Positions 1-64,000 of a DNA stretch of 64,000 nt are shown in pieces. The notes beneath the pieces were generated by a model. It was not told the DNA's origin. It saw only the letters and a list, made by a program, of their open reading frames with translations, and did not search any database. Source of the stretch: Stenotrophomonas raiganjensis (SeqCode). Lineage in GTDB: Bacteria; Pseudomonadota; Gammaproteobacteria; Xanthomonadales; Xanthomonadaceae. Where the stretch lies: contig NZ_JAUTXR010000188.1 in NCBI RefSeq assembly GCF_030658505.1, positions 1 through 64,000 of the forward strand, written 5' to 3'. A program made the position numbers and the translations under genes. Within the stretch, counting starts at the first letter, position 1; every line of letters starts with the position of its first letter.

Positions 1-79
1 GGCGGGCGTTGTGGACGACGTGGATATCACCCGTAGCGGGCATGCAACGTTCCTTGTTTCCATGCGTCGAAACATCACG

Positions 80-101
80 GTAGCGCCGGCCGCTGGCCGG
101 C
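80..101 (+). repeat. SMAG/REP palindrome (GTAG-headed), left unit of an inverted pair
   Basis: GTAG is followed by a GCCGGCC/GGCCGGC hairpin with a GCT loop (stem 85-91 and 95-101). This matches the GTAG-headed REP family described in Stenotrophomonas maltophilia. It pairs with a copy of opposite orientation 30 bp away, just past the stop of the M23 peptidase gene. No gene is visible in bases 1-79. Confidence 0.8.
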
Positions 102-131
102 CTCCAGATTCGCCGCGAAGATCATGGGGTT

Positions 132-153
132 GCCGGCCCGCGGCCGGCACTAC
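132..153 (-). repeat. SMAG/REP palindrome, right unit of an inverted pair
   Basis: The stem is GCCGGCC (132-138) with GGCCGGC (142-148), followed by ACTAC, which reads as GTAGT on the minus strand. It lies 2 bp beyond the stop codon of the M23 peptidase gene, so the paired element could act as a 3' stabiliser or terminator-like structure for that transcript. That role is inference. Confidence 0.8.
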
Positions 154-155
154 TG

Positions 156-1004
156 TTACTTGCGCTCCAGCACCAGCAGCGGGTCGATACGGGTATCGAA
201 CCAGTTCATGCCCCAGTGCAGGTGCGGGCCGGTGGCACGGCCGGTGGCGCCGACGGCGGCGATCACCTGGCCCTGCTCGACACGGTCGCCGACCTTCACG
301 TCGATGCGCGACAGGTGCAGGAAGTTGGAGCTGACCCCGAAGCCGTGGTCGAGCAGCAGCGTGCCGCCGGTCAGGTACAGGTCCGGGCCGGCGAAGGTGA
401 CGATGCCGGCGGCGGGCGCCTTCACCGGGGTGCCGGTCGGCACCGCGATGTCCATGCCGGAATGGCCGGCACCGGGCTGTCCGTTGTACACGCGCGCATT
501 GCCGAAGCGGCCGCTGATACGGCCCTGCACCGGCCAGATGAAGGTCTGGGTGAAGTCGGTACGATCGTCATCGCGGGCGCGGGCGGCAGTCACCTGCGCC
601 TGTTCGCGCTTGATCCGCTCGGCGATCGCCGGCGGCGGATTGACCGTCTTCGGTGGTACGCCGTTGACCCGCTCGGTCGGCCAGTCGCGCGGCGTCACCG
701 CAATGGTCGCGGTCTCGCTGCCACCATCGGGGCGCTGCACCTGTACGTGCAGCGGACCCTTCTCGTCGCGGCCGATGCCGAACACCACGCTGCCATAACC
801 GCTCACCCGCAGCTGGCGGCCGGCGTACTGCACGCGGCTGCCGGCGGGCACCTTGCCGATCACCAGCGCGCCCTGCGACGCACTGGCCGGGAATACCACG
901 CGGCTGTCGATCAGGCTGCCGATCGCATCCTGCGCGTTGGCCGAAGATGTGCAGAGCAGGGGCGCCGCCAGCAGCAGCGCCCCGGTCAGGAGAGCCGCGC
1001 GCAT
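156..1004 (-). CDS. M23 family metallopeptidase (peptidoglycan endopeptidase, LytM-like)
   Basis: The 282-residue protein opens with a Sec signal peptide (MRAALLTGALLLAAPLL, then SANAQ), so it is exported. An N-terminal beta-rich region (about residues 30-130) is followed by a C-terminal LytM/M23 zinc peptidase domain. The domain carries the typical HxxxD-type motif (HSGMDIAVP) and the HxH motif (HLHWGMNW). Family members cut peptide cross-links in peptidoglycan, or activate amidases when degenerate; both zinc motifs look intact here. The ATG at 1004 was chosen because it puts the signal peptide at the N-terminus and overlaps the dihydroorotase stop as TGATG, suggesting translational coupling to the upstream gene. 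Confidence 0.9.
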   Translation of the reverse strand: MRAALLTGALLLAAPLLCTSSANAQDAIGSLIDSRVVFPASASQGALVIGKVPAGSRVQYAGRQLRVSGYGSVVFGIGRDEKGPLHVQVQRPDGGSETATIAVTPRDWPTERVNGVPPKTVNPPPAIAERIKREQAQVTAARARDDDRTDFTQTFIWPVQGRISGRFGNARVYNGQPGAGHSGMDIAVPTGTPVKAPAAGIVTFAGPDLYLTGGTLLLDHGFGVSSNFLHLSRIDVKVGDRVEQGQVIAAVGATGRATGPHLHWGMNWFDTRIDPLLVLERK

Positions 1005-2350
1005 CAGCGGTCGTAGGTCATGCGCTGGCCGGCGGGCTCGCCCACCAGGTTGCTGCCGTCCCACACCAGCTGGCCGTTCACCCAGGTGGAGGCCACGCGC
1101 GAACGGAAGGTGGTGCCTTCAAACGGCGACCAGCCGCACTTGGACAGCACGTCCTCGCGCTTGACGGTGAACGGCACGTCCTCCACCAGCACCAGGTCGG
1201 CGAAGTAGCCTTCGCGCAGGAAGCCGCGTTCTTCCACGTCGAACAGCTGCGCCGGCGCATGTGCGAACTTCTGCACCACCTGCTCGCGGGTCAGCTTGCC
1301 TTCGTGCACCCGCTCCAGCGCGGCCACCAGCGCGTACTGCACCAGCGGCAGGCCCGACGGTGCCTGCGCGTAGGGCTTCTGCTTTTCTTCCCAGGTATGC
1401 GGCGCATGGTCGGTGGCCAGCACGTCCAGCACGTCATCGGCCAGCGCGGCGGTGATCGCTTCGCGGTCGGACACTTCCTTGATCGCCGGGTTGCACTTGA
1501 TCAGGTTGCCCTTGGTCGCGTAGTCCGGGCGCGCGAAGTGCAGGAAGTGCACGCAGGTCTCGGCAGTGATCTGCTTGCGGCTGCCGTCGGCGCGGATCAG
1601 CGGGCCCTTCTCGAACAGTGCCAGTTCATCGGCGGTGGAAATGTGCAGCACATGCAGGCGGGTGCCGTGCTTGCGCGCCAGCGACATCGCCAGGCGGGTC
1701 GACTTGATGCAGGCCTCGCGCGAACGGATGTCCGGATGCATGTCAGGGGTCAGCGCATCGCCGTACTTTTCCTGGAAGGCCTTGAGGTTGGCATCGATCA
1801 TCGGCGTGTCTTCGCAGTGCGTGATGATCGGGGTCGGGCATTCGCGGAAGATCGCATCCAGCGTTTCCGGGTTGTCCACCAGCATGTTGCCGGTCGAAGC
1901 ACCCATGAACACCTTCACGCCCGGGGCCTTCTTCGGATCCAGGGCACGGATCGCGTCGAGGTTGTCATTGCTGGCGCCGTGGTAGAAGCCATAGTTGGCC
2001 CAGGCGCGGCCGCGCGCGAGCTCGTACTTGGCTTCCAGGATGGTTGAATCCAGCGTCGACGGGTTGGTGTTGGGCATGTCCATGAAGCTGGTCAGGCCAC
2101 CGGCCACGGCGGCCGCCGATTCGCTGGCGATGTCGCCCTTGTGGGTCAGGCCCGGTTCGCGGAAGTGCACCTGGTCATCGATCATGCCAGGCAGCAGCCA
2201 GCGCCCGGCCGCGTCCACCACCTGCTCGCCGTCGCGCGGCGTCAACCCGCTGCCGATCTGCGCGATGCGGCCGTTCTCGATGCGCAGGTCGCCGTCGAAG
2301 GTGCGGCCTTCGTTGACCATCCGGGCGTTGGTGATGAGGGTGGAGGACAT
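1004..2350 (-). CDS. pyrC: Dihydroorotase
   Basis: The 448-residue amidohydrolase catalyses ring closure of carbamoyl-aspartate to dihydroorotate in de novo pyrimidine synthesis in the cytoplasm. The metal-binding HxR signature (DDQVHFREPG, His62 and Arg64) is present, followed by a PNTNP substrate loop and a late DHAPH metal motif (TDHAPHTWEEK). The length fits the longer class I/AllB-like dihydroorotases rather than the roughly 345-residue E. coli PyrC type. Its start lies one base downstream of the yidD stop, and its own stop overlaps the M23 peptidase start. The three genes therefore form a tight minus-strand unit. An allantoinase-like relative is the main alternative. Confidence 0.9.
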   Translation of the reverse strand: MSSTLITNARMVNEGRTFDGDLRIENGRIAQIGSGLTPRDGEQVVDAAGRWLLPGMIDDQVHFREPGLTHKGDIASESAAAVAGGLTSFMDMPNTNPSTLDSTILEAKYELARGRAWANYGFYHGASNDNLDAIRALDPKKAPGVKVFMGASTGNMLVDNPETLDAIFRECPTPIITHCEDTPMIDANLKAFQEKYGDALTPDMHPDIRSREACIKSTRLAMSLARKHGTRLHVLHISTADELALFEKGPLIRADGSRKQITAETCVHFLHFARPDYATKGNLIKCNPAIKEVSDREAITAALADDVLDVLATDHAPHTWEEKQKPYAQAPSGLPLVQYALVAALERVHEGKLTREQVVQKFAHAPAQLFDVEERGFLREGYFADLVLVEDVPFTVKREDVLSKCGWSPFEGTTFRSRVASTWVNGQLVWDGSNLVGEPAGQRMTYDR

Positions 2351-2351
2351 G

Positions 2352-2606
2352 TCAGTGTTTTCCTGTGCAACGGCAAGAGGGGGCGTGGGTGGATTCGGGC
2401 ACCGGATCGAAGCCGCCGGGGTGGAACGGATGGCAGCGGCCCAGCCGGCGCGCAGCCAGCCAGCTGCCGCGCAGCGGCCCGTGTCGGGAGATGGCGTCCA
2501 TCGCGTATTCAGAACAGCTCGGCACGAAACGGCAGCGCGGCCCCAGCAGGGGGCTGATGAAGCGCTTGTAGAAGCGCAGCAGGGCGATGAGCAGGCGCGA
2601 GATCAC
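2352..2606 (-). CDS. yidD: Membrane protein insertion efficiency factor YidD
   Basis: This 84-residue protein has the conserved YidD core: an N-terminal amphipathic/hydrophobic helix ([15 protein letters not shown]), then [16 protein letters not shown] with its conserved Cys pair, then [15 protein letters not shown]. The family associates with the inner membrane and aids YidC-dependent insertion. Elsewhere yidD usually sits between rnpA and yidC at the origin region. Here it heads a pyrC transcript instead. Confidence 0.93.
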
Positions 2607-2804
2607 CCAGTCATCTTATGCCAGTTGGCATGAAGGCCGCATTTGTGCAGGATGGGCCGTTGGTCGCATGTCGCCGATGGCCTGCGACCGGTACCAGTAC
2701 CTTCGGGTGCTGGCCAGGTTCCGTACCGCGCAAGGCGGTCCGTGTTCGTCGGACTGCCCCTTGGGCGCCTTGACTCCAGGACTGAATGGAGCAGGGTGCC
2801 GAGG

Positions 2805-2833
2805 TTGCTGCTGCGGGTCGGGTAGGCTATAAA
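2805..2833 (+). promoter_or_regulatory. Likely sigma-70 promoter of the dksA-like gene
   Basis: A -35-like TTGCTG (2805-2810) and a -10-like TATAAA (2828-2833) are separated by 17 bp. They lie about 45 bp upstream of the GTG start at 2878. The GC-rich stretch between yidD and this promoter (2607-2804) shows no other feature I can support. Confidence 0.6.
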
Positions 2834-2877
2834 GGCCCGCTTTCCCGGGCCCCGGGGAATCCAAGGAAGAGCGTTTC

Positions 2878-4107
2878 GTGGCTGCTAAAAAAACTGCAAA
2901 GAAGGCCGCAACGGCCGCCAAGAAAACCGCCAAGCCTGTTGTGAAGAAGTTGGCGGCAAAGCCCGTTGCCAGGAAACCGGCCAGCAAGCCGGCGACCAAG
3001 GCATCGTCCTCGCAACCGGCGGCCAGGAAGGCCACCGCAAAGAAAACGCCGGCCAAGGCAACCAAGCCGGTGGCGAAGAAGGCCGCCGCGCCTGCCAAGG
3101 CCAAGCCTGCCGCTGCCAGCAAGAAGGCGGCGGTGGTGAAAAAGGCCGCCAGCAAGGCCGCGCCGGTCAAGAAGGTCGCCGCCAAGCCGGTGGCGAAGAA
3201 GGCAGCAGCCAAGCCGGCGCCGAAGGCGGTGGTGAAGAAGGCTGCGGCCAAGCCGGTCGCCAAGCCCGTAGCAAAGAAGGTCGCTGCGGCTAAACCGGCT
3301 GCCACGCCTGCCGCTGTAAAGAAGGTTGCCAAGAATGTTGCCGCGCCGGCCGTAAAGCCGACCCCGGCCCCAGTAGTGAAGTCCGCACCGAAGCCTGCTG
3401 CCAAGCCGGCTCCGGCCAAGCCTGTCCCGGCCAAGACCGTGGCAGTGGCGGCAGCCCAACCGGCCTCAACGCCGGCCCCGGCCGCCGCTCCTGTCGCTTC
3501 GAAGGCCCCGCAATCCAAGAATCCCGTGCCCGTTTCGAAATCGCCTGCCAAAACCGCCGTGAAATCCGATTCCGCCCCGAAGACCGTGTCGCGCCCTGTC
3601 GGCAAGGTTGCCGTGGCCGTCGCCGCCCGCTCGGCGGCACCGGCCCCGCGCAGCAAGTACAAGGTGGTCGAATACAAGACCGACGAGGCCACTGGCCGCC
3701 CGATCCTGCCGGCTGGCTACAAGCCGTCCTCGGAAGAGGAATACATGAGCCCGCTGCAGCAGGAATACTTCCGCCAGCGCCTGCAGAACTGGCGCGCGGA
3801 CCTGGTGGAAGAGTCCAAGCAGACCATCGAGAACCTGCGCGAGGAAGTGCGTGACATCGGCGACGAAGCCGAGCGCGCGACCCGCGAGACCGAGAACTCG
3901 CTGGAACTGCGTACCCGCGACCGCTACCGCAAGCTGATCGGCAAGATCGACAGCACCCTGAAGCGCCTGGAAGCCGGCGACTACGGTTACTGCGTCGATA
4001 CCGGCGAAGAAATCGGCCTGGAGCGCCTGGAAGCGCGCCTGACCGCCGAGCGCACCATCGACGCCCAGGAGCGTTGGGAGCACCTGCAGAAGCAGCAGGG
4101 CGACTGA
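2878..4107 (+). CDS. dksA: DksA/TraR-family RNA polymerase-binding regulator with a histone-H1-like Lys/Ala/Pro-rich N-terminal extension
   Basis: The last ~135 of 409 residues form a recognisable DksA: a coiled coil with the DEAERATRE tip and SLELRTRDRYRKL helix, then the zinc-finger region. DksA binds the RNA polymerase secondary channel and, with ppGpp, sets stringent-response transcription. Only one of the four classical zinc cysteines remains: Cys372, with Thr375, Thr393 and Ala396 at the other three places. Residues 1 to about 250 are almost entirely KKAA/KPVA/PAAK repeats, like the H1-like C-terminus of AlgP, and are probably disordered and DNA- or RNA-binding. The start is GTG at 2878 behind an AAGGAAGAG ribosome site. 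E. coli DksA is 151 residues, so this is a very long form. A terminator follows the stop. Confidence 0.9.
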   Translation: MAAKKTAKKAATAAKKTAKPVVKKLAAKPVARKPASKPATKASSSQPAARKATAKKTPAKATKPVAKKAAAPAKAKPAAASKKAAVVKKAASKAAPVKKVAAKPVAKKAAAKPAPKAVVKKAAAKPVAKPVAKKVAAAKPAATPAAVKKVAKNVAAPAVKPTPAPVVKSAPKPAAKPAPAKPVPAKTVAVAAAQPASTPAPAAAPVASKAPQSKNPVPVSKSPAKTAVKSDSAPKTVSRPVGKVAVAVAARSAAPAPRSKYKVVEYKTDEATGRPILPAGYKPSSEEEYMSPLQQEYFRQRLQNWRADLVEESKQTIENLREEVRDIGDEAERATRETENSLELRTRDRYRKLIGKIDSTLKRLEAGDYGYCVDTGEEIGLERLEARLTAERTIDAQERWEHLQKQQGD

Positions 4108-4133
4108 TTCCCGCTCGTTGTATGGTCATGCAG

Positions 4134-4160
4134 AAAACCCGGCTTCGGCCGGGTTTTTTG
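4134..4160 (+). terminator. Rho-independent terminator after dksA
   Basis: A stem of AACCCGGC with GCCGGGTT closes a TTCG-type loop and ends in a T run (TTTTTT), 27 bp after the dksA stop. Confidence 0.9.
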
Positions 4161-4204
4161 TTGGGGGATCGTCGGTAAGCGACCGTGGCTGGCACGGGCA
4201 GTTG

Positions 4205-4430
4205 TGGCCGTTGACTTGGGTCCGCCTTGTAGCGAGCCGAGCACCGCAGGGGAATCGGGGGCGAAGAGGCGCCGCTGTTTGAGCGCAGCGAGTTCGGCGC
4301 CGTCCCCTGATTCACCGAGGAGCGCAGGGTACCGGTGCGAAGCACCGGCTCGCGGATGGCGGCGCGTTTCTTTGGTTACTTTCTTTGCGCGCGCAAAGAA
4401 AGTGACAAACCCATTCATCGAGGGAAAGTG
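4205..4430. repeat. Composite palindromic intergenic repeat
   Basis: The 371-bp gap between dksA and the MFS gene holds no gene but has several nested inverted repeats. These are a GGCGCCG/CGGCGCC pair around 4269-4303, a CCGGTGC/GCACCGG hairpin (4332-4338 with 4342-4348), and a near-perfect 32-bp palindrome (arms 4375-4390 and 4391-4406, one mismatch). The last has the TTTCTTTGCGC core that I recall as a recurring intergenic repeat in Xanthomonadaceae. Its function is unknown. Confidence 0.6.
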
Positions 4431-4478
4431 ACGTGGCCAGCCAAACGCCCGGCGCCGCCGAATCCGCTGTTCGCAGGC

Positions 4479-5726
4479 TCACTGCAGGTCGCGAAGATTC
4501 AACTTCCGCAGCGTCGGGTTCTTCCACGCAGTGACCCCGGCTACGCTCAGCACCGCGAACCCACCCAGCACCACCGCCGGCACCAGCCCCAGCAACCGGG
4601 CCATCGTGCCGGCATAGAACGCGCCCAGCTCGTTGGACGAACTGATGAAGATGCCGTTGATCGACGATACCCGCCCGCGCATTTCCTCTGGCGTGGCCAG
4701 CTGCAGGATGGTCGAGCGGATCACCACCGAGACGCCGTCGAAGGCCCCGTAGAACAGCAGGATCAGCGCCGACAGCCAGAAGTGCTGCGACAGGCCGAAG
4801 CCGATCACGCACAGGCCGAAGCCGGCCACCGCGAACAGCAGCACGCGGCCGGCATTGCGGTGCAGTGGGTGGCGGGCCAGCCACAGGCCCACGCACACCG
4901 AACCCAGCGCCGGCATCGCGCGCAGCACGCCCAGGCCTTCCGGGCCGTGGTGCAGGATTTCGTGCAGGAAGGCCGGCAGCATCGCCACCACGCCGCCCAG
5001 CAGCACCGAGAACATGTCCAGCGCCATCGCGCCGACCATGATCCGGTTGCCGACCACGAAGCGCGCACCTTCAGCGATGCTCTTGAAGATCGGCGCGGCA
5101 GGACCGGTGTGCACGGGCTCATCCACCTTCAGCGTGGCCAGGCAGGCCATCGCCACCAGTGCGAAACCGGTGGCCACCGCATAGGACAGGCCCTTGCCAC
5201 CGAGGCCAACCAGTACGCCGCCCAGCGCCGGACCGGCGACCATGCCGGCCTGGAACACTACTGCACCCAGGCCCGCGCCGCGTGCGAACTGGTCACGGGC
5301 CAGTACGCGGGCGAACAGTGCGTTGTAGATCGGCGACAGGAAGGCGCGGACCATGCCGGTCAGCGCAATGGCCGCATAGATTGGCCACACGCCTTCAAAC
5401 GGCAACCATCCCTTGGCCACCCCGGTCAGCACCAGCGCGGTGGCGATCAACCCGGAGCAGGCCACCATGCCCAGCCGGCGCCGTGGCAGGTGGTCGACCA
5501 GATAGCCGGCGAACGGCGCCACGCAGAAGAACGGCAGCACCTCGGCCAGGCCGACCAGGCCCAGCGAGAACGGATTGCGGGTGACTTCGTAGATGTGCCA
5601 GCCGACGGTGACCGCGACCACCTGGTAGGACAGCATCGCGAAGATGCGGTAGGCCAGCAGCTTGGCGAAACCGGGCCGGGACAGCAGGCCCAGCGCGGTG
5701 TCTTCGGCCGTGGCAGGCTCGCTCAC
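4479..5726 (-). CDS. Major facilitator superfamily transporter
   Basis: The 415-residue protein has about twelve hydrophobic segments. It carries the MFS loop between helices 2 and 3 (GYLVDHLPRRRLG) and a second copy after helix 8 (LARHPLHRNAGR). It resembles the EntS/MefA-like group of efflux carriers, but the sequence does not show the substrate. Its ATG overlaps the sufE stop by four bases (ATGA), so the two genes are probably co-translated. There is no evident functional link to Fe-S assembly. The N-terminal MSEPATAEDTALGLLSRPGF is a short cytoplasmic tail. Confidence 0.85.
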   Translation of the reverse strand: MSEPATAEDTALGLLSRPGFAKLLAYRIFAMLSYQVVAVTVGWHIYEVTRNPFSLGLVGLAEVLPFFCVAPFAGYLVDHLPRRRLGMVACSGLIATALVLTGVAKGWLPFEGVWPIYAAIALTGMVRAFLSPIYNALFARVLARDQFARGAGLGAVVFQAGMVAGPALGGVLVGLGGKGLSYAVATGFALVAMACLATLKVDEPVHTGPAAPIFKSIAEGARFVVGNRIMVGAMALDMFSVLLGGVVAMLPAFLHEILHHGPEGLGVLRAMPALGSVCVGLWLARHPLHRNAGRVLLFAVAGFGLCVIGFGLSQHFWLSALILLFYGAFDGVSVVIRSTILQLATPEEMRGRVSSINGIFISSSNELGAFYAGTMARLLGLVPAVVLGGFAVLSVAGVTAWKNPTLRKLNLRDLQ

Positions 5727-6175
5727 GACGGGTCGCGCTGCAGCTGGGCCTGCGCGGTCTCGCGGATGAAGGCCAGCATCGCCGCCACGCCGTTGCTGCG
5801 GGTGGGGGAGAGGTGACGGGCCAGGCCGATGTCCTGGATGTAGCTGGGCTCGGTATCCAGGATCTCCTGCGCCGAGCGCCCGGAGTACACGCGCAGGGCC
5901 AGGAAGATCAGACCGGAAACGATGGCCGAATCACTGATGGCATGGAAGCGCAGCGACTGCGCGTTGCCTTCCGGCACGATCCAGACCATCGACTGGCAGC
6001 CGAGCAGGCGGTGCTCTTCGGTCTTCCATTCGTCCGGGAAGGCGGGCAGCTTGCGGCCGAGGTCGATCAGGTACTGGTAGCGCTCGGACCAGTCGCCGAA
6101 GAAGCCGAATTCCTCGGCGATGGCGGCCTGGGCCTCGGCAGCGGTGGGTTCAAGCGGGAACGGGGAGTCGGTCAC
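5723..6175 (-). CDS. sufE: SufE family cysteine-desulfurase sulfur acceptor
   Basis: The 150-residue SufE-fold protein accepts persulfide sulfur from a cysteine desulfurase (SufS or CsdA) for iron-sulfur cluster assembly in the cytosol. The acceptor cysteine lies in the conserved HRLLGCQSMVW motif (Cys60). The downstream SGLIFLALRVYSG helix and the GLARHLSPTRSNG loop also match the family. No sufS or csdA gene lies nearby, so the partner must be encoded elsewhere. The gene is 54 bp downstream of the cysS stop and leads into the MFS gene. Confidence 0.92.
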   Translation of the reverse strand: MTDSPFPLEPTAAEAQAAIAEEFGFFGDWSERYQYLIDLGRKLPAFPDEWKTEEHRLLGCQSMVWIVPEGNAQSLRFHAISDSAIVSGLIFLALRVYSGRSAQEILDTEPSYIQDIGLARHLSPTRSNGVAAMLAFIRETAQAQLQRDPS

Positions 6176-6229
6176 AACAGTCTCTACAGTGGGGGCGTGG
6201 CCGGCGGACCGGCCACGGGGCAGGGTGGG

Positions 6230-7606
6230 TCAGCCGCGTTTGCGCGACCAGCGAACGCCCTGCGGGGTGTCATCCAGCACGATGCCTTCGGCGGCCAGCT
6301 GGTCGCGGATGGCGTCGGCACGGGCGAAGTCGCGCGCCTTCTTGGCCGCGGCGCGCTCGTCGATCAGGCCCTGGATGCGGGCATCGTCGCCGTCATTGCT
6401 GGCGGCGGTGCCGAACCACTGTGCCGGATCGGCCTGCAGCAGGCCCAGCGCCAGGCCGGCACCGAGCAGCTCGCCCTTCAGGCGCGCCTGCTCGGCCGGA
6501 TCGGTGGCACGACGCGCCTCGGCAGCAATGCGTGCCACTTCGGCCAGCGCCTGTGGAGTGTTGAGATCGTCGTCCAGGGTCGCCTCGACCGTGGCCGGGA
6601 TCACGGCGCTGGCCTCGACCGATGCCAGCTCGCGCAGGGTGCCGTACAGGCGGTCCAGGGTGCGCACCGACTGCTCGATCAGGCCATCGGACCAGTCCAG
6701 CGGCTGCCGGTAATGGGCCGACAGCAGCGCCAGGCGCAGCGCCTCCGGCGGATGCTGGCGGACCAGGTCGTGCACGCGCTCGATGTTGCCCAGCGACTTG
6801 CTCATCTTGGCGCCGCCGAAATTGAGCATGCCGTTGTGCAGCCAGAAACGGGCGAAGATCCTGCCGCCGTGGGCGCATTCGCTCTGCGCGATCTCGTTCT
6901 CGTGGTGCGGGAACTGCAGGTCGACGCCGCCGGCGTGGATGTCGATGGTCTCGCCCAGGTGGGCCGCAGCCATCGCCGAGCACTCGATATGCCAGCCCGG
7001 ACGACCCCGGCCCCACGGCGATTCCCAGCCGGGCAGGTCGTCGCTGGACGGCTTCCACAGCACGAAGTCACCCGGGTCGCGCTTGTACGGGGCCACGTCG
7101 ACACGGGCACCGGCCAGCATTTCTTCCGGGTCACGGCGCGAGAGCTTGCCGTAGCCGTCGAAGCTGGCCACTGCGAACAGCACGTGGCCCTCGGCGGCAT
7201 AGGCATGCCCGTTGGCGATCAGCTGCTCGATCATGGTGATGATCTGCGGCATGTGTGCGGTCACTTCCGGTTCGATGTCCGGCGGCACCACGCCCAGCGC
7301 GGCCATGTCTTCACGGTAGGCGGCGGCGAACTTGTCGGTGATGGTGCTGATCGGCACGCCCTGCTCACGCGCGGCGGTGTTGATCTTGTCGTCCACGTCG
7401 GTGATGTTGCGGGCGTAGCGCAGCGCGCCGAAACGGCGCCGCAGCAGGTCGGCCAGCACCCCGAACACCACCGGGCCACGGGCGTTGCCGATGTGCACGT
7501 AGTTGTAGACCGTGGGGCCGCACACATACAGGGTCGGACAGGCCGGGTCGAGCGGGGTGAACGGTTCGAGCTGGCGAGTCAGGTTGTTGTGCAGGCGCAG
7601 GGTCAT
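6230..7606 (-). CDS. cysS: Cysteinyl-tRNA synthetase
   Basis: The 458-residue class I aminoacyl-tRNA synthetase charges tRNA-Cys. The HIGH-type motif is YVHIGNARG (residues 38-41) and the KMSKS motif is [11 protein letters not shown]. Cys29 in [11 protein letters not shown], the usual first zinc ligand, is present, as is the later [10 protein letters not shown] element. Length and ends match the bacterial family. The ATG at 7606 gives the normal N-terminus ([16 protein letters not shown]). It faces a divergent secreted-protein gene across a 188-bp gap that includes a CCCCC/GGGGG hairpin near 7650-7666. Confidence 0.96.
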
Positions 7607-7794
7607 GGGGCTGTGGCTGGGGGACAAGCCTGTGATTTTAGAACGTGTCGCCCCCCTTTGGGGGCACCCGTTGCCACCGGTGGACGCCGGGCCCACCCGG
7701 GGTGGGGTGGGCAGGAGCGGCGCGGACGGGTAATGTTCAGCCCCTTGCGCTCGCCACTGCCTACACTATTGCCGTGTCCTTGCTCCCGTCGCCA

Positions 7795-8358
7795 ATGAAA
7801 TCCACCGCGTTGCTGACCCTGGCCTGCCTGTCGGCGACGGCTGCCGTGGCCCAGGCGCAGGAGGCCGAACCGCGCAACCGGGTGGTGATCGTCGAGAACG
7901 TGAAGTTCGACTATGCGCAGGTGCTGAACGTCGAGCCGGTGTTCCAGACCCTGCGCGCGACCCGCACCGAGGAGCACTGCGAGCCGGTGTCGACCCGGAC
8001 CCTGGCCCCGGTCAACGTGACCGGCGAGGAGCCGGTCGAGGACAAGGGCCGGATCAGCCGCTTCTGGGATTCGGTGCGCTCGATGTTCAAGCGCAGCGAC
8101 GAGGAGGCCGTTGAGGAGGTCGGAACCGAGACGCCGGCCCCGGCGCCGGCCAACAATGGCCCGATGCTGACCCGCGACTGCCGCATCGTGCCGGTGGGGC
8201 GTGAATTCCGCCGGCCCATCGCCTACGACGTGGATTACGTCTACAAGGGCACCAAGTACCGATCGCGGCTGCCCGAAGACCCCGGCAACCGGCTCAAGAT
8301 CCGGGTGTCGATCACCCCCTGGGTCGGCCCCGAGCAGGGCGCGGCCGGCAATCCCTGA
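7795..8358 (+). CDS. Secreted protein of unknown function
   Basis: The 187-residue protein has a clear signal peptide (MKSTALLTLACLSATAAVAQAQ), so it is probably periplasmic. The C-terminal segment (AYDVDYVYKGTKYRSRLPEDPG, then LKIRVSITP) resembles the beta-rich tail seen in glycine-zipper 2TM/UmoD-like envelope proteins. No glycine zipper is present, and the middle is acidic and probably flexible. Three Cys residues may form disulfides. The ATG at 7795 was taken because it begins the signal peptide. The gene ends just before the arginine-operon leader and is the only separation from cysS. No function can be named. Confidence 0.75.
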   Translation: MKSTALLTLACLSATAAVAQAQEAEPRNRVVIVENVKFDYAQVLNVEPVFQTLRATRTEEHCEPVSTRTLAPVNVTGEEPVEDKGRISRFWDSVRSMFKRSDEEAVEEVGTETPAPAPANNGPMLTRDCRIVPVGREFRRPIAYDVDYVYKGTKYRSRLPEDPGNRLKIRVSITPWVGPEQGAAGNP

Positions 8359-8376
8359 TTCTGCGACCCCGGCCCC

Positions 8377-8405
8377 TTGCGCCGGCCCCGGCCGCATGCA
8401 AAGAT
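8377..8405 (+). promoter_or_regulatory. Candidate promoter of the arginine leader
   Basis: TTGCGC (8377-8382) and AAAGAT (8400-8405) are spaced 17 bp apart, with a TGC just before the -10 (extended -10 type). A start about 7 bp downstream would put the +1 next to the leader ATG at 8414, making the leader peptide nearly leaderless. This is a pattern-based inference only. Confidence 0.4.
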
Positions 8406-8413
8406 GGTCGACC

Positions 8414-8515
8414 ATGAAGCTCACCGACTTCCAGCACGACAGCAGCGCAGCCCGACAGGCGTCTGGCATGACCTCGCGTGCGCGTCGACCGGAACCCCAC
8501 ATCCTCGCTGGGTAA
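8414..8515 (+). CDS. Putative Arg-containing leader peptide of the arg operon
   Basis: A 33-codon open frame lies between the candidate promoter and a strong intrinsic terminator. It begins MKLTDFQHDSS and includes Arg at codons 14, 22, 24 and 25 (segment SRARRPEP, codons CGT-GCG-CGT-CGA at 8477-8488). Its last codons and stop (GCT GGG TAA) carry GCTGGGT (8507-8513). That heptamer is identical to the 3' arm of the downstream terminator and complementary to its 5' arm. The arrangement fits a classical amino-acid attenuator in which ribosome position at Arg codons decides termination. An internal ATG at 8468 would give a 15-residue peptide with three Arg in four residues. Whether it is translated is unknown. 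Confidence 0.5.
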   Translation: MKLTDFQHDSSAARQASGMTSRARRPEPHILAG

Positions 8516-8540
8516 CCGGAGCTTTCTGCTGTTCGTCCGA

Positions 8541-8570
8541 AAAAAACCCAGCCCGCCGGCTGGGTTTTTT
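8541..8570 (+). terminator. Intrinsic terminator ahead of argF' (probable attenuator)
   Basis: The stem AACCCAGCC (8545-8553) with GGCTGGGTT (8558-8566) has a four-base loop. It is flanked by A6 on the left and T6 on the right. It lies about 110 bp upstream of the argF' start rather than after a gene. The 5' arm (ACCCAGC, 8546-8552) could alternatively pair with GCTGGGT at 8507-8513, giving mutually exclusive terminator and antiterminator forms. Confidence 0.85.
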
Positions 8571-8677
8571 CGTTTACGCGTTCTGAAAGCTTCAACTGCA
8601 ACCTTCCCGCTCCACCTTTGGTTCCTGCTTTTCCCTTCCACCGCGTCGAACCCGGCGCCGCCACGCAAGGAAAGATG

Positions 8678-9688
8678 ATGTCCCCCAAGCACTTCCTGAA
8701 CACCCAGGACTGGAGCCGCAGCGAACTTGACGCGCTGCTGACCCAGGCCGCGCTGTTCAAGCGCAACAAGCTCGGCGACCAGCTCAAGGGCAAGTCGATC
8801 GCGCTGGTGTTCTTCAACCCGTCCATGCGCACCCGCACCAGCTTCGAACTGGGCGCGTTCCAGCTCGGCGCCCACGCGGTGGTGCTGCAGCCGGGCAAGG
8901 ATGCGTGGCCGATCGAGTTCAACCTCGGCACGGTCATGGACGGCGATACCGAAGAGCACATCGCTGAAGTGGCCAAGGTGCTGGGCCGTTACTGCGACAT
9001 CATCGCCGTGCGTGCGTTCCCCAAGTTCATCGACTGGGCCTACGACCGCCAGGACATCGTCCTCAACAGCTTCGCCAGGTATTCGCCGGTGCCGGTCATC
9101 AACATGGAGACCATCACCCATCCGTGCCAGGAGCTGGCCCACATCATGGCCCTGCAGGAGCACTTCGGCACCCAGGACCTGCGTGGCAAGAAGTACGTGC
9201 TGACCTGGACCTACCACCCCAAGCCGCTGAACACCGCCGTGGCCAATTCGGCGCTGACCATCGCCACCCGCATGGGCATGGACGTGACCCTGCTGTGCCC
9301 GACCGCCGACTACATCCTCGACGACCGCTACATGGGCTGGGCCGAGCAGAACGTGGCCGAGAGCGGTGGTTCGCTGAAGATCAGCCATGACATCGACAGC
9401 GCCTACGCCGGCGCCGACGTGGTTTACGCCAAGAGCTGGGGTGCGCTGCCGTTCTTCGGCAACTGGGAACCGGAAAAGCCGATCCGCGACCAGTTCAAGC
9501 ACTTCATCGTCGACGAACGGAAGATGGCACTGACCAACAACGGCGTGTTCAGCCATTGCCTGCCGCTGCGCCGCAACGTGAAAGCCACCGATGCGGTGAT
9601 GGATTCGCCGCAGTGCATCGCCATCAACGAAGCCGAGAACCGCCTGCACGTGCAGAAGGCGATCATGGCCGCGGTGGCCGGGCGCTGA
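8678..9688 (+). CDS. argF': N-acetylornithine carbamoyltransferase (ArgF')
   Basis: The 336-residue protein is a transcarbamylase that carbamoylates N-acetylornithine to N-acetylcitrulline, replacing ordinary ornithine carbamoyltransferase in Xanthomonadales. It has the carbamoyl-phosphate motif [12 protein letters not shown] (SMRTR instead of the usual STRTR), [12 protein letters not shown], and the C-terminal [10 protein letters not shown] loop. It also keeps the LQPGKDAW segment typical of the acetylornithine enzyme. The whole sequence reads very close to the structurally studied Xanthomonas campestris enzyme. Of two adjacent ATGs, the second (8678) is better spaced from the AAGGAAAG ribosome site. 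It is the first structural gene of the arg/pro block. Confidence 0.95.
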
Positions 9689-9711
9689 TTTTTTCCGATT
9701 CAATCATTTCC

Positions 9712-9733
9712 GCCGGGCACGGCCCGGCGCTAC
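9712..9733 (-). repeat. SMAG/REP palindrome between argF' and argG
   Basis: The stem is GCCGGGC (9712-9718) with GCCCGGC (9722-9728), followed by GCTAC, which reads as GTAGC on the minus strand. It lies inside the arg transcript, 18 bp before the argG start, where it could affect mRNA stability or relative expression. Confidence 0.8.
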
Positions 9734-9750
9734 CAGGACATACCTTCCCC

Positions 9751-10947
9751 ATGAGCAACAAAGACGTCGTTCTCGCCTTCTCCGGCGGCCTGGATACCAG
9801 CTTCTGCGTGCCGTACCTGCAGGAGCGCGGCTACAACGTGCACACCGTGTTCGCCGACACCGGTGGCGTCGATGATGAAGAGCGTGATTTCATCGAGAAG
9901 CGCGCCGCCGAACTGGGCGTGGCCAGCCATGTCACCGTCAACGGTGGCCCGGCCATCTGGGAAGGCTTCGTCAAGCCGTTCGTGTGGGCCGGCGAAGGTT
10001 ACCAGGGCCAGTACCCGCTGCTGGTCTCGGACCGCTACCTGATCGTCGATGCCGCGCTGAAGCGTGCCGCCGAGCTGGGCACCAACATCATCGCCCACGG
10101 CTGCACCGGCATGGGCAACGACCAGGTCCGCTTCGACCTGGCCGTGAAGGCGCTGGGCGACTACCAGATCATCGCGCCGATCCGCGAGATCCAGAAGGAA
10201 CACACCCAGACCCGCGCCTACGAGCAGAAGTACCTGGAAGAGCGCGGCTTCGGCGTGCGTGCCAAGCAGCAGGCCTACACCATCAACGAGAACCTGCTGG
10301 GCCTGACCATGTCCGGCGGCGAGATCGACCGTTGGGAAGCCCCGGGCGAGGGGGCGCGTGGCTGGTGCTCGCCGCGCAGCGAGTGGCCGGAACAGGCCCT
10401 GACCGTCACCCTGAAGTTCGTCGAAGGCGAAGCCGTTGAACTGAACGGCAAGGCGCTGCCGGGCGACCAGATCCTGGCCCAGCTCAACAAGCTGTTCGCC
10501 CCGTATGGCGTTGGTCGTGGCGTGTACACCGGCGACACCGTGATCGGCCTGAAGGGCCGCATCGTGTTCGAGGCCCCGGGCCTGGTCTCTCTGCTGGCCG
10601 CGCACCGCGCGCTGGAAGATGCCGTGCTGACCAAGCAGCAGAACCGCTTCAAGCCGGACGTCGCACGCAAGTGGGTGGAGCTGGTGTACGAAGGCTTCTA
10701 CCACGACCCGCTGAAGACCGACATCGAAGCCTTCCTGAAGTCTTCGCAGGCCAAGGTCAACGGTGAAGTGGTGCTGGAAACCCGTGGTGGCCGCGTTGAC
10801 GCGGTGGCGGTGAAGTCGCCGCACCTGCTCAACACCAAGGGCGCCACCTACGCGCAGTCGGCGGACTGGGGCGTGGAAGAGGCGGAGGGCTTCATCAAGC
10901 TGTTCGGCATGAGCTCGACGCTCTTTGCTCAAGTCAACCGCGGTTGA
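9751..10947 (+). CDS. argG: Argininosuccinate synthase
   Basis: The 398-residue ATP-dependent ligase condenses citrulline and aspartate to argininosuccinate. The N-terminal ATP pyrophosphatase P-loop is [17 protein letters not shown], and the [15 protein letters not shown] citrulline/aspartate motif follows. Length matches the family. In this organism the citrulline substrate comes from deacetylation of acetylcitrulline by the next gene product. The ATG at 9751 ([13 protein letters not shown]) gives the standard N-terminus. Hairpins follow the stop: 10982-10996, and 10996-11018 with stem GCCCCCTT/AAGGGGGC. They could terminate some transcripts or process the mRNA. Confidence 0.97.
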
Positions 10948-10981
10948 CTTGAGCACGAGCCCACGCATTTCACCTTAACCC

Positions 10982-11018
10982 CGCGCCTTCGGCGCGCCCC
11001 CTTCAACAAGAAGGGGGC
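10982..11018 (+). terminator. Tandem hairpins after argG (weak or processing site)
   Basis: CGCGCC-TTC-GGCGCG (10982-10996) is followed by GCCCCCTT (10996-11003) paired with AAGGGGGC (11011-11018). There is no clean T run, so this may be an RNA-processing or attenuation site rather than a true intrinsic terminator inside the block. Confidence 0.4.
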
Positions 11019-11038
11019 TCTCCACCAGACGCATCACG

Positions 11039-11060
11039 GTAGCGCCGGGCCATGCCCGGC
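11039..11060 (+). repeat. SMAG/REP palindrome between argG and argE'
   Basis: GTAGC precedes a GCCGGGC/GCCCGGC stem (11044-11050 and 11054-11060) with a CAT loop. This is a second SMAG unit within the arg block, 24 bp before the next start codon. Confidence 0.8.
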
Positions 11061-11084
11061 GGAATTCCACAGGATTGTTGATTC

Positions 11085-12173
11085 ATGCTTGAACAGACGA
11101 TCTCGCATCTGCAGGCCCTGGTGTCCTTTGACACCCGCAACCCGCCGCGTGCGATCACCACCGGTGGCATCTTCGATTACCTGCGCGCGAACCTGCCCGG
11201 CTTCAATGTCGAGGTGATCGACCATGGCGCGGGCGCGGTCAGCCTGTACGCGGTGCGTGGTAGGCCGAAGTACCTGTTCAACGTGCACCTGGACACGGTG
11301 CCGGACTCGCCGCACTGGAGTGCCGATCCACACGTGATGCGCCGCCTCGACGACCGCGTGGTCGGTCTGGGCGTGTGCGACATCAAGGGGGCGGCTGCCG
11401 CGCTGGTGGCCGCTGCCAACGCCAGCAGCGGTGACGCCGCGTTCCTGTTCTCCAGCGATGAGGAAGCCAACGACCCGCGCTGCATCGCTGCGTTCCTGGC
11501 CCGGGGAATTCCGTACGAAGCGGTGCTGGTGGCCGAGCCGACCATGAGCGAAGCGGTGCTCGCGCACCGTGGTATCAGTTCGGTGCTGATGCAGTTCGCC
11601 GGTCGGGCAGGGCACGCCTCGGGCAAGCAGGATGCGGCTGCCAGCGCGCTGCACCAGGCCATGCGCTGGGGCAACCGCGCGCTGGACCATGTGGAATCGC
11701 TGGCTTCGGCGCGCTTCGGTGGGCTGACCGGCCTGCGCTTCAACATCGGCCGCGTCGAAGGTGGCATCAAGGCCAACATGATCGCGCCCGCTGCTGAACT
11801 GCGCTTCGGTTTCCGGCCGCTGCCGTCGATGGACATCGATGCGCTGCTGGCGACCTTTGCCGGTTTTGCCGAGCCGGAAGCTGCGCTCTTCACCGAAACC
11901 TTCCGTGGCCCCAGCCTGCCGGCCGGTGACATCGCCGAGGCCGAGAACCGCCGCCTGCTGGCCCGCGATGTGGCCGATGCGCTGGAGCTGCCGATCGGCA
12001 ATGCCGTGGATTTCTGGACCGAGGCGTCGCTGTTCTCGGCCGGTGGCTACACCACGATGGTGTTCGGCCCGGGTGACATTGCCCAGGCCCACACCGCCGA
12101 TGAGTTCGTGACGCTGGACCAGCTGCAGCGCTACACCGACGCCGTGCACCGGATCATCGCCGCCGGCGCCTGA
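11085..12173 (+). CDS. argE': N-acetyl-L-citrulline deacetylase (ArgE')
   Basis: The 362-residue M20-family metallohydrolase removes acetyl from N-acetylcitrulline to give citrulline for argG. Metal-site motifs are visible in order: NVHLDTVPDS (His/Asp), GVCDIKGAAAAL (bridging Asp), FSSDEEAND (catalytic Glu), VAEPTMSE and the late AQAHTADEF His. The dimerisation lid contains GHASGKQDAAASAL. Its position between argG and argB, and the presence of argF', support acetylcitrulline over acetylornithine as substrate. That specificity is inferred from family and context, not from a diagnostic residue I can verify. Confidence 0.93.
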   Translation: MLEQTISHLQALVSFDTRNPPRAITTGGIFDYLRANLPGFNVEVIDHGAGAVSLYAVRGRPKYLFNVHLDTVPDSPHWSADPHVMRRLDDRVVGLGVCDIKGAAAALVAAANASSGDAAFLFSSDEEANDPRCIAAFLARGIPYEAVLVAEPTMSEAVLAHRGISSVLMQFAGRAGHASGKQDAAASALHQAMRWGNRALDHVESLASARFGGLTGLRFNIGRVEGGIKANMIAPAAELRFGFRPLPSMDIDALLATFAGFAEPEAALFTETFRGPSLPAGDIAEAENRRLLARDVADALELPIGNAVDFWTEASLFSAGGYTTMVFGPGDIAQAHTADEFVTLDQLQRYTDAVHRIIAAGA

Positions 12174-12248
12174 TCGACCCCACAACGCCGCCGTGCCCTG
12201 GCATGGCGGAACTGCAACGCGGCGACCGCCGCCTGTGACGAAACCGAA

Positions 12249-13577
12249 ATGTCTCCTGCCCTCCAGCCCCACCGCCAGACCCGCCAGACCATCGTGCGCC
12301 TGCTTTCCAGCATGGCCAGCGCGAAGGAGATCAGCCAGTACCTCAAGCGCTTCTCGCAGCTGGACGCCAAGCGCTTCGCCGTGGTCAAGGTCGGCGGCGC
12401 GGTGCTGCGCGACGACCTCGACGCACTGACCTCCTCGCTGTCGTTCCTGCAGGAAGTCGGGCTGACCCCGATCGTGCTGCACGGTGCCGGCCCGCAGCTG
12501 GATGCCGAGCTGTCGGCGGCCGGCATCGAGAAGCAGACCGTGAACGGCCTGCGCGTGACCTCGCCGGAAGCGCTGGCGATCGTGCGCCGGGTATTCCAGC
12601 AGTCCAACCTGCGCCTGGTCGAAGCCCTGCAGCAGAACGGTGCACGTGCCACCTCGATCACCGGTGGCGTGTTCGAGGCCGAGTACCTGGACGTGGACAC
12701 CTACGGCCTGGTCGGCGAGGTGAAGAAGGTCAACCTGGCACCGATCGAGGCCAGCCTGCGTGCCGGCTCGATCCCGGTCATCACCAGCCTGGGTGAAACC
12801 GCCGGTGGCCAGATCCTCAACGTCAACGCCGACTTCGCCGCCAACGAGCTGGTGCAGGAACTGCAGCCGTACAAGATCATCTTCCTGACCGGCACCGGCG
12901 GCCTGCTGGATGAGGCCGGCAACGTGATCGATTCGATCAACCTGTCCACCGAGTACGACCACCTGATTGCACAGCCGTGGATTCACGGCGGCATGAAAGT
13001 GAAGATCGAACAGATCAAGGACCTGCTCGACCGGCTGCCGCTGGAGTCGTCGGTGTCGATCACCCGCCCGGCCGACCTGGCCAAGGAACTGTTCACCCAC
13101 AAGGGCTCGGGCACGCTGGTGCGCAAGGGCGAGAAGGTGCTGCGCGCCACCGCCTGGAACGAACTGGACCTGCCGCGCCTGAAGGGCCTGATCGAATCCA
13201 GCTTCGGCCGCACCCTGGTGCCGGACTACTTCGAGAAGACCAGACTGCTGCGCGCCTATGTCAGCGAGAATTACCGCACCGCGGTGATCCTCACCGACGA
13301 GGCCGAAGGCGTGTACCTGGACAAGTTCGCAGTGCTCGACGACGCGCAGGGTGAAGGCCTGGGTCGTGCGGTCTGGAACGTGATGCTGGAGGAGACCCCG
13401 CAGCTGTTCTGGCGTTCGCGCCACGGCAACCCGATCAATCACTTCTACTACGCCGAATCTGACGGCTGCTACAAGCAGGACCACTGGAAGGTGTTCTGGT
13501 TCGGCGCCGATGGCATCGACCGCATCCGCACCTACGTCGATCACTGCGCCAAGCGCGCCCCGAGCCTGCAGGGCTGA
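12249..13577 (+). CDS. argB: Bifunctional N-acetylglutamate synthase/kinase
   Basis: The 442-residue fusion has an N-terminal amino-acid-kinase domain (about 30-285), with the VVKVGGAVL and LHGAGPQLD motifs for ATP and acetylglutamate. A C-terminal GNAT acetyltransferase domain (about 295-435) ends in [21 protein letters not shown]. Such NAGS-K fusions in Xanthomonadales make acetylglutamate and then phosphorylate it, and are the expected target of arginine feedback inhibition. This explains the absence of a separate argA or argJ. The stop is followed at once by the GNAT gene ATG, so the two are probably co-translated. Confidence 0.95.
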
Positions 13578-14183
13578 ATGATGGACCATTCCGATCACTG
13601 GACTACGATTCCCACCTTGCGCGGCCAGCACGTGACACTGCAACCGCTGCAGCCCGAGCATGTGCCTGGCCTGCGCGCCGCCGTGGAGGGCAGTGGCCTG
13701 GACCAGCTCTGGTACACCCAGGTGCCTTCGCCGGAGCGGGTCGAACACTATGTGCAGGCCGCACTGCAGGCGCAGGTGGAAGGCAAGGTGCTGCCGTTGG
13801 TGATCCTCGATGCGGCGGGTGACATCGTGGGTACCACGCGCTTCTACGACCTGGATGCCGGCGTGCCCAAGCTCAGCCTCGGCTACACCTGGTATGCACC
13901 GCGCGTGCAGCGTACCGGCGTCAACACCGAAACCAAGCTGTTGCTGCTGCAGCACGCCTTCGAAACCATGGGCTGCATCAGCCTGGTGCTGGAAACCAGC
14001 TGGTTCAACTTCACCTCGCGCACCGCCATCGCCCGCCTCGGCGCCAAGCAGGACGGCGTGCTGCGCAACCACAAGCGGCATGCCGACGGCACGCCGCGCG
14101 ACACGGTCATCTTCTCCATCATCGATACGGAATGGCAGGGCGTGAAGCGCCACCTGCAGCACCGCCTGGACAGCCACGCATGA
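13578..14183 (+). CDS. GNAT family N-acetyltransferase embedded in the arg operon
   Basis: The 201-residue protein resembles the RimJ/RimL/puromycin-acetyltransferase branch of GNATs ([16 protein letters not shown] at the N-terminus; [27 protein letters not shown] around the acetyl-CoA motif; [18 protein letters not shown] near the end). It starts immediately after the argB stop and overlaps the argC start by four bases (ATGA). It is therefore firmly part of the operon. Since acetylglutamate synthesis is already covered by the fused ArgB, its substrate is unclear. A protein or small-molecule acetylation role is possible, and arginine metabolism is only suggested by position. Confidence 0.88.
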
Positions 14184-15133
14184 ACGATTCGACTTTCACC
14201 CTGGGCATCGTCGGCGCCCGTGGCCATACCGGCGCCGAGCTGATCAAGCTGGTGGCCGGCCACCCGCGGCTGAAGCTGGCCTTCGTCTCTTCGCGCGAAC
14301 GCGCCGGGCAGCGCCTGTCCGACCACCATCCGGAATTCCAGGGCGAGCTGCAGTACGAGAACCTGGACGCTGACGCCGTGGCCGCCAAGGGCGTGGACGC
14401 GGTGATCCTGGCCCTGCCCAACGGCCTGGCCGCACCGTTCGTGGCCGCACTGGACGCGGCGAAGCCGGACACCGTCATCGTCGACCTGTCGGCCGACTAC
14501 CGCTTCGACAACAGCTGGTACTACGGCCTGCCGGAGCTGACCCGCGGCCGCTACAACGGCCAGACGCACATCAGCAACCCGGGCTGCTATGCCACGGCGA
14601 TGCAGCTGGCGGTGCATCCGCTGCTGGACCTGCTGGCCGGTCCGCCGCAGTGCTTCGGTGTGTCCGGCTATTCCGGCGCCGGCACCACGCCGTCGGACAA
14701 GAACAACGTCGAACTGCTGGCCGACAACCTGATGCCGTATGCGCTGACCAACCACGTGCACGAGCGCGAAGTGTCGGTCCAGCTGGGCGTGGCGGTTGAA
14801 TTCATGCCACACGTCGCGCCGCATTTCCGTGGCATCACGCTCACCGCCAACCTGTGGCTGAACCGCGTGCAGACCCGCGAACAGATCGTCGAGCGTTTCC
14901 AGCAGGCCTATGCGGGCGAACCGCTGATCGAGGTGGTGGATGAAGCGCCGTGGGTCAGCCGCATCGCCGGCCGCCACGGTGCCCAGGTCGGTGGCTTCAC
15001 CCTGGCCCCGGGCGGCAAGCGGGTGGTGGTGGTGGCGACCCTGGACAACCTGCTGAAGGGCGCGGCCACCCAGGCCATGCAGAACCTCAACCTCGCGCTG
15101 GGCATCGACGAACTGACGTCGATCCCGCACTGA
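14180..15133 (+). CDS. argC: N-acetyl-gamma-glutamyl-phosphate reductase
   Basis: The 317-residue NADPH-dependent reductase makes N-acetylglutamate semialdehyde. The N-terminal Rossmann motif is [13 protein letters not shown], and the active-site cysteine lies in [16 protein letters not shown]. The conserved [14 protein letters not shown] and HVHERE segments follow. The ATG at 14180, overlapping the GNAT stop, gives [12 protein letters not shown] as the natural N-terminus. The acetylornithine aminotransferase needed for the next step is not in the window. Confidence 0.96.
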
Positions 15134-15153
15134 ACACGTATTCCGGAGCCCTC

Positions 15154-16449
15154 ATGGCAGACCTTCTTTGGCAAAAGCCCGGCGTCGCCGTCGACGCCCA
15201 GATCCAGACCTTCCTCGCCGGTGACGACGTGATCCTCGACCGCGAGTTCTTCCTGCATGACATCGCCGCCAGCGCCGCGCATGCGCAGGGCCTGCAGCAC
15301 ATCGGCATCCTCAGCGCCGATGAACTGGCCGGCCTGCTGCGCGAGCTCGACGTGTTGGCGCAGGACTTCCGCGAAGGCCGCTTCGTGCTGGACACGCAGT
15401 ACGAAGATGGCCACTCGGCGATCGAAGCGCGCCTGACCGAACGCCTCGGCGATGCCGGCCGCAAGATCCACACCGGCCGCAGCCGCAATGACCAGATCCT
15501 GGTCGCCACCCGCCTCTGGCTGAAGGAGAAGCTGCAGCGCGTGGCGCAGCTCAGCGCCGACGTGGCCAAGGTCGCGCTGGACCGTGCGCAGGCCGAGAAG
15601 GACCTGCCGATTCCCGGCTACACCCATATCCAGCGCGCCGTGGTGTCCTCGGCTGGCATGTGGTGGGCCGGATGGGCCGAGGCCTTCATCGACAACGCCA
15701 TCCGTGCCCGGGATACCCATGCGCTGGTCGACGCCAACCCGCTTGGCACGGCTGCCGGCTACGGTGTGAACCTGCCGCTGGACCGCGAGCACACCACCGC
15801 CGCGCTGGGCTTTGCGCGGATGCAGATCTCGCCGATCTACGCGCAGCTGTCGCGCGGCAAGTTCGAGCTGGCCGCGCTGGAAGCGCTCAGCGGTGCCACG
15901 CTGGACCTGCGCCGCATTGCCTGGGATCTGTCGCTGTTCACCAGCGCCGAATTCGGTTTCGTGGCATTGCCGGCGCAGTACACCACCGGCAGTTCGATCA
16001 TGCCCAACAAGCGCAACCCGGACGTGATCGAACTGATGCGTGCGACCCACGCCAGCGTCGCCGCTGCACGCACCGAGATCGAACAGCTGCTGTCGCTGCC
16101 GTCCGGTTATCACCGTGACCTGCAGTCGTCCAAGGGCGCCATCTTCCACGGTTTCGGCCGCGGCCTGGCCGCGCTGGAACTGCTGCCGGCGCTGCTGGCC
16201 AACCTGGAATGGCGTGACGACAAGCTGCGCGCGGCGATTGATTCAGGCATGTATGCCACCGACGTTGCCGTGGAAGCGGCCGTGGCTGGCGTGCCGTTCC
16301 GCGAGGCCTACAAGGCGGCTGCGGCCGGTGCCGACAGTGCAGGGCAGGGGCGCACGCCGGAAGGCAGCCTGGCGGCGCGCGTGTCGCCGGGTTCGGCCGC
16401 CGACCTTCGCCTGGACGAACTGCGCACGCGCTGGCAGGCGCTGTCCTGA
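15154..16449 (+). CDS. argH: Argininosuccinate lyase
   Basis: The 431-residue fumarase/aspartase-superfamily enzyme splits argininosuccinate to arginine and fumarate, the last step of the pathway. The superfamily signature [12 protein letters not shown] is present, as are HTGRSRNDQ and [10 protein letters not shown]. The start [11 protein letters not shown] at 15154 lies 20 bp past argC. The stop overlaps the next start as TGATG. The protein is a little shorter than the 455-460 residues common in enterobacteria, but no motif is missing. Confidence 0.96.
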
Positions 16450-16712
16450 TGGCGGGCACTGTCTACCTGGTTCTGGCGATGCGCCGGCCGGACTTCAACG
16501 ATGCAGCGGTGCAGCCGCACCGTGACTTCCTCGATGCGCTGCAGGCGCAGGGCAAGCTGCAGCTGACCGGCGGCTTCGCCGATGGCAGCGGTGGCGCCTA
16601 CGTGCTGTGCAACGTGGACAGCCTGGCGCAGGCACGGGCCATCGTCGCCACCGATCCGCTGGTGACGATGCAGGCCTCCGACCTGACCGTGCACGAATGG
16701 AATACCCGCTGA
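16449..16712 (+). CDS. YciI-like protein
   Basis: The 87-residue protein has the ferredoxin-like YciI fold pattern: TVYLVLAMRRPDF at the N-terminus, a short HRDFLDALQAQGKLQLTGGF segment, and AYVLCNVDSLAQARAIVATDPLV near the end. Family members are small dimeric alpha+beta-barrel proteins of largely unknown catalytic role. It is translationally coupled to argH (TGATG) and lies 11 bp ahead of proB, so it should be co-expressed with arginine and proline synthesis. A second YciI protein occurs at about 55.2 kb. Confidence 0.85.
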   Translation: MAGTVYLVLAMRRPDFNDAAVQPHRDFLDALQAQGKLQLTGGFADGSGGAYVLCNVDSLAQARAIVATDPLVTMQASDLTVHEWNTR

Positions 16713-16723
16713 GAGCCTGACCG

Positions 16724-17881
16724 ATGACCCTGCACGCTGCCAACGTCGCTTCGCCGTTCCCGCAACAGGCGCTGCCGCCGTGGCGGCGCGCGGTGCTGAA
16801 GGTCGGCAGCAGCCTGCTCGCCGCCGATGGCGGTGGCCTGTCGCCACGCCACGCACTGGGCCTGGCACAGTTCGTCTCGGCCAACGTGCTGGCTGGGCGG
16901 GAGGTGGTGATCGTCTCGTCCGGCGCAGTAGCGGCCGGGCGCGCGATCCTGCCGCGCGCCGATGAGCCGGGCGCAGCGATGGCGGCGCGGCAGGCCCTGG
17001 CGGCGCTTGGCCAGGCCCAGCTGATCGGGCTCTGGCAGCGCTTCTTCGAACGCCCGGTGGCGCAGGTGCTGCTGACCCACGACGACCTGCGCAACCGTCG
17101 CCGTTACCTCAACGCCCGCGCCACCCTCAACGAACTGCTGCGATTGGGCGCGTTGCCGGTGGTCAACGAGAACGATACCGTGTCGGTGGACGAGCTCAAG
17201 CTCGGCGACAACGACAACCTGGCCGCCACCGTGGCGGCGCTGGTCGATGCCGATGCGCTGTTCATTGCCACCGACATCGACGGACTGTACAGCGCGGACC
17301 CGCGCACCGTGGCCGATGCGCGGCCGTTGCACGACGTGCCGGAGCTGAGTGACGATGTGCTGGCGATGGCCGGCGGCGCAGGTTCGCGCGCCGGTACCGG
17401 CGGCATGCGCACCAAGCTTGAGGCGGCGGCCAAGGCGGGTCGTCTCGGCATCGAGACCTACCTTTTCAACGGCCGCAGCAGCGACGTGGTGCGTGCACTG
17501 GCGCAGGACCGCCTGTTCGGCACCCGCATCCACGCCGCGCGCAGCCGCGAGGCGGCCCGCAAGCACTGGCTGCGGCATGCACCGCTGACCGAAGGCGCGA
17601 TCGTGATCGATGCCGGTGCGGCACAGGCCATGCGCGAGAAGGGCGCCTCGCTGCTGCCCGGTGGCATCACCGGTGCGGAGGGCGCGTTCCGGCGTGGCGA
17701 TATGGTGCAGGTGTGCTGGAATGCACCACAGGGCCGTGTCTGCATCGCCCGCGGTGTCAGCCAGTACGCGGCCGACGACGTGCGCCGCATCGCTGGCCGC
17801 CATTCGCGCGACATCCAGACCGTGCTCGGCTACAACTACGGCGGCAGCGTCGTCCATCGCGATGACCTGGTGCTGCCATGA
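16724..17881 (+). CDS. proB: Glutamate 5-kinase
   Basis: The 385-residue protein phosphorylates glutamate in the first step of proline synthesis. An amino-acid-kinase domain ([55 protein letters not shown]) is followed by a C-terminal PUA domain from about residue 285 ([20 protein letters not shown]). An N-terminal tail of about 20 residues precedes the kinase core. The final bases overlap the proA start (ATGA), the usual proBA coupling. Confidence 0.96.
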
Positions 17882-19149
17882 CTGCATTGAAGGACATTCC
17901 GATGAGCGACATCGAAGCGCAGGCGCGGGCCTGCCGTGACGCGGCCCAGGTGGTCGCCGGTCTCGACAGTGATGCCCGGCGCGCGCTGCTGCTGGCGATG
18001 GCACAGGCGCTGGAAGTGAACGCCGGGCTGATCCTGGCCGGCAACGCGCGCGATCTTGCCGCTGCGCGCGACAAGGGCGTCGGCAGTGCCATGCTGGACC
18101 GCCTGGCGCTGGACCCGCCGCGCCTGTTCGCGATGGCCGAGGCCGTGCGCGAAGTGGCCGGATTGCCAGATCCCGTCGGCCAGGTCACCCGCGATGAGGT
18201 GCGTCCCAACGGCATCCGCGTGCAGAAGGTGCGCGTGCCGCTTGGCGTGATCGCGATGATCTACGAGGCGCGCCCGAACGTGACCGCCGAAGCCGCCGCG
18301 CTGTGCCTGAAGGCGGGAAACGGCGTGATTCTGCGCGGTGGTTCCGAAGCGATTCACTCCAACACCGCCATCGCGCAGGCGCTGTCCGGCGCAATGAAGG
18401 CCAACGGCGTACCGCCGGCCGCCGTGACCGTGCTGACCGACCTGCGCCGTGAGGCGATGCTGGAACTGCTGCAGTTGCATGAGCTGATCGACCTGGCGAT
18501 TCCGCGCGGTGGCGAAGGCCTGATCCGTTTCGTCGCCGAACACGCACGGGTGCCGGTGATCAAGCACTACAAGGGCGTCTGCCACCTGTTCGTGGATGCC
18601 AGTGCCGACCTTGGCAAGGCCATCGATCTGCTGGTGGATGGCAAGTGCAGCCGACCGGCTGCCTGCAACTCGCTGGAGACGCTGCTGGTACACCGTGACG
18701 TCGCCGAATCGTTCCTGCCGCGGGTGGCGCAGGCGCTTGGCCAGCGCGGCGTGCAGCTGCGCGCCGACGCGCTGGCGCAACCGTTGCTGCCGGGCAGCGC
18801 GGCGGCCACCGAGGATGACTACGCGGCCGAGTTCCTCGACCTGGTACTGGCAGTACGTGTGGTCGACGACCTCGATGCGGCCATCGCGCACATCCGCCGC
18901 CATACCTCCGACCATACCGAAGTGATCGCGACCGAAGACGCCAGCCATGCCGAGCGCTTCGTCAATGCACTGCGCTCTGCGGTGGTGATGGTCAATGCGT
19001 CCTCGCGCTTCTCCGATGGTGGCCAGCTGGGCCTGGGCAGCGAAATCGGCATTTCCACCACGCGCCTGCATGCCTATGGCCCGATGGGGCTGGAAGCGCT
19101 CACTGTCGAACGTTTCGTGGTGCGTGGCGAAGGGCAGACGCGCACATAA
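17878..19149 (+). CDS. proA: Glutamate-5-semialdehyde dehydrogenase (gamma-glutamyl-phosphate reductase)
   Basis: The 423-residue aldehyde-dehydrogenase-fold enzyme reduces glutamyl-5-phosphate for proline synthesis. The catalytic cysteine lies in [19 protein letters not shown], and the IYEARPNVT and [11 protein letters not shown] motifs are intact. The chosen ATG at 17878 overlaps the proB stop; a second possible start nine codons in ([10 protein letters not shown]) cannot be excluded. It ends the arg/pro block and is followed by two hairpins and the convergent pga operon. Confidence 0.96.
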
Positions 19150-19153
19150 GTGG

Positions 19154-19172
19154 ATCCACGCCATGCGTGGAT
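19154..19172. repeat. Short palindrome after proA
   Basis: ATCCACGC (19154-19161) pairs with GCGTGGAT (19165-19172) over a CAT loop, 5 bp after the proA stop. It may stabilise or end the arg/pro mRNA. Confidence 0.65.
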
Positions 19173-19192
19173 GTTCTTCGCGGCAGGCCGCG

Positions 19193-19212
19193 GTGCCGAC
19201 CAAGGTCGGCAC
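19193..19212. terminator. Palindrome between convergent proA and pgaD (possible bidirectional terminator)
   Basis: GTGCCGACC and GGTCGGCAC form a perfect 9-bp stem with an AA loop. It sits between two converging operons. There is no T tract, so termination would have to be inefficient or factor-aided. I recall this sequence type as a common intergenic hairpin in Stenotrophomonas. Confidence 0.5.
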
Positions 19213-19228
19213 CCACCGGATTGTCGGG

Positions 19229-19699
19229 CTACACCACCTCGCGGCGGATGCCGATCGGCCGCGCGTGGTCATCCATGTGCAACGTGGCGGCCTTGCAGCC
19301 GACCAGGCGTTCGGCCAGGCCCGTGCTGGCGCCCAGATCGGCGGCCACTTCGTTGAGGCTGGCCAACGGCCGCGGCAGGCGCCGTTCGCGGCCCCGGAAG
19401 CGCGCGCGGTTGTACTCGGCCCAGCCGATCAGCAGCACGCTGGCGCCCAGCAGCATCAGCGGCAATGCCACCAGCACGTAGGGATCGAACTGGCTTTGCC
19501 GTTCGTACAGCTGCTGCCAGGCCAACTGGCCGCCGATCAACCACGAGAGCAGGGTCACCAGCGGTGCCCACAGGTAGAAGTAGAACCCCCAGAACGCCAG
19601 GGTGACAAAGCCCCAGGCGGTGCGCTGGAAGCGCGGCTGGTGGTGTGGCTTGCGGATCATCCGCGAGTCGAAGCGGTTGGATGGGTGGTGTGCGTTCAT
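19229..19699 (-). CDS. pgaD: PgaD-like accessory protein of poly-N-acetylglucosamine synthesis
   Basis: The 156-residue protein has two strong transmembrane segments (WGFVTLAFWGFYFYLWAPLV, and around YVLVALPLMLLGASVLLIGW), the layout of PgaD/HmsS. In E. coli, PgaD and PgaC together form the c-di-GMP-controlled PNAG synthase in the inner membrane. A YNRARFRGRERR segment follows the second helix, then a cytoplasmic tail. The ATG at 19699 overlaps the pgaC stop by four bases. It is the last gene of the pga operon. Confidence 0.88.
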   Translation of the reverse strand: MNAHHPSNRFDSRMIRKPHHQPRFQRTAWGFVTLAFWGFYFYLWAPLVTLLSWLIGGQLAWQQLYERQSQFDPYVLVALPLMLLGASVLLIGWAEYNRARFRGRERRLPRPLASLNEVAADLGASTGLAERLVGCKAATLHMDDHARPIGIRREVV

Positions 19700-20952
19700 C
19701 GGATCCCCCGGTCGGGGCTGGTCCAGGTGGCGCGCTTGCTGCGACGGCGCAGCAGGGTCTTGGGAAGCGCCACCAGGGTGGTGGAAAGACTGATCAGCCA
19801 GTACGCCATCGGGTACCAGATGACCCAGAAGTAGTTGCGTCCAATCTGCGTTTCGTAACGACGGTCGATGATCAGGCTGCTGGCGAACTGCAGCAGGCAG
19901 ACCAGGGCCAGGATCACGCCATGCCACTCCGGCAGCAGGCTGGCGATGTGCAGCTGCGGCGGCAGCTCGATGAACTTCCCCAGTGCCCACAGCAGCACGA
20001 TGAACAGCATCGTGTAGGCCCAGACCACACTCAGCACGTACTCCAGCAGCACGCCCCACATGCGCCGCTCCTTCCAGTGCAGCAGCGAGCGCGCATGGCG
20101 CAGCATCACCTCCACGCCGCCCTGCGCCCAGCGCAGCCGTTGCCGCCACAGTCCCTTCAGCGTTTCCGGCATCAGGATGAAGCACAGCGCGTTGGGCTCG
20201 TAGCGGATGTCCCAGTGGGCGCGCTGCAGGCGCCAGCTGATGTCGATGTCCTCGGTCACCATGTCATCCGACCACCAGCCCACCTGGTGCAGGGCGGTAC
20301 GGCGGAATCCGGCGATCACGCCGGAGATGGTGAAGATGCGTCCGTACACCCGCTGTGCGCGCTTGATCATGCCGATGATCGAAGAGAACTCGGCCACCTG
20401 CAGGCGGCCGAGCAGGGTGGAACGGTTGCGGATGCGTGGGTTGCCGGTGACCGCACCGACCCGGTTGCCACTGACCAGGTGCCAGACCATCCAGTGCAGG
20501 GCGTGCTCCTCCAGCATCGCGTCGCCGTCGATGCACACCAGGTACTCCGAACGGGCGGCCAATGCGCCCATGCGCAGGGCATTGGCCTTGCCCAGGTTGC
20601 GGTCCAGGTGCAGCACGCGCAGGCGGGGGTGCATGGCTGCCAGTGCATCCAGCCGTGCGCCGGTGTCGTCGCTGCTGCCGTCATCGATGGCGATCACTTC
20701 ATAGTCGGCCGGATAGCGCTGTGCCAGCGCCGCGCCGAGCGTGTCGTCGAGGTTTGCGGACTCGTTGTGGCAGGGAATCAGCAGGCTGGCGAACGGAGGA
20801 TCGACCATCAGCGGGGGATCATTGCGCGGTCGCGAGTGGCGCTCGCGCCGGAAGTAGTAGTACAGCCCACCGGACATCCAGAAGAACGCCATCACCATCG
20901 GGTAATAGAAGGCGAACTGGAACAGGACCTGCAGCAGCGGATGCATGTCCAT
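19696..20952 (-). CDS. pgaC: Poly-beta-1,6-N-acetyl-D-glucosamine synthase
   Basis: The 418-residue membrane glycosyltransferase family 2 enzyme polymerises UDP-GlcNAc. Motifs in order are AIDDGSSDDT (first Asp), CIDGDAML (DxD), TEDIDISWRL (catalytic base region) and RQRLRWAQGG (the QxxRW processive motif). N-terminal transmembrane helices (PLLQVLFQFAFYYPMVMAFF) and several C-terminal ones frame the catalytic domain. The ATG at 20952 lies one base after the pgaB stop. With pgaD it should make the exopolysaccharide exported by PgaA. Confidence 0.95.
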   Translation of the reverse strand: MDMHPLLQVLFQFAFYYPMVMAFFWMSGGLYYYFRRERHSRPRNDPPLMVDPPFASLLIPCHNESANLDDTLGAALAQRYPADYEVIAIDDGSSDDTGARLDALAAMHPRLRVLHLDRNLGKANALRMGALAARSEYLVCIDGDAMLEEHALHWMVWHLVSGNRVGAVTGNPRIRNRSTLLGRLQVAEFSSIIGMIKRAQRVYGRIFTISGVIAGFRRTALHQVGWWSDDMVTEDIDISWRLQRAHWDIRYEPNALCFILMPETLKGLWRQRLRWAQGGVEVMLRHARSLLHWKERRMWGVLLEYVLSVVWAYTMLFIVLLWALGKFIELPPQLHIASLLPEWHGVILALVCLLQFASSLIIDRRYETQIGRNYFWVIWYPMAYWLISLSTTLVALPKTLLRRRSKRATWTSPDRGIR

Positions 20953-20953
20953 G

Positions 20954-22840
20954 TCACTTCTCCGGGTACGGGAAGTTGCCGGCGGACATCGCCGCGCGGG
21001 CATCGCGGGTGGAGGGCTGGTCGGCGATGAAGTCATCCGGGTACCAGGCGAAGTGGCGCACGCCCTGCGCCTGCAGCTGGCGGATCTGTGCACGCAGGCG
21101 CTCGGCGGGAATCGGCTGTCCACTGCGCCAATCCACGGTCTGCAGCTCGAACAGGGTGTGCTGGAGCTGAGGGTCGTGCGCGCGCACTGCGGCCAGCAGC
21201 TGGTCCAGCCAGCGCTCGGGGTGCTTGCTCCCTTCCATCCAGGGCATCGCCATCAGCGCGGTCTGGTCATAGGCCTTGTTGAACAGGTCCAGGCGCTGCG
21301 CGAACCAGGCTTCGCTCTGCGGGCGCAGCACCGGCTCGGCGTACAGGTTGCGCACGGTTGCCAGCTTCGGGCGCCAGCGTTGCGCGCTGTCGCGCAGCGC
21401 CAGGGTGAAGTCGATCAGCGCCTGCGTGCGCGCGCTGCCATCGCCGCCGGCCGCCAGTGCCGGCAGTTCGGTATCGCGCAGGTAGCCATCGTCATGGAAC
21501 AGCAGGCCCTCGAAGTACGAGTTGACCGCCAGGTCCTCGTAGATATCGAGCATGATCTGGCGGGCTTTCGGGTTGGTGAAGTCGAGCCGGTACATGCCGT
21601 CGGCATCGCCGTTGCGGATCGCCAGTGCCTTGCGCTGCGCCGGGTCCGGCAGCTCGAAGCCGAGCACCGGCAGCCACGCATAGACCTTCACCCCCGCGCG
21701 GGATTTCAACTGCCATGCAACGCGGCTGAACAGGTCCGCGCGCATTGGCATGTGCCGGTTCGGGAAGTACAGCGCGTCGGCGGTGTTGTTGCCATCCGGG
21801 TCGGCGAACGCCTGCAGGTAGACATGGGTGGGCGAGATCCGCTTGACCCGTTCGATCAGCGCATCGAGGTTGCGTGCCTGCTGCGCCGGATCAGCGTCGT
21901 AGACATCATCCAGATCGATCTGCAAGGCGCGGATGCCATCAAGTGCGACGTCACGGCGCAGCTCATAGGCCAGGCCTTCCACCGTCGGGTTATCGCTCAC
22001 CAGCAATCGCGCCAGCCCGTGCAGGTCGCTGGCCACCGGCGTGCTGCGGCCTTCCAGATCGAAGGATACCGGCATGCCCAGCTGCTCGGCGATGTCGTTG
22101 CTCAACTGGTTGTAGGCAGCATACGGCCAGACGATGGCGCGCGGGCGTACGCCCAGATGCTGCTGGATGCGCTGCACGCTGCGGCCGAGGTCGGCACGCA
22201 GTCGCTGCTCGTACTGCGCCTCGCTCTCGTAGCTGCGCGTGGCCGGGTTGTAGATGCGGGTGACCACGGCCGGCGTGGAATTGCCCTGCGGATTGGCAAG
22301 CACGCCGTGGTGCAGGTCATCGGTGTGGCTGGCCACTTCGATCAGGCCGCTGTCGTGCATCTGCTTCAGCTGCGCCCAGGTGACGAAGTCATCGCGACCG
22401 AACGGACGGTAGCCGTAGTCGATGGTGCGGCCCGGTGCCATGTCCACGTAGTCGGTGATTACCGCCACCAGCGCCGGGTAACGGTAGGCCTGCAGCAATG
22501 GGAATGCCTTGTCGTAGACGCTGCGCAGGCCGTCATCGAAGGTCAGCAGCACAGGCTTCGGTGGTAGCGTGGCCCGCCCCTGCGAAGCGTCGATCACCTG
22601 CGACAGCGAGACCGGGTGATATCCATGCGCGCCGAGCCAGTCCAGGTGTGCGGCGAAGTTCTGCGTGCTCACCGCATAGGTATCGGCATCGCCTTTGGCC
22701 GCGACCTGGTCGCGGATGTCGTGGTAGCTGAGGATCAGCAGGCCATTGTCGATCGCATCGAGGTGCGCGGCCTGCTGCGCGAAGGCCGAAGGCGCGGCGG
22801 CCAGCAGCAGGAGCACGATCAGTCGCAGGAAGCAGGCCAT
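20954..22840 (-). CDS. pgaB: Poly-beta-1,6-N-acetyl-D-glucosamine N-deacetylase
   Basis: The 628-residue two-domain protein has an N-terminal CE4 polysaccharide deacetylase (ILSYHDI, LLTFDDGLRS, EVASHTDDLHHG, residues about 30-290). A C-terminal glycoside-hydrolase-like domain (about 310-610, with DLDDVYD and LFHDDGYL) follows. PgaB deacetylates PNAG in the periplasm before export. The leader (MACFLRLIVLLLLAAAPSAFAQQ) is a plain cleavable signal peptide with no lipobox cysteine, unlike the E. coli lipoprotein. The ATG lies one base after the pgaA stop. Confidence 0.94.
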   Translation of the reverse strand: MACFLRLIVLLLLAAAPSAFAQQAAHLDAIDNGLLILSYHDIRDQVAAKGDADTYAVSTQNFAAHLDWLGAHGYHPVSLSQVIDASQGRATLPPKPVLLTFDDGLRSVYDKAFPLLQAYRYPALVAVITDYVDMAPGRTIDYGYRPFGRDDFVTWAQLKQMHDSGLIEVASHTDDLHHGVLANPQGNSTPAVVTRIYNPATRSYESEAQYEQRLRADLGRSVQRIQQHLGVRPRAIVWPYAAYNQLSNDIAEQLGMPVSFDLEGRSTPVASDLHGLARLLVSDNPTVEGLAYELRRDVALDGIRALQIDLDDVYDADPAQQARNLDALIERVKRISPTHVYLQAFADPDGNNTADALYFPNRHMPMRADLFSRVAWQLKSRAGVKVYAWLPVLGFELPDPAQRKALAIRNGDADGMYRLDFTNPKARQIMLDIYEDLAVNSYFEGLLFHDDGYLRDTELPALAAGGDGSARTQALIDFTLALRDSAQRWRPKLATVRNLYAEPVLRPQSEAWFAQRLDLFNKAYDQTALMAMPWMEGSKHPERWLDQLLAAVRAHDPQLQHTLFELQTVDWRSGQPIPAERLRAQIRQLQAQGVRHFAWYPDDFIADQPSTRDARAAMSAGNFPYPEK

Positions 22841-22841
22841 G

Positions 22842-24869
22842 TCAGTCTCCCCAGCGCAGTGCGGCTTCGAAGCCGATATGACGCTCGCGATGGCCGTCGT
22901 AGACCGGCCGCGACCAGCGCACGCCGTACTCGAACACGCGGCCCGGGCCGAGCTGCCATTCGTGCATGTACGACACCGACGGCACCAGCGCACTGCCGAA
23001 GCCGTCCTGCCAGTAGTCACCCAGCGAGACGGTCAGCCGGTGCCGGAAGTGGCGCTCGTAGTGGCGCCACAGCTGCTGGTCGATGCGCAGGCCGATCTCG
23101 ACCATGCGGTCGCGCTTCGGATTGAAGTAGGGCGCGTCGTCGCGGCTGCCGCGGCTGGTATAGGCACTGGCCAGGCCATCGAGCAGCCAGCGCGGGCGGG
23201 TCAACAGGCGCTGTTCAATGCTGGTGCTGAACAGTTCGCGATGGTTGCCGTCGTCGTAGCGGAAGCGGCTGGCACCGAGCATCCAATGGGTGAGCTCGCT
23301 GCGCCGGTAGTCCACCTGTGCGCTCACGCTGTCGGCGGTGATGCCGGCCGCGCGTGCCTGCATCGAGGCCTCAGGGTCATTGCGCGCGGCCATCAGGCCG
23401 GCGTGCCAGTAGTCGTTGAACTGCCAGCCGACGCCGGCGCGCAGCCCGGTATCGCCGATGTGGTCGTTGGCGCGCAGGACGGCTGCTTCCGCATCCAGCT
23501 GCCCGAAGCGGTAGCGCACGCCAGCGCCCAGCCACAGCGGATCGATGCGCTGGTCCTGGAAGTCGGTCGAACGCCGGTCGGCGAAGGCGAACAGCCGCCA
23601 GCGGTCATCGAGGATCGGTGTCTCCACTTCCACGCCGTAGTGGCGATCATTGTTACCCAGTGGCGAGGTGCCACCGCCACCGGAGCTGTGGCCGATGTCG
23701 GTCCACGCCTTCAGCTGCCAGTCACGATGTGCGCGCCAGGCCTGGTCCATGCGCTCGACGGCGGGCTGGGTGGGATACCGCGCGATCAGGTCATCGTGCA
23801 GGGGCCGCGCCAGATCATCGCGTTGCAGGGCGACGTAGGCCTCTTCCATGCCCAGCCGCGGTTCGATGTCACGCGGGTCCAGTGCGTGTGCCATCTGTTG
23901 GCGCTGCAACGCCCTGCGTGGCCAGCCGCGCATCATGTAGACACTGCCCAGTGCACTCTGCAGACCGCCGTTGCCAGGTGCGATGCCGACCATCGATTCC
24001 AGATCGTGCTGCGCGGTGCGCAGATCGCCGCTGTAGGCGCGCACCATCGCCAGGTTCAGGTCGGCTTCGTAGCGCGACCAGTTTGCGTACGGTGATTTGC
24101 CATTGCTCCAGCGCCACGCCGGTTCCTTGTCGCGCCACGCCTGCAGCAGGTCGATGGCCTTTTCCTGCTGTTCGCTCTCCAGGTAGGCATAGGCCAGCTC
24201 CGAATGCGAGGCATCGCGGGTCGGGTCGCCGGCCACGGCTGCCTGCAGCACCGGAATGGCTTCCTGCGGGTGCAGGGTGCCCATCAACGAATCGCCCACT
24301 GCGGGCAGCACGTAGTCGGGCAGGGCGTGGCCTTCGGCCTGCAGTGCCCGTGCTTCCTCGCGGGCCTGCGCATGGCGGCCCAGCCGGTTGAGCAGGATCA
24401 GCCGGTCCATGCGGATGCGCAGGGGTGCCTGCGCGGGCGGCGTGCCTTCGCCGCCGAAGTAGCGCTGCATACGGGCCAGGGTCGATTCGGCCTCTTCCAG
24501 GCGGCTGTCCTCGCTGCTGCTGTAGGCCAGGCTCCAGACCACCAGCTTGGCCAGGTAGTCGCCTTCCAGGCGCTGCTTCTGGGCCTCGTCGAACAGCTGC
24601 GGGCGCTGCTGGTACAGCTCCCACGCGCGCCAGGCGTTGCCGATGTCACCCAGGGTCAGCACGCGCAGCTTGAACAGCAGGTCATCGTTGGGCTGCTGCT
24701 GGCTGGCGCGCTCGATCGCGCCCAGGGCATCCAGCCAGCGGGCCTGGTCGCGGTAGCGGCCGATCTCGGCCAGGGCCGCCTCGCGGTCGGGCGGGGCAGC
24801 GCTGCTGGCCCAGGCCAGGGTGGTGCAGGCAAGGCCGACGCAGAGCGCCAGCCGGCGGTGGACAACCAT
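22842..24869 (-). CDS. pgaA: Poly-beta-1,6-N-acetyl-D-glucosamine export porin
   Basis: The 675-residue outer-membrane protein has a signal peptide (MVVHRRLALCVGLACTTLAWASSA). A TPR superhelix (about residues 30-370, with repeats such as SELAYAYLESEQQEKAIDLL and QSALGSVYMMRGWPRRALQ) precedes a C-terminal beta-barrel (about 385-675, alternating aromatic strands ending FEAALRWGD). This is the PgaA/HmsH architecture: the TPRs recruit PgaB and polymer, and the barrel exports it. It has a strong AAGGGGG ribosome site and is the first gene of pgaABCD. Confidence 0.93.
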   Translation of the reverse strand: MVVHRRLALCVGLACTTLAWASSAAPPDREAALAEIGRYRDQARWLDALGAIERASQQQPNDDLLFKLRVLTLGDIGNAWRAWELYQQRPQLFDEAQKQRLEGDYLAKLVVWSLAYSSSEDSRLEEAESTLARMQRYFGGEGTPPAQAPLRIRMDRLILLNRLGRHAQAREEARALQAEGHALPDYVLPAVGDSLMGTLHPQEAIPVLQAAVAGDPTRDASHSELAYAYLESEQQEKAIDLLQAWRDKEPAWRWSNGKSPYANWSRYEADLNLAMVRAYSGDLRTAQHDLESMVGIAPGNGGLQSALGSVYMMRGWPRRALQRQQMAHALDPRDIEPRLGMEEAYVALQRDDLARPLHDDLIARYPTQPAVERMDQAWRAHRDWQLKAWTDIGHSSGGGGTSPLGNNDRHYGVEVETPILDDRWRLFAFADRRSTDFQDQRIDPLWLGAGVRYRFGQLDAEAAVLRANDHIGDTGLRAGVGWQFNDYWHAGLMAARNDPEASMQARAAGITADSVSAQVDYRRSELTHWMLGASRFRYDDGNHRELFSTSIEQRLLTRPRWLLDGLASAYTSRGSRDDAPYFNPKRDRMVEIGLRIDQQLWRHYERHFRHRLTVSLGDYWQDGFGSALVPSVSYMHEWQLGPGRVFEYGVRWSRPVYDGHRERHIGFEAALRWGD

Positions 24870-24909
24870 TGGGGACCCCCTTGGCTTCCGAACCAGACAA
24901 CCTGAAAAA

Positions 24910-24925
24910 TGTGACGCACATCACA
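24910..24925. promoter_or_regulatory. Perfect CRP/Clp-type palindrome upstream of pgaA
   Basis: TGTGA-CGCACA-TCACA matches the CRP consensus exactly, 41-56 bp upstream of the pgaA ATG. In xanthomonads the CRP homologue Clp binds this type of site and is antagonised by c-di-GMP, so it may connect PNAG export to that signal. I see no convincing -10/-35 to decide between activation and repression. The rest of the 341-bp gap (24926-25210) shows only a GGGGCC/GGCCCC hairpin (25187-25205). Confidence 0.65.
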
Positions 24926-25210
24926 TGCCAGATTTTGGGATGGCCGTGGCCTGCGTCACTCCCCTCGCGAACTCCCATCCGGCAGGGATGGGCGGAACCA
25001 GGACAGCGACCTGCAATGTCTTGTCTGAAACGAGAGTCCCCCGCACACCGAGTGGTGGCCTGGGCGGCGCTGCCGCCCCCATGCCCGATGCCGGCACGCG
25101 GCAAGGAAGGGCATTCGTGGGCACTATCCGCCCGGAATTGTCAGCCCGGCGTCAAAATGCGCAAACGGGCTGACGAGCGGTAGGCGGGGCCGTCTGATGG
25201 CCCCGGCCGG

Positions 25211-26416
25211 TTACCAGAGATCTTCCAGCTTGCGCGGCTTGCAGGCCACCCACGAAGCGCACAGCATCAGGGTGGCGCAGCCGAACAGGAAGCTGAACGG
25301 GAGGGTCCAGCCGTCGCTGACCGTGTGCAGCCAGCCGACCAGGAACGGACCCAGGCAGCTGAAGCTGTAGCCCACGCCCTGCATGAAGCCGGACAGAGCG
25401 GCCGAGCCGGTCGGAGTGCGGGTGCGCAGGTTGATCAGGGTCAGCGCCAGCGGGAAGGTGGACGGGCCGACGCCGAGCAGGCATGCCCACAGCAAGGGAG
25501 CCTTCATCGGCGCCAGCAGCAGCCCGGCGAAGGCGATCACGAACGAGAAGAAGCCGATCAGCACCAGCGGGAACGGGTTCTGCATGCGTACCGCCATCGA
25601 CGGAATGACCAGTGACGGCAGCAGGCCCAGTGCCGAGAACACCGCCACCATTACGCCACCGAACGCAGGCGTGCCACCGGCCTCGACCACGATGCGCGGC
25701 AGCCAGGTGAACATCGAATAAGTCATCAGTGAGGTCATGCCGAACATCAGCGTCATGCTCCAGCCCAGCGACGTGCGCCAGACCTTGCCGTGCGGCTGCG
25801 CGGTTGGATCGGTGGCGTCGGCCTGCGGCTTCGGCGCGCGCCTGGCCAGCACCAGCCACGGCAGCGCAGCGGCCAGCGCCAGCAGCGCCCACATGCCCAG
25901 CGATACGCGCCAGCCAGCGGCGTTGGCCACCGGCACCGCCAGCAGCGCCGGCAGCATCGTGCCCAGCTGCAGCACGCTGATGTAGAGCGTGCTCATGGTG
26001 CCGACCTTGTTGGCGAAATAGCGCTTCACCAGCGGCGGCACCACCACGTTGCCGATGCCCATGCCAGCCAGTGCCACCACTGAACCGAACAGCAGGGTGC
26101 CGACATTGCCGGCGCTGGAGCGCAGCAGAAGTCCGGCCATCGCCATCACCATCGCCAGCAGCGTGGTGCGCTCCAGCCCGAGGCGCCGCGCCAGCGCCGG
26201 CGTGGCCACGCCGAACAGCGCGAACGAGGCGGTCGGCAGCATGCCCAGCACGCCGGTCATGGTGGTGCCGAAACCGAACTGCTGGCCGAGCACGTCCAGC
26301 AGCGGGGTGATCGAGGTGACCGCGGTGCGCAGGTTGATCGCGGCCAACAGGATCGCGGCGAACGCGAGGACGCGACCGTGCAGCAGCGACGGCGAATCGG
26401 AAGTGGAGGAACTCAT
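25211..26416 (-). CDS. CynX/NimT-family MFS transporter
   Basis: The 401-residue protein has about twelve hydrophobic helices. The conserved opening (AAILLAAINLRTAVTSITPLLDVL) is typical of the CynX (cyanate) / NimT (2-nitroimidazole) group of major facilitators. Substrates of this group are mostly unknown. The ATG at 26416 is preceded by AAGGA. It stands alone, with no cyanase (cynS) or nitroreductase next to it, so cyanate transport is not supported. The gap to the next gene (26417-26740) contains no other feature I can support. Confidence 0.85.
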   Translation of the reverse strand: MSSSTSDSPSLLHGRVLAFAAILLAAINLRTAVTSITPLLDVLGQQFGFGTTMTGVLGMLPTASFALFGVATPALARRLGLERTTLLAMVMAMAGLLLRSSAGNVGTLLFGSVVALAGMGIGNVVVPPLVKRYFANKVGTMSTLYISVLQLGTMLPALLAVPVANAAGWRVSLGMWALLALAAALPWLVLARRAPKPQADATDPTAQPHGKVWRTSLGWSMTLMFGMTSLMTYSMFTWLPRIVVEAGGTPAFGGVMVAVFSALGLLPSLVIPSMAVRMQNPFPLVLIGFFSFVIAFAGLLLAPMKAPLLWACLLGVGPSTFPLALTLINLRTRTPTGSAALSGFMQGVGYSFSCLGPFLVGWLHTVSDGWTLPFSFLFGCATLMLCASWVACKPRKLEDLW

Positions 26417-26740
26417 CGGTGGTCCTTGCAGGTGTCGCACGCCGCGTCTTGGCATGCAGCGCCACGCCGGTCTGTGCCGACGCGGTGGGTGGGGGAGGGC
26501 GCCATTGTACGTGGCTGGCGAAGTGAGGTCCTGTTGGCGCGATTTGTCGCGATCCGCATAGCCGGGGGAGGGCGGCCGGTGCGGCCTGGGCAGGCACCGT
26601 GATTCAGCCAACCCCTTGCGCTGCGGGCTCCTGTGCGCCTTTGGCCGCAGCGTGCACGCCGTGATGGACGCCGCGACGAAGTGCAGGGGGTGAGGGGCGT
26701 TGCTAGGTTCAGGCCACCTCCATGGCCGAAGGATTGCAGG

Positions 26741-27163
26741 GTGGCAAGGACGTTGATTGTGGTGGGTGATGCAACCACGGGCGGTGGAAGGGTCATCTCT
26801 GGATCGCCGGCTACCGACATCGAGGGCATGCCGGTTGCGCGGGTGGGCGACAAAGCCACCTGCCCCAAGCACCAGCGCGTGGCCACCATCGTCAGCGGCG
26901 ACATCACGCTGACGTTTGAAGGCCAGCCCGTCGCGCGCCATGGCGACAGGCTCTCATGCGGCTGCTCGCTGATTGCCGGCAAGCAATCCCGGGTCTATGT
27001 GGACATGGGCGGGGGAGGCGGCGTGGCTGACGGCGCCAGCCACGCCGCTGCTGCCTCGGATCTGGCCCCATTGCCCGTACTGCCGCAATCCGGCAAGCCG
27101 CCTGTGTGCGAGGCGTGCCTGGTGGCCGCTTCGCGCTCCGGCGCGACCTTCCTGGGGCGCTGA
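26741..27163 (+). CDS. PAAR domain protein (type VI secretion spike tip)
   Basis: The first ~85 of 140 residues form a PAAR domain: VVGDATTGGGRVISGSP, then DIEGMPVARVGDKATCPKH, GQPVARHGDRLSCGCSLI. PAAR proteins sharpen the VgrG spike and carry effectors. A 50-residue tail ends in PPVCEACLVAAS. GTG at 26741 is taken as start because AAGGA lies 7 bp upstream and the PAAR domain begins at once. It is directly joined (TGAATG) to a DUF4123 gene. No VgrG, Hcp, ClpV or Tss gene is in the window, so this is an orphan cargo island. Confidence 0.9.
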   Translation: MARTLIVVGDATTGGGRVISGSPATDIEGMPVARVGDKATCPKHQRVATIVSGDITLTFEGQPVARHGDRLSCGCSLIAGKQSRVYVDMGGGGGVADGASHAAAASDLAPLPVLPQSGKPPVCEACLVAASRSGATFLGR

Positions 27164-27634
27164 ATGAACCGATACGTCATTGTCGATGCAGCGGCCTATA
27201 CCGACACGGCCAAGGCGCTGGCCTGGTATGCGCAGGACCTGACGCACCGGACTCTGTTGGCACGCCAGCCCGAGGCGGCGCACGCCTTCCTGGGTCCCTG
27301 GCTGATCCAGTTGCCTGCGCAGCACCAGACCCCGGTGGAGGGATGGTTGCGCGCGCTGGAACTGGACAAGCCGGTCGTGGCCTGGCTCAGCAGCGACGCC
27401 GGATTTGAAGCGGTGTTCCAGCACCTGGAAGCCTGCCTGGACCTGCGCCGCCCCAGCGGCAAAATGGCACTGCTGCGCTACTGGGATGGTCGCGTGTTCC
27501 TGCGCTTGCAGCGCGTCTTCACGCTGCAGCAGCGCAAGCAGCTGATGGGTCCACTGCGGCAGTGGCGCTTCCAGATGCTGGGCCAGCGCTACGCTCTGGA
27601 ACGTGACACGTTGTATGCAGCGGAGACTGGTTGA
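27164..27634 (+). CDS. DUF4123 domain protein (type VI effector adaptor/chaperone)
   Basis: The 156-residue protein has DUF4123 hallmarks: YVIVDAA at the N-terminus, a central GPWLIQLP segment, and ALLRYWDGRVFLRLQRVFTLQQRKQLMGPLRQW near the C-terminus. DUF4123 proteins (Tap/TEC adaptors) load effectors onto VgrG or PAAR spikes. It starts immediately after the PAAR stop, and its own stop overlaps the next start (TGATG). The likely cargo is the nuclease encoded two genes downstream. Confidence 0.88.
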   Translation: MNRYVIVDAAAYTDTAKALAWYAQDLTHRTLLARQPEAAHAFLGPWLIQLPAQHQTPVEGWLRALELDKPVVAWLSSDAGFEAVFQHLEACLDLRRPSGKMALLRYWDGRVFLRLQRVFTLQQRKQLMGPLRQWRFQMLGQRYALERDTLYAAETG

Positions 27635-28047
27635 TGTTTGAGATCAACGAGGAACAGGAGGCCTTGCTGCGCCTGCCTGACCCCTCCACTTTTTTCCCGT
27701 TGTTGTGCCGGGAGATTCGCGAGGAGTACCCCGGCAGGGTCGGTCATCTGAGCGATGGCGCGTTGATGGATGACGTGGTGCGAAGCCATGACCATGCAGC
27801 CTATGTGCTGCGCATCGCCCACCTGCCGGTGCTGGTGGGCTGGGTGAAGGCGGACGTGGCGTGGGCGCATGGTTTGCGGGCCGTCCCGGCCGCGGACATG
27901 TGGATGCGTACCGCGAAGGATCCGAATCTGGCAGCGGGCGATCTGCTGTCGAATCTGGCAGGACACCAGGAGCAACGATGGGCACCAGAATCATCGGTCC
28001 GCGGCCCTGGCTTGGGCCCGGCATGGCAGGCGGCAACGGCGGCGTAG
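27634..28047 (+). CDS. Small unknown protein of the type VI cargo island
   Basis: The 137-residue soluble protein (MFEINEEQEALLRLPDPSTF...) is translationally coupled to the DUF4123 gene (TGATG). Its middle (VLVGWVKADVAWAHGLRAVPAADMWMR) recalls short helical proteins often found between adaptor and effector genes in such islands. I cannot name a family. Its last 70 bases overlap the start of the nuclease gene in another frame, an unusually long overlap. The C-terminus after GHQEQ may therefore be irrelevant, or the product of a small indel. Confidence 0.65.
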   Translation: MFEINEEQEALLRLPDPSTFFPLLCREIREEYPGRVGHLSDGALMDDVVRSHDHAAYVLRIAHLPVLVGWVKADVAWAHGLRAVPAADMWMRTAKDPNLAAGDLLSNLAGHQEQRWAPESSVRGPGLGPAWQAATAA

Positions 28048-28775
28048 ATGAAGACGGCAATCCGGTGGAGCCCTACGGAGGGCCGACCACCGGCGACGTG
28101 GTCGATGGCATTCGCGATGCCGTGTACGGCATCCAGCAGCGGGTGCGCGGTCAAGCCAAGCCGGATGCGCGCGCCGAGCCGACGGCCAAGGCGCGGGAGG
28201 TGGACTGCTCGCAGATGCCTGACGAGACCGCGTGCAACGAGTGCCTGCTGAAGGAGGGGTTCATCGGTCCGCCCCTCACCCCGCGCTATGTCACCCAAAG
28301 CAACCTGATCAACTACGAGTACCAGCTGTACATCGCCAACCTGCGCTCGGCGCCGCTGCGCTTTGGTTTCATGGTTGCCGACAAGGCGGATCCTGATCGG
28401 CGGCTATTCTCGGTGGATACGTTGTTTGATTACCTTGAGCGCGATGGGTTCTCACGCACCGTGCAGGAGTGGCATTTCAACGCCTGCGAGTTTGATGGGT
28501 TCTGGTTGAAGGACTGCACGGTGGTGGAGGCGAAGGGGAGGTATGAGCATTTCTTTGATGAAAGAGGACTTCCCAGATATGAGTTTGTGGAACATGGAGT
28601 TCTCAGGCCTTGGGGATTGCAGATGAACAGGCAGCGCAGCGCCATCGGCGTTGCAGGTCGGCAAGCAAAGCTCCTGTGGTGCTTCATGCAACCTCGAACG
28701 ATGGCCGCAGCCATTGCAGCGGAGTATGTCGATCCAATGCTTTGCAGGCACATACCATTCCGTGGAGAGATTTGA
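27978..28775 (+). CDS. Putative type VI nuclease effector with Tox-REase-5 domain
   Basis: The 265-residue protein has a Gly/Pro-rich N-terminus (about 1-85), four clustered Cys (CSQMPDETACNECLL has three), and a C-terminal Tox-REase-5-like domain (about 100-260). The restriction-endonuclease-fold core is visible: an Asp in CEFDGFW and an ExK in VVEAKGRYEHFFDE, followed by KLLWCFMQPRTMAAAIAAEY. Family members are polymorphic toxins predicted to cut DNA. AGGAG precedes the ATG at 27978. The stop overlaps the start of the presumed immunity gene (TGATG). GC falls visibly from about 28.4 kb onward, a sign of recent acquisition. Confidence 0.85.
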   Translation: MGTRIIGPRPWLGPGMAGGNGGVDEDGNPVEPYGGPTTGDVVDGIRDAVYGIQQRVRGQAKPDARAEPTAKAREVDCSQMPDETACNECLLKEGFIGPPLTPRYVTQSNLINYEYQLYIANLRSAPLRFGFMVADKADPDRRLFSVDTLFDYLERDGFSRTVQEWHFNACEFDGFWLKDCTVVEAKGRYEHFFDERGLPRYEFVEHGVLRPWGLQMNRQRSAIGVAGRQAKLLWCFMQPRTMAAAIAAEYVDPMLCRHIPFRGEI

Positions 28776-29524
28776 TGATTGTCAGTGTCCAAGCAAACTT
28801 GCGAACGGACCCTGTGTCCCGATCTCCCGACCAGTTACTTGGTTTGGCGGTACAGGCAACAGAACGTCTTGCGTCGCTACACCCGTTGATGAAACGCTGG
28901 TATGCGCTGCCATCGAGCGCAAAGGGAAAGTCAATACCGTTGGAGGACACCGGTGCGATCCTCGCCAGGATGGAACGGGATATCGAGAAGGATCGCGGAA
29001 GATTTGGGGATTTCAATGAGCTTGGCGCTTCACTGTTGCTGGCCAACGTAGACAATGGTCGTGATTGGCGCATGCCAGGTCTGGTCGTGCTCGGCTTGGA
29101 TCCCACAATGGGCTCCCATAAGTTCCGTCTTGTTGGGATCGAACAATTTGGTGAAGCCGTGCCAGATCTGATGCTGAATGCAATGATAGGTCTGGTGGAG
29201 GAAGTCAAGCCCCTCTATGCCTGTACGGATGTCAAAGCGCAGACGCGCGAGAAGGGGCTGGTGACGTACCAGCTTGATCGGCGCTTGTACCAACACCGTC
29301 GCTACTTTGGCTGGATGGGCTTCGTTCCTGCGCAGATCACCCACGCGCAGATCCCCGACGCACATGCGGTCCACGCGGTCGATGGCCTGGGCACGGTCAT
29401 TGTCTCGGTGCCAGGCATGTTCGACCCCACTGACGACGCGCAGGTGGACAAGGTACACCGCGTCGAAATGGATCTGGCCAGCTATGACCTGTTGCCAGTA
29501 ACGGACCCGAGCCTCAAGGGCTAG
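28775..29524 (+). CDS. Putative cognate immunity protein (Imm52-like)
   Basis: The 249-residue protein has no signal peptide or membrane segment, so it is probably cytoplasmic, where a nuclease would be neutralised. It contains scattered Trp, Phe and Asp residues, including DNGRDWRMPGLVVLGLDP and RYFGWMGFVPA. Known Tox-REase-5 toxins are usually paired with Imm52 proteins. The assignment here rests on adjacency, coupling (TGATG) and overall resemblance. Its GC content is clearly below that of the flanking operons. Confidence 0.65.
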   Translation: MIVSVQANLRTDPVSRSPDQLLGLAVQATERLASLHPLMKRWYALPSSAKGKSIPLEDTGAILARMERDIEKDRGRFGDFNELGASLLLANVDNGRDWRMPGLVVLGLDPTMGSHKFRLVGIEQFGEAVPDLMLNAMIGLVEEVKPLYACTDVKAQTREKGLVTYQLDRRLYQHRRYFGWMGFVPAQITHAQIPDAHAVHAVDGLGTVIVSVPGMFDPTDDAQVDKVHRVEMDLASYDLLPVTDPSLKG

Positions 29525-29559
29525 GGCCATTTCCGGTTTTCGCACGGAATGCTCCCCGC

Positions 29560-29952
29560 GTGCGCGATCTGTCGTGCTGGTGCTTGTGCTGGCGCTGTGC
29601 GCAGGCGCCCAGTGGGCGTCACTTCCCAGACAGCGTGACACCTGACACCTGCCAAGCGCTTGCCCAGCAGGATGCAGGACCACTACAGACCCCGCGCAAC
29701 AATGACGGGAACCGCACGAATCACCGCAATGGTGCGAATGCCCACCACCGCAAACTCGAGCCTCAGCCGTGTTTGCGCTTGTCAGCCAGCGTCGCCTCGT
29801 ACGGCGCCGGCTGGCAATCCGTGCGCGTTCCATGGCGGGCGCAGCAGGATGGCGGGCCGGGCCAGGACGCAGGCGGTCGCGCGATGGAGGGTCTGATCCA
29901 GGCCAGTCGCGCGCTGGGCCTGTATGCCAGCCTTAACGTGCGGCCCTGCTGA
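29560..29952 (+). CDS. Doubtful hypothetical ORF, possibly a frameshifted remnant
   Basis: The 559-bp stretch between the immunity gene and the tRNAs holds one open frame of 130 codons from a GTG, without a clear ribosome site. A different frame over 29565-29610 encodes a convincing membrane/signal segment (RSVVLVLVLALCAGAQWAS) that stops at once. A single-base shift near 29630 would join it to the longer frame (SVTPDTCQALAQQDAG...). This could be a broken small exported protein belonging to the effector island, or no gene at all. Confidence 0.25.
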   Translation: MRDLSCWCLCWRCAQAPSGRHFPDSVTPDTCQALAQQDAGPLQTPRNNDGNRTNHRNGANAHHRKLEPQPCLRLSASVASYGAGWQSVRVPWRAQQDGGPGQDAGGRAMEGLIQASRALGLYASLNVRPC

Positions 29953-30032
29953 CTCCGGGCCGTGTGGCGGGGCAGGGCGGCTGCCTTGCCCCTTGCAGCG
30001 CTTCACAGGCAGGGCCCCCAGGCGCCAGACAC

Positions 30033-30064
30033 AAAAAAACCCGGAGGACTGTCGTCTTCCAGGC
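30033..30064 (-). terminator. Terminator of the first tRNA-Pro gene
   Basis: On the minus strand, a CCTGGAAGAC/GTCCTCCGGG-type stem (G-U pairs included) with a four-base loop is followed by a T7 run (A run at 30033-30039). It begins about 20 bp after the tRNA 3' end. Confidence 0.8.
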
Positions 30065-30083
30065 TTCTTGGTGACCACCGAAG

Positions 30084-30160
<77 letters not shown>

Positions 30161-30254
30161 AAGGGAGCCGCCTATTCTAGCGATTCACCCCGATGGCGGC
30201 AAGGGGTAAATGCTGTTTTCTTCACACTGCCGAAGCAGTGCCACTTCAGGGAAC

Positions 30255-30283
30255 AAAAAAGCCTGGACGACTTCACCAGGCTT
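30255..30283 (-). terminator. Terminator of the second tRNA-Pro gene
   Basis: The minus-strand stem AAGCCTGG with CCAGGCTT is followed by six T residues. It sits about 18 bp after the tRNA 3' end, so each tRNA copy has its own terminator. Confidence 0.9.
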
Positions 30284-30300
30284 CAATGCGACCACATGAG

Positions 30301-30377
<77 letters not shown>

Positions 30378-30432
30378 AAGGAGCCGCCTAAGATACCGTG
30401 TGAAGGCCAAGGCGGCAAGGTTTTTTTACAAC

Positions 30433-30549
30433 TCAGCGACGATTTTCTTTCTCGATGCGGTTCTGCTCGCGGGCTTCGAACCACATGCCGTTGAGGATGG
30501 CCACCGTCGAGGCGAGGCCGGCACCGAGAATCCAGGCGAAATACCACAT
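30433..30549 (-). CDS. cydX: Cytochrome bd oxidase small subunit CydX
   Basis: The 38-residue protein MWYFAWILGAGLASTVAILN... has one transmembrane helix and a charged tail (EAREQNRIEKENRR). It starts with the MWYFAWILG signature of CydX/YbgT. CydX stabilises the haems of cytochrome bd. The ATG at 30549 lies 54 bp after the cydB stop, with a GGAGA ribosome site just upstream. Confidence 0.93.
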   Translation of the reverse strand: MWYFAWILGAGLASTVAILNGMWFEAREQNRIEKENRR

Positions 30550-30603
30550 GATCAGTCTCCTTTGTCCAGCGGATGTGCCGACCCTGGGCCGGCACATCGG
30601 CAC

Positions 30604-31755
30604 TCAGTAAGCGTTCGGGTTGTTGCCCATCTCTTCGGTGGTGGTCTTGCCCTTCAGCACGCGGTACACCCAGGTGGTGTAACCGATGATGATCGGCAGG
30701 AACACCGCCGTGGCCAGCAGCATGATCCACAGGGTCAGGTGGCTGGACGAGGCATCCCACACGGTCAGGCTGGAGGTGGGCTGGCTCGAGGACGGCAGCA
30801 GGAACGGGAAGATGGCGAAGCCGACGGTCAGGATGATGCCGGCGATGGCCGCTCCGGAGGCGATGAAGGCCAGGCCGCCGCGACGGGCACGCAGCAGCAC
30901 CGCACTGGCCAGCAGGCCGGCCAGGCCGAGCAGCGGGGCCAGGATCGTGGCCGGCATCGCACTGTAGTTGCGCATCCAGCCACCGGCGGCGCCGAGTTCG
31001 GCGGTCTTCAGCAGCGGATTGGTGGCGCCGTCGGTGACCACCTGCGAGGTGATCTGGTAACCGGGCAGGCCGAAGGCCACCCAGGCACCGCCGACCGCAA
31101 AGAGCACGAAGGCGATGATCGCGGCGATGCTGCCGAAGCGGGCTGCACGCTCGGCCACCGGGCCGTCGGTCTTCAGCACCAGCATGGCGGCACCGTGGGC
31201 GACCAGCATCGACACGCTGAGCAGGCCGGCCAGCAGCGCGAAGGGCATCAGCAGGCCGAAGAACGAGCCGGTGTAGAAGATGCGCATGCTGTCATCGAAG
31301 TGGAACGGCACGCCCAGCAGCACGTTGCCCACCGCCACGCCCATGATCAGCGCCGGGATGAAGCCGCCGATGAACAGCGCCCAATCCCAGGTGTTGCGCC
31401 AGCGCTCGCTGGGCATCTTGCTGCGGAACTTGAAGCCGACCGGACGCAGGATCAGGGCGAACAGGATCACGAACATCGCCAGGTAGAACCCAGAGAAGCT
31501 GACCGCGTACAGCGGCGGCCAGGCGGCGAAGATCGCACCGCCACCGAGTACCAGCCACACCTGATTGCCTTCCCATACCGGGCCGATGGTGTTGATCACC
31601 AGCCGGCGCTCGGCGTCGTTGCGGGCGACGAAGGGCAGCAGGGTGCCCACGCCCAGGTCGAAACCATCCATCACGGCGAAACCGATCAGCAGGATGCCGA
31701 GCAGCAGCCACCAGATCACGCGCAGCGTGGTGTAGTCCAGAAGAATGAAATCCAT
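30604..31755 (-). CDS. cydB: Cytochrome bd ubiquinol oxidase subunit II
   Basis: The 383-residue inner-membrane protein has about nine hydrophobic helices. The CydB start ([32 protein letters not shown]) is followed by [26 protein letters not shown]. It pairs with CydA in the high-affinity quinol oxidase used at low oxygen. It lies 15 bp downstream of cydA. Confidence 0.97.
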
Positions 31756-31770
31756 CTTGGTTCTCCTGCC

Positions 31771-33360
31771 TCAGGCCTGGCCGGCGGCCGGCGCCGAGGC
31801 ATTGTGGGAAGCATGCGGCTGGGGCGACTGCAGCGACGGCAGCACCTCGTCCGGACCCTTGCGGATCGCCTTGAGCATCAGCTTGATCTCGACCACGATC
31901 AGCGCGGTGTAGATCGCGGTGAAGCCGGCAAGGGTCAGCACGATTTCATGCAGGGCCAGGCCCGATGCCGCATAGAAGGTCGGCAGCACGCCGTCGACCG
32001 CCCACGGCTGGCGACCGTACTCGGCCACGAACCAGCCACATTCGATCGCGATCCACGGTGCCGGCAGCGTCCACAGGGCCAGGCGCAGGAACCAGCGCTT
32101 GTCCTGGAAGTTGTTGCGGCAGGAGTAGTAGAAGGCCAGTGCGAAGAAGGCGATCAGGTAGAAGCCCAGGCCGGCCATCACGCGGAAGGTCCAGAACAGC
32201 GGCATCACGCGCGGCACGGTGTCCATCGCCGCCTGCGAGATTTCCTGCGGGGTGGCGTTGAGGATGTCATCGCGGTAGCGCTTGAGCAGCAGGCCATGGC
32301 CCAGGTCCTGCCAATGGCGGTCGAACATCTCGCGCGCTTCAACGTCGTTCTTGTTCGCACGCAGGCGTTCCAGCGCACCGTAGGCCAGCTGGCCGCCGCG
32401 CACGCGGTGTTCGGCGCGCTCGACCAATTCCAGGATGCCCGGAATCGGCTGGTTCAACGAACGGGTGGCGATCAGGCCCATCAGGTAGGGGATCTTCACC
32501 GCGTAGTCGTTCTGGTGGGTTTCCTGGTTCGGGATGCCGAAGGCGGTGAAATCGGCCGGCGCGCGCTCGGTCTCCCACATCGCTTCGATCGCGGCCAGCT
32601 TCATCTTCTGGTGTTCGCTGGCGGCGTAACCGCTCTCGTCACCCAGCACCACCACCGACAGCGACGACAGCAGGCCGAAGGCTGCGGCCACCGCGAACGA
32701 ACGACGGGCCAGGTCCTTGTGCTTGTTGCGCAGCAGGAACAGGGCGCTGATCGCCATCACGAACACCGCACCGGTCACGTAACCGGCGCTGACGGTGTGC
32801 ACGAACTTGGCCTGCGCCACCGGGTTGAACACCACGGCCATGAAGTCGACCACTTCCATGCGCATGGTTTCCGGGTTGAACACCGCGCCGGTCGGGTTCT
32901 GCATCCAGCCGTTGGCGATCAGGATCCAGATCGCCGACAGGTTGGTGCCCAGCGCCATCAGCCAGGTCACCATCAGGTGCTTGACCTTGGTCAGGCGGTT
33001 CCAGCCGAAGAAGAACAGGCCGACGAAGGTGGCTTCCAGGAAGAACGCCATCAGGCCTTCGATGGCCAGCGGCGCACCGAAGATGTCACCCACGTAGTGG
33101 CTGTAGTAGGACCAGTTCATGCCGAACTGGAACTCCATGACGATGCCGGTGGCGACGCCCATGGCGAAGTTGATGCCGAACAGGACGCCCCAGAACAGGG
33201 TCATCCTGCGCCAGATCTCCTTGCCGGTCATCACGTACACGCTCTCCATGATGGCCACCATGAAGGACAGGCCGAGGGTGAGCGGTACGAATAGGAAGTG
33301 GTACATCGCGGTCAGCGCGAATTGCAGCCGCGACAGTTCTACGACTGTCTGATCAATCAT
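31771..33360 (-). CDS. cydA: Cytochrome bd ubiquinol oxidase subunit I
   Basis: The 529-residue haem-bearing subunit has the N-terminal LSRLQFALTAMYHFLFVPLTLGL segment, with the proximal haem b595 His, and the conserved NWSYYSHYVGDIFG loop. The length and the long loop between the sixth and seventh helices fit the long-Q-loop (bd-I) type, consistent with the presence of cydX. The gene is transcribed from the divergent region with the FNR box and leads cydA-cydB-cydX. Confidence 0.97.
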   Translation of the reverse strand: MIDQTVVELSRLQFALTAMYHFLFVPLTLGLSFMVAIMESVYVMTGKEIWRRMTLFWGVLFGINFAMGVATGIVMEFQFGMNWSYYSHYVGDIFGAPLAIEGLMAFFLEATFVGLFFFGWNRLTKVKHLMVTWLMALGTNLSAIWILIANGWMQNPTGAVFNPETMRMEVVDFMAVVFNPVAQAKFVHTVSAGYVTGAVFVMAISALFLLRNKHKDLARRSFAVAAAFGLLSSLSVVVLGDESGYAASEHQKMKLAAIEAMWETERAPADFTAFGIPNQETHQNDYAVKIPYLMGLIATRSLNQPIPGILELVERAEHRVRGGQLAYGALERLRANKNDVEAREMFDRHWQDLGHGLLLKRYRDDILNATPQEISQAAMDTVPRVMPLFWTFRVMAGLGFYLIAFFALAFYYSCRNNFQDKRWFLRLALWTLPAPWIAIECGWFVAEYGRQPWAVDGVLPTFYAASGLALHEIVLTLAGFTAIYTALIVVEIKLMLKAIRKGPDEVLPSLQSPQPHASHNASAPAAGQA

Positions 33361-33450
33361 GGCCTGGCTACCTCGTTGGATAGTGCCGTTGCAGGTGGCG
33401 GGAAGGGTGGTCTACGACGTGAATGATGTGACCGACTACTTCAAACAGCC

Positions 33451-33464
33451 TTGATCCAGATCAA
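33451..33464. promoter_or_regulatory. Perfect FNR/Anr box between cydA and cydD
   Basis: TTGAT-CCAG-ATCAA is an exact match to the FNR/Anr consensus. It is centred about 97 bp upstream of the cydA ATG and about 131 bp upstream of the cydD TTG, in the 228-bp divergent intergenic region. It predicts oxygen-responsive control of the bd oxidase and perhaps of its assembly transporter. Confidence 0.85.
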
Positions 33465-33588
33465 TGTATGAACAGGTGTGCGAAGGGATCGTATGCGAAC
33501 CTGATGAAGACTGCGACCGCCGGCCGCAGGGGCGGGCTATTGCCTGCGCCTACAATGCCGTGTCTCCCCCGTTGCCCGTGAAGACCTC

Positions 33589-35334
33589 TTGAGCGCTGCC
33601 GAAACGACCCCTGACGGCCTGTCCCCGGAAGCTGAAACCGCCCGCCAGCGGCGTGTCCGCACGGCCTGGCTGGCCGATCTGGCACGCTCCGCCCGGGGCC
33701 GCCAGCGTCTGGCCGCGCTGTGCATCAGCCTGTCCGGCGCACTGTTGATCGGCCAGGCTGCCGCCATCGCCTGGCTGGTGCAGCAGGTGCTGGTGGAGCG
33801 CGCGCCGCTGGCATCGGGCCTACCGGTGCTGGCGGGACTGGCGGTGATCCTGGTGCTGCGCACCCTGCTGGGCAGCGCCACCCAGGCCGCCGCCGGTGAC
33901 GTGGCCGACGCCGCACGCCTGGCACTGCGCGAACGCGTGTTCGCACGCCTGCTGGGCCACGGCCCACTGTGGCTGCGGCAGCGCCGCACCGGCGAACTGG
34001 GCGAACTGATGCTGCATCACGGCGATGCGATCGAGAGCTATTACAGCGGCTTCCTGCCGGTGCGCACTGAAGTGGTGGTGGTGCCGCTGCTGATCCTGGC
34101 CGCGGTCGCCTGGGTCGACTGGGTGGTGGCGCTGATCCTGCTGTTCACCGCGCCGCTGGTGCCGTTCTTCATGATGCTGGTGGGCTGGGGCGCTGAAGCG
34201 GCCGGGCGCGCACAGCTGGGTGAGCTGGCGCGCATGAGCGGCCATTTCGCCGACCGGATCAAGGGCCTGGGCCTGCTGCGCCTGTATGGCCGCGGTGACG
34301 CCGAGCTGGAGGGTATCGAGGCGGCCGCCGAAGGCGTGCGCGTGCGTACGCTGAAGGTGCTGCGGATCGCGTTCCTGTCGTCCACGGTGCTGGAATTCTT
34401 CGCCTCGGTGAGCGTGGCGATGGTCGCGCTGTACCTGGGCCTGAGCTATCTGGGCATGATGTCGCTGCATGCAGTGGTGCCGACACTGGGCGCAGGGCTG
34501 TTCTGCCTGCTGCTGGCGCCGGAATTCTATGCGCCGCTGCGGCGGTTGGCCGCGCACTACCATGATCGTGCCAACGCACTGGCCGCTGCCGCCGAAGTGG
34601 AGCGCCTGCTGCAGTCGCTGCCCGATGAGCAGGGCCTGATCGAGAACGAAGCTGCGCCGTTGGCGGTGGAACCGGCCGAAGCCGCAATGCCGCCGTTGCG
34701 GGCGCAGGGGCTGGTGCTGCGCCCGCTGGGCGCACCGCATGATGTACTGCAGGATCTTGACGTGCTGCTTGAGCCAGGCCAGCGCCTGGCCCTGGTTGGC
34801 CCCAGCGGATCCGGCAAAAGCACGCTGCTGGAGGCGCTGGCCGGTTGGTTGCCACCGCGCGCCGGCAAGCTGCAGTTGCGGCCCGGCGTGCAGGTGGCTT
34901 ATGCCAGCCAGCGACCGTACCTGTTCCACGGCAGCATCGCCGACAACCTGCGCCTGGCTGATCCCGGTGCCAGCGATGCGCGGCTGCGCGCGGTGGCCGA
35001 GGCCTCGCAGGTCCTGCAGTTTGCCCAGCGCCTGCCGCAGGGGCTGGACACGGTGATCGGCGAGCGCGGCTTCGGCCTGTCCGGTGGCGAAGCCCGCCGC
35101 ATCGGCCTGGCCCGCCTGTTGCTGCGCGATCCGCAGGTGCTGCTGCTGGACGAGCCCACCGCCTTCCTCGATGCCGATACCGAAGCGGCCCTGCTGCGCA
35201 GCCTGGCCGCGTATGCACGCGGGCGCAGCGTGGTGGTCGCCACCCACAGCCCAGCGGTGATCGCGTGGGCTGACCGTTGCCTGCTGTTGCCGGAAGGCCG
35301 CCTGGTGGAACCGGCACAGGCGGTGCGCGCATGA
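33589..35334 (+). CDS. cydD: ABC exporter CydD (cytochrome bd assembly, glutathione/cysteine export)
   Basis: The 581-residue half-transporter has an N-terminal six-helix membrane domain (about 40-335) and a C-terminal ATPase. The ATPase shows Walker A LVGPSGSGKSTLL, signature LSGGEARRIGLAR and Walker B VLLLDEPTAFLD. With CydC it exports reductants needed to assemble cytochrome bd. The only suitable start is TTG at 33589, with a weak GAAG upstream. The stop overlaps the cydC start (ATGA). Confidence 0.94.
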   Translation: MSAAETTPDGLSPEAETARQRRVRTAWLADLARSARGRQRLAALCISLSGALLIGQAAAIAWLVQQVLVERAPLASGLPVLAGLAVILVLRTLLGSATQAAAGDVADAARLALRERVFARLLGHGPLWLRQRRTGELGELMLHHGDAIESYYSGFLPVRTEVVVVPLLILAAVAWVDWVVALILLFTAPLVPFFMMLVGWGAEAAGRAQLGELARMSGHFADRIKGLGLLRLYGRGDAELEGIEAAAEGVRVRTLKVLRIAFLSSTVLEFFASVSVAMVALYLGLSYLGMMSLHAVVPTLGAGLFCLLLAPEFYAPLRRLAAHYHDRANALAAAAEVERLLQSLPDEQGLIENEAAPLAVEPAEAAMPPLRAQGLVLRPLGAPHDVLQDLDVLLEPGQRLALVGPSGSGKSTLLEALAGWLPPRAGKLQLRPGVQVAYASQRPYLFHGSIADNLRLADPGASDARLRAVAEASQVLQFAQRLPQGLDTVIGERGFGLSGGEARRIGLARLLLRDPQVLLLDEPTAFLDADTEAALLRSLAAYARGRSVVVATHSPAVIAWADRCLLLPEGRLVEPAQAVRA

Positions 35335-37004
35335 GCCGTTCACCTGATTCGCTGCGCGCGGTGTTCCTGCGCCACCGGCCGCGCTTGTTGCTGACCATGC
35401 TGCTGCTGTGGACCACGATGCTGGCCGGCACGGCGCTGCTCGGCCTGTCCGGTGGTTTCCTCACGGCGGCTGCGCTGGCCGGTGCGGCCGGCCTCGGCCA
35501 GGGCTTCAATTTCTTCTCACCCTCGGCCGGCATCCGTGGCCTGACCATGGCGCGCATCGTCTCGCGCTACTTCGAAAAGCTGGTCGGCCACGACGCCACG
35601 CTGCGCATCGCCCGCGACCTGCGCGTGTGGTTCTTCCGCCGCGCGCTGCCACTGGCACCGGCGCGGCTGGGGGCCACGCGTACCGGCGAGCTGCTGGCGC
35701 GGCTGCTGGGGGACATCGGCGAGGTGGATGGCCTGCTGGTGCGTGCGATCGGGCCTCTGGTGGCGCTGGGTGCGCTGTCCCTGGTGGCGGTCGCCTCGGC
35801 AGCGCTGATCCTGCCCTCGGCAGCGGTACTGCTGGCGGTGCTGGCCCTGTTGATTGCCTTCGGGGTGCCGTGGCTGGGCGTGCGTGGCCATGATGGCGAA
35901 GAGGCGGACCGTGCCGCGCATCGTGCCGCGCTGCGGACCGCCGCCTTTGAGGGGCTGGAGGGGGCGGGCGATCTGGCGGCGCTGCATGCCGACGCGGCAT
36001 GGCAGTTGAAGGTGCGGGTAGCGGCCAAGCAGCTTGCCTCGCGCGACCGGCGTCGTCGCTGGCGCTTGATCGCGGCATCGACGCTGCATGGCCTGGTCGC
36101 AGGGTTGGGCCTGGTCGCGATGCTGGCATTGGCACTGCACGCGGCAGAACAGCAGCGCATCACGCCGGAGATGGCGGCGGGCCTTGTGTTCCTGACCGTG
36201 GCGTTGATCGAACTGTGGGCCGGCATGGGCCTGGCCTGGCAGTCGCTGCAGTCCGGGCGCATTGCGGCTGATCGGTTGCAGGCCATCGTCGAACAGCCGC
36301 CGACGGTGGAGGACCCCGCAGCGCCGCAACCGGTGCCGCAAGCCGCGCGCGTGCATTGGGACGATGTGCATTTCCAGTGGCCGGGCGCAGGGCGTCCGGT
36401 GTTGTCCGCTGTGCAGCTGACGTTGGCACCAGGCGAACGCATCGCCATCCGCGGCGACAGCGGCAGTGGCAAGACCACGCTGTCCAGCCTGCTGCTGCGG
36501 CTGTGGGATCCGCAGCAGGGGCGAATCACCTACGGTGGCCGCGACCTGCGCGACCTCGCCCAGGCCGACTGGCATCGCCAGCTGGCGTGGCTGCCGCAGA
36601 ACGCACCGGTGTTTGCCGGCACGGTGGCGGAGAACCTGCGTTTGGGTGATCCCGATGCCAGCGACGCCGCGTTGTGGGCGGTGCTGCGCCGCGTTCGCCT
36701 GGGCGACTGGGCCGAGCGCAACGGTGGCCTGCAGGCCTGGGTGGGCGAGAACGGCGCGACGATGTCGGCCGGCCAGGCGCGACGCTTGGCGCTGGCCCGT
36801 GCACTGCTGCGCAATGCGCCGATCCTGCTGCTGGACGAGCCGACCGAAGGCCTGGACGTGGATACCGCACGCGCGCTGTTGCAGGACCTTTCCGGGTTGC
36901 TGGACGGGCGCAGCCTGTTGATGATCACCCACGACGACCTGCCCGAAGGCGTGGTCGATGCGCAGTACCGGTTGCGCGACGGGGCTCTGGTCCGGGAAGC
37001 GTGA
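35331..37004 (+). CDS. cydC: ABC exporter CydC (cytochrome bd assembly)
   Basis: This 557-residue partner of CydD has a membrane domain (about 15-320), Walker [12 protein letters not shown], signature [13 protein letters not shown] (a variant of LSGGQ) and Walker [13 protein letters not shown]. The ATG at 35331 overlaps the cydD stop. A SMAG pair follows the stop and separates it from the convergent DUF1294/metX unit. Confidence 0.94.
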
Positions 37005-37008
37005 ACCG

Positions 37009-37030
37009 GTAGTGCCGGCCGCTGGCCGGC
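37009..37030 (+). repeat. SMAG/REP palindrome, left unit after cydC
   Basis: GTAGT precedes GCCGGCC (37014-37020) and GGCCGGC (37024-37030) with a GCT loop, four bases after the cydC stop. It forms an inverted pair with the unit at 37063. Confidence 0.85.
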
Positions 37031-37062
37031 AACCTCATGGCGCCTGATACGGACCCGTAATT

Positions 37063-37084
37063 GCCGGCCAGCGGCCGGCATTAC
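37063..37084 (-). repeat. SMAG/REP palindrome, right unit between convergent genes
   Basis: GCCGGCC (37063-37069) pairs with GGCCGGC (37073-37079), followed by ATTAC (GTAAT on the minus strand, a one-base variant of GTAG). It lies 13 bp beyond the end of the DUF1294 gene. Confidence 0.8.
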
Positions 37085-37096
37085 CCATTCGAACGG

Positions 37097-37441
37097 TTAC
37101 CGCGAGAACTCGCGCAGCATCACCGCGATCGAGGCCACGTTGGCCAGCACGCACAACCAGAACACCCACTGGAATGCGGCCTTGCGGTGCTTGTGTCGGA
37201 ACAGCGCCTGGCCCAGCAGCGCGCCCGGCCAGCCACCGGCAAAGGCCAGCAGTTGCAGGGTGCGTTCGGGAATGCGCCATTGCTTTCGCTGCGCCGCGCG
37301 CTTGTCCTGGCCGTACAGCGCGAACGACACCGCGCTGGCCAGCATGCACCAGCCACCCAGCCACAGCGGCAGCACACCGCTGACCACCAGCGCGATCAAC
37401 GCGCCGAACGCGGCGAGCGCCAGGTTGCGCCGCCAAGCCAC
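37097..37441 (-). CDS. DUF1294 family membrane protein
   Basis: The 114-residue protein has three to four hydrophobic helices. The DUF1294 pattern is present: SFALYGQDKRAAQRKQWRIPERTLQLLAFAGGWPGALLGQ, then FRHKHRKAAFQWVF. Its function is unknown; many relatives carry an N-terminal cold-shock domain, which is absent here. The start is GTG at 37441, sharing one base with the metX stop (TAGTG), so it is probably translated from the metX message. Confidence 0.85.
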   Translation of the reverse strand: MAWRRNLALAAFGALIALVVSGVLPLWLGGWCMLASAVSFALYGQDKRAAQRKQWRIPERTLQLLAFAGGWPGALLGQALFRHKHRKAAFQWVFWLCVLANVASIAVMLREFSR

Positions 37442-38553
37442 TACAGCGCGTCGAGGAAGCCGCGCACGGCGGGGCCGAAACGATCGAAGTCGACCAGGAA
37501 GGCGTCGTGACCCTGAGGTGACTCCAATCCGATGAAATGGGCGTCAGCGCCCCCGGCACGCAGGCCATCGGCGACCTGTTGCTGCTGCTGCACCGGGAAC
37601 AGGATGTCGGTGTTGGCGCCGATGGCCAGCGCCTTCTCCACCCGGATCTTCGCCAGCCCGGCCAGCACATCGCCATCGGCGTACTCGGCCAGGTCGAACC
37701 AGTCCATCGAGCGGCTCAGGTACAGATAGCAGTTGGGGTCGAAGAAACGCACGAAGCGTCGTGCGTGGCCTTCCAGGTAGCTTTCCACCTGGAATTCGAG
37801 GCCGAACGGATCGTCGTCGGTCTGGTCCGAATCCAGCCGCACGCGGCCAAAGCGGCCATCCCATTCCAGTGCCGAACGGTAGGTGATCACGCCCAGCTTG
37901 CGCGCCATGCGCATGCCGGACTCGGGATACGCGTCGTCGTCGTAGTGGCCACCATTCCAGCGTGGATCAAGGCGGATCGCTTCGCGCTGCAGCGAGCGGA
38001 TCGCGATGGAGAACGGCAGCGCCTGCGCGCTGCCGGAAATGTTGACGTGGCTGCGCGCAATGCCCGGGTGCAGCATCAGCACGGCCAACGCGGTCATGCC
38101 GCCCATCGAATTGCCGACCACGCAGGCCAGCTGTTGGATACCCAAGGCGCGCACGACTTCGATCGCGGCGCGCGCGCCGTCTTCGATCGACAGCTCGGGG
38201 AAGTCGAGACGATACGGTTGGCCGGTGGCCGGGTTGAGCGAGGCCGGACCGGTCGAGCCCTTGCAGCTGCCCAGCGAGTTCACGCAGACCACGAACCAGC
38301 GGTCGGTATCGATCGCCTTGCCGGGTCCGACCATGCCTTCCCACCAGCCCGCTGCCGGGTTGGCGTCGTTGGCTGCCGCGTGTGCATCCGGCGAGAGGCC
38401 GGTCACGATCAGGATCGCGTTGCTGGCGTCGGCCGCCAGTGTTCCCCAGGTCTCATAGGCCACGCGCGCGCCGTGCAGGGCGCCGCCGCGCTTGAACGGG
38501 AAGGGCGAGGGCAGGGCGTGGAAGCGGGTGCCGGGCGGGATGAATTCGGTCAT
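37441..38553 (-). CDS. metX: MetX-family O-acyltransferase (homoserine O-acetyltransferase or serine O-succinyltransferase)
   Basis: The 370-residue alpha/beta-hydrolase acyltransferase has the nucleophile Ser in VVGNSMGGMTAL, the Asp in GANTDILFP and the His in PQGHDAFLVDF. Classical annotation is homoserine O-acetyltransferase for methionine synthesis. Xanthomonadaceae members of this family have been reassigned to L-serine O-succinyltransferase for cysteine synthesis, and this protein probably belongs to that group. I cannot settle it from sequence alone. The 70-bp gap to the ccmI stop (38554-38623) contains no riboswitch-like structure that I can see. Confidence 0.9.
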   Translation of the reverse strand: MTEFIPPGTRFHALPSPFPFKRGGALHGARVAYETWGTLAADASNAILIVTGLSPDAHAAANDANPAAGWWEGMVGPGKAIDTDRWFVVCVNSLGSCKGSTGPASLNPATGQPYRLDFPELSIEDGARAAIEVVRALGIQQLACVVGNSMGGMTALAVLMLHPGIARSHVNISGSAQALPFSIAIRSLQREAIRLDPRWNGGHYDDDAYPESGMRMARKLGVITYRSALEWDGRFGRVRLDSDQTDDDPFGLEFQVESYLEGHARRFVRFFDPNCYLYLSRSMDWFDLAEYADGDVLAGLAKIRVEKALAIGANTDILFPVQQQQQVADGLRAGGADAHFIGLESPQGHDAFLVDFDRFGPAVRGFLDAL

Positions 38554-38623
38554 GCAGGCATTCTAGCGGGGCCGCATGTGGAGCTGGCGACACGCTGGTT
38601 TCCATCGGCACTACCGCGGCGCG

Positions 38624-39613
38624 TTACGGGAAGCGCAGCTCCACAACACCGTCGTGGGGCAGGCTCACCTTCACCGGTACGCTCTGCAGGTCATCCTCGC
38701 TGCGGTTGGCGCTGCCGGTGCGCGAGATGCGTGCCAGCACTTCCACTTCGCGATGGGCCGACAGCGGTGCGGTTGGCATCGGGCTGTCAGCGTCACTCAG
38801 CCCGACCGTGGCCGGGAATCCGGCCAAGGGCAGCTTGCGTGCGGCCACCGGCATCGGCGGTCCACCCACGGCGCGGGCCAGCACGAATACCTGGGTGCTG
38901 GCCGGCCACTCGGTGCCCTTCAACGCAGGCAACTGCACGCGCACCTGCAACAGCGCCGGTGGCGCCGCAACGGCTGCATCGGACGGTTGACCGGCGGCTT
39001 CACGGGCGATGGCGATCTGCGCCTGCAGCGCCTGCGCGGCGCCGGGCTCAAGCCGTGGCAGCAGGCCGCTCCACACATCTGCGGCCTCGGCATTCTTTCC
39101 GCGCTGGCGCAGGGCGATCCCCAGCAGCCAGCTGGCACGCTCGGCATCGGGTGCCAGCGCACGCGCCTGCTGCAGCCAGGCCATCGCCGTGTCATCGAAC
39201 TGCTTGCCGGCATCGGCCTGCGCACGTGCCTGCGCCGCTTCCACCAGCACGCCGGGGTCTTCCGGGGCGAGAGTGGCGGCCCGCGCGAACGCGTCCGCCG
39301 CGGCAGCGGCGTTGCCCAGTTCGGCTTGCGACCGGCCAAGCAGCGCCCAGCCATCGGCCCGCTGTGGGTCACGCTTCAGTGCATCCTGCAGGGCCTGCAC
39401 GCCATCGCGCAGGGTGGCTACCGAAGGCGTCGGTTGTATCTGTGCGGCACGTGGATCACCTACCAGCAGGTACAGGCAGGCACCGGCCACGCCCAGTGCG
39501 AATACGCCGACCACGAAACCGCGGCGGCCAGAGTGGCGCAGCGGCCACAGCACCAGCGCTGCCATCAACGCAGCAACCAGACCGGCCAGCATCGGCAGCC
39601 AATGGCTCACCAT
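38624..39613 (-). CDS. ccmI: Cytochrome c maturation TPR protein CcmI (CycH)
   Basis: The 329-residue protein has two N-terminal transmembrane helices (WLPMLAGLVAALMAALVLWP and VVGVFALGVAGACLYLLVG) separated by a short loop. Periplasmic TPRs (DGWALLGRSQAELGNAAAAADAFARAATLAPED) and a beta-rich C-terminal domain follow. CcmI chaperones apocytochrome c for haem ligation. Its start overlaps the ccmH stop by seven bases. It is the last gene of the ccm operon. Confidence 0.9.
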   Translation of the reverse strand: MVSHWLPMLAGLVAALMAALVLWPLRHSGRRGFVVGVFALGVAGACLYLLVGDPRAAQIQPTPSVATLRDGVQALQDALKRDPQRADGWALLGRSQAELGNAAAAADAFARAATLAPEDPGVLVEAAQARAQADAGKQFDDTAMAWLQQARALAPDAERASWLLGIALRQRGKNAEAADVWSGLLPRLEPGAAQALQAQIAIAREAAGQPSDAAVAAPPALLQVRVQLPALKGTEWPASTQVFVLARAVGGPPMPVAARKLPLAGFPATVGLSDADSPMPTAPLSAHREVEVLARISRTGSANRSEDDLQSVPVKVSLPHDGVVELRFP

Positions 39614-40056
39614 CCGTCTCCTTCATCGGCCTTGCCGGCCGCTGCGGCGCCAACCGTACGGCCACGGCGGCGGACGATGCCCAGCACCACCAGAGCACCC
39701 GCACCGAGCATCAGCAGGGGACCACCCCACAGCAACCAGGTGCCCGGCTGCAGTGGCGGTTGATAGAGCACGAAATCACCGTAACGTGCCACCAGGAACT
39801 GCTTGATCTGTGCATCGTCGTGGCCCTGCTGCATCAGCTGCAGTACCTCGCGGCGCAGGTCCTGGGCAATCTGCGCGTTGGAATCGGCCAGCGACTGGTT
39901 CTGGCATTGCACGCAGCGCAGCTGCGCGGCCAGGTCGTGGAAGCGGCGTTCTTCGGCGCCGTCGCGGAACTGCAGCGGCTGCGGGTCGTGCAGCGGCTGC
40001 TGGGCCAGCACGGCCAGCGGCAGCATCAGGAACAGCAGCCCCAGCAGCCAGCGCAT
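39607..40056 (-). CDS. ccmH: Cytochrome c maturation thiol oxidoreductase CcmH
   Basis: The 149-residue protein has a signal peptide (MRWLLGLLFLMLPLAVLAQQ), the redox motif LRCVQCQNQSLADSN and a C-terminal membrane anchor (LLWGGPLLMLGAGALVVLGI). It reduces the CXXCH motif of apocytochrome c in the periplasm. The ATG at 40056 is four bases after the ccmG stop. It is the short, one-domain form; the TPR part is the separate ccmI. Confidence 0.95.
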   Translation of the reverse strand: MRWLLGLLFLMLPLAVLAQQPLHDPQPLQFRDGAEERRFHDLAAQLRCVQCQNQSLADSNAQIAQDLRREVLQLMQQGHDDAQIKQFLVARYGDFVLYQPPLQPGTWLLWGGPLLMLGAGALVVLGIVRRRGRTVGAAAAGKADEGDGW

Positions 40057-40060
40057 GGGC

Positions 40061-40678
40061 TCAGGGTGCCGTATGCAGGGTGTTGCCGGCATTGCCCTGG
40101 GCCTTTTCGATCTTCTCCAGCGCTGGGATCAGCTTCTCGTCGACCACGCGCTGGGTCATCGCTCCACTGTACTTCCAGCGCACGATGCCACTGCCATCGA
40201 CCAGGAACGTCTCCGGTGCAGCGGTCACGCCCCAGTCGATCGCGGTGCGGCCTTCGACATCGCTGAGCACGACCATGAACGGGTTGCCCAGCTGTTCCAG
40301 CCAGTGCAGTGCATCGGTGGGATCGTCCTTCCAGTTGTAGCCGATCACGCGCACGCGCTTGCTTTCGGCGAAGCGGGTCAGCACCGGGTGTTCCTCGCGG
40401 CAGGCCGCGCACCAGCTGCCCCATACATTCAGCAGGTACGGCGCACCGCGCAGATCATCGCTGTGCACGATCATTTCCGGGTCGTGCAGCACCGGCAGTG
40501 CGAACGCCGGCGCCGGCTTGTCGATCAGCGCCGACGGCAGCACGTCGCGCTGTGGGTCACCCGATTTCATCACCCCGTAGATCATCAGCCCGAGCAGGCC
40601 GAAGAAAAACAGCACGCCGATCACGATGGCTACCGGCGGCAGCGGGCGGGAGGGACGCGGGGCGGGGGACTCGGACAT
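40061..40678 (-). CDS. ccmG: Thiol:disulfide interchange protein CcmG (DsbE)
   Basis: The 205-residue membrane-anchored thioredoxin has one N-terminal helix (VAIVIGVLFFFGLLGLMIYG) and the active site NVWGSWCAACREEHP. The cis-Pro region is VTAAPETFLVDG. It passes reductant from CcdA/DsbD to CcmH. The ATG at 40678 lies 8 bp after the ccmF stop. Confidence 0.95.
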   Translation of the reverse strand: MSESPAPRPSRPLPPVAIVIGVLFFFGLLGLMIYGVMKSGDPQRDVLPSALIDKPAPAFALPVLHDPEMIVHSDDLRGAPYLLNVWGSWCAACREEHPVLTRFAESKRVRVIGYNWKDDPTDALHWLEQLGNPFMVVLSDVEGRTAIDWGVTAAPETFLVDGSGIVRWKYSGAMTQRVVDEKLIPALEKIEKAQGNAGNTLHTAP

Positions 40679-40686
40679 GGGAACTC

Positions 40687-42606
40687 CTACGGACGACGGA
40701 AACGGCGGTCGGCGGCGGTGATGAATCCGCCCAGGGCCATCAGCAGCGCGCCCAGCCAGATCCAGCGCACGAACGGCTTGATGTGCACCCGCACCGCCCA
40801 TGCATTGTTGCCCAGCGGCTCGCCCAATGCCACGTAGACATCGCCGTCGAAGCGTGCATCGATGCCGGCCTCGGTCATCACCTGGCCGCCGCTGGCGTAC
40901 TGGCGCTTCTCCGGGTGCAGCAGGGCCCGCTCGCGGCCGTTGCGGAACACCCGCAGATGGCCTCGATCAGCGATGAAATTCGGTCCTTCGCGATGGTCCA
41001 CGCCCTCGAAGCGCACCTCGTAGCTGCCCACCGCCAGTTGCTGGCCGGGGGCCAGCGCCACTTCACGCTGCACGTTCAGCGCTTCGACCAGCAGTGCGCC
41101 GGCCAGGAACACCGCAATGCCGGCGTGGGCGACGATCATGCCGAGCATCTCGGCGGTGAAGCGACCATTGCCGCGCAGCCGTTGCCAGACGAAGCGCGCG
41201 GTACCGAGCCCGACCCACGCCGCTGCGGCCACGCCGATGCCGGCTTTCCAGCCATTCTGCGGTGCCCGCCACCAGGCCAGCGCGCCCAGCAGCACCGCCA
41301 GGCCCAGCCACGGTGCCAGCAACGCGAAGGCGCGCGAGGGCTGGTCGCGTTGCCACTTCACCAGCGGGCCGAACGGCAGCAGCAGCACCATCGGTGCCAT
41401 CAACAGCAGGAACAGGCTGCCGAAGTAGGGCGGCCCAACCGAGATCTTGCCCAGCGACAGCGCGTCGGCCAGCAGCGGATACAGCGTGCCCAGCAGCACC
41501 ATCGCGCAGGCGGTGGCCAGCAGCAGGTTGTTGGCCAGCAGCAGGGTCTCGCGCGAGGTGGCGGTGAAGCCACGGCGCGGGTCTTCGGCGTCCACGCTCA
41601 ACTGGCTGGCGCGCAGTGCGTACAGCAGCAGGCTGCCGCCGACCAGTACCGACAGGAACACCAGGATGAACAGGCCGCGCGACGGATCGGCGGCGAACGA
41701 ATGCACGCTGGTCAGCACGCCCGAGCGCACCAGGAAGGTGCCCAGCAGCGACAGCGCGAACGCAGCGATCGCCAGCAGCAGGGTCCAGCTGCCGAAGGTG
41801 CCGCGTTTTTCGGTGACGGCCTGCGAATGGATCAGCGCGGCGCCGACCAGCCACGGCATGAAACTGGCGTTCTCCACCGGGTCCCAGAACCACCAGCCGC
41901 CCCAGCCCAGCTCGTAGTAGGCCCACCAGCTGCCCAGCGCGATGCCGAGGGTCAGGAAGCCCCAGGCAACGTTGGTCCAGGGCCGCGTCCAGCGCAGCCA
42001 GCGTGCGTCGACGCGGCCCTCCAGCAGCGCGGCCACTGCGAATGCGAAGGGCACCGCGAAGCCGACGTAGCCCAGGTACAGCATCGGCGGATGGATGATC
42101 AGCCCCGGGTCCTGCAGCAGCGGATTGAGATCGCGGCCTTCCAGCGGCGCCGGGTTCAAGCGCAGGAACGGGTTGGAGGTGAAGATCAGGAAGGCGAGGA
42201 AGCCAACGCTGACCACGCCCATCACTGCCAGCACGCGCGCCTGCACCGGTGCCGGCAGGTGCCGCGAGAACAGCGCCACCGCGCCGGTCCACAGCGCCAG
42301 CACCAGCGCCCACATCAGCAGCGAGCCCTCGTGGGCGCCCCACACCGCCGAATAGCGGTAGATCATCGGCAGCAGCGAATTGGAGTTCTCGGCCACGTAG
42401 CGCACCGAGAAGTCCTGCTGCACGAACGCGGCGGTCAGCACCGCGAAGGCGCCGGCCAACAGCAGCAACTGTGCGAACGCGGCCGGCCGCGCCACCGCCA
42501 TCCATGCCCTGTTGTCGCGATGCGCGCCGGCCAGCGGCAGGCCGGCCTGCAGCAGCGAGGCCAGCAACGCACACAACAGCAGGATCTGACCCAGTTCGGG
42601 CAGCAC
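40687..42606 (-). CDS. ccmF: Haem lyase CcmF
   Basis: The 639-residue protein has about 15 hydrophobic helices. The WWD haem-handling motif is WGGWWFWDPVENASFMPW, and the conserved LNPLLQDPGLIIHPPMLYLGYVG segment bears the haem-binding His. CcmF ligates haem from CcmE to apocytochrome c. The start is GTG (42604-42606), immediately adjoining the ccmE stop. Confidence 0.96.
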   Translation of the reverse strand: MLPELGQILLLCALLASLLQAGLPLAGAHRDNRAWMAVARPAAFAQLLLLAGAFAVLTAAFVQQDFSVRYVAENSNSLLPMIYRYSAVWGAHEGSLLMWALVLALWTGAVALFSRHLPAPVQARVLAVMGVVSVGFLAFLIFTSNPFLRLNPAPLEGRDLNPLLQDPGLIIHPPMLYLGYVGFAVPFAFAVAALLEGRVDARWLRWTRPWTNVAWGFLTLGIALGSWWAYYELGWGGWWFWDPVENASFMPWLVGAALIHSQAVTEKRGTFGSWTLLLAIAAFALSLLGTFLVRSGVLTSVHSFAADPSRGLFILVFLSVLVGGSLLLYALRASQLSVDAEDPRRGFTATSRETLLLANNLLLATACAMVLLGTLYPLLADALSLGKISVGPPYFGSLFLLLMAPMVLLLPFGPLVKWQRDQPSRAFALLAPWLGLAVLLGALAWWRAPQNGWKAGIGVAAAAWVGLGTARFVWQRLRGNGRFTAEMLGMIVAHAGIAVFLAGALLVEALNVQREVALAPGQQLAVGSYEVRFEGVDHREGPNFIADRGHLRVFRNGRERALLHPEKRQYASGGQVMTEAGIDARFDGDVYVALGEPLGNNAWAVRVHIKPFVRWIWLGALLMALGGFITAADRRFRRP

Positions 42607-43068
42607 TCAGCGCACCTCGGGAGCCGTCACCGGCACGTCGTGCCTGCGATGGGCATCGCCCATCTTGTCGGCCACTTCCTTCGGCACGTACTTTTCATCG
42701 TGCTTGGCCAGCACCTCATCGGCGACGAACACGCCGTCCTGCAGGCGGCCACTGGCGACCACCGCGGTGCCTTCGGCGAACATGTCCGGCAGGATCCGCG
42801 ACGTGGTCACCGCCAGTTGTGCATCGCCGTCGGTCACCTCGAAACGCGCTTCCAGCGAGCCGACCGGGCGGTCGAAGGAACCTCTCACCACCATGCCGCC
42901 GAGTCGGAAGCGCGACTGTGCATCGACATCGCCGCGCAGTACTTCCGAGGGGGTGTACAGGTAGGCGATGTTGCGCTCCAGTGCCATCGCCACCAGCGCG
43001 GTGGCCAAGCCGGAGGCGAGCAGGGCCAGCAGCACCCAGACCAGGCGGCGGCGTTGTACGGGCGTCAT
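42607..43068 (-). CDS. ccmE: Haem chaperone CcmE
   Basis: The 153-residue protein has one N-terminal transmembrane helix and an OB-fold periplasmic domain. The covalent haem-binding site is [11 protein letters not shown] (His123 and Tyr127). [15 protein letters not shown] matches the family. The ATG at 43068 overlaps the ccmD stop (ATGA). Confidence 0.95.
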
Positions 43069-43253
43069 CGTTCCAGCTCCGTTGGTAGCGGCGCCGCTGC
43101 GTCCTGCCTGCCGGCGCGGGCCTGCTGCCGTTGCTGGCGTGCCAGTGCCAACCGGCGCGCCACGCGCAGGCGCAGCCACGAACCGATGGCATCGGCGCCG
43201 AGTACCAGCACGAACACGGCGTAGGCGCCGATCACATAAGGCAGATGGGTCAT
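43065..43253 (-). CDS. ccmD: Haem exporter accessory protein CcmD
   Basis: The 62-residue protein has a single transmembrane helix ([21 protein letters not shown]) and a basic, Gln/Arg-rich cytoplasmic tail, as in CcmD. It helps release holo-CcmE from the CcmABC complex. It overlaps ccmC upstream and ccmE downstream by four bases each. Confidence 0.9.
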
Positions 43254-44020
43254 GGCTGCGCCTCCCGGGGCGGGCGCGCGGCATCGACACGGCTACCGAC
43301 CCAGGCCTTGCCGGCCTCACGGTCGAGGTTGTCGGCGCGCGCCTTGGCCAGCACCGAGCCGGCAAACCAGAACTTGGTGCCGATCACCATCCACCACAGC
43401 GGCGCGATCATTGCGCTGCTGATCGCCGATTCACCGAACACGTTGATCGACTGGCGCTGGTGCAGGCCGCCCCACCAGTCCACCGAGTAGCGGATCACCG
43501 GCAGCAGGCTGACACCGACGATGGCCAGCAGGCCGGCCGCGCGCGCGGCGCTGCGACGGTCCTCGATGGCGTGGTACAGGCCGATCACGCCCAGGTACAG
43601 GAACAGCAGTACCAGTTCGCTGGTCATGCGCGGGTCCCAGTCCCACCAGGTGCCCCAGGTGCCCTTGCCCCAGATGCTGCCGGTCAGCAGGGTGATCAGG
43701 GTGAAACCGGCACCCATCGGTGCGCAGGCCATGGCCAGGATCTCGCAGACCTTGATCCGCCAGATCAGCGCGATGGCGGCATACAGCGCCATCAGCGCGA
43801 ACACGAACAGGCTCATCCAGGCACTGGGCACGTGGATGTAGAGGATGCGGAAACTGTCCAGCTGCTTGGCTTCCGGCGGCACTACCAGCAGCGCCTGCCA
43901 CATGCCGACCAGCAGCACCGGCACCGCCGCGAGGTAGAACACCCGCGACCAGCGGGCAGCGAAACGGTCGAACGTGGGAGGCGAACCGAGTTGGTGGAAC
44001 CAGCGGACAATCGGATTCAT
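43250..44020 (-). CDS. ccmC: Haem exporter membrane protein CcmC
   Basis: The 256-residue protein has six hydrophobic helices and the WWD motif [19 protein letters not shown], which presents haem to CcmE. Conserved His residues occur in [12 protein letters not shown] and in the GGLHQRQS loop. It is separated from ccmB by 43 bp, the widest gap in the operon. Confidence 0.96.
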
Positions 44021-44063
44021 GCGTGGCGGCTATCCAGCAGGGGTGGATTGGCTCTCAGCTCGG

Positions 44064-44759
44064 TCAACTCAGAGAAATGCGTATTGCAGCAGCAGTGGCC
44101 AGTGGTGCCAGCACCAGCGCGACCAGCAGGCCGGCGCCCAGCATCAGCAGCGCACCGACCGGATCCTGTCCGCGCCCGGCTGCCGCCAGGCTGCCTGCGC
44201 CGAACACCAGCACCGGCACATACAGCGGCAACGACAGCAACGCCACGAGAATACCAGAGCGCCGGATGCCTACGGTCAGCGCGGCGACCACGCCACCGAT
44301 CAGGCTCAGCAGCGGTGTTCCCAGCAGCAACGATGCCAGCAACATCGGCAGCTGGTCATGCGGCAGATGCAGCATTTCCGCCAGCAGCGGGCTGACCACG
44401 ATCAACGGCAGTGCAGTGGTGGCCCAGTGCAGCAGCACGCGCACCAGCACCAGCCAGGCCAGCGGCACCGGCGCCAGCAGCCATTGTTCCAGCGAGCCAT
44501 CTTCGGCGTCGGAACGGAACAGCGAATCCAGCGACAGCTGGCCGGCCAGCAGCACGGCCAACCACAGCACCGCACCGGCGGTGGCGGCCAGCGGCTGTGG
44601 TTCGCGGCCCTGGGCAAGGGCGAACAGCACCACCACCAGCACCGCGAACAGCAGCGGCTGCAGCGCGTCGCCGCGGCGGCGCCAGAGCAGGCGCAGGTCA
44701 CGCTTGAGCAGGGCGCCCGCGGTCTGCCACAGGCCCGGTTCGGTGCCTGGCGCGATCAT
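44064..44759 (-). CDS. ccmB: Haem exporter membrane protein CcmB
   Basis: This 231-residue six-helix ABC permease has the family opening [27 protein letters not shown]. The [32 protein letters not shown] segment is also conserved. It forms the CcmAB transporter needed for cytochrome c maturation. The ATG overlaps the ccmA stop (ATGA). Confidence 0.95.
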
Positions 44760-45385
44760 GCGGCACCGCCAAGGTCGAGCTGGCGGGTGCGCACCGGCGG
44801 TGCGGCATAGGCGCCGTGGGTGGTAACCAGCGCCGCGCCACCGGCGCGCAGGTGCGCCGAAATCATCCGGTTGACCAGGGTGATGCCCTCCAGGTCGAGG
44901 TTGGCGTAGGGTTCGTCAAGCAGCCACAGCGGCGCCGGCGACAGCCAGATGCGCGCCAGTGCCAGGCGCCGCTTCTGCCCGGCGGACAGATGCCGAACGA
45001 GGGTGTCCTCATAACCGGCCAGGCCGACGATGGCGAGTGCGTTGCCCGGCATCTGCCGCGCACGGCGGCCGTGCAGGCCACACAGGAAATGCAGGTTCTC
45101 CAGCGTATCCAGGTCCGGCTTCAAGGCCGGCAGGTGGCTGAGGTAGGCCACGTACCGTGCTCGCTCGGCATTGCTGGCCGGCTTGCCGTCGATCCGCACC
45201 TGGCCGGCGCCAGGCCGGGCCAGGCCGGCCAGCACGCGCAGCAGGGTGGTCTTGCCGGCGCCATTGCCACCCTGCACCAGCAGGGCTTCGCCGGCGTCCA
45301 CATGGAAGTCCAGCGGGCCGAACACCGGCTCGTCATTGCGGGAGAAGCTCAGGCCGCTGGCGGCCAGCAATGCAGGGGTGTTCAA
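44756..45385 (-). CDS. ccmA: Haem exporter ATP-binding protein CcmA
   Basis: The 209-residue ABC ATPase has Walker [14 protein letters not shown], signature [14 protein letters not shown] and Walker [13 protein letters not shown]. No ATG fits; TTG at 45385 (giving [17 protein letters not shown]) is the best start. A six-codon ATG mini-ORF (MKTPAP) just upstream ends in a TGA that overlaps this TTG, which could couple translation. It is the first gene of ccmABCDEFGHI. Confidence 0.93.
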
Positions 45386-45443
45386 GGGGCAGGGGTCTTC
45401 ATGCCGGAGTGCGGTCGCAATTGTAGCGGTGAATGCTGCCCCG

Positions 45444-45465
45444 GTAGCGCCGGGCCATGCCCGTC
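45444..45465 (+). repeat. SMAG/REP palindrome, slightly degenerate
   Basis: GTAGC precedes GCCGGGC (45449-45455) and GCCCGTC (45459-45465, one mismatch) with a CAT loop, in the divergent gap between ccmA and the aminotransferase gene. Confidence 0.75.
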
Positions 45466-45490
45466 GGCCGCACGGCATATGCAAAAAGCC

Positions 45491-45511
45491 GCCGGGCATG
45501 ACCCGGCGCTG
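45491..45511 (-). repeat. SMAG/REP palindrome, degenerate partner
   Basis: GCCGGGC (45491-45497) faces ACCCGGC (45501-45507), then GCTG; the GTAG head is eroded. Together with the unit at 45444 it forms a decayed inverted pair. Confidence 0.65.
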
Positions 45512-45581
45512 CCGGCTGAACCCACAGTCGCAGCGTGGATTTCGTACACTTCTGGGCCTCGTTCCCCCAGACTCCAGGCCG

Positions 45582-46730
45582 ATGCAACCCAACACCAAGC
45601 TGCCCAAGGTCGGTACCACGATCTTCACCGTGATGTCCCAGCTCGCCGCCGAACACGGCGCGGTCAACCTGGGCCAGGGTTTTCCGGACTTTTCCGCGCC
45701 GCAGCGCCTGATCGATGAGACCGCCAGGGCGATGGCCGCCGGGCTGAACCAGTACCCGCCGATGACCGGCGTGGCGCCGCTGCGCCAGGCCATCGCGCAG
45801 AAGGCGCTGGACTGCTATGGCGCGCAGGTCGATGCGGACAGCGAGATCACTGTCACCAGCGGCGGTACCGAGGCCATCTTCAACGCCATCCACGCCGTGG
45901 TGCGTGCGGGCGAGGAAGTGATCGTGCTCGACCCGGCCTACGACTGCTACGAGCCGGCGATCGACCTGGCCGGTGCGAAGGCCGTGCATGTGTCGCTCGA
46001 TCCGCAGACGTTCGCGGTCGACTGGGACCGCGTGCGTGCAGCGATCACCCCGCGCACCCGCATGCTGATCGTCAACACCCCGCACAATCCGTCCGGCGCG
46101 ATGCTGTCGGCGCAGGACATGCAGGCGCTGGCCGAGCTGCTGCGCGGCACGCAGATCTACCTGATCTCCGATGAAGTGTATGAGCACATCATCTATGACG
46201 GCCGTCGCCATGAATCGGCGCTGCGCTACCCGGAACTGCGCGAGCGCGCGTTCGTCATCTCCAGCTTCGGCAAGACCTACCACTGCACCGGCTGGAAGAT
46301 CGGCTATGCGATCGCGCCGCCGGCGCTGACCGCCGAGTTCCGCAAGGTGCACCAGTACAACACCTTCACCAGCTTCGGTCCGGCGCAGTATGGCTTCGCC
46401 GCGATGATCCGCGACGAGCCCGAACACCACCTGGAGCTGGGCGCGTTCTACCAGGCCAAGCGCGACCGCTTCCGCGAGCAGCTGGCCAGCACCCGCCTGA
46501 AGGCGCTGCCGGTGCCGGGCGGCTACTTCCAGTTGGTCGACTACTCGGCCATCAGCGACCTGCCGGACCATGAGTTCGTGAAGTGGCTGACCATCGAGAA
46601 GGGCGTCACCGCCATCCCGCTGTCGCCGTTCTACGAAAACCCGCCGGCCGGCCAGCGCCTGGTACGCCTGTGCTTCGCCAAGAACGAAGCGACCATGGAC
46701 GCGGCGATCGAACGCCTGCGCCTGCTGTGA
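45582..46730 (+). CDS. Pyridoxal-phosphate aminotransferase (methionine/glutamine type, YbdL/KAT-like)
   Basis: The 382-residue fold-type I aminotransferase has NLGQGFPDF near the start, the [11 protein letters not shown] motif and the Schiff-base Lys in [16 protein letters not shown]. The C-terminal Arg is in RLVRLCFAK. This subclass includes E. coli YbdL (methionine aminotransferase) and kynurenine/glutamine transaminase K. An omega-amidase gene follows 14 bp downstream, as in the glutamine transaminase/omega-amidase couple that recycles 2-oxo acids such as the methionine precursor. Confidence 0.93.
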
Positions 46731-46744
46731 GCGGAGGGGTGAAC

Positions 46745-47551
46745 ATGCAGGACCTGCGCATTTCCCTCGTCCAGGGCGACACCCGCTGGCACGACCCGGC
46801 CGGCAACCGCGCCTACTACGGCGCGCTGCTGGCACCGCTGGCCGGCACTACCGACCTGGTGATCCTGCCGGAGACCTTCACCAGTGGCTTCTCCAACGAG
46901 GCCATTGCCCAGGCCGAAGGCATGGATGGCCCGACCGTGGCCTGGGTACGCGAGCAGGCCAAGGCCTTGGACGCCGCGGTGATCGGCAGCGTGCAGCTGC
47001 GCGACGGCGAGGGGGTCTACAACCGCCTGCTGTTCGCCACACCCGATGGCAATCTGCAGTTCTACGACAAGCGCCACCTGTTCCGCTACGGCGGCGAACA
47101 CGAACGCTATGCCGCCGGCCGCGACCGCCTGAGCGTGGAATGGAAGGGCTGGCGGATCAATCCGCAGGTCTGCTACGACCTGCGTTTCCCGGTGTTCTGC
47201 CGCAACCGCTACAACGTCGAGCGTCCGCAGCAGCTGGATTTCGACCTGCAGATCTTCGTCGCCAACTGGCCGTCGGCCCGTGCCTATGCGTGGAAGACCC
47301 TGCTGCGTGCGCGCGCGATCGAGAACCTGTGCTTCGTGGCCGCGGTGAATCGTGTTGGCGTCGATGGCAACCAGCTGCACTACGCCGGTGACAGCGCGGT
47401 GATCGACTTCCTTGGCCAGCCTCAGGTGGAGATCCGCGAGCGCGAGCAGGTGGTGACCACCACGATTTCGGCCGAGGCGTTGGCCGCGCACCGCGCGCGC
47501 TTCCCGGCGATGCTCGATGCCGATGCCTTCCACCTGGACGAACGGGCCTGA
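46745..47551 (+). CDS. Omega-amidase (YafV/Nit2-like nitrilase superfamily)
   Basis: The 268-residue C-N hydrolase has the Glu-Lys-Cys triad in ILPETFTSGFS, FYDKRHLFRYGGE and NPQVCYDLRFPVFCRN. It hydrolyses 2-oxoglutaramate or 2-oxosuccinamate, the products of glutamine or asparagine transamination. Its position behind the aminotransferase supports that role. The start at 46745 follows a GGAGGGG ribosome site. Confidence 0.92.
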   Translation: MQDLRISLVQGDTRWHDPAGNRAYYGALLAPLAGTTDLVILPETFTSGFSNEAIAQAEGMDGPTVAWVREQAKALDAAVIGSVQLRDGEGVYNRLLFATPDGNLQFYDKRHLFRYGGEHERYAAGRDRLSVEWKGWRINPQVCYDLRFPVFCRNRYNVERPQQLDFDLQIFVANWPSARAYAWKTLLRARAIENLCFVAAVNRVGVDGNQLHYAGDSAVIDFLGQPQVEIREREQVVTTTISAEALAAHRARFPAMLDADAFHLDERA

Positions 47552-47653
47552 GCGACGGCCTGAACGCCGCCGCACCAGCGCGCGCGCCTGCATTCAACGT
47601 GCACGCGCCCGCTGCTAGATTCGCCGCCAGTCCGACCGAACTGGAAGTCCGCC

Positions 47654-48088
47654 ATGAACAAGTCCTTCGCCCTGCTGCTGGCCCTGTCCGCCGCATCGTT
47701 GGCCCCTGCCGCGCACGCTGCCGGCAACCTCGATTGCGAGCTGCGCTACAACCTCTCAGGCTGGTCGCTGATCTACAAGACCGCCTCCGGCAATGGCACG
47801 GTCACCTGCAGCAACGGCGCCAGCATGCCGGTGCGCATCCAGATGAAGGGTGGCGGCCTGACGGTGGGCAAGTCGAAGATCACCAACGGGCGTGGCAGCT
47901 TCACCGGCGCGGTCAGCCTCAATGAACTGCTGGGGACCTATGCTTCGGTGGGTGCACACGCCGGTGCGGTGAAATCCAGCAACGCGCAGGTGATGACCAA
48001 GGGGGACATCTCGCTGGCCCTGTCCGGTACCGGCAAGGGCTGGGACCTGGGCGTGGACGGCACCGCCTTCACCCTCAGCCGGCGTTGA
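47654..48088 (+). CDS. Secreted protein of unknown function
   Basis: The 144-residue protein has a clean signal peptide (MNKSFALLLALSAASLAPAAHAAG). The mature part is Gly/Ser-rich with two Cys (LDCELRYN, GTVTCSNGAS) and alternating beta-like strands to the end (GTAFTLSRR). I do not recognise the family; it may be a small periplasmic or outer-membrane-associated beta protein. Its last 14 bases overlap the 3' end of a converging gene. Confidence 0.75.
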   Translation: MNKSFALLLALSAASLAPAAHAAGNLDCELRYNLSGWSLIYKTASGNGTVTCSNGASMPVRIQMKGGGLTVGKSKITNGRGSFTGAVSLNELLGTYASVGAHAGAVKSSNAQVMTKGDISLALSGTGKGWDLGVDGTAFTLSRR

Positions 48089-48368
48089 GGCGGCGCGGCT
48101 CCGCAATGTCCCAGCTGATGCGGACGTAGTGCTGGTCGGTGTCGCTCAGCAAACGTTCGACACCGAAACCATTGTTCAGTAGTTGTGCGCTCACGTCTTC
48201 GATGAGCTGTTCGCTGGCCATCACCTGGCTGAAGCCGAACACGATGTAGCGACGACCATTCTGCGAACCGGTCTGGATCGAGTTGTCGAGATCGCGGTAG
48301 AACTGTTCGATCGGGCGCTTGGCGGCAGCGGCGTTGGCGCGGGCCTGTTCGGCGGTGATGGTGATCAT
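48075..48368 (-). CDS. Small cytoplasmic protein of unknown function
   Basis: This 97-residue protein has no signal peptide. It has a helical N-terminal half (ITAEQARANAAAAKRPIEQFYRDLDNSIQ) and a mixed C-terminal half (YIVFGFSQVMASEQLIEDV). I do not recognise the family. It converges on and overlaps the secreted protein gene by 14 bp at the 3' ends. The codon usage and clean ATG suggest a real gene. Confidence 0.6.
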   Translation of the reverse strand: MITITAEQARANAAAAKRPIEQFYRDLDNSIQTGSQNGRRYIVFGFSQVMASEQLIEDVSAQLLNNGFGVERLLSDTDQHYVRISWDIAEPRRLNAG

Positions 48369-48686
48369 GGGTTTCTACGTTGTGCGGGGGGAGCGCGCAC
48401 GATAGCCAGCACCCGGATGTGAATTCCGGGCGTGATGCACAACACTTCCCGTTTGCAGCAATTCCTAACCCGGGGTGAGAACGTTGGGACAGGCAGGAAA
48501 CGTGCTGCGCGATGGTGGACATCCTGCATCGACGTGAAGTCATCAGGAAGGGATGGGTGGCAACCCCTGTGCAGGCGTGCAACGCCCCCGCCCACAAGGG
48601 ATCCCGCCGTGATCCGGGGGCTGTGGGCGCGCAGGCATTTACGTTTTCTTGATCCTGCAGTAACCCTGCAGTGAATAACAGGGACA

Positions 48687-48706
48687 TCCCAGCGATTCTG
48701 CTGGGA
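48687..48706 (+). promoter_or_regulatory. Hairpin in the 5' region of the 48.7-kb secreted protein gene
   Basis: TCCCAGC (48687-48693) pairs with GCTGGGA (48700-48706), ending 4 bp before the AGGAG ribosome site and 16 bp before the ATG. A direct repeat (CCCTGCAGT, twice, near 48655-48675) precedes it. It may tune translation or bind a protein. The rest of the 354-bp gap (48369-48686) shows nothing further. Confidence 0.4.
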
Positions 48707-48722
48707 TCATAGGAGACGCTGA

Positions 48723-49130
48723 ATGGAGTTCAGAACGTCCGTGCTGCTCGCGGCCCTCATCGCCGCGCCCGCCATCGCCCACGCCGAAGTCTGCCTGTCC
48801 GACAGCGGAATCGTCGTGTCCTGTCCAAGCCTGTTGCCGCATCCCGTGACGTCCCGGTTCGAGATTGGGACCTTGCCGCGTGTGGCGGGCTCGCCCTCGG
48901 AGATCTACATCACAGGGGGCGGCCAGGTGGATGGAACGAGTAATTTCTCGGTGTATGCCAATGGCCAGTTCCTGTGCCGTACCAATGACAATCTCGACGG
49001 TGGCAACACCACGCCGATCCGACATTGCACCGCGACCATCGCAACGCCTGGAACCTATGTGATCTCGGCGTCGCGCAACAATGCCGGCAACTTTTTGGCG
49101 CCGATGGACGAAGTGATCAACGTCCAGTAA
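48723..49130 (+). CDS. Secreted protein of unknown function
   Basis: The 135-residue protein has a signal peptide (MEFRTSVLLAALIAAPAIAHAE) and four Cys in the mature part (VCLSDS, VVSCPS, FLCRTN, RHCTAT), which could form two disulfides. Repeated beta-strand-like segments (EIYITGGGQV, NFSVYANGQFLC, GTYVISASRNN) suggest a small Ig-like or beta-sandwich periplasmic protein. No family is recognised. A strong AGGAG ribosome site and an upstream hairpin support expression. Confidence 0.75.
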   Translation: MEFRTSVLLAALIAAPAIAHAEVCLSDSGIVVSCPSLLPHPVTSRFEIGTLPRVAGSPSEIYITGGGQVDGTSNFSVYANGQFLCRTNDNLDGGNTTPIRHCTATIATPGTYVISASRNNAGNFLAPMDEVINVQ

Positions 49131-49197
49131 GCGGTTGTCCGCTGATCCTGGCCCCGGGGCAGGGACCCGGGGCCGCATGGCCGCAGGAGCGGTTTCT

Positions 49198-50352
49198 TCA
49201 CCGACGCGCTGGACGTCCCGGGCGTTCGCCGTCAACTGACCGACCCCGCTGCAGCCACAGCGCCAGCAGGCCACACGCGATGAGGGTCGGTGCGAGCAGC
49301 TGCAGTGCACCGACCAGCGCCATCGCCGCACCGATCAGCAGGTAGTAGAGCAGGCCGAACAGCGCGCCCGCACTGCCGAGGCAGTGTGGATAGCCGCGCA
49401 GGGCCTGGCCGAGCACGTTGGGGATGGCGAGGCCGAACCCGGTCACCACCGGTACCATCGCCACAACCAGCGCGGGGTGATCCTGCAGCAGCGCTGCCGA
49501 CAGGCCGCCGCCCAGCAGCAGTGCTGCGGCGAGGCGGATACGGATGGCGGGTGTCACGCCGGCTCGCAGCAGGCGGCCATTCACCCAGGCACCGAGCGCC
49601 GAGCCCAGCGCCAGTACCGCGCCACTGGCACCGAACCAAGACAACGGCCAGTGCAGGCGTTCGAATACGAACGGGCCCAGCGCGTACCAGCTGTACATGG
49701 CGACGTTGAACGCCATCACCAACAGCGCCTGTGACCAGATCCAGCGGTCGCAAAGCAGTTGCCGCAGCAACGGCAGCAAGGGCGCCTGCACGGCCCGTGC
49801 AGGACGGCTCTCGTGCAGGCCTGCTGCAGTACCGGCGATCAGCAGCGCAGCGATCAGCAACAGTCCGGCCTGGACACCGGCATAGCCATTCGCGGTCACC
49901 AGCAGGCTGCCCAGTGCCAGGCCGATGGCCGGACTCAACGCCAGCGCCATGCCGATCCAGGAAAACGCCTGTGCCAGCGCGGGGCCCTGCAGGCGGTCGC
50001 GCAGCACGGTCTGGGTCACCACTGAAGCGGCGGCCGCACCCACCGCGGCCAATGTCTGGACCAGCAGCACCTGCCCGAAACTGTTCGCCCGCAGGCCGAA
50101 CAGCGCGGCGACTGAGAAGGTGGCCAGGCCGGCCAGCATGGCCGGGCGTCGGCCCAGGCGGTCCGCGAGCCGCCCCCACAGCAGCACACCCGCAGCGAAG
50201 CCGAACAGGTACAGGCTCATCGCCTGGCTGGCGGCAGCGGGCGGCAGCGCGAAGCGCTCGGCCAGATCGGCCAGTGCCGGGCTGTACAGGGTCTGCGCCA
50301 GCTGAGGGAACATCAGCAGCGCGATGGTGAGCAACAACAGGCGACGCGACAT
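49198..50352 (-). CDS. MFS multidrug efflux transporter (Bcr/CflA-like)
   Basis: The 384-residue protein has twelve hydrophobic helices, with the drug:H+ antiporter motif between helices 2 and 3 (LLWGRLADRLGRRPAMLAG). The motif-C-like region is LSPAIGLALGSLL. It fits the Bcr/CflA family of small-molecule exporters; the substrate is unknown. The ATG at 50352 faces a divergent AraC regulator gene about 90 bp away, the classical arrangement of a locally regulated efflux pump. Confidence 0.88.
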   Translation of the reverse strand: MSRRLLLLTIALLMFPQLAQTLYSPALADLAERFALPPAAASQAMSLYLFGFAAGVLLWGRLADRLGRRPAMLAGLATFSVAALFGLRANSFGQVLLVQTLAAVGAAAASVVTQTVLRDRLQGPALAQAFSWIGMALALSPAIGLALGSLLVTANGYAGVQAGLLLIAALLIAGTAAGLHESRPARAVQAPLLPLLRQLLCDRWIWSQALLVMAFNVAMYSWYALGPFVFERLHWPLSWFGASGAVLALGSALGAWVNGRLLRAGVTPAIRIRLAAALLLGGGLSAALLQDHPALVVAMVPVVTGFGLAIPNVLGQALRGYPHCLGSAGALFGLLYYLLIGAAMALVGALQLLAPTLIACGLLALWLQRGRSVDGERPGRPARR

Positions 50353-50442
50353 GCGGACGCTCCAGAGGCTGGGCCGCGCATTGTGGTTGCGGACGCGATG
50401 GCGCACTCTGTCTGTTCTGCCAGTAAATATCTGAAATCGGAC

Positions 50443-51231
50443 ATGGCGTGGTTGCAGCCCGATGCACATTTCGACGCCGACGCCTGGGCCGCGCCGGTAC
50501 TGGGTATCGCCTCATCGCTGGCCGACCACGATTCGGGTTGGCACCAGCATGCACGCGCGCAGCTGCTCTACACCCGGCAGGGCTGCACGCGCCTGACCTA
50601 TGGAGATCGCATCAGCCTGCTGCCGCCGTCACGCGCAGCCTGGATTCCAGGTGGGCTTACTCATCGGGCACAGATGCGCCAGGCGGTCGACTACCGTTCG
50701 CTGTACTTCGACGCTGCGTTGTCGGCGCAGTTGCCGCAACAGCCGGCGATCATCAGTGTTGGTCCGCTGCTGCAGGCCTTGCTGGAGCCGATCGCGCAGG
50801 CGCCATTCGACCATGACTGGCAGGCGCCGCGCGCGCACCACCAGCTGGCGTTGTGCGTACTGGAGATCGCTGCTGCGCCGGTGGCGCCGATGGACCTACC
50901 TTTGCCTCGTGATCCGCGGATCGCACGGTGCCTCCCGGTGGCCGAACAGCTGCCGCCCGAACTGGGGGCGCTGGCCGCGCGCACGGGCCTGAGCGTGCGT
51001 ACCGTCGGCCGGTTGATGCAGCGTGATACCGGCATGAGCTATCAGGCCTGGCGCCAGCAATGGCGCCTGATGCGGGCCATGGAGCTGCTGCTGCTTGGCC
51101 ATCGCGTCGCGCATGTGGCGCAGGACACGGGTTTCTCCGCCGAGAGTCCGTTCATCGCCTTCTTCCGCAGCATGACCGGCACCACACCCGCCGCGTTCCA
51201 GCGCCACGCAACAGGGGACGGAGGGGATTAA
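50443..51231 (+). CDS. AraC-family transcriptional regulator
   Basis: The 262-residue protein has an N-terminal cupin-like sensor (WHQHARAQLLYTRQGCTRL, then SRAAWIPGGLTHRAQM). A C-terminal double helix-turn-helix AraC domain (GALAARTGLSVRTVGRLMQRD, and RVAHVAQDTGFSAESPFIAFFRSMTGTTP) follows. It probably controls the divergent MFS gene. Earlier in-frame starts exist (GTG 50383, ATG 50398); 50443 gives a normal cupin N-terminus. Its last codons and TAA stop lie inside the left arm of a 26-bp inverted repeat, so the C-terminal GDGGD is repeat-derived. Confidence 0.88.
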   Translation: MAWLQPDAHFDADAWAAPVLGIASSLADHDSGWHQHARAQLLYTRQGCTRLTYGDRISLLPPSRAAWIPGGLTHRAQMRQAVDYRSLYFDAALSAQLPQQPAIISVGPLLQALLEPIAQAPFDHDWQAPRAHHQLALCVLEIAAAPVAPMDLPLPRDPRIARCLPVAEQLPPELGALAARTGLSVRTVGRLMQRDTGMSYQAWRQQWRLMRAMELLLLGHRVAHVAQDTGFSAESPFIAFFRSMTGTTPAAFQRHATGDGGD

Positions 51232-51290
51232 GTCGCTTTCGCCCTTTCGACACAGGCCGTGGCAAAAGCGACTTAATCCCCTCCGTCCCC
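51214..51290. repeat. Perfect 26-bp inverted repeat with 25-bp loop
   Basis: The left arm (51214-51239) and right arm (51265-51290) are exact reverse complements. They are GGGGACGG-headed, with a GATTAAGTCGC core. The element overlaps the 3' end of the AraC gene and sits 10 bp before a terminator. It looks like a mobile or dispersed repeat rather than a simple terminator. Confidence 0.85.
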
Positions 51291-51300
51291 TTTTCAACGA

Positions 51301-51327
51301 AAAACCCCGGCTTGCGCCGGGGTTTTT
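51301..51327. terminator. Bidirectional terminator between araC-type gene and rluB
   Basis: AAAACCCCGGC (51301-51311) pairs with GCCGGGGTTTT (51316-51326). The A and T runs let it act on both strands, ending the AraC message and the rluB/scp operon. Confidence 0.9.
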
Positions 51328-51348
51328 CATTTCAGGCGTGCCGGTGGA

Positions 51349-52998
51349 TCAGCCGCCGCGCGGGCCGCTGCGGCGCGGGCCGCCCGGACCGCGGTTGCCG
51401 CCGGGGCCACCCGGGCCACGGTTGCCACCCGGACCGCCGGGGCCGCGGTTACCGCCCGGGCCACGGTTGTTGCCACCGCCCGGACCGCGACCGCCCGGAC
51501 GGGCGCCGTGTGCCGGCTTCGGGCTGCCATACGGGTTGAAGCCCGGGGTGGCGTGGTCGGACGGGAAGCTCGGGGCATTGCCCGGATGACCGTACGGGTG
51601 CTTGTTGCCCTGGCCCTGCGAGCGGTTGCCGGCACCGGCCGGACGACCCTGGCCGCCTGCGCCGCCACGGCCTTCACCGCCGAAGCCGCCACGGCCCTGG
51701 CCGCCACCGGCGCCTGCGCCCGGCCCCTTCGGCTTGCCGTACGGACGGCCCTGGCCGCCTGCGCCCGGACCACGGGCCCCCGGGCCACGTGCGCCCGGAC
51801 CGGCATTGCGGTGGCCGCTCGGGCCGGTGCTCACGCCATCCGGCACGTACCAGGTGCGGAACGCGGCCGGGTTGCCTTCCGGCAGCGAACGGTCATTCTT
51901 CGGCGCGCGCTGCTTGAACGGCTTCTGCGACTGCTTTGCTGCCGCTTCACCGCTGACAGTCAGGCCGCCCTTGAAGCCGCCACCCTTGCCGCCGCGGCCA
52001 CGGCCGCGGTCTTCGCGGACGTTGTCGAAGCGGCGCAGCTCGCGACCTTCATCGGCGGTGTTGTGGCCGTTGACGTAGGCGTTGCCGCGGCCACCTTCGC
52101 GCACGCGCACGGTGGTCTTGGCGGCGCGACGCTGGCCGATCACCGGCTGCAGGGTCAGTGCCGACGGTGCGCCTTCTTCCAGCTTCAGCTGTGCACGCAG
52201 GGCTTCCACCTGGGCGGTGCCCAGTTCCACCGAATGGCCACGGGCCAGTTCGCGCGGCAGGCTCACCTTGCCGTAGCGGGTGCGCTTCAGGCGGCTGACC
52301 TGGCAGCCCTGCGATTCCCACAGGCGGCGCACTTCACGGTTGCGGCCTTCCTTCACCACGACGCGGAACCAGTCGTGCGAGTCGGTGCCGCCGATGCGTT
52401 CGATCTCGTCGAACTTGGCCGGGCCATCTTCCAGGGCAACGCCACGGGCGAGGCGGTCGACGATGGCGTCGGAGACCTTTTCCTCGCCTTCCGGCGCGCG
52501 CACGCGCACCACGTATTCGCGCTCGACCTCGAACGACGGGTGCATCATGGCGTTGGCCAGTTCACCGTCGGTGGTGGCCAGCAGCAGGCCGGTGGTGTTG
52601 ATGTCCAGGCGGCCGATCGCGATCCAGCGCGCGCCCTTCAGTGGCGGCAGCGACTCGAACACGGTCGGGCGGCCTTCGGGGTCTTCGCGGGTGGTCACTT
52701 CGCCTTCCGGCTTGTTGTAGACCAGCACGCGCGACGGCTCGGCCAGGGCGGTGGCGACGAAGCCGCGGCCGTCCAGCTCGATCCTGTCGCCGCTCTTGAC
52801 CGACATGCCGGTCTGCGCGACTTCGCCATTGACCTTGACCAGGCCTTCGGCGATGCGCTGTTCCAGCGCGCGGCGCGAGCCAAGGCCGGCCTGGGCCAGC
52901 ACCTTGTGCAGGCGTTCTTCCAACTTGAACTGTTCGGAGGTGGCTTCACGCTTGAGCGAGAGCTTGTTCAACGACAGCTTGCGAGGGGTGTCACTCAT
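51349..52998 (-). CDS. rluB: 23S rRNA pseudouridine synthase RluB with long Gly/Arg/Pro-rich tail
   Basis: The 549-residue protein has an S4 RNA-binding domain (about 25-85, KVLAQAGLGSRRALEQRIAE). The pseudouridine synthase domain follows (about 88-240) with catalytic Asp in GRLDINTTGLLLATTDG. RluB modifies U2605 of 23S rRNA. After about residue 280 comes a basic linker, then some 170 residues of low-complexity GGNRGPGG/GRGGFGG repeats, an RGG-like, probably disordered RNA-binding tail. E. coli RluB (291 residues) has a shorter one. The start at 52998 overlaps the scpB stop by eight bases. Confidence 0.94.
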   Translation of the reverse strand: MSDTPRKLSLNKLSLKREATSEQFKLEERLHKVLAQAGLGSRRALEQRIAEGLVKVNGEVAQTGMSVKSGDRIELDGRGFVATALAEPSRVLVYNKPEGEVTTREDPEGRPTVFESLPPLKGARWIAIGRLDINTTGLLLATTDGELANAMMHPSFEVEREYVVRVRAPEGEEKVSDAIVDRLARGVALEDGPAKFDEIERIGGTDSHDWFRVVVKEGRNREVRRLWESQGCQVSRLKRTRYGKVSLPRELARGHSVELGTAQVEALRAQLKLEEGAPSALTLQPVIGQRRAAKTTVRVREGGRGNAYVNGHNTADEGRELRRFDNVREDRGRGRGGKGGGFKGGLTVSGEAAAKQSQKPFKQRAPKNDRSLPEGNPAAFRTWYVPDGVSTGPSGHRNAGPGARGPGARGPGAGGQGRPYGKPKGPGAGAGGGQGRGGFGGEGRGGAGGQGRPAGAGNRSQGQGNKHPYGHPGNAPSFPSDHATPGFNPYGSPKPAHGARPGGRGPGGGNNRGPGGNRGPGGPGGNRGPGGPGGNRGPGGPRRSGPRGG

Positions 52999-53866
52999 CA
53001 GTTTTGCTCCGGCCGACGGTTTCGAGGTCGGCCTCTGGTTCGGAATCGGCTTGGTCAACAGCCACGGTCGTCATCGCGACGGCGTTGTCTTCGCGTTCGT
53101 TCACTGGCACCGCGCGCTCGCCCGGCGCGGAATCGGGGTGCCCATCATCGAAGGGCGAAGGTGCTTGCTCATCGGAGGCCGGTGCAGGGGCTGCATCGGC
53201 GGAATCGGGGGTGTCACTGCCGGCCAGGCCGGCGTCATCGTTCGCGGCAGCACCATCTGTGCCGGCCGAGATGTCCGGACCGTCGGCGCCTGCGGCGGCC
53301 GGCGCATCGCGGTCCAGCGCCAGCTGCGGTTCCAGCTCGCCCAGGTCCTTCAGTTCCGACAATGGCGGCAGCTCATCCAGCCGCTTCAGGCCGAAGTAGT
53401 CCAGGAAGCCTTTGGTGGTGCCGAACAGGGCCGGCTTGCCGGGCACGTCGCGGTGGCCGACCACGCGGATCCATTCGCGTTCTTCCAGCGCCTGGATGAT
53501 GTTGCTGCTGACCGCCACGCCGCGTACCTGCTCGATCTCGCCGCGGGTGATCGGCTGCCGGTAGGCGATCAGTGCCAGGGTTTCCAGGGTGGCACGGGTG
53601 TAGCGGGTCTTGCGTTCGGTCCACAGCCGGCTGATCCAGCCATGCACTTCGCCGGTGACCTGGTAGCGGAAACCGGAGGCGACCTCGACCAGTTCCACGC
53701 CGCGGCCTTCGCAGGCCTCGCGCAGGCGTTCCAGCGCACGTTCGATGCTGCCCGGCGGTGCCGGTTCCTCTTCCGGGAACAGGTCCTTCAGCTGGGCCAG
53801 GGTGAGCGGCTGGCTGGAGGCCAGCAGGGCACCTTCGACAATGCGGTTGATCAGCAATTGATCCAT
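52991..53866 (-). CDS. scpB: Segregation and condensation protein B
   Basis: The 291-residue protein has two winged-helix domains in its first ~185 residues (IVEGALLASSQPLTLAQLKDLF, then TLETLALIAYRQPITRGEIEQVRGV and LFGTTKGFLDYFGL). ScpB is the kite subunit of the SMC-ScpA-ScpB condensin. The last ~100 residues are an Ala/Asp/Glu-rich acidic, presumably disordered tail that is longer than usual. It lies 13 bp after scpA. Confidence 0.94.
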   Translation of the reverse strand: MDQLLINRIVEGALLASSQPLTLAQLKDLFPEEEPAPPGSIERALERLREACEGRGVELVEVASGFRYQVTGEVHGWISRLWTERKTRYTRATLETLALIAYRQPITRGEIEQVRGVAVSSNIIQALEEREWIRVVGHRDVPGKPALFGTTKGFLDYFGLKRLDELPPLSELKDLGELEPQLALDRDAPAAAGADGPDISAGTDGAAANDDAGLAGSDTPDSADAAPAPASDEQAPSPFDDGHPDSAPGERAVPVNEREDNAVAMTTVAVDQADSEPEADLETVGRSKTDE

Positions 53867-53879
53867 CGGCAGTCAGCGC

Positions 53880-54785
53880 TCACTCGTCTGCATTGGCGGC
53901 GTCGTTGTCGTCGAACTCGCTGCTGAACTGCAGCGGGGCATTGGTATTGCCAGCGGCCAGTGATTTCACGTAGATCGGCGCCAGCGGCTCTTCCTGGACG
54001 ATGTCCAGCAGCTGTTCCTTGGCCAGTTCCAGCACCGCCAGGAACGTGACCAGCACGCCCAGCTTGCCTTCTTCGGCGGTGAACAGCCCTTCAAAACGAT
54101 AGAACTTGCCGTCCTCCAGGCGCCCCAGCACTTCGCCCATGCGTTGCCGCACGCTCAGTGCTTCACGCTTGATGGCGTGGCCGCTGAACAGCTCGGCGCG
54201 CTTGAGCACGTCGTGCAGGGCCAGCAGCATTTCCTTCAGGTCCACCGGTGGCGGCAGCTTCACCGCAGCGCGTTCGGGCATGAAGGCATGGGCCACGCTG
54301 GTGTCGCGGTCCTGGCGGGGCAGGGCGTCGATGTCCTCGGCGGCCTGCTTGAAGCGTTCGTACTCCTGCAGCCGGCGCACCAGTTCGGCGCGCGGATCGG
54401 CCTCATCGCCGTCTTCGCTGACCGGGCGCGGCAGCAGCATGCGCGACTTCACTTCGGCCAGGATCGCGGCCATCACCAGGTACTCGGCGGCCAGCTCGAA
54501 GCGCAGTTCGCGCATCACGGTGATGTATTCCACGTACTGCCGGGTGATCTCGGCCACGGGAATGTCCAGCACGTCCAGGTTCTGGCGCCGGATCAGGTAC
54601 AGCAGCAGGTCCAGCGGGCCTTCGAAGGCATCCAGGATGACTTCCAGCGCGTCCGGCGGAATGTACAGGTCCTGCGGAATCTGCAGGACCGGTTGCCCAT
54701 GCACCACGGCCAGCGGCATTTCCTGCTGCTGGGGGGCGGGCGGCCGGGTTGGCGGGTTCGCGTCGAGCGCGAGTTCGGAAGTCAT
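53880..54785 (-). CDS. scpA: Segregation and condensation protein A
   Basis: The 301-residue kleisin has FEGPLDLLLYLIRRQNLDVLDIPVAEITRQY, the classic ScpA opening, then an AEYLVMAAILAEVKSRMLLP helix. A C-terminal winged-helix segment (KLGVLVTFLAVLELAKEQLLDIVQ) binds SMC. It bridges the SMC heads in chromosome condensation. It heads a scpA-scpB-rluB operon. The gap to the divergent yciI gene (54786-55160) has a TAGAAT -10-like element (55121-55126) and no gene I can support. Confidence 0.95.
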   Translation of the reverse strand: MTSELALDANPPTRPPAPQQQEMPLAVVHGQPVLQIPQDLYIPPDALEVILDAFEGPLDLLLYLIRRQNLDVLDIPVAEITRQYVEYITVMRELRFELAAEYLVMAAILAEVKSRMLLPRPVSEDGDEADPRAELVRRLQEYERFKQAAEDIDALPRQDRDTSVAHAFMPERAAVKLPPPVDLKEMLLALHDVLKRAELFSGHAIKREALSVRQRMGEVLGRLEDGKFYRFEGLFTAEEGKLGVLVTFLAVLELAKEQLLDIVQEEPLAPIYVKSLAAGNTNAPLQFSSEFDDNDAANADE

Positions 54786-55160
54786 CTAATGGACATCAGG
54801 ATTGCAACGGACCAGTCGCGGCACCGGGTTCGCCGGGCCAACGCCACGGCGCCCCAGGGCACCAGACACGCCGGGATCGGCGCGATTCCACACATATCAA
54901 ACAGCAGGACGCGCCGCAGGAGACGGCAGCGACAAAACTACGGGGAGGTCGTCTACGTGGCCCGGCCAGGTGGTCCGGTTTGAAGCAGCGGGACGATCGT
55001 CGGGGGCTGCGTTGGCCGCAAAAACCGACGGGCTGCTGCATCCAGCCACGTGCAATGGAGTCTAGGGTAAGCCTTTGTCGCGCCAGTGTCCAGCCGGGCC
55101 GGGGCAGGGGCCGCATTGGCTAGAATCTGCGCACCCGACAACGCAAGTGAGGAAATGCCG

Positions 55161-55460
55161 GTGTGGTATGTGATCGAAGGCTATGACGGCCAGGATGTGC
55201 TGGCGCAGCGGCTGCAGGCGCGGCCGGAACACCTGGCGCGGCTGCACGCGCTGCGCGACGAAGGGCGCCTGCTGCTGGCCGGCCCGTGCCCGGCGGTGGA
55301 CAGCGAAGACCCGGGCCCGGCCGGTTTCAGTGGTTCGGTGGTGATTGCGCAGTTCGAGTCGCTTCCACAGGCCCAGGCCTGGGCCGATGCCGACCCTTAC
55401 GTGGCGGCCGGCGTCTACACCCGCGTCCAGGTGCGCCCCTTCCGCAAGGTCCTGCCGTGA
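55161..55460 (+). CDS. yciI: YciI family protein
   Basis: The 99-residue protein is very close to E. coli YciI in layout: (M)[33 protein letters not shown], the His/Asp pair (Asp in [15 protein letters not shown]), and [16 protein letters not shown]. YciI proteins are small dimers with a putative His-Asp catalytic pair, possibly dehalogenase-like; the true function is unknown. GTG at 55161 fits AGGAA spacing and the E. coli N-terminus better than the ATG at 55155, which is too near the ribosome site. The stop overlaps bolA (GTGA). Confidence 0.9.
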
Positions 55461-55732
55461 ACGCGGAGCGGATCGAGCGGATCCGTGACGCACTGCAGCA
55501 GGCGCTGGCCCCGAGCATCCTGGAGATCGAGGATGACAGCCACCGCCACGCTGGCCATGCCGGCGCACGCGATGGTCGCGGCCATTTCAACGTCCACGTG
55601 GTCAGTGAGCGCTTCGCCGGACTGGGACAGCTGGCCCGGCACCGCGCGGTCTATGCCGCGCTGGGGTCGATGATGGACACCGATATCCACGCGTTGTCCA
55701 TCCGCGCACAGACCCCGTCAGAACAGGGCTGA
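55457..55732 (+). CDS. bolA: BolA family protein
   Basis: The 91-residue protein has the BolA class II-type core: [21 protein letters not shown] (Fe-S-ligand His region), [15 protein letters not shown] and the C-terminal [11 protein letters not shown]. BolA proteins partner with monothiol glutaredoxins in Fe-S and redox control. The start is GTG at 55457, overlapping the yciI stop. A hairpin follows (55747-55755 with 55777-55785), probably ending the transcript. Confidence 0.92.
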
Positions 55733-55746
55733 GCCCTTGTCCCGCA

Positions 55747-55785
55747 CTGTCCTGGCGGGTCCCCTCCGGGGCGCGCCCAGGACAG
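55747..55785 (+). terminator. Hairpin after bolA
   Basis: CTGTCCTGG pairs with CCAGGACAG, enclosing an inner CCCC-TCC-GGGG stem. No T run follows, so termination is likely but not certain. Confidence 0.5.
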
Positions 55786-55838
55786 AATTCCATGTCCATT
55801 TCGGGACATTCGCCTAACGGACTGTTTACAAGCCCAGA

Positions 55839-55852
55839 TGGAAACGCTTACA
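55839..55852. promoter_or_regulatory. LacI-family operator upstream of the lacI-type gene
   Basis: TGGAAACGCTTACA is a near-palindrome around a central CG, the shape bound by LacI/GalR regulators (TGnAAnCGnTTnCA). It is 45 bp ahead of the regulator's start, suggesting autoregulation. A similar site lies at 60257. Confidence 0.7.
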
Positions 55853-55896
55853 TTCCGCGCCAATGCTGGTAGGTCCAAGCCGTGGAGGGCGGCTTC

Positions 55897-56919
55897 GTGA
55901 ACAAGGCAGCTATCACAATCAAAGACGTCGCACGCGAAGCCCGGGTCTCCGTGGCCACGGTTTCCCGCGCGCTCAACGGGCATGAAAATGTCGCCGAACC
56001 GGTCCGCCAGCTTGTGCTGGAGGTGGCCGCACGGCTGCGTTACACCCCGCACGCCGCCGCCCGCAGCCTGAGCAGCCGCCGCACCAATACGGTGGGCGTG
56101 GTGCTGCCGGACCTGTACGGCGAATTCTTCTCCGAGCTGATGCGCGGCATCGACAACGTTGCCCGCAACCGCCGCCAGCACCTGCTGGTGTCCAGCTACC
56201 ACGGTGACCAGGAACAGCAGGGCGCGGCCCTGCGTGCCATGCGCGGCCGCGTTGACGGCCTGCTGGTGCTCTCGCCCTATGCGGAGAGCCCGGGCTTCCT
56301 GACCGACAACCTGCCGCAGTCGTTGCCGACGGTGTTGATCAACACCTATCTGCCCGGGCAGGACCACCCGGTGCTGAGCATCGATGACCATGCCGGTGCG
56401 ATGGCGATGACCCGCCATCTGCTTGACGCCGGTCACCGCCGTATCGCTTTCATTTCTGGCCCGGACCTCAACTTCGACGCGCGCGAGCGCCTGCGCGGCT
56501 TCCGTGACGCGCTGGTGGCTTTCGGCAGTGACGCCGAAGGCATCGAGCTGCCCGGTGATTTCGACGAAGCTTCCGGCCATCGCGCCGGTCAGGAGTTGCT
56601 GGCAGCCGGAGCGCTGCCCGATGCCGTGTTCGCCGCCAACGACATGATGGCGCTGGGTTGCCTGTATGCGTTCACGCAGGCAGGTGTCCACGTTCCGTCC
56701 GACGTCGCCCTGGCCGGTTTCGATGACATTCCACTGGCGCGTTTCGTCCACCCGTCGCTGACCACCATGCAGGTCAGCATCGCCGAACTCGGCGATCGGG
56801 CCATGACGCGCCTGATGCAGTTGATGGACGGCACCTCCACGGATGGGACAGGGGACAAGCAGACCCTGGTTCCCCGCTTGATAGTTCGCGATTCCACCAC
56901 TCCGCCATCGGGCCGTTGA
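55897..56919 (+). CDS. LacI-family transcriptional regulator
   Basis: The 340-residue protein has an N-terminal LacI helix-turn-helix and hinge (ITIKDVAREARVSVATVSRALNG, then VRQLVLEVAARLRYTPHAAARSL). A periplasmic-binding-protein-like effector domain follows (TVGVVLPDLYGEFFSELMRGID; FISGPDLNFDARERLRGF; VFAANDMMALGCL). The hinge and HTH are the type that binds CG-centred palindromes like those at 55839 and 60257. GTG at 55897 is chosen because GGAGG is spaced 8 bp upstream; an earlier GTG (55882) is possible. It precedes a TonB receptor gene by 76 bp. Confidence 0.93.
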   Translation: MNKAAITIKDVAREARVSVATVSRALNGHENVAEPVRQLVLEVAARLRYTPHAAARSLSSRRTNTVGVVLPDLYGEFFSELMRGIDNVARNRRQHLLVSSYHGDQEQQGAALRAMRGRVDGLLVLSPYAESPGFLTDNLPQSLPTVLINTYLPGQDHPVLSIDDHAGAMAMTRHLLDAGHRRIAFISGPDLNFDARERLRGFRDALVAFGSDAEGIELPGDFDEASGHRAGQELLAAGALPDAVFAANDMMALGCLYAFTQAGVHVPSDVALAGFDDIPLARFVHPSLTTMQVSIAELGDRAMTRLMQLMDGTSTDGTGDKQTLVPRLIVRDSTTPPSGR

Positions 56920-56995
56920 AGCCAGAGGCGTTCCTTCTTTTTTGATTGATCGCAGGGACCGCGCGAGCGGTCACCGCCACCCGGAGATTGAGTTG

Positions 56996-59900
56996 ATGAT
57001 GCACACCACCTTCCGCACGCCGGCACGCCGGCTGCTGAGCACTGCACTGGTCAGCTGCCTGATGCTGGCCGCTGCTCCGAACGTCATGGCGCAGTCGGCC
57101 AATGCCAGCCTGCGCGGCCAGGTTTCCGGCGCCCAGGCCGGTGCCGAAGTCACCGCCACCAACGTGGCCACCGGCACCGTCCGTCGCGGCACCGTCCGTG
57201 CCGATGGCAGCTACTCGCTGATGGGCCTGGACCCGGGCACCTATGACGTGGTCGCCAACGGCCAGTCGCAGAAGGTCACCGTCACCGTCGCTTCGACCGC
57301 GACGCTGAACTTTGCCGGCGCGGCCAGCAGCACCCCGGGTGCGACCGCAGCCACCAACCTGGACACTGTCACCGTCGTCGCGCCGACCCTGCTGCAGGAA
57401 GTGCGCACGTCCGAAGTCGGCAAGACCGTCAGCCTGCAGCAGATCCAGACCACCCCGCAGGTCTCGCGCAACTTCCTGGAGTTCGCCGACGCGGTGCCGG
57501 GCATGATCTTCACCCGCGACGCCAAGGGCAACACCTCGCTGCGCGGCGGCGCGACCAACGCTGACGGCACCAACGTCTACATCGACGGCGTGGGCCAGAA
57601 GAGCTACGTCAAGGGCGGCGGCGTGGCCGGCCAGTCCGGCAGTGCCGGTAACCCGTTCCCGCAGCTGGCCATCGGCGAGTACAAGGTCATCACCGGCAAC
57701 TACAAGGCCGAGTACGGCCAGGTGTCCAGCGCCGCGATCACCGCCGCGACCAAGTCGGGTACAAACGAGTTCAAGGGCGAGACCTTCTATCGTTACACCA
57801 ACGACAATATGCGTGCGATGACCCCGGCCGAACGCCAGCCGGGAAAGAGCAAGGAAGAATCGGCGGAGAAGGAATACGGCTTCGCGCTGGGCGGCCCGAT
57901 CATCAAGGACAAGGCCCACTTCTTCGTGACCTACGAAGCCAAGCGTTTCGATCTGCCAGTGACCATTGCCCCGAATGGCGCGGTCACCAGCGCTGCCTCG
58001 CAGCTGCCGGCGGCGGCCGCCGCCGGCCTGGGCCCGGCCAGCCAGCCGTTCAAGCAGGACCTGATCTTCGCCAAGATCGACGTCGAGCCGACCGACAACG
58101 ACCGCATCGAGTTCACAGTCCAGGATCGTGACGAGAACCAGCAGCAGTTCAGTGACCAGACGTCCAAGGAACATGGCAAGGTCACTGACAACACAGACCG
58201 TCGTTTCGCGCTGCGCTGGAATCACAGCGGTGAGCGCTTCTACAACGAGCTGATGGTCACCCACGAGAAATCGTTCAACAACCCGCTGCCGCTGACTCTG
58301 GGCAACGGCTACGTGTACACCGCGCCGGACGGCCGTGACATCGACGGCAACACTCCGCAGGAACGCACCATTGTGGAAATCGGTGGTGCCAGCGCCTTTG
58401 CCTCGCAGGTGAAGGGCCAGAAGGGCTGGTCGATCGAAGACAACTTGACCCTGGACGGCTTGGAGTGGGCTGGCGACCACACCATCAAGATGGGCGCCAA
58501 GTACAAGAAGATCAATCTGTACGCCTCCGACGCGCAGCAGATCAACCCGCAGTTCTACTACACCGTGGGCAACCCGGAATTCGGCATTGATACGCCGTAC
58601 AAGGCGCAATTCACCAAGCCGATCACTGGGGTCAGTGGCGTGTTGCCGGAAGTACGCTCGAAGACCACGCAGATCGGCTTGTTCATTCAGGACGACTGGC
58701 AGGTCAACGACCACCTGCAGTTGAACCTGGGCCTGCGTTGGGACTACGAGAAGAACCCGACCTACCTGGACTTCGTGACTCCGCCGGAAGTGGTCAGCGC
58801 GCTCAATGCGCAGGATCCGCATGGCCCGGCCGGGCAGAGCTACGCGCAGACGCTCGCGTTGAGCGGCCTGAACATCAACGATTACATCAGCAACGGCCAC
58901 AACCGCAAGGCATTCAAGGATGCCTGGCAGCCGCGGCTGGGCTTCTCGTATGACATCAATGCCGACGAGCAGCATGTGATCCATGGTGGCGCCGGTCGTT
59001 CCTACGACCGTGATCTTTTCGATTACCTGGCGTTGGAAACCACCAAGCTGGCCCTGCCGCAGCCGACCGTGTACTTCCGCGACCCGCGCAGCGGAGCCTG
59101 CCTGTACGGGCAGAACCCGTGCTTCGACTGGAACCCGAACCTGCTTAATGGCATCGGCAACGTGCAGGCCCTGCTGGGCAGTACCAGCAACGAAGGCCTG
59201 GAAGTGGACCTGCTCAACAACAACTTGAAGGTGCCCTACGCGGACCAGTTCAGCCTGGGCATGAGCAACCAGATCGGGGAGTGGCTGACCGACGCCACCA
59301 TCTCGCGCACGCTGACCTATGATGGCTTCGCCTACACCTTGGGCAATCGCTTCCGCAACGGCAACTTCTTCGACAACCAGATGCTGTGTGGTGCCGAAAA
59401 GCCAACCTACGGCCAACCGTGGGGTTGCAACATCCCCGGCTTCGGCAGCCTGATCATTGGCCAGCAGGGCATCAAGACCCGCGCTACCCAGATCCTGCTG
59501 TCGGCGCAGAAGCCGTACACCAAGGAAAGCGGCTGGGGTACCTCGATTGCCTATACCTGGACCACTGCGCGTCACAACCGCAACATTGACGAGCACTACT
59601 CGTTCGATCGCGGCACCATCGGCGAATACCCATACATCAAGTCCAACGGCGCGCCGCGCCACCGTCTGGTGGTCACGGGCTCCTACGATGGCTTCTGGGG
59701 CATCACCTTCGGTGGCAAGCTGACCTTGGCCACCCCGGTGGCGGGCAACGACTGGTCCTGCGTGGCACAGGCCGGCAACCCGAACTGCCTGCCGACCCCG
59801 GCCGCCGGCTACCCGGGGGGCAATGGCCGCTTCCTGCTCGGCGGCAAGATCTTCGGCTACCGGTCGCTTGACCTGCAGGCGACCAAGACCTTCAAGCTGG

Positions 59901-60076
59901 CCGGCGATACCGAGTTGTATGCGCGTATCGACATCATCAACGTGCTCAACTTTGACAACTTCTCCAACCTGAACTACGTGAAGAGCGACGGCAAGCTGCT
60001 GGTGAGCTACAACGAGACCGGCGACATCGTCGGTACGCCGCGCCAGGTCAAGGCCGAAGTGGGCTTCCGCTTCTAA
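56996..60076 (+). CDS. TonB-dependent outer-membrane receptor (Oar/carbohydrate-uptake type)
   Basis: The 1026-residue protein has a signal peptide (cleavage near VMA-QSANAS). An N-terminal carboxypeptidase-regulatory-like beta domain (about 35-115: ASLRGQVSGAQAGAEV...GLDPGTYDVV) leads into a plug domain with TVTVVAP and RGGATNADGTNVYIDGV. A 22-strand-type barrel ends in VKAEVGFRF. Such receptors import glycans or peptides using TonB energy. The ATG at 56996 has GGAG 9 bp upstream. Its place between a LacI regulator and a glucanase/ABC system points to oligosaccharide uptake. Two hairpins follow. Confidence 0.93.
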   Translation: MMHTTFRTPARRLLSTALVSCLMLAAAPNVMAQSANASLRGQVSGAQAGAEVTATNVATGTVRRGTVRADGSYSLMGLDPGTYDVVANGQSQKVTVTVASTATLNFAGAASSTPGATAATNLDTVTVVAPTLLQEVRTSEVGKTVSLQQIQTTPQVSRNFLEFADAVPGMIFTRDAKGNTSLRGGATNADGTNVYIDGVGQKSYVKGGGVAGQSGSAGNPFPQLAIGEYKVITGNYKAEYGQVSSAAITAATKSGTNEFKGETFYRYTNDNMRAMTPAERQPGKSKEESAEKEYGFALGGPIIKDKAHFFVTYEAKRFDLPVTIAPNGAVTSAASQLPAAAAAGLGPASQPFKQDLIFAKIDVEPTDNDRIEFTVQDRDENQQQFSDQTSKEHGKVTDNTDRRFALRWNHSGERFYNELMVTHEKSFNNPLPLTLGNGYVYTAPDGRDIDGNTPQERTIVEIGGASAFASQVKGQKGWSIEDNLTLDGLEWAGDHTIKMGAKYKKINLYASDAQQINPQFYYTVGNPEFGIDTPYKAQFTKPITGVSGVLPEVRSKTTQIGLFIQDDWQVNDHLQLNLGLRWDYEKNPTYLDFVTPPEVVSALNAQDPHGPAGQSYAQTLALSGLNINDYISNGHNRKAFKDAWQPRLGFSYDINADEQHVIHGGAGRSYDRDLFDYLALETTKLALPQPTVYFRDPRSGACLYGQNPCFDWNPNLLNGIGNVQALLGSTSNEGLEVDLLNNNLKVPYADQFSLGMSNQIGEWLTDATISRTLTYDGFAYTLGNRFRNGNFFDNQMLCGAEKPTYGQPWGCNIPGFGSLIIGQQGIKTRATQILLSAQKPYTKESGWGTSIAYTWTTARHNRNIDEHYSFDRGTIGEYPYIKSNGAPRHRLVVTGSYDGFWGITFGGKLTLATPVAGNDWSCVAQAGNPNCLPTPAAGYPGGNGRFLLGGKIFGYRSLDLQATKTFKLAGDTELYARIDIINVLNFDNFSNLNYVKSDGKLLVSYNETGDIVGTPRQVKAEVGFRF

Positions 60077-60095
60077 GCCCGGATGGATGCATGAC

Positions 60096-60127
60096 CCCGA
60101 TGCCGCCGCTCCGCCGGCGGCATCGGG
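60096..60127 (+). terminator. Strong hairpin after the TonB receptor gene
   Basis: CCCGATGCCGCC (60096-60107) pairs perfectly with GGCGGCATCGGG (60116-60127). There is no T tract, but it is the first of three hairpins in this gap. Confidence 0.6.
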
Positions 60128-60164
60128 CGCGTGAAAACGGCGATGGCCGGCCCTGCGCCGGTCC

Positions 60165-60208
60165 ATTGCCCATGCCGCTGCCGGTCAGGGGGCATCGGCA
60201 TGGGCAAT
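60165..60208. repeat. 13-bp inverted repeat in the TonB receptor/glucanase gap
   Basis: ATTGCCCATGCCG (60165-60177) and CGGCATGGGCAAT (60196-60208) are exact reverse complements with an 18-base loop. Its role is unknown; it may be a structured 3' end or a protein-binding site. Confidence 0.6.
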
Positions 60209-60220
60209 GATCGCGGTGTC

Positions 60221-60244
60221 AAACCACGTTTTTCGTGGTTTTTT
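60221..60244 (+). terminator. Rho-independent terminator before the glucanase gene
   Basis: AACCACG pairs with CGTGGTT over a T5 loop and runs into further T residues. It lies just upstream of the LacI operator, so the TonB receptor and glucanase genes are probably separate transcripts. Confidence 0.8.
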
Positions 60245-60256
60245 AAGAACGCACCT

Positions 60257-60270
60257 TGTAAACGATTTCA
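60257..60270. promoter_or_regulatory. LacI-family operator upstream of the glucanase/ABC operon
   Basis: TGTAAACGATTTCA fits the CG-centred LacI/GalR operator shape and resembles the site at 55839. It is 54 bp before the ATG of the glucanase gene, where a bound repressor could block initiation. Confidence 0.7.
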
Positions 60271-60323
60271 GATCATTGGACGGTATGCTTTCCCATCGAT
60301 CAGACCACCGGAGAAATCGCGCC

Positions 60324-61928
60324 ATGCAGGCACGTCATCTGTTGTCCGCCGCAGCGTTGAGCCTGGCCGTGGCCGCCTGCCAGCCGGCCCAGCAGGAGCC
60401 TGCAAAGCCGCGGCCGCCGGTGATCCTGATCGAGGCCGATGCACCGCCGCGGCCGATGAAACCTGAGCTGCCGCCGCTGTTCGATGACATCGAGCGCCGC
60501 ACCTTCCAGTTCTTCTGGGATACCACCAACGAGATCAATGGCCTGACCCCGGACCGCTATCCGTCGCGGCCGTTCGCCAGCATCGCCTCGGTCGGCTTCG
60601 CACTGACCGCGTATCCGATCGGCATCGAGAACGGCTGGGTCAGCCGCAACCAGGCGATCGACCGCACCCTGACTACCCTGAAATTCTTCCGCGACGTGCC
60701 GATGGGCCCGCAGCGTACCGGCAAGGCGGGTTACAAGGGCTTCTACTACCACTTCCTGGACATGCAGGAAGGCCGTCGCTACGACAGTTGGGTCGAGCTT
60801 TCCTCGGTGGATACCGCGCTGTTGATGATGGGCGTGCTGTTCGCGCAGTCGTACTACGACGGCGACGATCCGCGCGAGAAGGAAATCCGCCAGATCGCCG
60901 ATACGCTGTACAAGAAGGTCGACTGGCCGTGGCTGCAGCAGCGTGCTCCGCTGATCTCGATGGGCTGGTTCCCGGAGAGTGGCTTCATCGACCACGACTG
61001 GATGGGCTACAACGAGGCGATGATGGTCTACATCCTTGCCCTGGGTTCGCCGACGCACCCGGTCAGCCCGGACGCGTGGACGGTGTGGACGCGGACCTAC
61101 GACAACGACTGGGGTGTCTACCAGGGCCAGGAATACCTGTCCTTCGGCCCGCTGTTCGGCCACCAGTACAGCCACGTCTGGATCGACTTCCGCGACATCC
61201 AGGACGCGTACATGCGCGAGCGCGGCAGCACCTACTTCCTCAACAGTCGTTCGGCTGCGCTGGCCCAGCGTGAGTACGCCATCGCCAACCCGATGCAGTG
61301 GAAGGAGTATGGCGAGAACGTGTGGGGCCTGACCGCCAGCGACGGGCCGCAGAACACTACGCAGGACTACCGCGGTGAGCAGCGCCAGTTCCGCCACTAC
61401 TCTTCGCGCGGCGCCGGCCTGCGCGAGAACTTCGACGACGGCACCATCGCCCCGACCGCCGCGATCGCGTCGGTGGTGTTCGCGCCCGAGCAGGTGATTC
61501 CGGCGACGCTGGAGATGCACAAGCGCTTTGGCGACTACATCTATTCCAGCTACGGCTTCCTGGATTCGTTCAATCCCAGCTTCAACTACGACATTCCGAT
61601 CAAGACCGGCCGCCTGGTGCCGGATCGCGGCTGGGTCGCCAGCGACTACATCGCCATCGACCAGGGCCCGATCCTGACCATGATCGCCAACTACCGCGAT
61701 GACTTCGTCTGGGACGTGATGAAGAAGAACCCGTACATCCGCAAGGGCCTGGAACGGGCCGGATTCAGCGGTGGCTGGCTGGCGCCGGAAGGCGCGTTCC
61801 AGCCGCTGGAACTGCAGAAAGACGAAAAGGCCGCGGCGGCACGCGCGGTGGGTATCGCCGAATCACGCGCGGCTGCCGCGCAGGAACAGAAGAACAATGC
61901 CAACCGCACCACAGGCCAGGGCAAGTAA
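60324..61928 (+). CDS. GH144-like glucanase lipoprotein (PF10091 'glycoamylase' family)
   Basis: The 534-residue lipoprotein has a lipobox ending in VAAC (Cys19). The mature enzyme has the (alpha/alpha)6-type PF10091 core: RRTFQFFWDTTNEINGL, SSVDTALLMMGVLF, GWFPESGFIDHDWMGYNEAM, FGPLFGHQYSHVWIDFRDIQD and GFLDSFNPS. Characterised members are endo-beta-1,2-glucanases (GH144), so beta-1,2-glucan is the likely substrate. A glucoamylase role, as often annotated, is not supported. The Ala/Gln/Lys-rich C-terminus (about 495-534) is a flexible tail. It is the first gene of a probable operon with the ABC transporter. Confidence 0.88.
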   Translation: MQARHLLSAAALSLAVAACQPAQQEPAKPRPPVILIEADAPPRPMKPELPPLFDDIERRTFQFFWDTTNEINGLTPDRYPSRPFASIASVGFALTAYPIGIENGWVSRNQAIDRTLTTLKFFRDVPMGPQRTGKAGYKGFYYHFLDMQEGRRYDSWVELSSVDTALLMMGVLFAQSYYDGDDPREKEIRQIADTLYKKVDWPWLQQRAPLISMGWFPESGFIDHDWMGYNEAMMVYILALGSPTHPVSPDAWTVWTRTYDNDWGVYQGQEYLSFGPLFGHQYSHVWIDFRDIQDAYMRERGSTYFLNSRSAALAQREYAIANPMQWKEYGENVWGLTASDGPQNTTQDYRGEQRQFRHYSSRGAGLRENFDDGTIAPTAAIASVVFAPEQVIPATLEMHKRFGDYIYSSYGFLDSFNPSFNYDIPIKTGRLVPDRGWVASDYIAIDQGPILTMIANYRDDFVWDVMKKNPYIRKGLERAGFSGGWLAPEGAFQPLELQKDEKAAAARAVGIAESRAAAAQEQKNNANRTTGQGK

Positions 61929-61932
61929 CCCG

Positions 61933-63273
61933 ATGCCGAACTGGATCGACCGCCTGCGCCGCTGGGCGCTGCCTGCCCTGGCCGCGCTGGTCGTGGCCGG
62001 CTGCGCCCGTACCGAGCCGGGCACCACCACCGTGCGCTTCTGGGCGATGGGGCGAGAAGCCGAGGTGGTCAGTGAGCTGATCCATGAGTTCGAGGCCGAG
62101 AATCCGGGCATCAAGGTGGATGTGCAGAACATCCCGTGGACGGCTGCGCACGAGAAACTGCTGACCGCGTTTGCCGCCGATGGACTGCCGGACGTGTGCC
62201 AGCTGGGTAACACCTGGGTGCCGGAGTTCGCCGAGCTCGACGCGCTGACACCGCTGCAGCCGTTCGTCGAGCATTCGGCCGTGGTCGATGAGAAGGACTA
62301 TTTCCAGGGCATCTGGGATACCAACGTGATCCACGGCGAGCTGGTGGGCGTGCCGTGGTATGTCGACACCCGCCTGATCTACTACCGCAAGGATCTGCTG
62401 GCCAAGGCCGGCTATGACCACCCGCCGCGCACGTGGCAGGAGTGGGACGAACAGATGGCGGCGATCAAGCGCATGCAGGGCCCGAACCGCTATGCGGTGC
62501 TGATGCCGATCAACGAGTTCGAGCAGCAGCTGTCGCTGGCACTGCAGCAGCCCGATCCGCTGCTGCGCGATGATGACACCCGCGGCAACTTCGCCAGCCC
62601 CGGCTTCCGCCGAACCCTGGCGTTCTACGCCAACATGTTCGAGCAGGGCTGGGCGCCGAAGATGTCCGAGACGCAGATCTCCAACGTCTGGGACGAGTTT
62701 TTCCGCGGCTTCAACGTCTTCTACATTTCCGGCCCATGGAACATCCGCGAGTTCAAGAAGCTGCAGCCGAAGGAACTGGAAGGGCAGTGGGGCACCGCAG
62801 CGCTGCCGGGGCCGGAGGGTCCGGGCGCGGGCATCGCCGGTGGCACCAGCCTGGTGATCTTCCGCAAGTCACAGCAGAAGGAAGCCTCCTGGAAGCTGAT
62901 CGAGTTCCTGTCGCGACCGGAAATACAGGCGCGCTTCCATTCGATCATCGGCGACCTGCCGCCACGCCGCAGTGCCTGGAATGCACCATCGCTGGCCAAC
63001 GATCCGCTGGCGGCCGCGTTCCGCGACCAGCTGGAGCGGGTCAAGCCGACACCGAAGGTGCTGGAATGGGAGCGCATCGTGCAGGAAATGCGCATCGTCA
63101 CCGAGAAGGTGGTGCGTGGTGGCCTGCCACAGGACAAGGCCGTGGAAGAGCTGGACCAGCGCGTGGACAAGGTGCTGGCCAAGCGCCGCTGGATGCATGA
63201 ACAACAACGCCTGCAGCAGCGCGTGCCGTCGCCGCGATCGAGCAGTGCCGTGGCCGCCGGGAGCGCGCAATGA
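61933..63273 (+). CDS. ABC sugar transporter solute-binding lipoprotein
   Basis: The 446-residue protein has a lipobox (AALVVAGC, Cys24) and the SBP1 family fold: TTVRFWAMGREAEVVSELIHEFEAENPGIKV, then LPDVCQLGNTWVPEF, GVPWYVDTRLIYYRKDLL and AGGTSLVIFRKSQQKEASW. It should deliver an oligosaccharide to the following permease. It starts four bases after the glucanase stop, which implies co-regulation. The C-terminus is extended by a Gln/Arg/Ser-rich tail. Confidence 0.93.
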   Translation: MPNWIDRLRRWALPALAALVVAGCARTEPGTTTVRFWAMGREAEVVSELIHEFEAENPGIKVDVQNIPWTAAHEKLLTAFAADGLPDVCQLGNTWVPEFAELDALTPLQPFVEHSAVVDEKDYFQGIWDTNVIHGELVGVPWYVDTRLIYYRKDLLAKAGYDHPPRTWQEWDEQMAAIKRMQGPNRYAVLMPINEFEQQLSLALQQPDPLLRDDDTRGNFASPGFRRTLAFYANMFEQGWAPKMSETQISNVWDEFFRGFNVFYISGPWNIREFKKLQPKELEGQWGTAALPGPEGPGAGIAGGTSLVIFRKSQQKEASWKLIEFLSRPEIQARFHSIIGDLPPRRSAWNAPSLANDPLAAAFRDQLERVKPTPKVLEWERIVQEMRIVTEKVVRGGLPQDKAVEELDQRVDKVLAKRRWMHEQQRLQQRVPSPRSSSAVAAGSAQ

Positions 63274-64000
63274 AACGTACTTCACTTGCCGGCTGGATCT
63301 TTGCCGGTCCCTCGCTGATCGTGCTGGGTGTGTTCTTCGGCCTGCCGGTGGCCTCGGCGCTGGCGCTGAGCGTGACCGACTTCGACCTGTACGCGCTGGC
63401 CGACAGCAGCAACCTGCGCTTCGTCGGCCTCGGCAACTACATCGACCTGCTGCAGACGCCGATGTTCTGGAAGTCGCTGTGGAACACCACCTACTTCGTG
63501 CTGATCGGCGTGCCGTTGTCGATTGGCGTGTCGCTGGGTGCGGCGATGCTGCTGAACGCGCCGGCCGCGCGCTTCAAGGCGCTGTTCCGCACTGCGCTGT
63601 TCGCGCCGGTGGTGACTACGCTGGTGGCGGTGGCGGTGATCTGGCGCTACCTGTTCCATACCAGCTATGGCCTGGTGAACTACGGGCTGGGGCATCTGGG
63701 CATCAGCCCGATCGACTGGCTGGGTGATCCCAACTGGGCGATGCCGACCATCATGCTGTTCGCGGTGTGGAAGAACTTCGGCTACAACATGGTGATCTTC
63801 CTGGCTGGCCTGCAGGCGATCCCGCATGACCTGTACGAGGCCGCGCGCATCGACGGCGCCTCGCGCTGGAAACAGTTCCTGCACATCACCCTGCCGATGC
63901 TCGGCCCGGTGCTGCTGGTGGTCGGGGTGATCACCGTGTCCGGCTACTTCCAGCTGTTCGCCGAGCCCTACGTGATGACCCGCGGCGACCCACTGCAGAG
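63270..64000 (+). CDS. ABC sugar transporter permease (MalF/UgpA type), partial
   Basis: About 243 residues are visible, cut by the window end. It opens MKRTSLAGWIFAGPSLIVLG, followed by several membrane helices. The EAA loop that contacts the ATPase is EAARIDGASRWKQFLHITLP. The family is about 290 residues, so most of it is present. The ATG overlaps the SBP stop by four bases. A second permease (MalG type) and perhaps glycosidases are expected just beyond 64,000. Confidence 0.93.
   Translation, partial: MKRTSLAGWIFAGPSLIVLGVFFGLPVASALALSVTDFDLYALADSSNLRFVGLGNYIDLLQTPMFWKSLWNTTYFVLIGVPLSIGVSLGAAMLLNAPAARFKALFRTALFAPVVTTLVAVAVIWRYLFHTSYGLVNYGLGHLGISPIDWLGDPNWAMPTIMLFAVWKNFGYNMVIFLAGLQAIPHDLYEAARIDGASRWKQFLHITLPMLGPVLLVVGVITVSGYFQLFAEPYVMTRGDPLQ

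Follow-up and report, generated by a model that had tools for sequence, protein, structure and literature searches.

Ribosome-mediated attenuators are known for the his, trp, leu, ilv, thr and phe operons, and TnaC, SpeFL and the fungal arginine attenuator peptide are precedents for sensing by arrest of the ribosome through its nascent peptide. The fungal peptide resembles the leader described here in being a conserved upstream peptide that controls an arginine gene, however, it is eukaryotic, acts on translation, arrests at high arginine and involves no terminator. For arginine, the available part of a survey of attenuators in Actinobacteria mentions T-boxes as the sole RNA control (PMC1262725). 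In the Salmonella orf34/SpeFL leader of speF, a conserved leader peptide with consecutive Arg codons is found, as in our case, and slowing of the ribosome at low arginine alters the downstream RNA fold (PMC6386406, excerpted text). Nevertheless the gene under orf34/SpeFL control encodes ornithine decarboxylase and is regulated by way of Rho, RNase G and the ribosome-binding site (PMC6386406, same excerpts), whereas the leader of argF' precedes a biosynthetic operon and carries an intrinsic terminator. It made no difference in orf34/SpeFL whether the Arg codons were rare or frequent, whereas a CGA codon is near-invariant in the argF' leader. By eye, the SpeFL motif HIRRT..HIM given there bears no likeness to MTSRARR. 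Similarly rbfL of Staphylococcus aureus, upstream of rbf, is a short leader ORF in which arginine limitation is sensed at rare Arg codons, however, its control is translational by occlusion of the ribosome-binding site, stalling reduces expression and the gene downstream is a biofilm regulator (PMC13009471, part of the article). Attenuation is thus a known mechanism, and in the open-licence literature we found no earlier case for arginine biosynthesis and, for the group studied here, recognised no report that places an arginine attenuator in front of argF'; the words Xanthomon- and argF are absent from the available part of the RNA-discovery paper PMC8632094. Within the scope of that literature, arginine would join the amino acids with classical biosynthetic attenuators.

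The window analysed is a stretch of 64,000 nucleotides from Stenotrophomonas raiganjensis, in which the leader stretch 8377-8680 sits between a small gene (7801-8358) and argF'. The genes behind the leader run in the order argF'-argG-argE'-argB-(GNAT)-argC-argH. An earlier note, made from the sequence alone, had proposed an arginine attenuator here, with an Arg-rich leader ORF, a terminator at 8541-8570 and a GCTGGGT (8507-8513) able to pair with ACCCAGC (8546-8552), and all of these parts were found at those positions.

8377..8382, + strand: candidate -35 element, TTGCGC, from the sequence
8397..8405, + strand: candidate extended -10 element predicted from the sequence, TGC followed by AAAGAT at 8400-8405, 17 nt past the -35 element
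8412, + strand: probable transcription start, 2 nt 5' of the leader ATG, at the first position of the Rfam Xoo5 match and, by homology, the 5' RACE end in X. oryzae
8412..8535, + strand: match to Rfam RF02242, 'Xoo5 sRNA', 102.2 bits (gathering cut-off 50)
8414..8515, + strand: leader peptide ORF of 33 codons, MKLTDFQHDSSAARQASGMTSRARRPEPHILAG and stop, from sequence and conservation
8465..8491, + strand: conserved peptide core GMTSRARRP, from the codon table and parsimony counts
8477..8488, + strand: putative regulatory Arg codons CGT-(GCG)-CGT-CGA, with CGT at 8477-8479, CGT at 8483-8485 and CGA at 8486-8488
8489..8498, + strand: segment 1 (CCGGAACCCC), able by folding to pair with segment 2 and the bases following it if free of ribosomes
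8507..8513, + strand: segment 2 (GCTGGGT), 5' strand of the antiterminator, overlapping the stop codon
8507..8552, + strand: antiterminator hairpin, segment 2 with the terminator 5' arm plus an inner stem, from folding
8541..8570, + strand: intrinsic terminator (segments 3 and 4), from terminator search and folding
8675..9688, + strand: argF', N-acetylornithine carbamoyltransferase (NF003384, 640 bits)
9748..10947, + strand: argG, argininosuccinate synthase
11085..12173, + strand: argE', acetylornithine deacetylase
12312..13577, + strand: argB, acetylglutamate kinase
14177..15133, + strand: argC
15148..16449, + strand: argH

On the basis of sequence comparison, these features very probably constitute a ribosome-mediated transcription attenuator of the arginine gene cluster that senses charged tRNA-Arg. 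Like the classical amino-acid attenuators, the locus combines a leader ORF that carries putative regulatory codons with two competing hairpins, antiterminator and terminator, ahead of a biosynthetic operon; it differs from them in that the amino acid would be arginine, in its conserved peptide, in a last codon that is nearly always one rare codon and, within the family of the window, in its probably near-leaderless start.

The leader is present upstream of argF' in 80 of 80 named argF' loci, 79 by the strict pattern and the last with Met of the core changed to Ile. These loci are the top 80 among 581 ranked by protein similarity and were picked regardless of the leader; they alone are unselected for it and they are also the closest relatives. 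The reading in the earlier note depended on Arg codons being kept in relatives, and every one of the 80 loci has them. The titles of these loci (L031-L110) are nearly all from Stenotrophomonas, Xanthomonas, Pseudoxanthomonas, Lysobacter or Luteimonas, the others being L052, L064, L087, L088, L106 and L109. L052, on a contig titled Bacillus subtilis SK7B5, is a Stenotrophomonas-like argF' locus whose protein is 92 % identical to that of the window, pointing to a mislabelled or contaminated assembly.

A wider set of 134 distinct leaders was obtained from 155 loci (80 by argF' similarity, 30 from Rfam, 31 by the motif itself, 13 by hand, and the window) after removing 21 duplicates; L112-L115, which repeat other loci, were omitted. 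By family, 97 leaders belong to f1, 32 to f12, three to f3 and two to f2. These labels are arbitrary; f1 includes the genus of the window and is referred to as its own family, and f12 is probably Rhodanobacteraceae. The strict pattern GGNATGACNTCNCGNGCNCGNCGNCC matched 151 of 299 genomes of the order, with a single match per genome and no control hits. The core motif occurs in all 79 own-family genomes sampled (72 strict matches and 7 variants, the argF' context being checked for the fetched loci) and in all 78 genomes sampled from f12, 76 of them by a slightly shorter pattern, again with a single match each and no control hits, and two as variants upstream of argF'. In a class-wide sample of 369 genomes the strict pattern was found in five, all of them from this order; none of the 364 class genomes outside the order matched, and the reversed control matched once (G023). 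The search patterns omit AGA and AGG codons, and since a search tolerating one mismatch also hit the controls in three of eight genomes (1, 1 and 3 matches), exact matches alone were used from it.

Codons for the end product of the pathway are clustered throughout, with three Arg codons within four in 134 of 134 leaders, a set that includes the 31 motif-fetched loci. With the same 31 of 155 source loci fetched by the motif, the Ala residues at -6 and -3 and the Ser, Arg, Ala, Arg and Arg of the core are constant in 134/134, Met and Thr are each kept in 133/134 and Gly in 127/134. Parsimony on the argF' tree gives no first- or second-base change at the seven fixed codons (-6, -3 and +2 to +6), with 6, 21, 3, 16, 15, 15 and 1 wobble changes, respectively. 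Such codon-periodic conservation points to a leader ORF maintained as coding sequence before a biosynthetic gene. Conservation of amino acids with synonymous drift near the putative stall site, as seen here, is also what would be looked for in an arrest peptide, and a rival explanation is that SARMAxGMTSRARR, usually with Pro next, is a nascent-peptide arrest sensor that halts or delays translation at RARR under the influence of arginine or arginyl-tRNA, starvation for codons being secondary. Apart from the seven codons whose wobble bases drift while their first and second bases stand still, this explanation draws on the kept non-Arg residues, none of which is needed for counting of codons, and on three f3 ORFs, which stop right after RARRP (L148) or RARRPG (L149, L150). 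However, the residue after RARR is Pro in 129, Leu in four and Asn in one of the 134 leaders, arrest induced by L-arginine at RARR predicts more read-through at high arginine, which is the wrong sign for biosynthesis, and other families of the order have unrelated Arg-rich leaders, suggesting that codons and not the peptide were the original sensor. We regard an arrest sensor of this kind as possible, though on balance doubtful. Repeated Arg codons alone were likewise rejected as a full account, since they do not explain the conserved non-Arg residues. That the peptide itself also slows the ribosome, in addition to attenuation at the codons, is plausible although unproven, and we offer it tentatively; the conserved peptide opens such a combination of codon sensing with peptide arrest to direct test.

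The last Arg codon of the core stands apart from its neighbours. On the argF' tree the wobble base of this fourth core codon has changed once, against 16 and 15 times for the two other core Arg codons, and the 163 ungapped codons of argF' show a mean of 16.3 wobble changes, with one change or fewer in 4.3 % of them. The codon (8486-8488 in the window) is CGA in 133 of the 134 leaders and CGC in L155, which has Leu in place of Pro; CGA is also found at this position among the strict-pattern matches listed for the order and in the f12 matches. Among the Arg codons of 38 window ORFs selected by a base-composition rule, 33 of 1096 (3.0 %) are CGA. At the other two core Arg positions all 268 codons are CGT or CGC, so that the three positions together are CGT, CGC or CGA in 402 of 402; G677 (L253), an f12 genome outside the 134 leaders, has CGG as the first core Arg codon. 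The avoidance of CGG is local to the core, because the Arg at -5, outside it, uses CGG in 50 of 121 cases. The tRNA-Arg with anticodon ACG (ICG) decodes CGU, CGC and CGA, the last of these poorly, and among 58 of the 61 tRNA matches in the genome of the window the tRNA-Arg anticodons are ACG, CCG, TCT and CCT. Restriction of the core to CGU, CGC and CGA means that a single isoacceptor, tRNA-Arg(ACG), could serve for all three codons; the leader would thus demand just this tRNA and finish on its slowest codon. RNA pairing alone was rejected as the cause of CGA, since the bases after CGACCG vary by family (GAA... against CTG...) whereas CGA is constant. A near-invariant CGA beside drifting neighbours offers a natural experiment on the choice of isoacceptor in attenuators.

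The terminator of the window folds at -19.2 kcal/mol (z -4.4, with none of 200 shuffles as good), and an intrinsic terminator lies before the first gene in 134 of 134 distinct leaders. The antiterminator RNA of the window (8502-8553) folds at -15.6 kcal/mol (z -1.9, 11 of 200 shuffles as good), a single-sequence signal that is suggestive at most. In the RNA downstream of a CGA-stalled ribosome, transcribed through the terminator 5' arm only, the antiterminator is part of the minimum-energy fold in 133 of the 134 leaders, and the mean energies are -19.0 (f1) and -24.6 (f12) kcal/mol, the terminators averaging -17.9 and -16.9. When segment 2 is placed at CGA+21, without any searching, 99.5 % of its pairs with the 5' arm are standard, compared with 13.7-54.6 % when it is shifted by 1 to 6 bases; this analysis covers 114 of the 134 leaders, the 20 with another stop position or a short arm being skipped. 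The complement is exact in 101 of these 114, against a mean of 61 and a maximum of 75 in 1000 trials with randomly dealt arms. After transcription of both arms the terminator is the favoured fold, so that the antiterminator would have to act kinetically. This, like the marginal single-sequence fold of the antiterminator, is a point against the attenuator reading.

For segment 2, the 5' arm and the 3' arm, own-family leaders have GCTGGGT/ACCCAGC/GCTGGGT and those of f12 GCCGGGT/ACCCGGC/GCCGGGT, segment 2 being a copy of the 3' arm. The three linked bases at segment 2 position 3, 5' arm position 5 and 3' arm position 3 read T/A/T in 79 of the 84 leaders from the own family and C/G/C in every one of the 30 from f12, the own-family exceptions being three C-A mismatches and two T-G pairs. 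The competition between antiterminator and terminator proposed in the earlier note, and the conservation of the GCTGGGT/ACCCAGC pairing on which it hinged, are thus borne out in relatives, with covariation at one position. The clear compensatory switch is limited to this one base pair and is mostly a single family-level event, which counts, with the three mismatches, against the attenuator reading. Two f3 leaders pair in a different register (GGGTTTC/GAAGCCC). Segment 2 begins at CGA+21 in 80 of 97 f1 and 29 of 32 f12 leaders; of the 129 leaders in these two families, 115 have their stop codon at CGA+27 and ten at CGA+18. A ribosome usually covers about 15 nt ahead of its P site, and with this spacing a ribosome stalled at CGA would leave segment 2 free, whereas one at the stop codon would cover it. 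With its near-fixed spacing and its covariation, a mutually exclusive antiterminator is therefore found just 3' of the putative stall codons. Pairing of segment 1 with segment 2 folds in 118 of 134 leaders; in the window it is no better than in shuffles (52 of 200 as good), a weak point of the attenuator reading.

The start of argF' is at 8675 or 8678, about 105 nt 3' of the terminator (about 110 bp in the earlier note). A gap of this size would leave room for a promoter, and it might be argued that the terminator merely ends an upstream transcript while argF' is served by its own promoter 3' of the hairpin. It may be added in favour of this view that no consensus promoter is seen 5' of the leader, though a scan for sigma-70 consensus sites gave none anywhere in 7800-9000, and the promoter is thus weak by consensus, which also counts against the attenuator reading. 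However, the start of argF', taken as the in-frame start codon nearest the aligned start, is within 40 nt of the hairpin in 16 of the 134 leaders (f1 3/97, f12 10/32, f3 3/3, f2 0/2), with the shortest gaps being 19 nt in f12 and 22 nt in f3, and those gaps leave no room for a promoter; the view also leaves the conserved peptide, the CGA codon and segment 2 unexplained. We consider it highly unlikely. A promoter downstream of the terminator would have spoken against the earlier note; the likely promoter instead lies 5' of the leader, at the Xoo5 5' RACE end placed by homology. A TTG[CA][AGC] element is found 36-39 nt 5' of the leader ATG in 91 of the 95 own-family leaders with ATG and in 9 of 31 from f12.

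Provided that the 5' RACE end of X. oryzae Xoo5 can be transferred by homology, the transcript would begin 2 nt ahead of the leader ATG. At 8412-8416 the RNA would then offer the leader ORF a 5' untranslated part of 2 nt and no Shine-Dalgarno sequence, and the attenuator of the own family would depend on leaderless initiation. Xoo5 was described in Xanthomonas oryzae as a cloned RNA of 124 nt, its 5' end determined by RACE and its 3' end taken from clones, with Northern bands of about 130 and about 100 nt, both in early growth and later only the shorter (PMC3039613, part of the article). The gene 3' of Xoo5 there, PXO_00353, is an N-acetylornithine carbamoyltransferase. The words 'argF', 'arginine', 'terminator' and 'leader' are absent from the main text of PMC3039613, and a general remark there, that RNAs cloned from 5' UTRs might act by attenuating transcription, does not name Xoo5.

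The RNA in Rfam RF02242 is the same as this leader, the match at 8412-8535 clearing the gathering cut-off, but it is filed as an sRNA. If that were its nature, Xoo5 would be a stand-alone trans-acting small RNA which overlaps a small ORF by chance, as its Rfam type, the score of 102 bits and the cloning and Northern detection in X. oryzae, with two early bands giving way to one shorter band (PMC3039613, in part), would allow. The codon-periodic conservation with free wobble bases does not fit such an RNA, nor does its location 5' of argF' and in the same orientation at all loci inspected for this, and the terminator and thereby the 3' strand of the antiterminator fall outside the Rfam model. 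A trans-acting role is very improbable in our judgement, and the attenuator reading would reassign this curated family to a cis-acting attenuator. A point against the attenuator reading is the length of the Xoo5 RNA in X. oryzae, which falls short of the approximately 160 nt expected of a transcript that ends at the terminator. As RF02242 spans a leader ORF with codon-periodic conservation and ends before the terminator, its family type and structure look wrong. A leader followed by a terminator is also the architecture of a riboswitch or T-box, in which a metabolite-binding RNA and not translation would be in control. Such a reading is extremely improbable, because no riboswitch or T-box family reached the gathering threshold in the window, where the Rfam matches are Xoo5 and two tRNAs, and because the leaders of other families have Arg codons in common and not sequence. 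On the evidence set out for each, the trans-acting sRNA, the downstream promoter and the riboswitch or T-box were all rejected. Two adjacent tRNA-Pro(CGG) genes lie on the minus strand of the window at 30087-30377.

From the parts, their conservation, their covariation and their spacing, we infer a stall and a response to arginine; the direction, expression at low arginine, follows from the geometry and the pathway. In the proposed attenuator, transcription would begin just 5' of the leader ATG. With charged tRNA-Arg in ample supply, the ribosome would pass RARR, reach the stop and mask GCTGGGT (segment 2), whereupon the terminator hairpin could form and RNA polymerase would halt before argF'. 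Poor charging of tRNA-Arg(ICG) would make the ribosome stall while the slow CGA codon occupies the A site, so that it reaches to a few bases short of segment 2 and covers segment 1; segment 2 would then be free to pair with the terminator 5' arm as antiterminator, and argF'-argG and the genes behind would be transcribed. If there is no translation at all, segment 1 would pair with segment 2 and the terminator would form. The nascent chain SAR-M-A-x-G-M-T-S-R-A-R-R may aid pausing at CGA, and attenuation is perhaps strengthened by such an arrest-like chain.

Across the order, ArgR (PF01316) was found in 8 of 151 genomes, all of family f11, and gave no match in the genome of the window. For Xanthomonas, Stenotrophomonas, Lysobacter and their relatives, a family without an ArgR match, the proposed attenuator offers an answer as to how arginine synthesis may be controlled. 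The confinement of ArgR to one other family had not been foreseen in the earlier note, nor had the identity with Rfam Xoo5, the conservation of the whole peptide and the near-constant CGA. In f2-f10 there are proteins with 59-76 % identity to argF' (for f8, in part of the genomes), whereas the identity in f11 is 37-42 %. The sequence upstream of argF' was read in 39 further f2-f10 genomes (40 stretches were fetched, L213 being too short). Of these 39, 26 contain a start-to-stop ORF with at least four Arg within six codons, compared with 8 of 39 on the reverse strand, and the Arg-rich ORF beats shuffles at the 5 % level in 16 of 39. The peptides are dissimilar (for example VVVRRRRPVKRMELFG, YRRLRRPGFH and LRRRSRRPMSA), with MTSRARR occurring again in six f2 and f3 genomes. 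Leaders were picked by eye in 33 of the 39 genomes, with L220, L224, L229, L241, L246 and L247 dropped for want of a clear candidate, and in some genomes the top computed Arg-rich ORF differs from the leader picked by eye. A terminator follows in 32 of these 33 leaders; a significant segment 2 is found in 14 of 32 and lacking in 18 of 32, which counts against the attenuator reading. The Arg codons of these leaders are CGC (60), CGA (43), CGT (41), CGG (4), AGA (2) and AGG (1).

These leaders suggest an ancient origin within the order for plain Arg-codon attenuation, with one peptide becoming fixed in the ancestors of f1, f12, f2 and f3. It is conceivable, with a likelihood that we place a little short of even, that the result is an arginine sensor built from the ribosome itself, in which the GMTSRARR chain causes hesitation at CGA and the charging of tRNA-Arg(ICG) decides whether the ribosome advances, having evolved from plain Arg-codon attenuators in an order with ArgR matches in one family. 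Among the surveyed loci (L209-L248), the f8 peptide VVVRRRRPVKRMELFG recurs (L234, L235) without a clear antiterminator partner. Upstream of the leader, the small gene at 7801-8358 had no NCBIfam match, and a C-terminal motif of its product (like PEDPGNRLRIRVSVTP) recurs 5' of the leader in many own-family loci.
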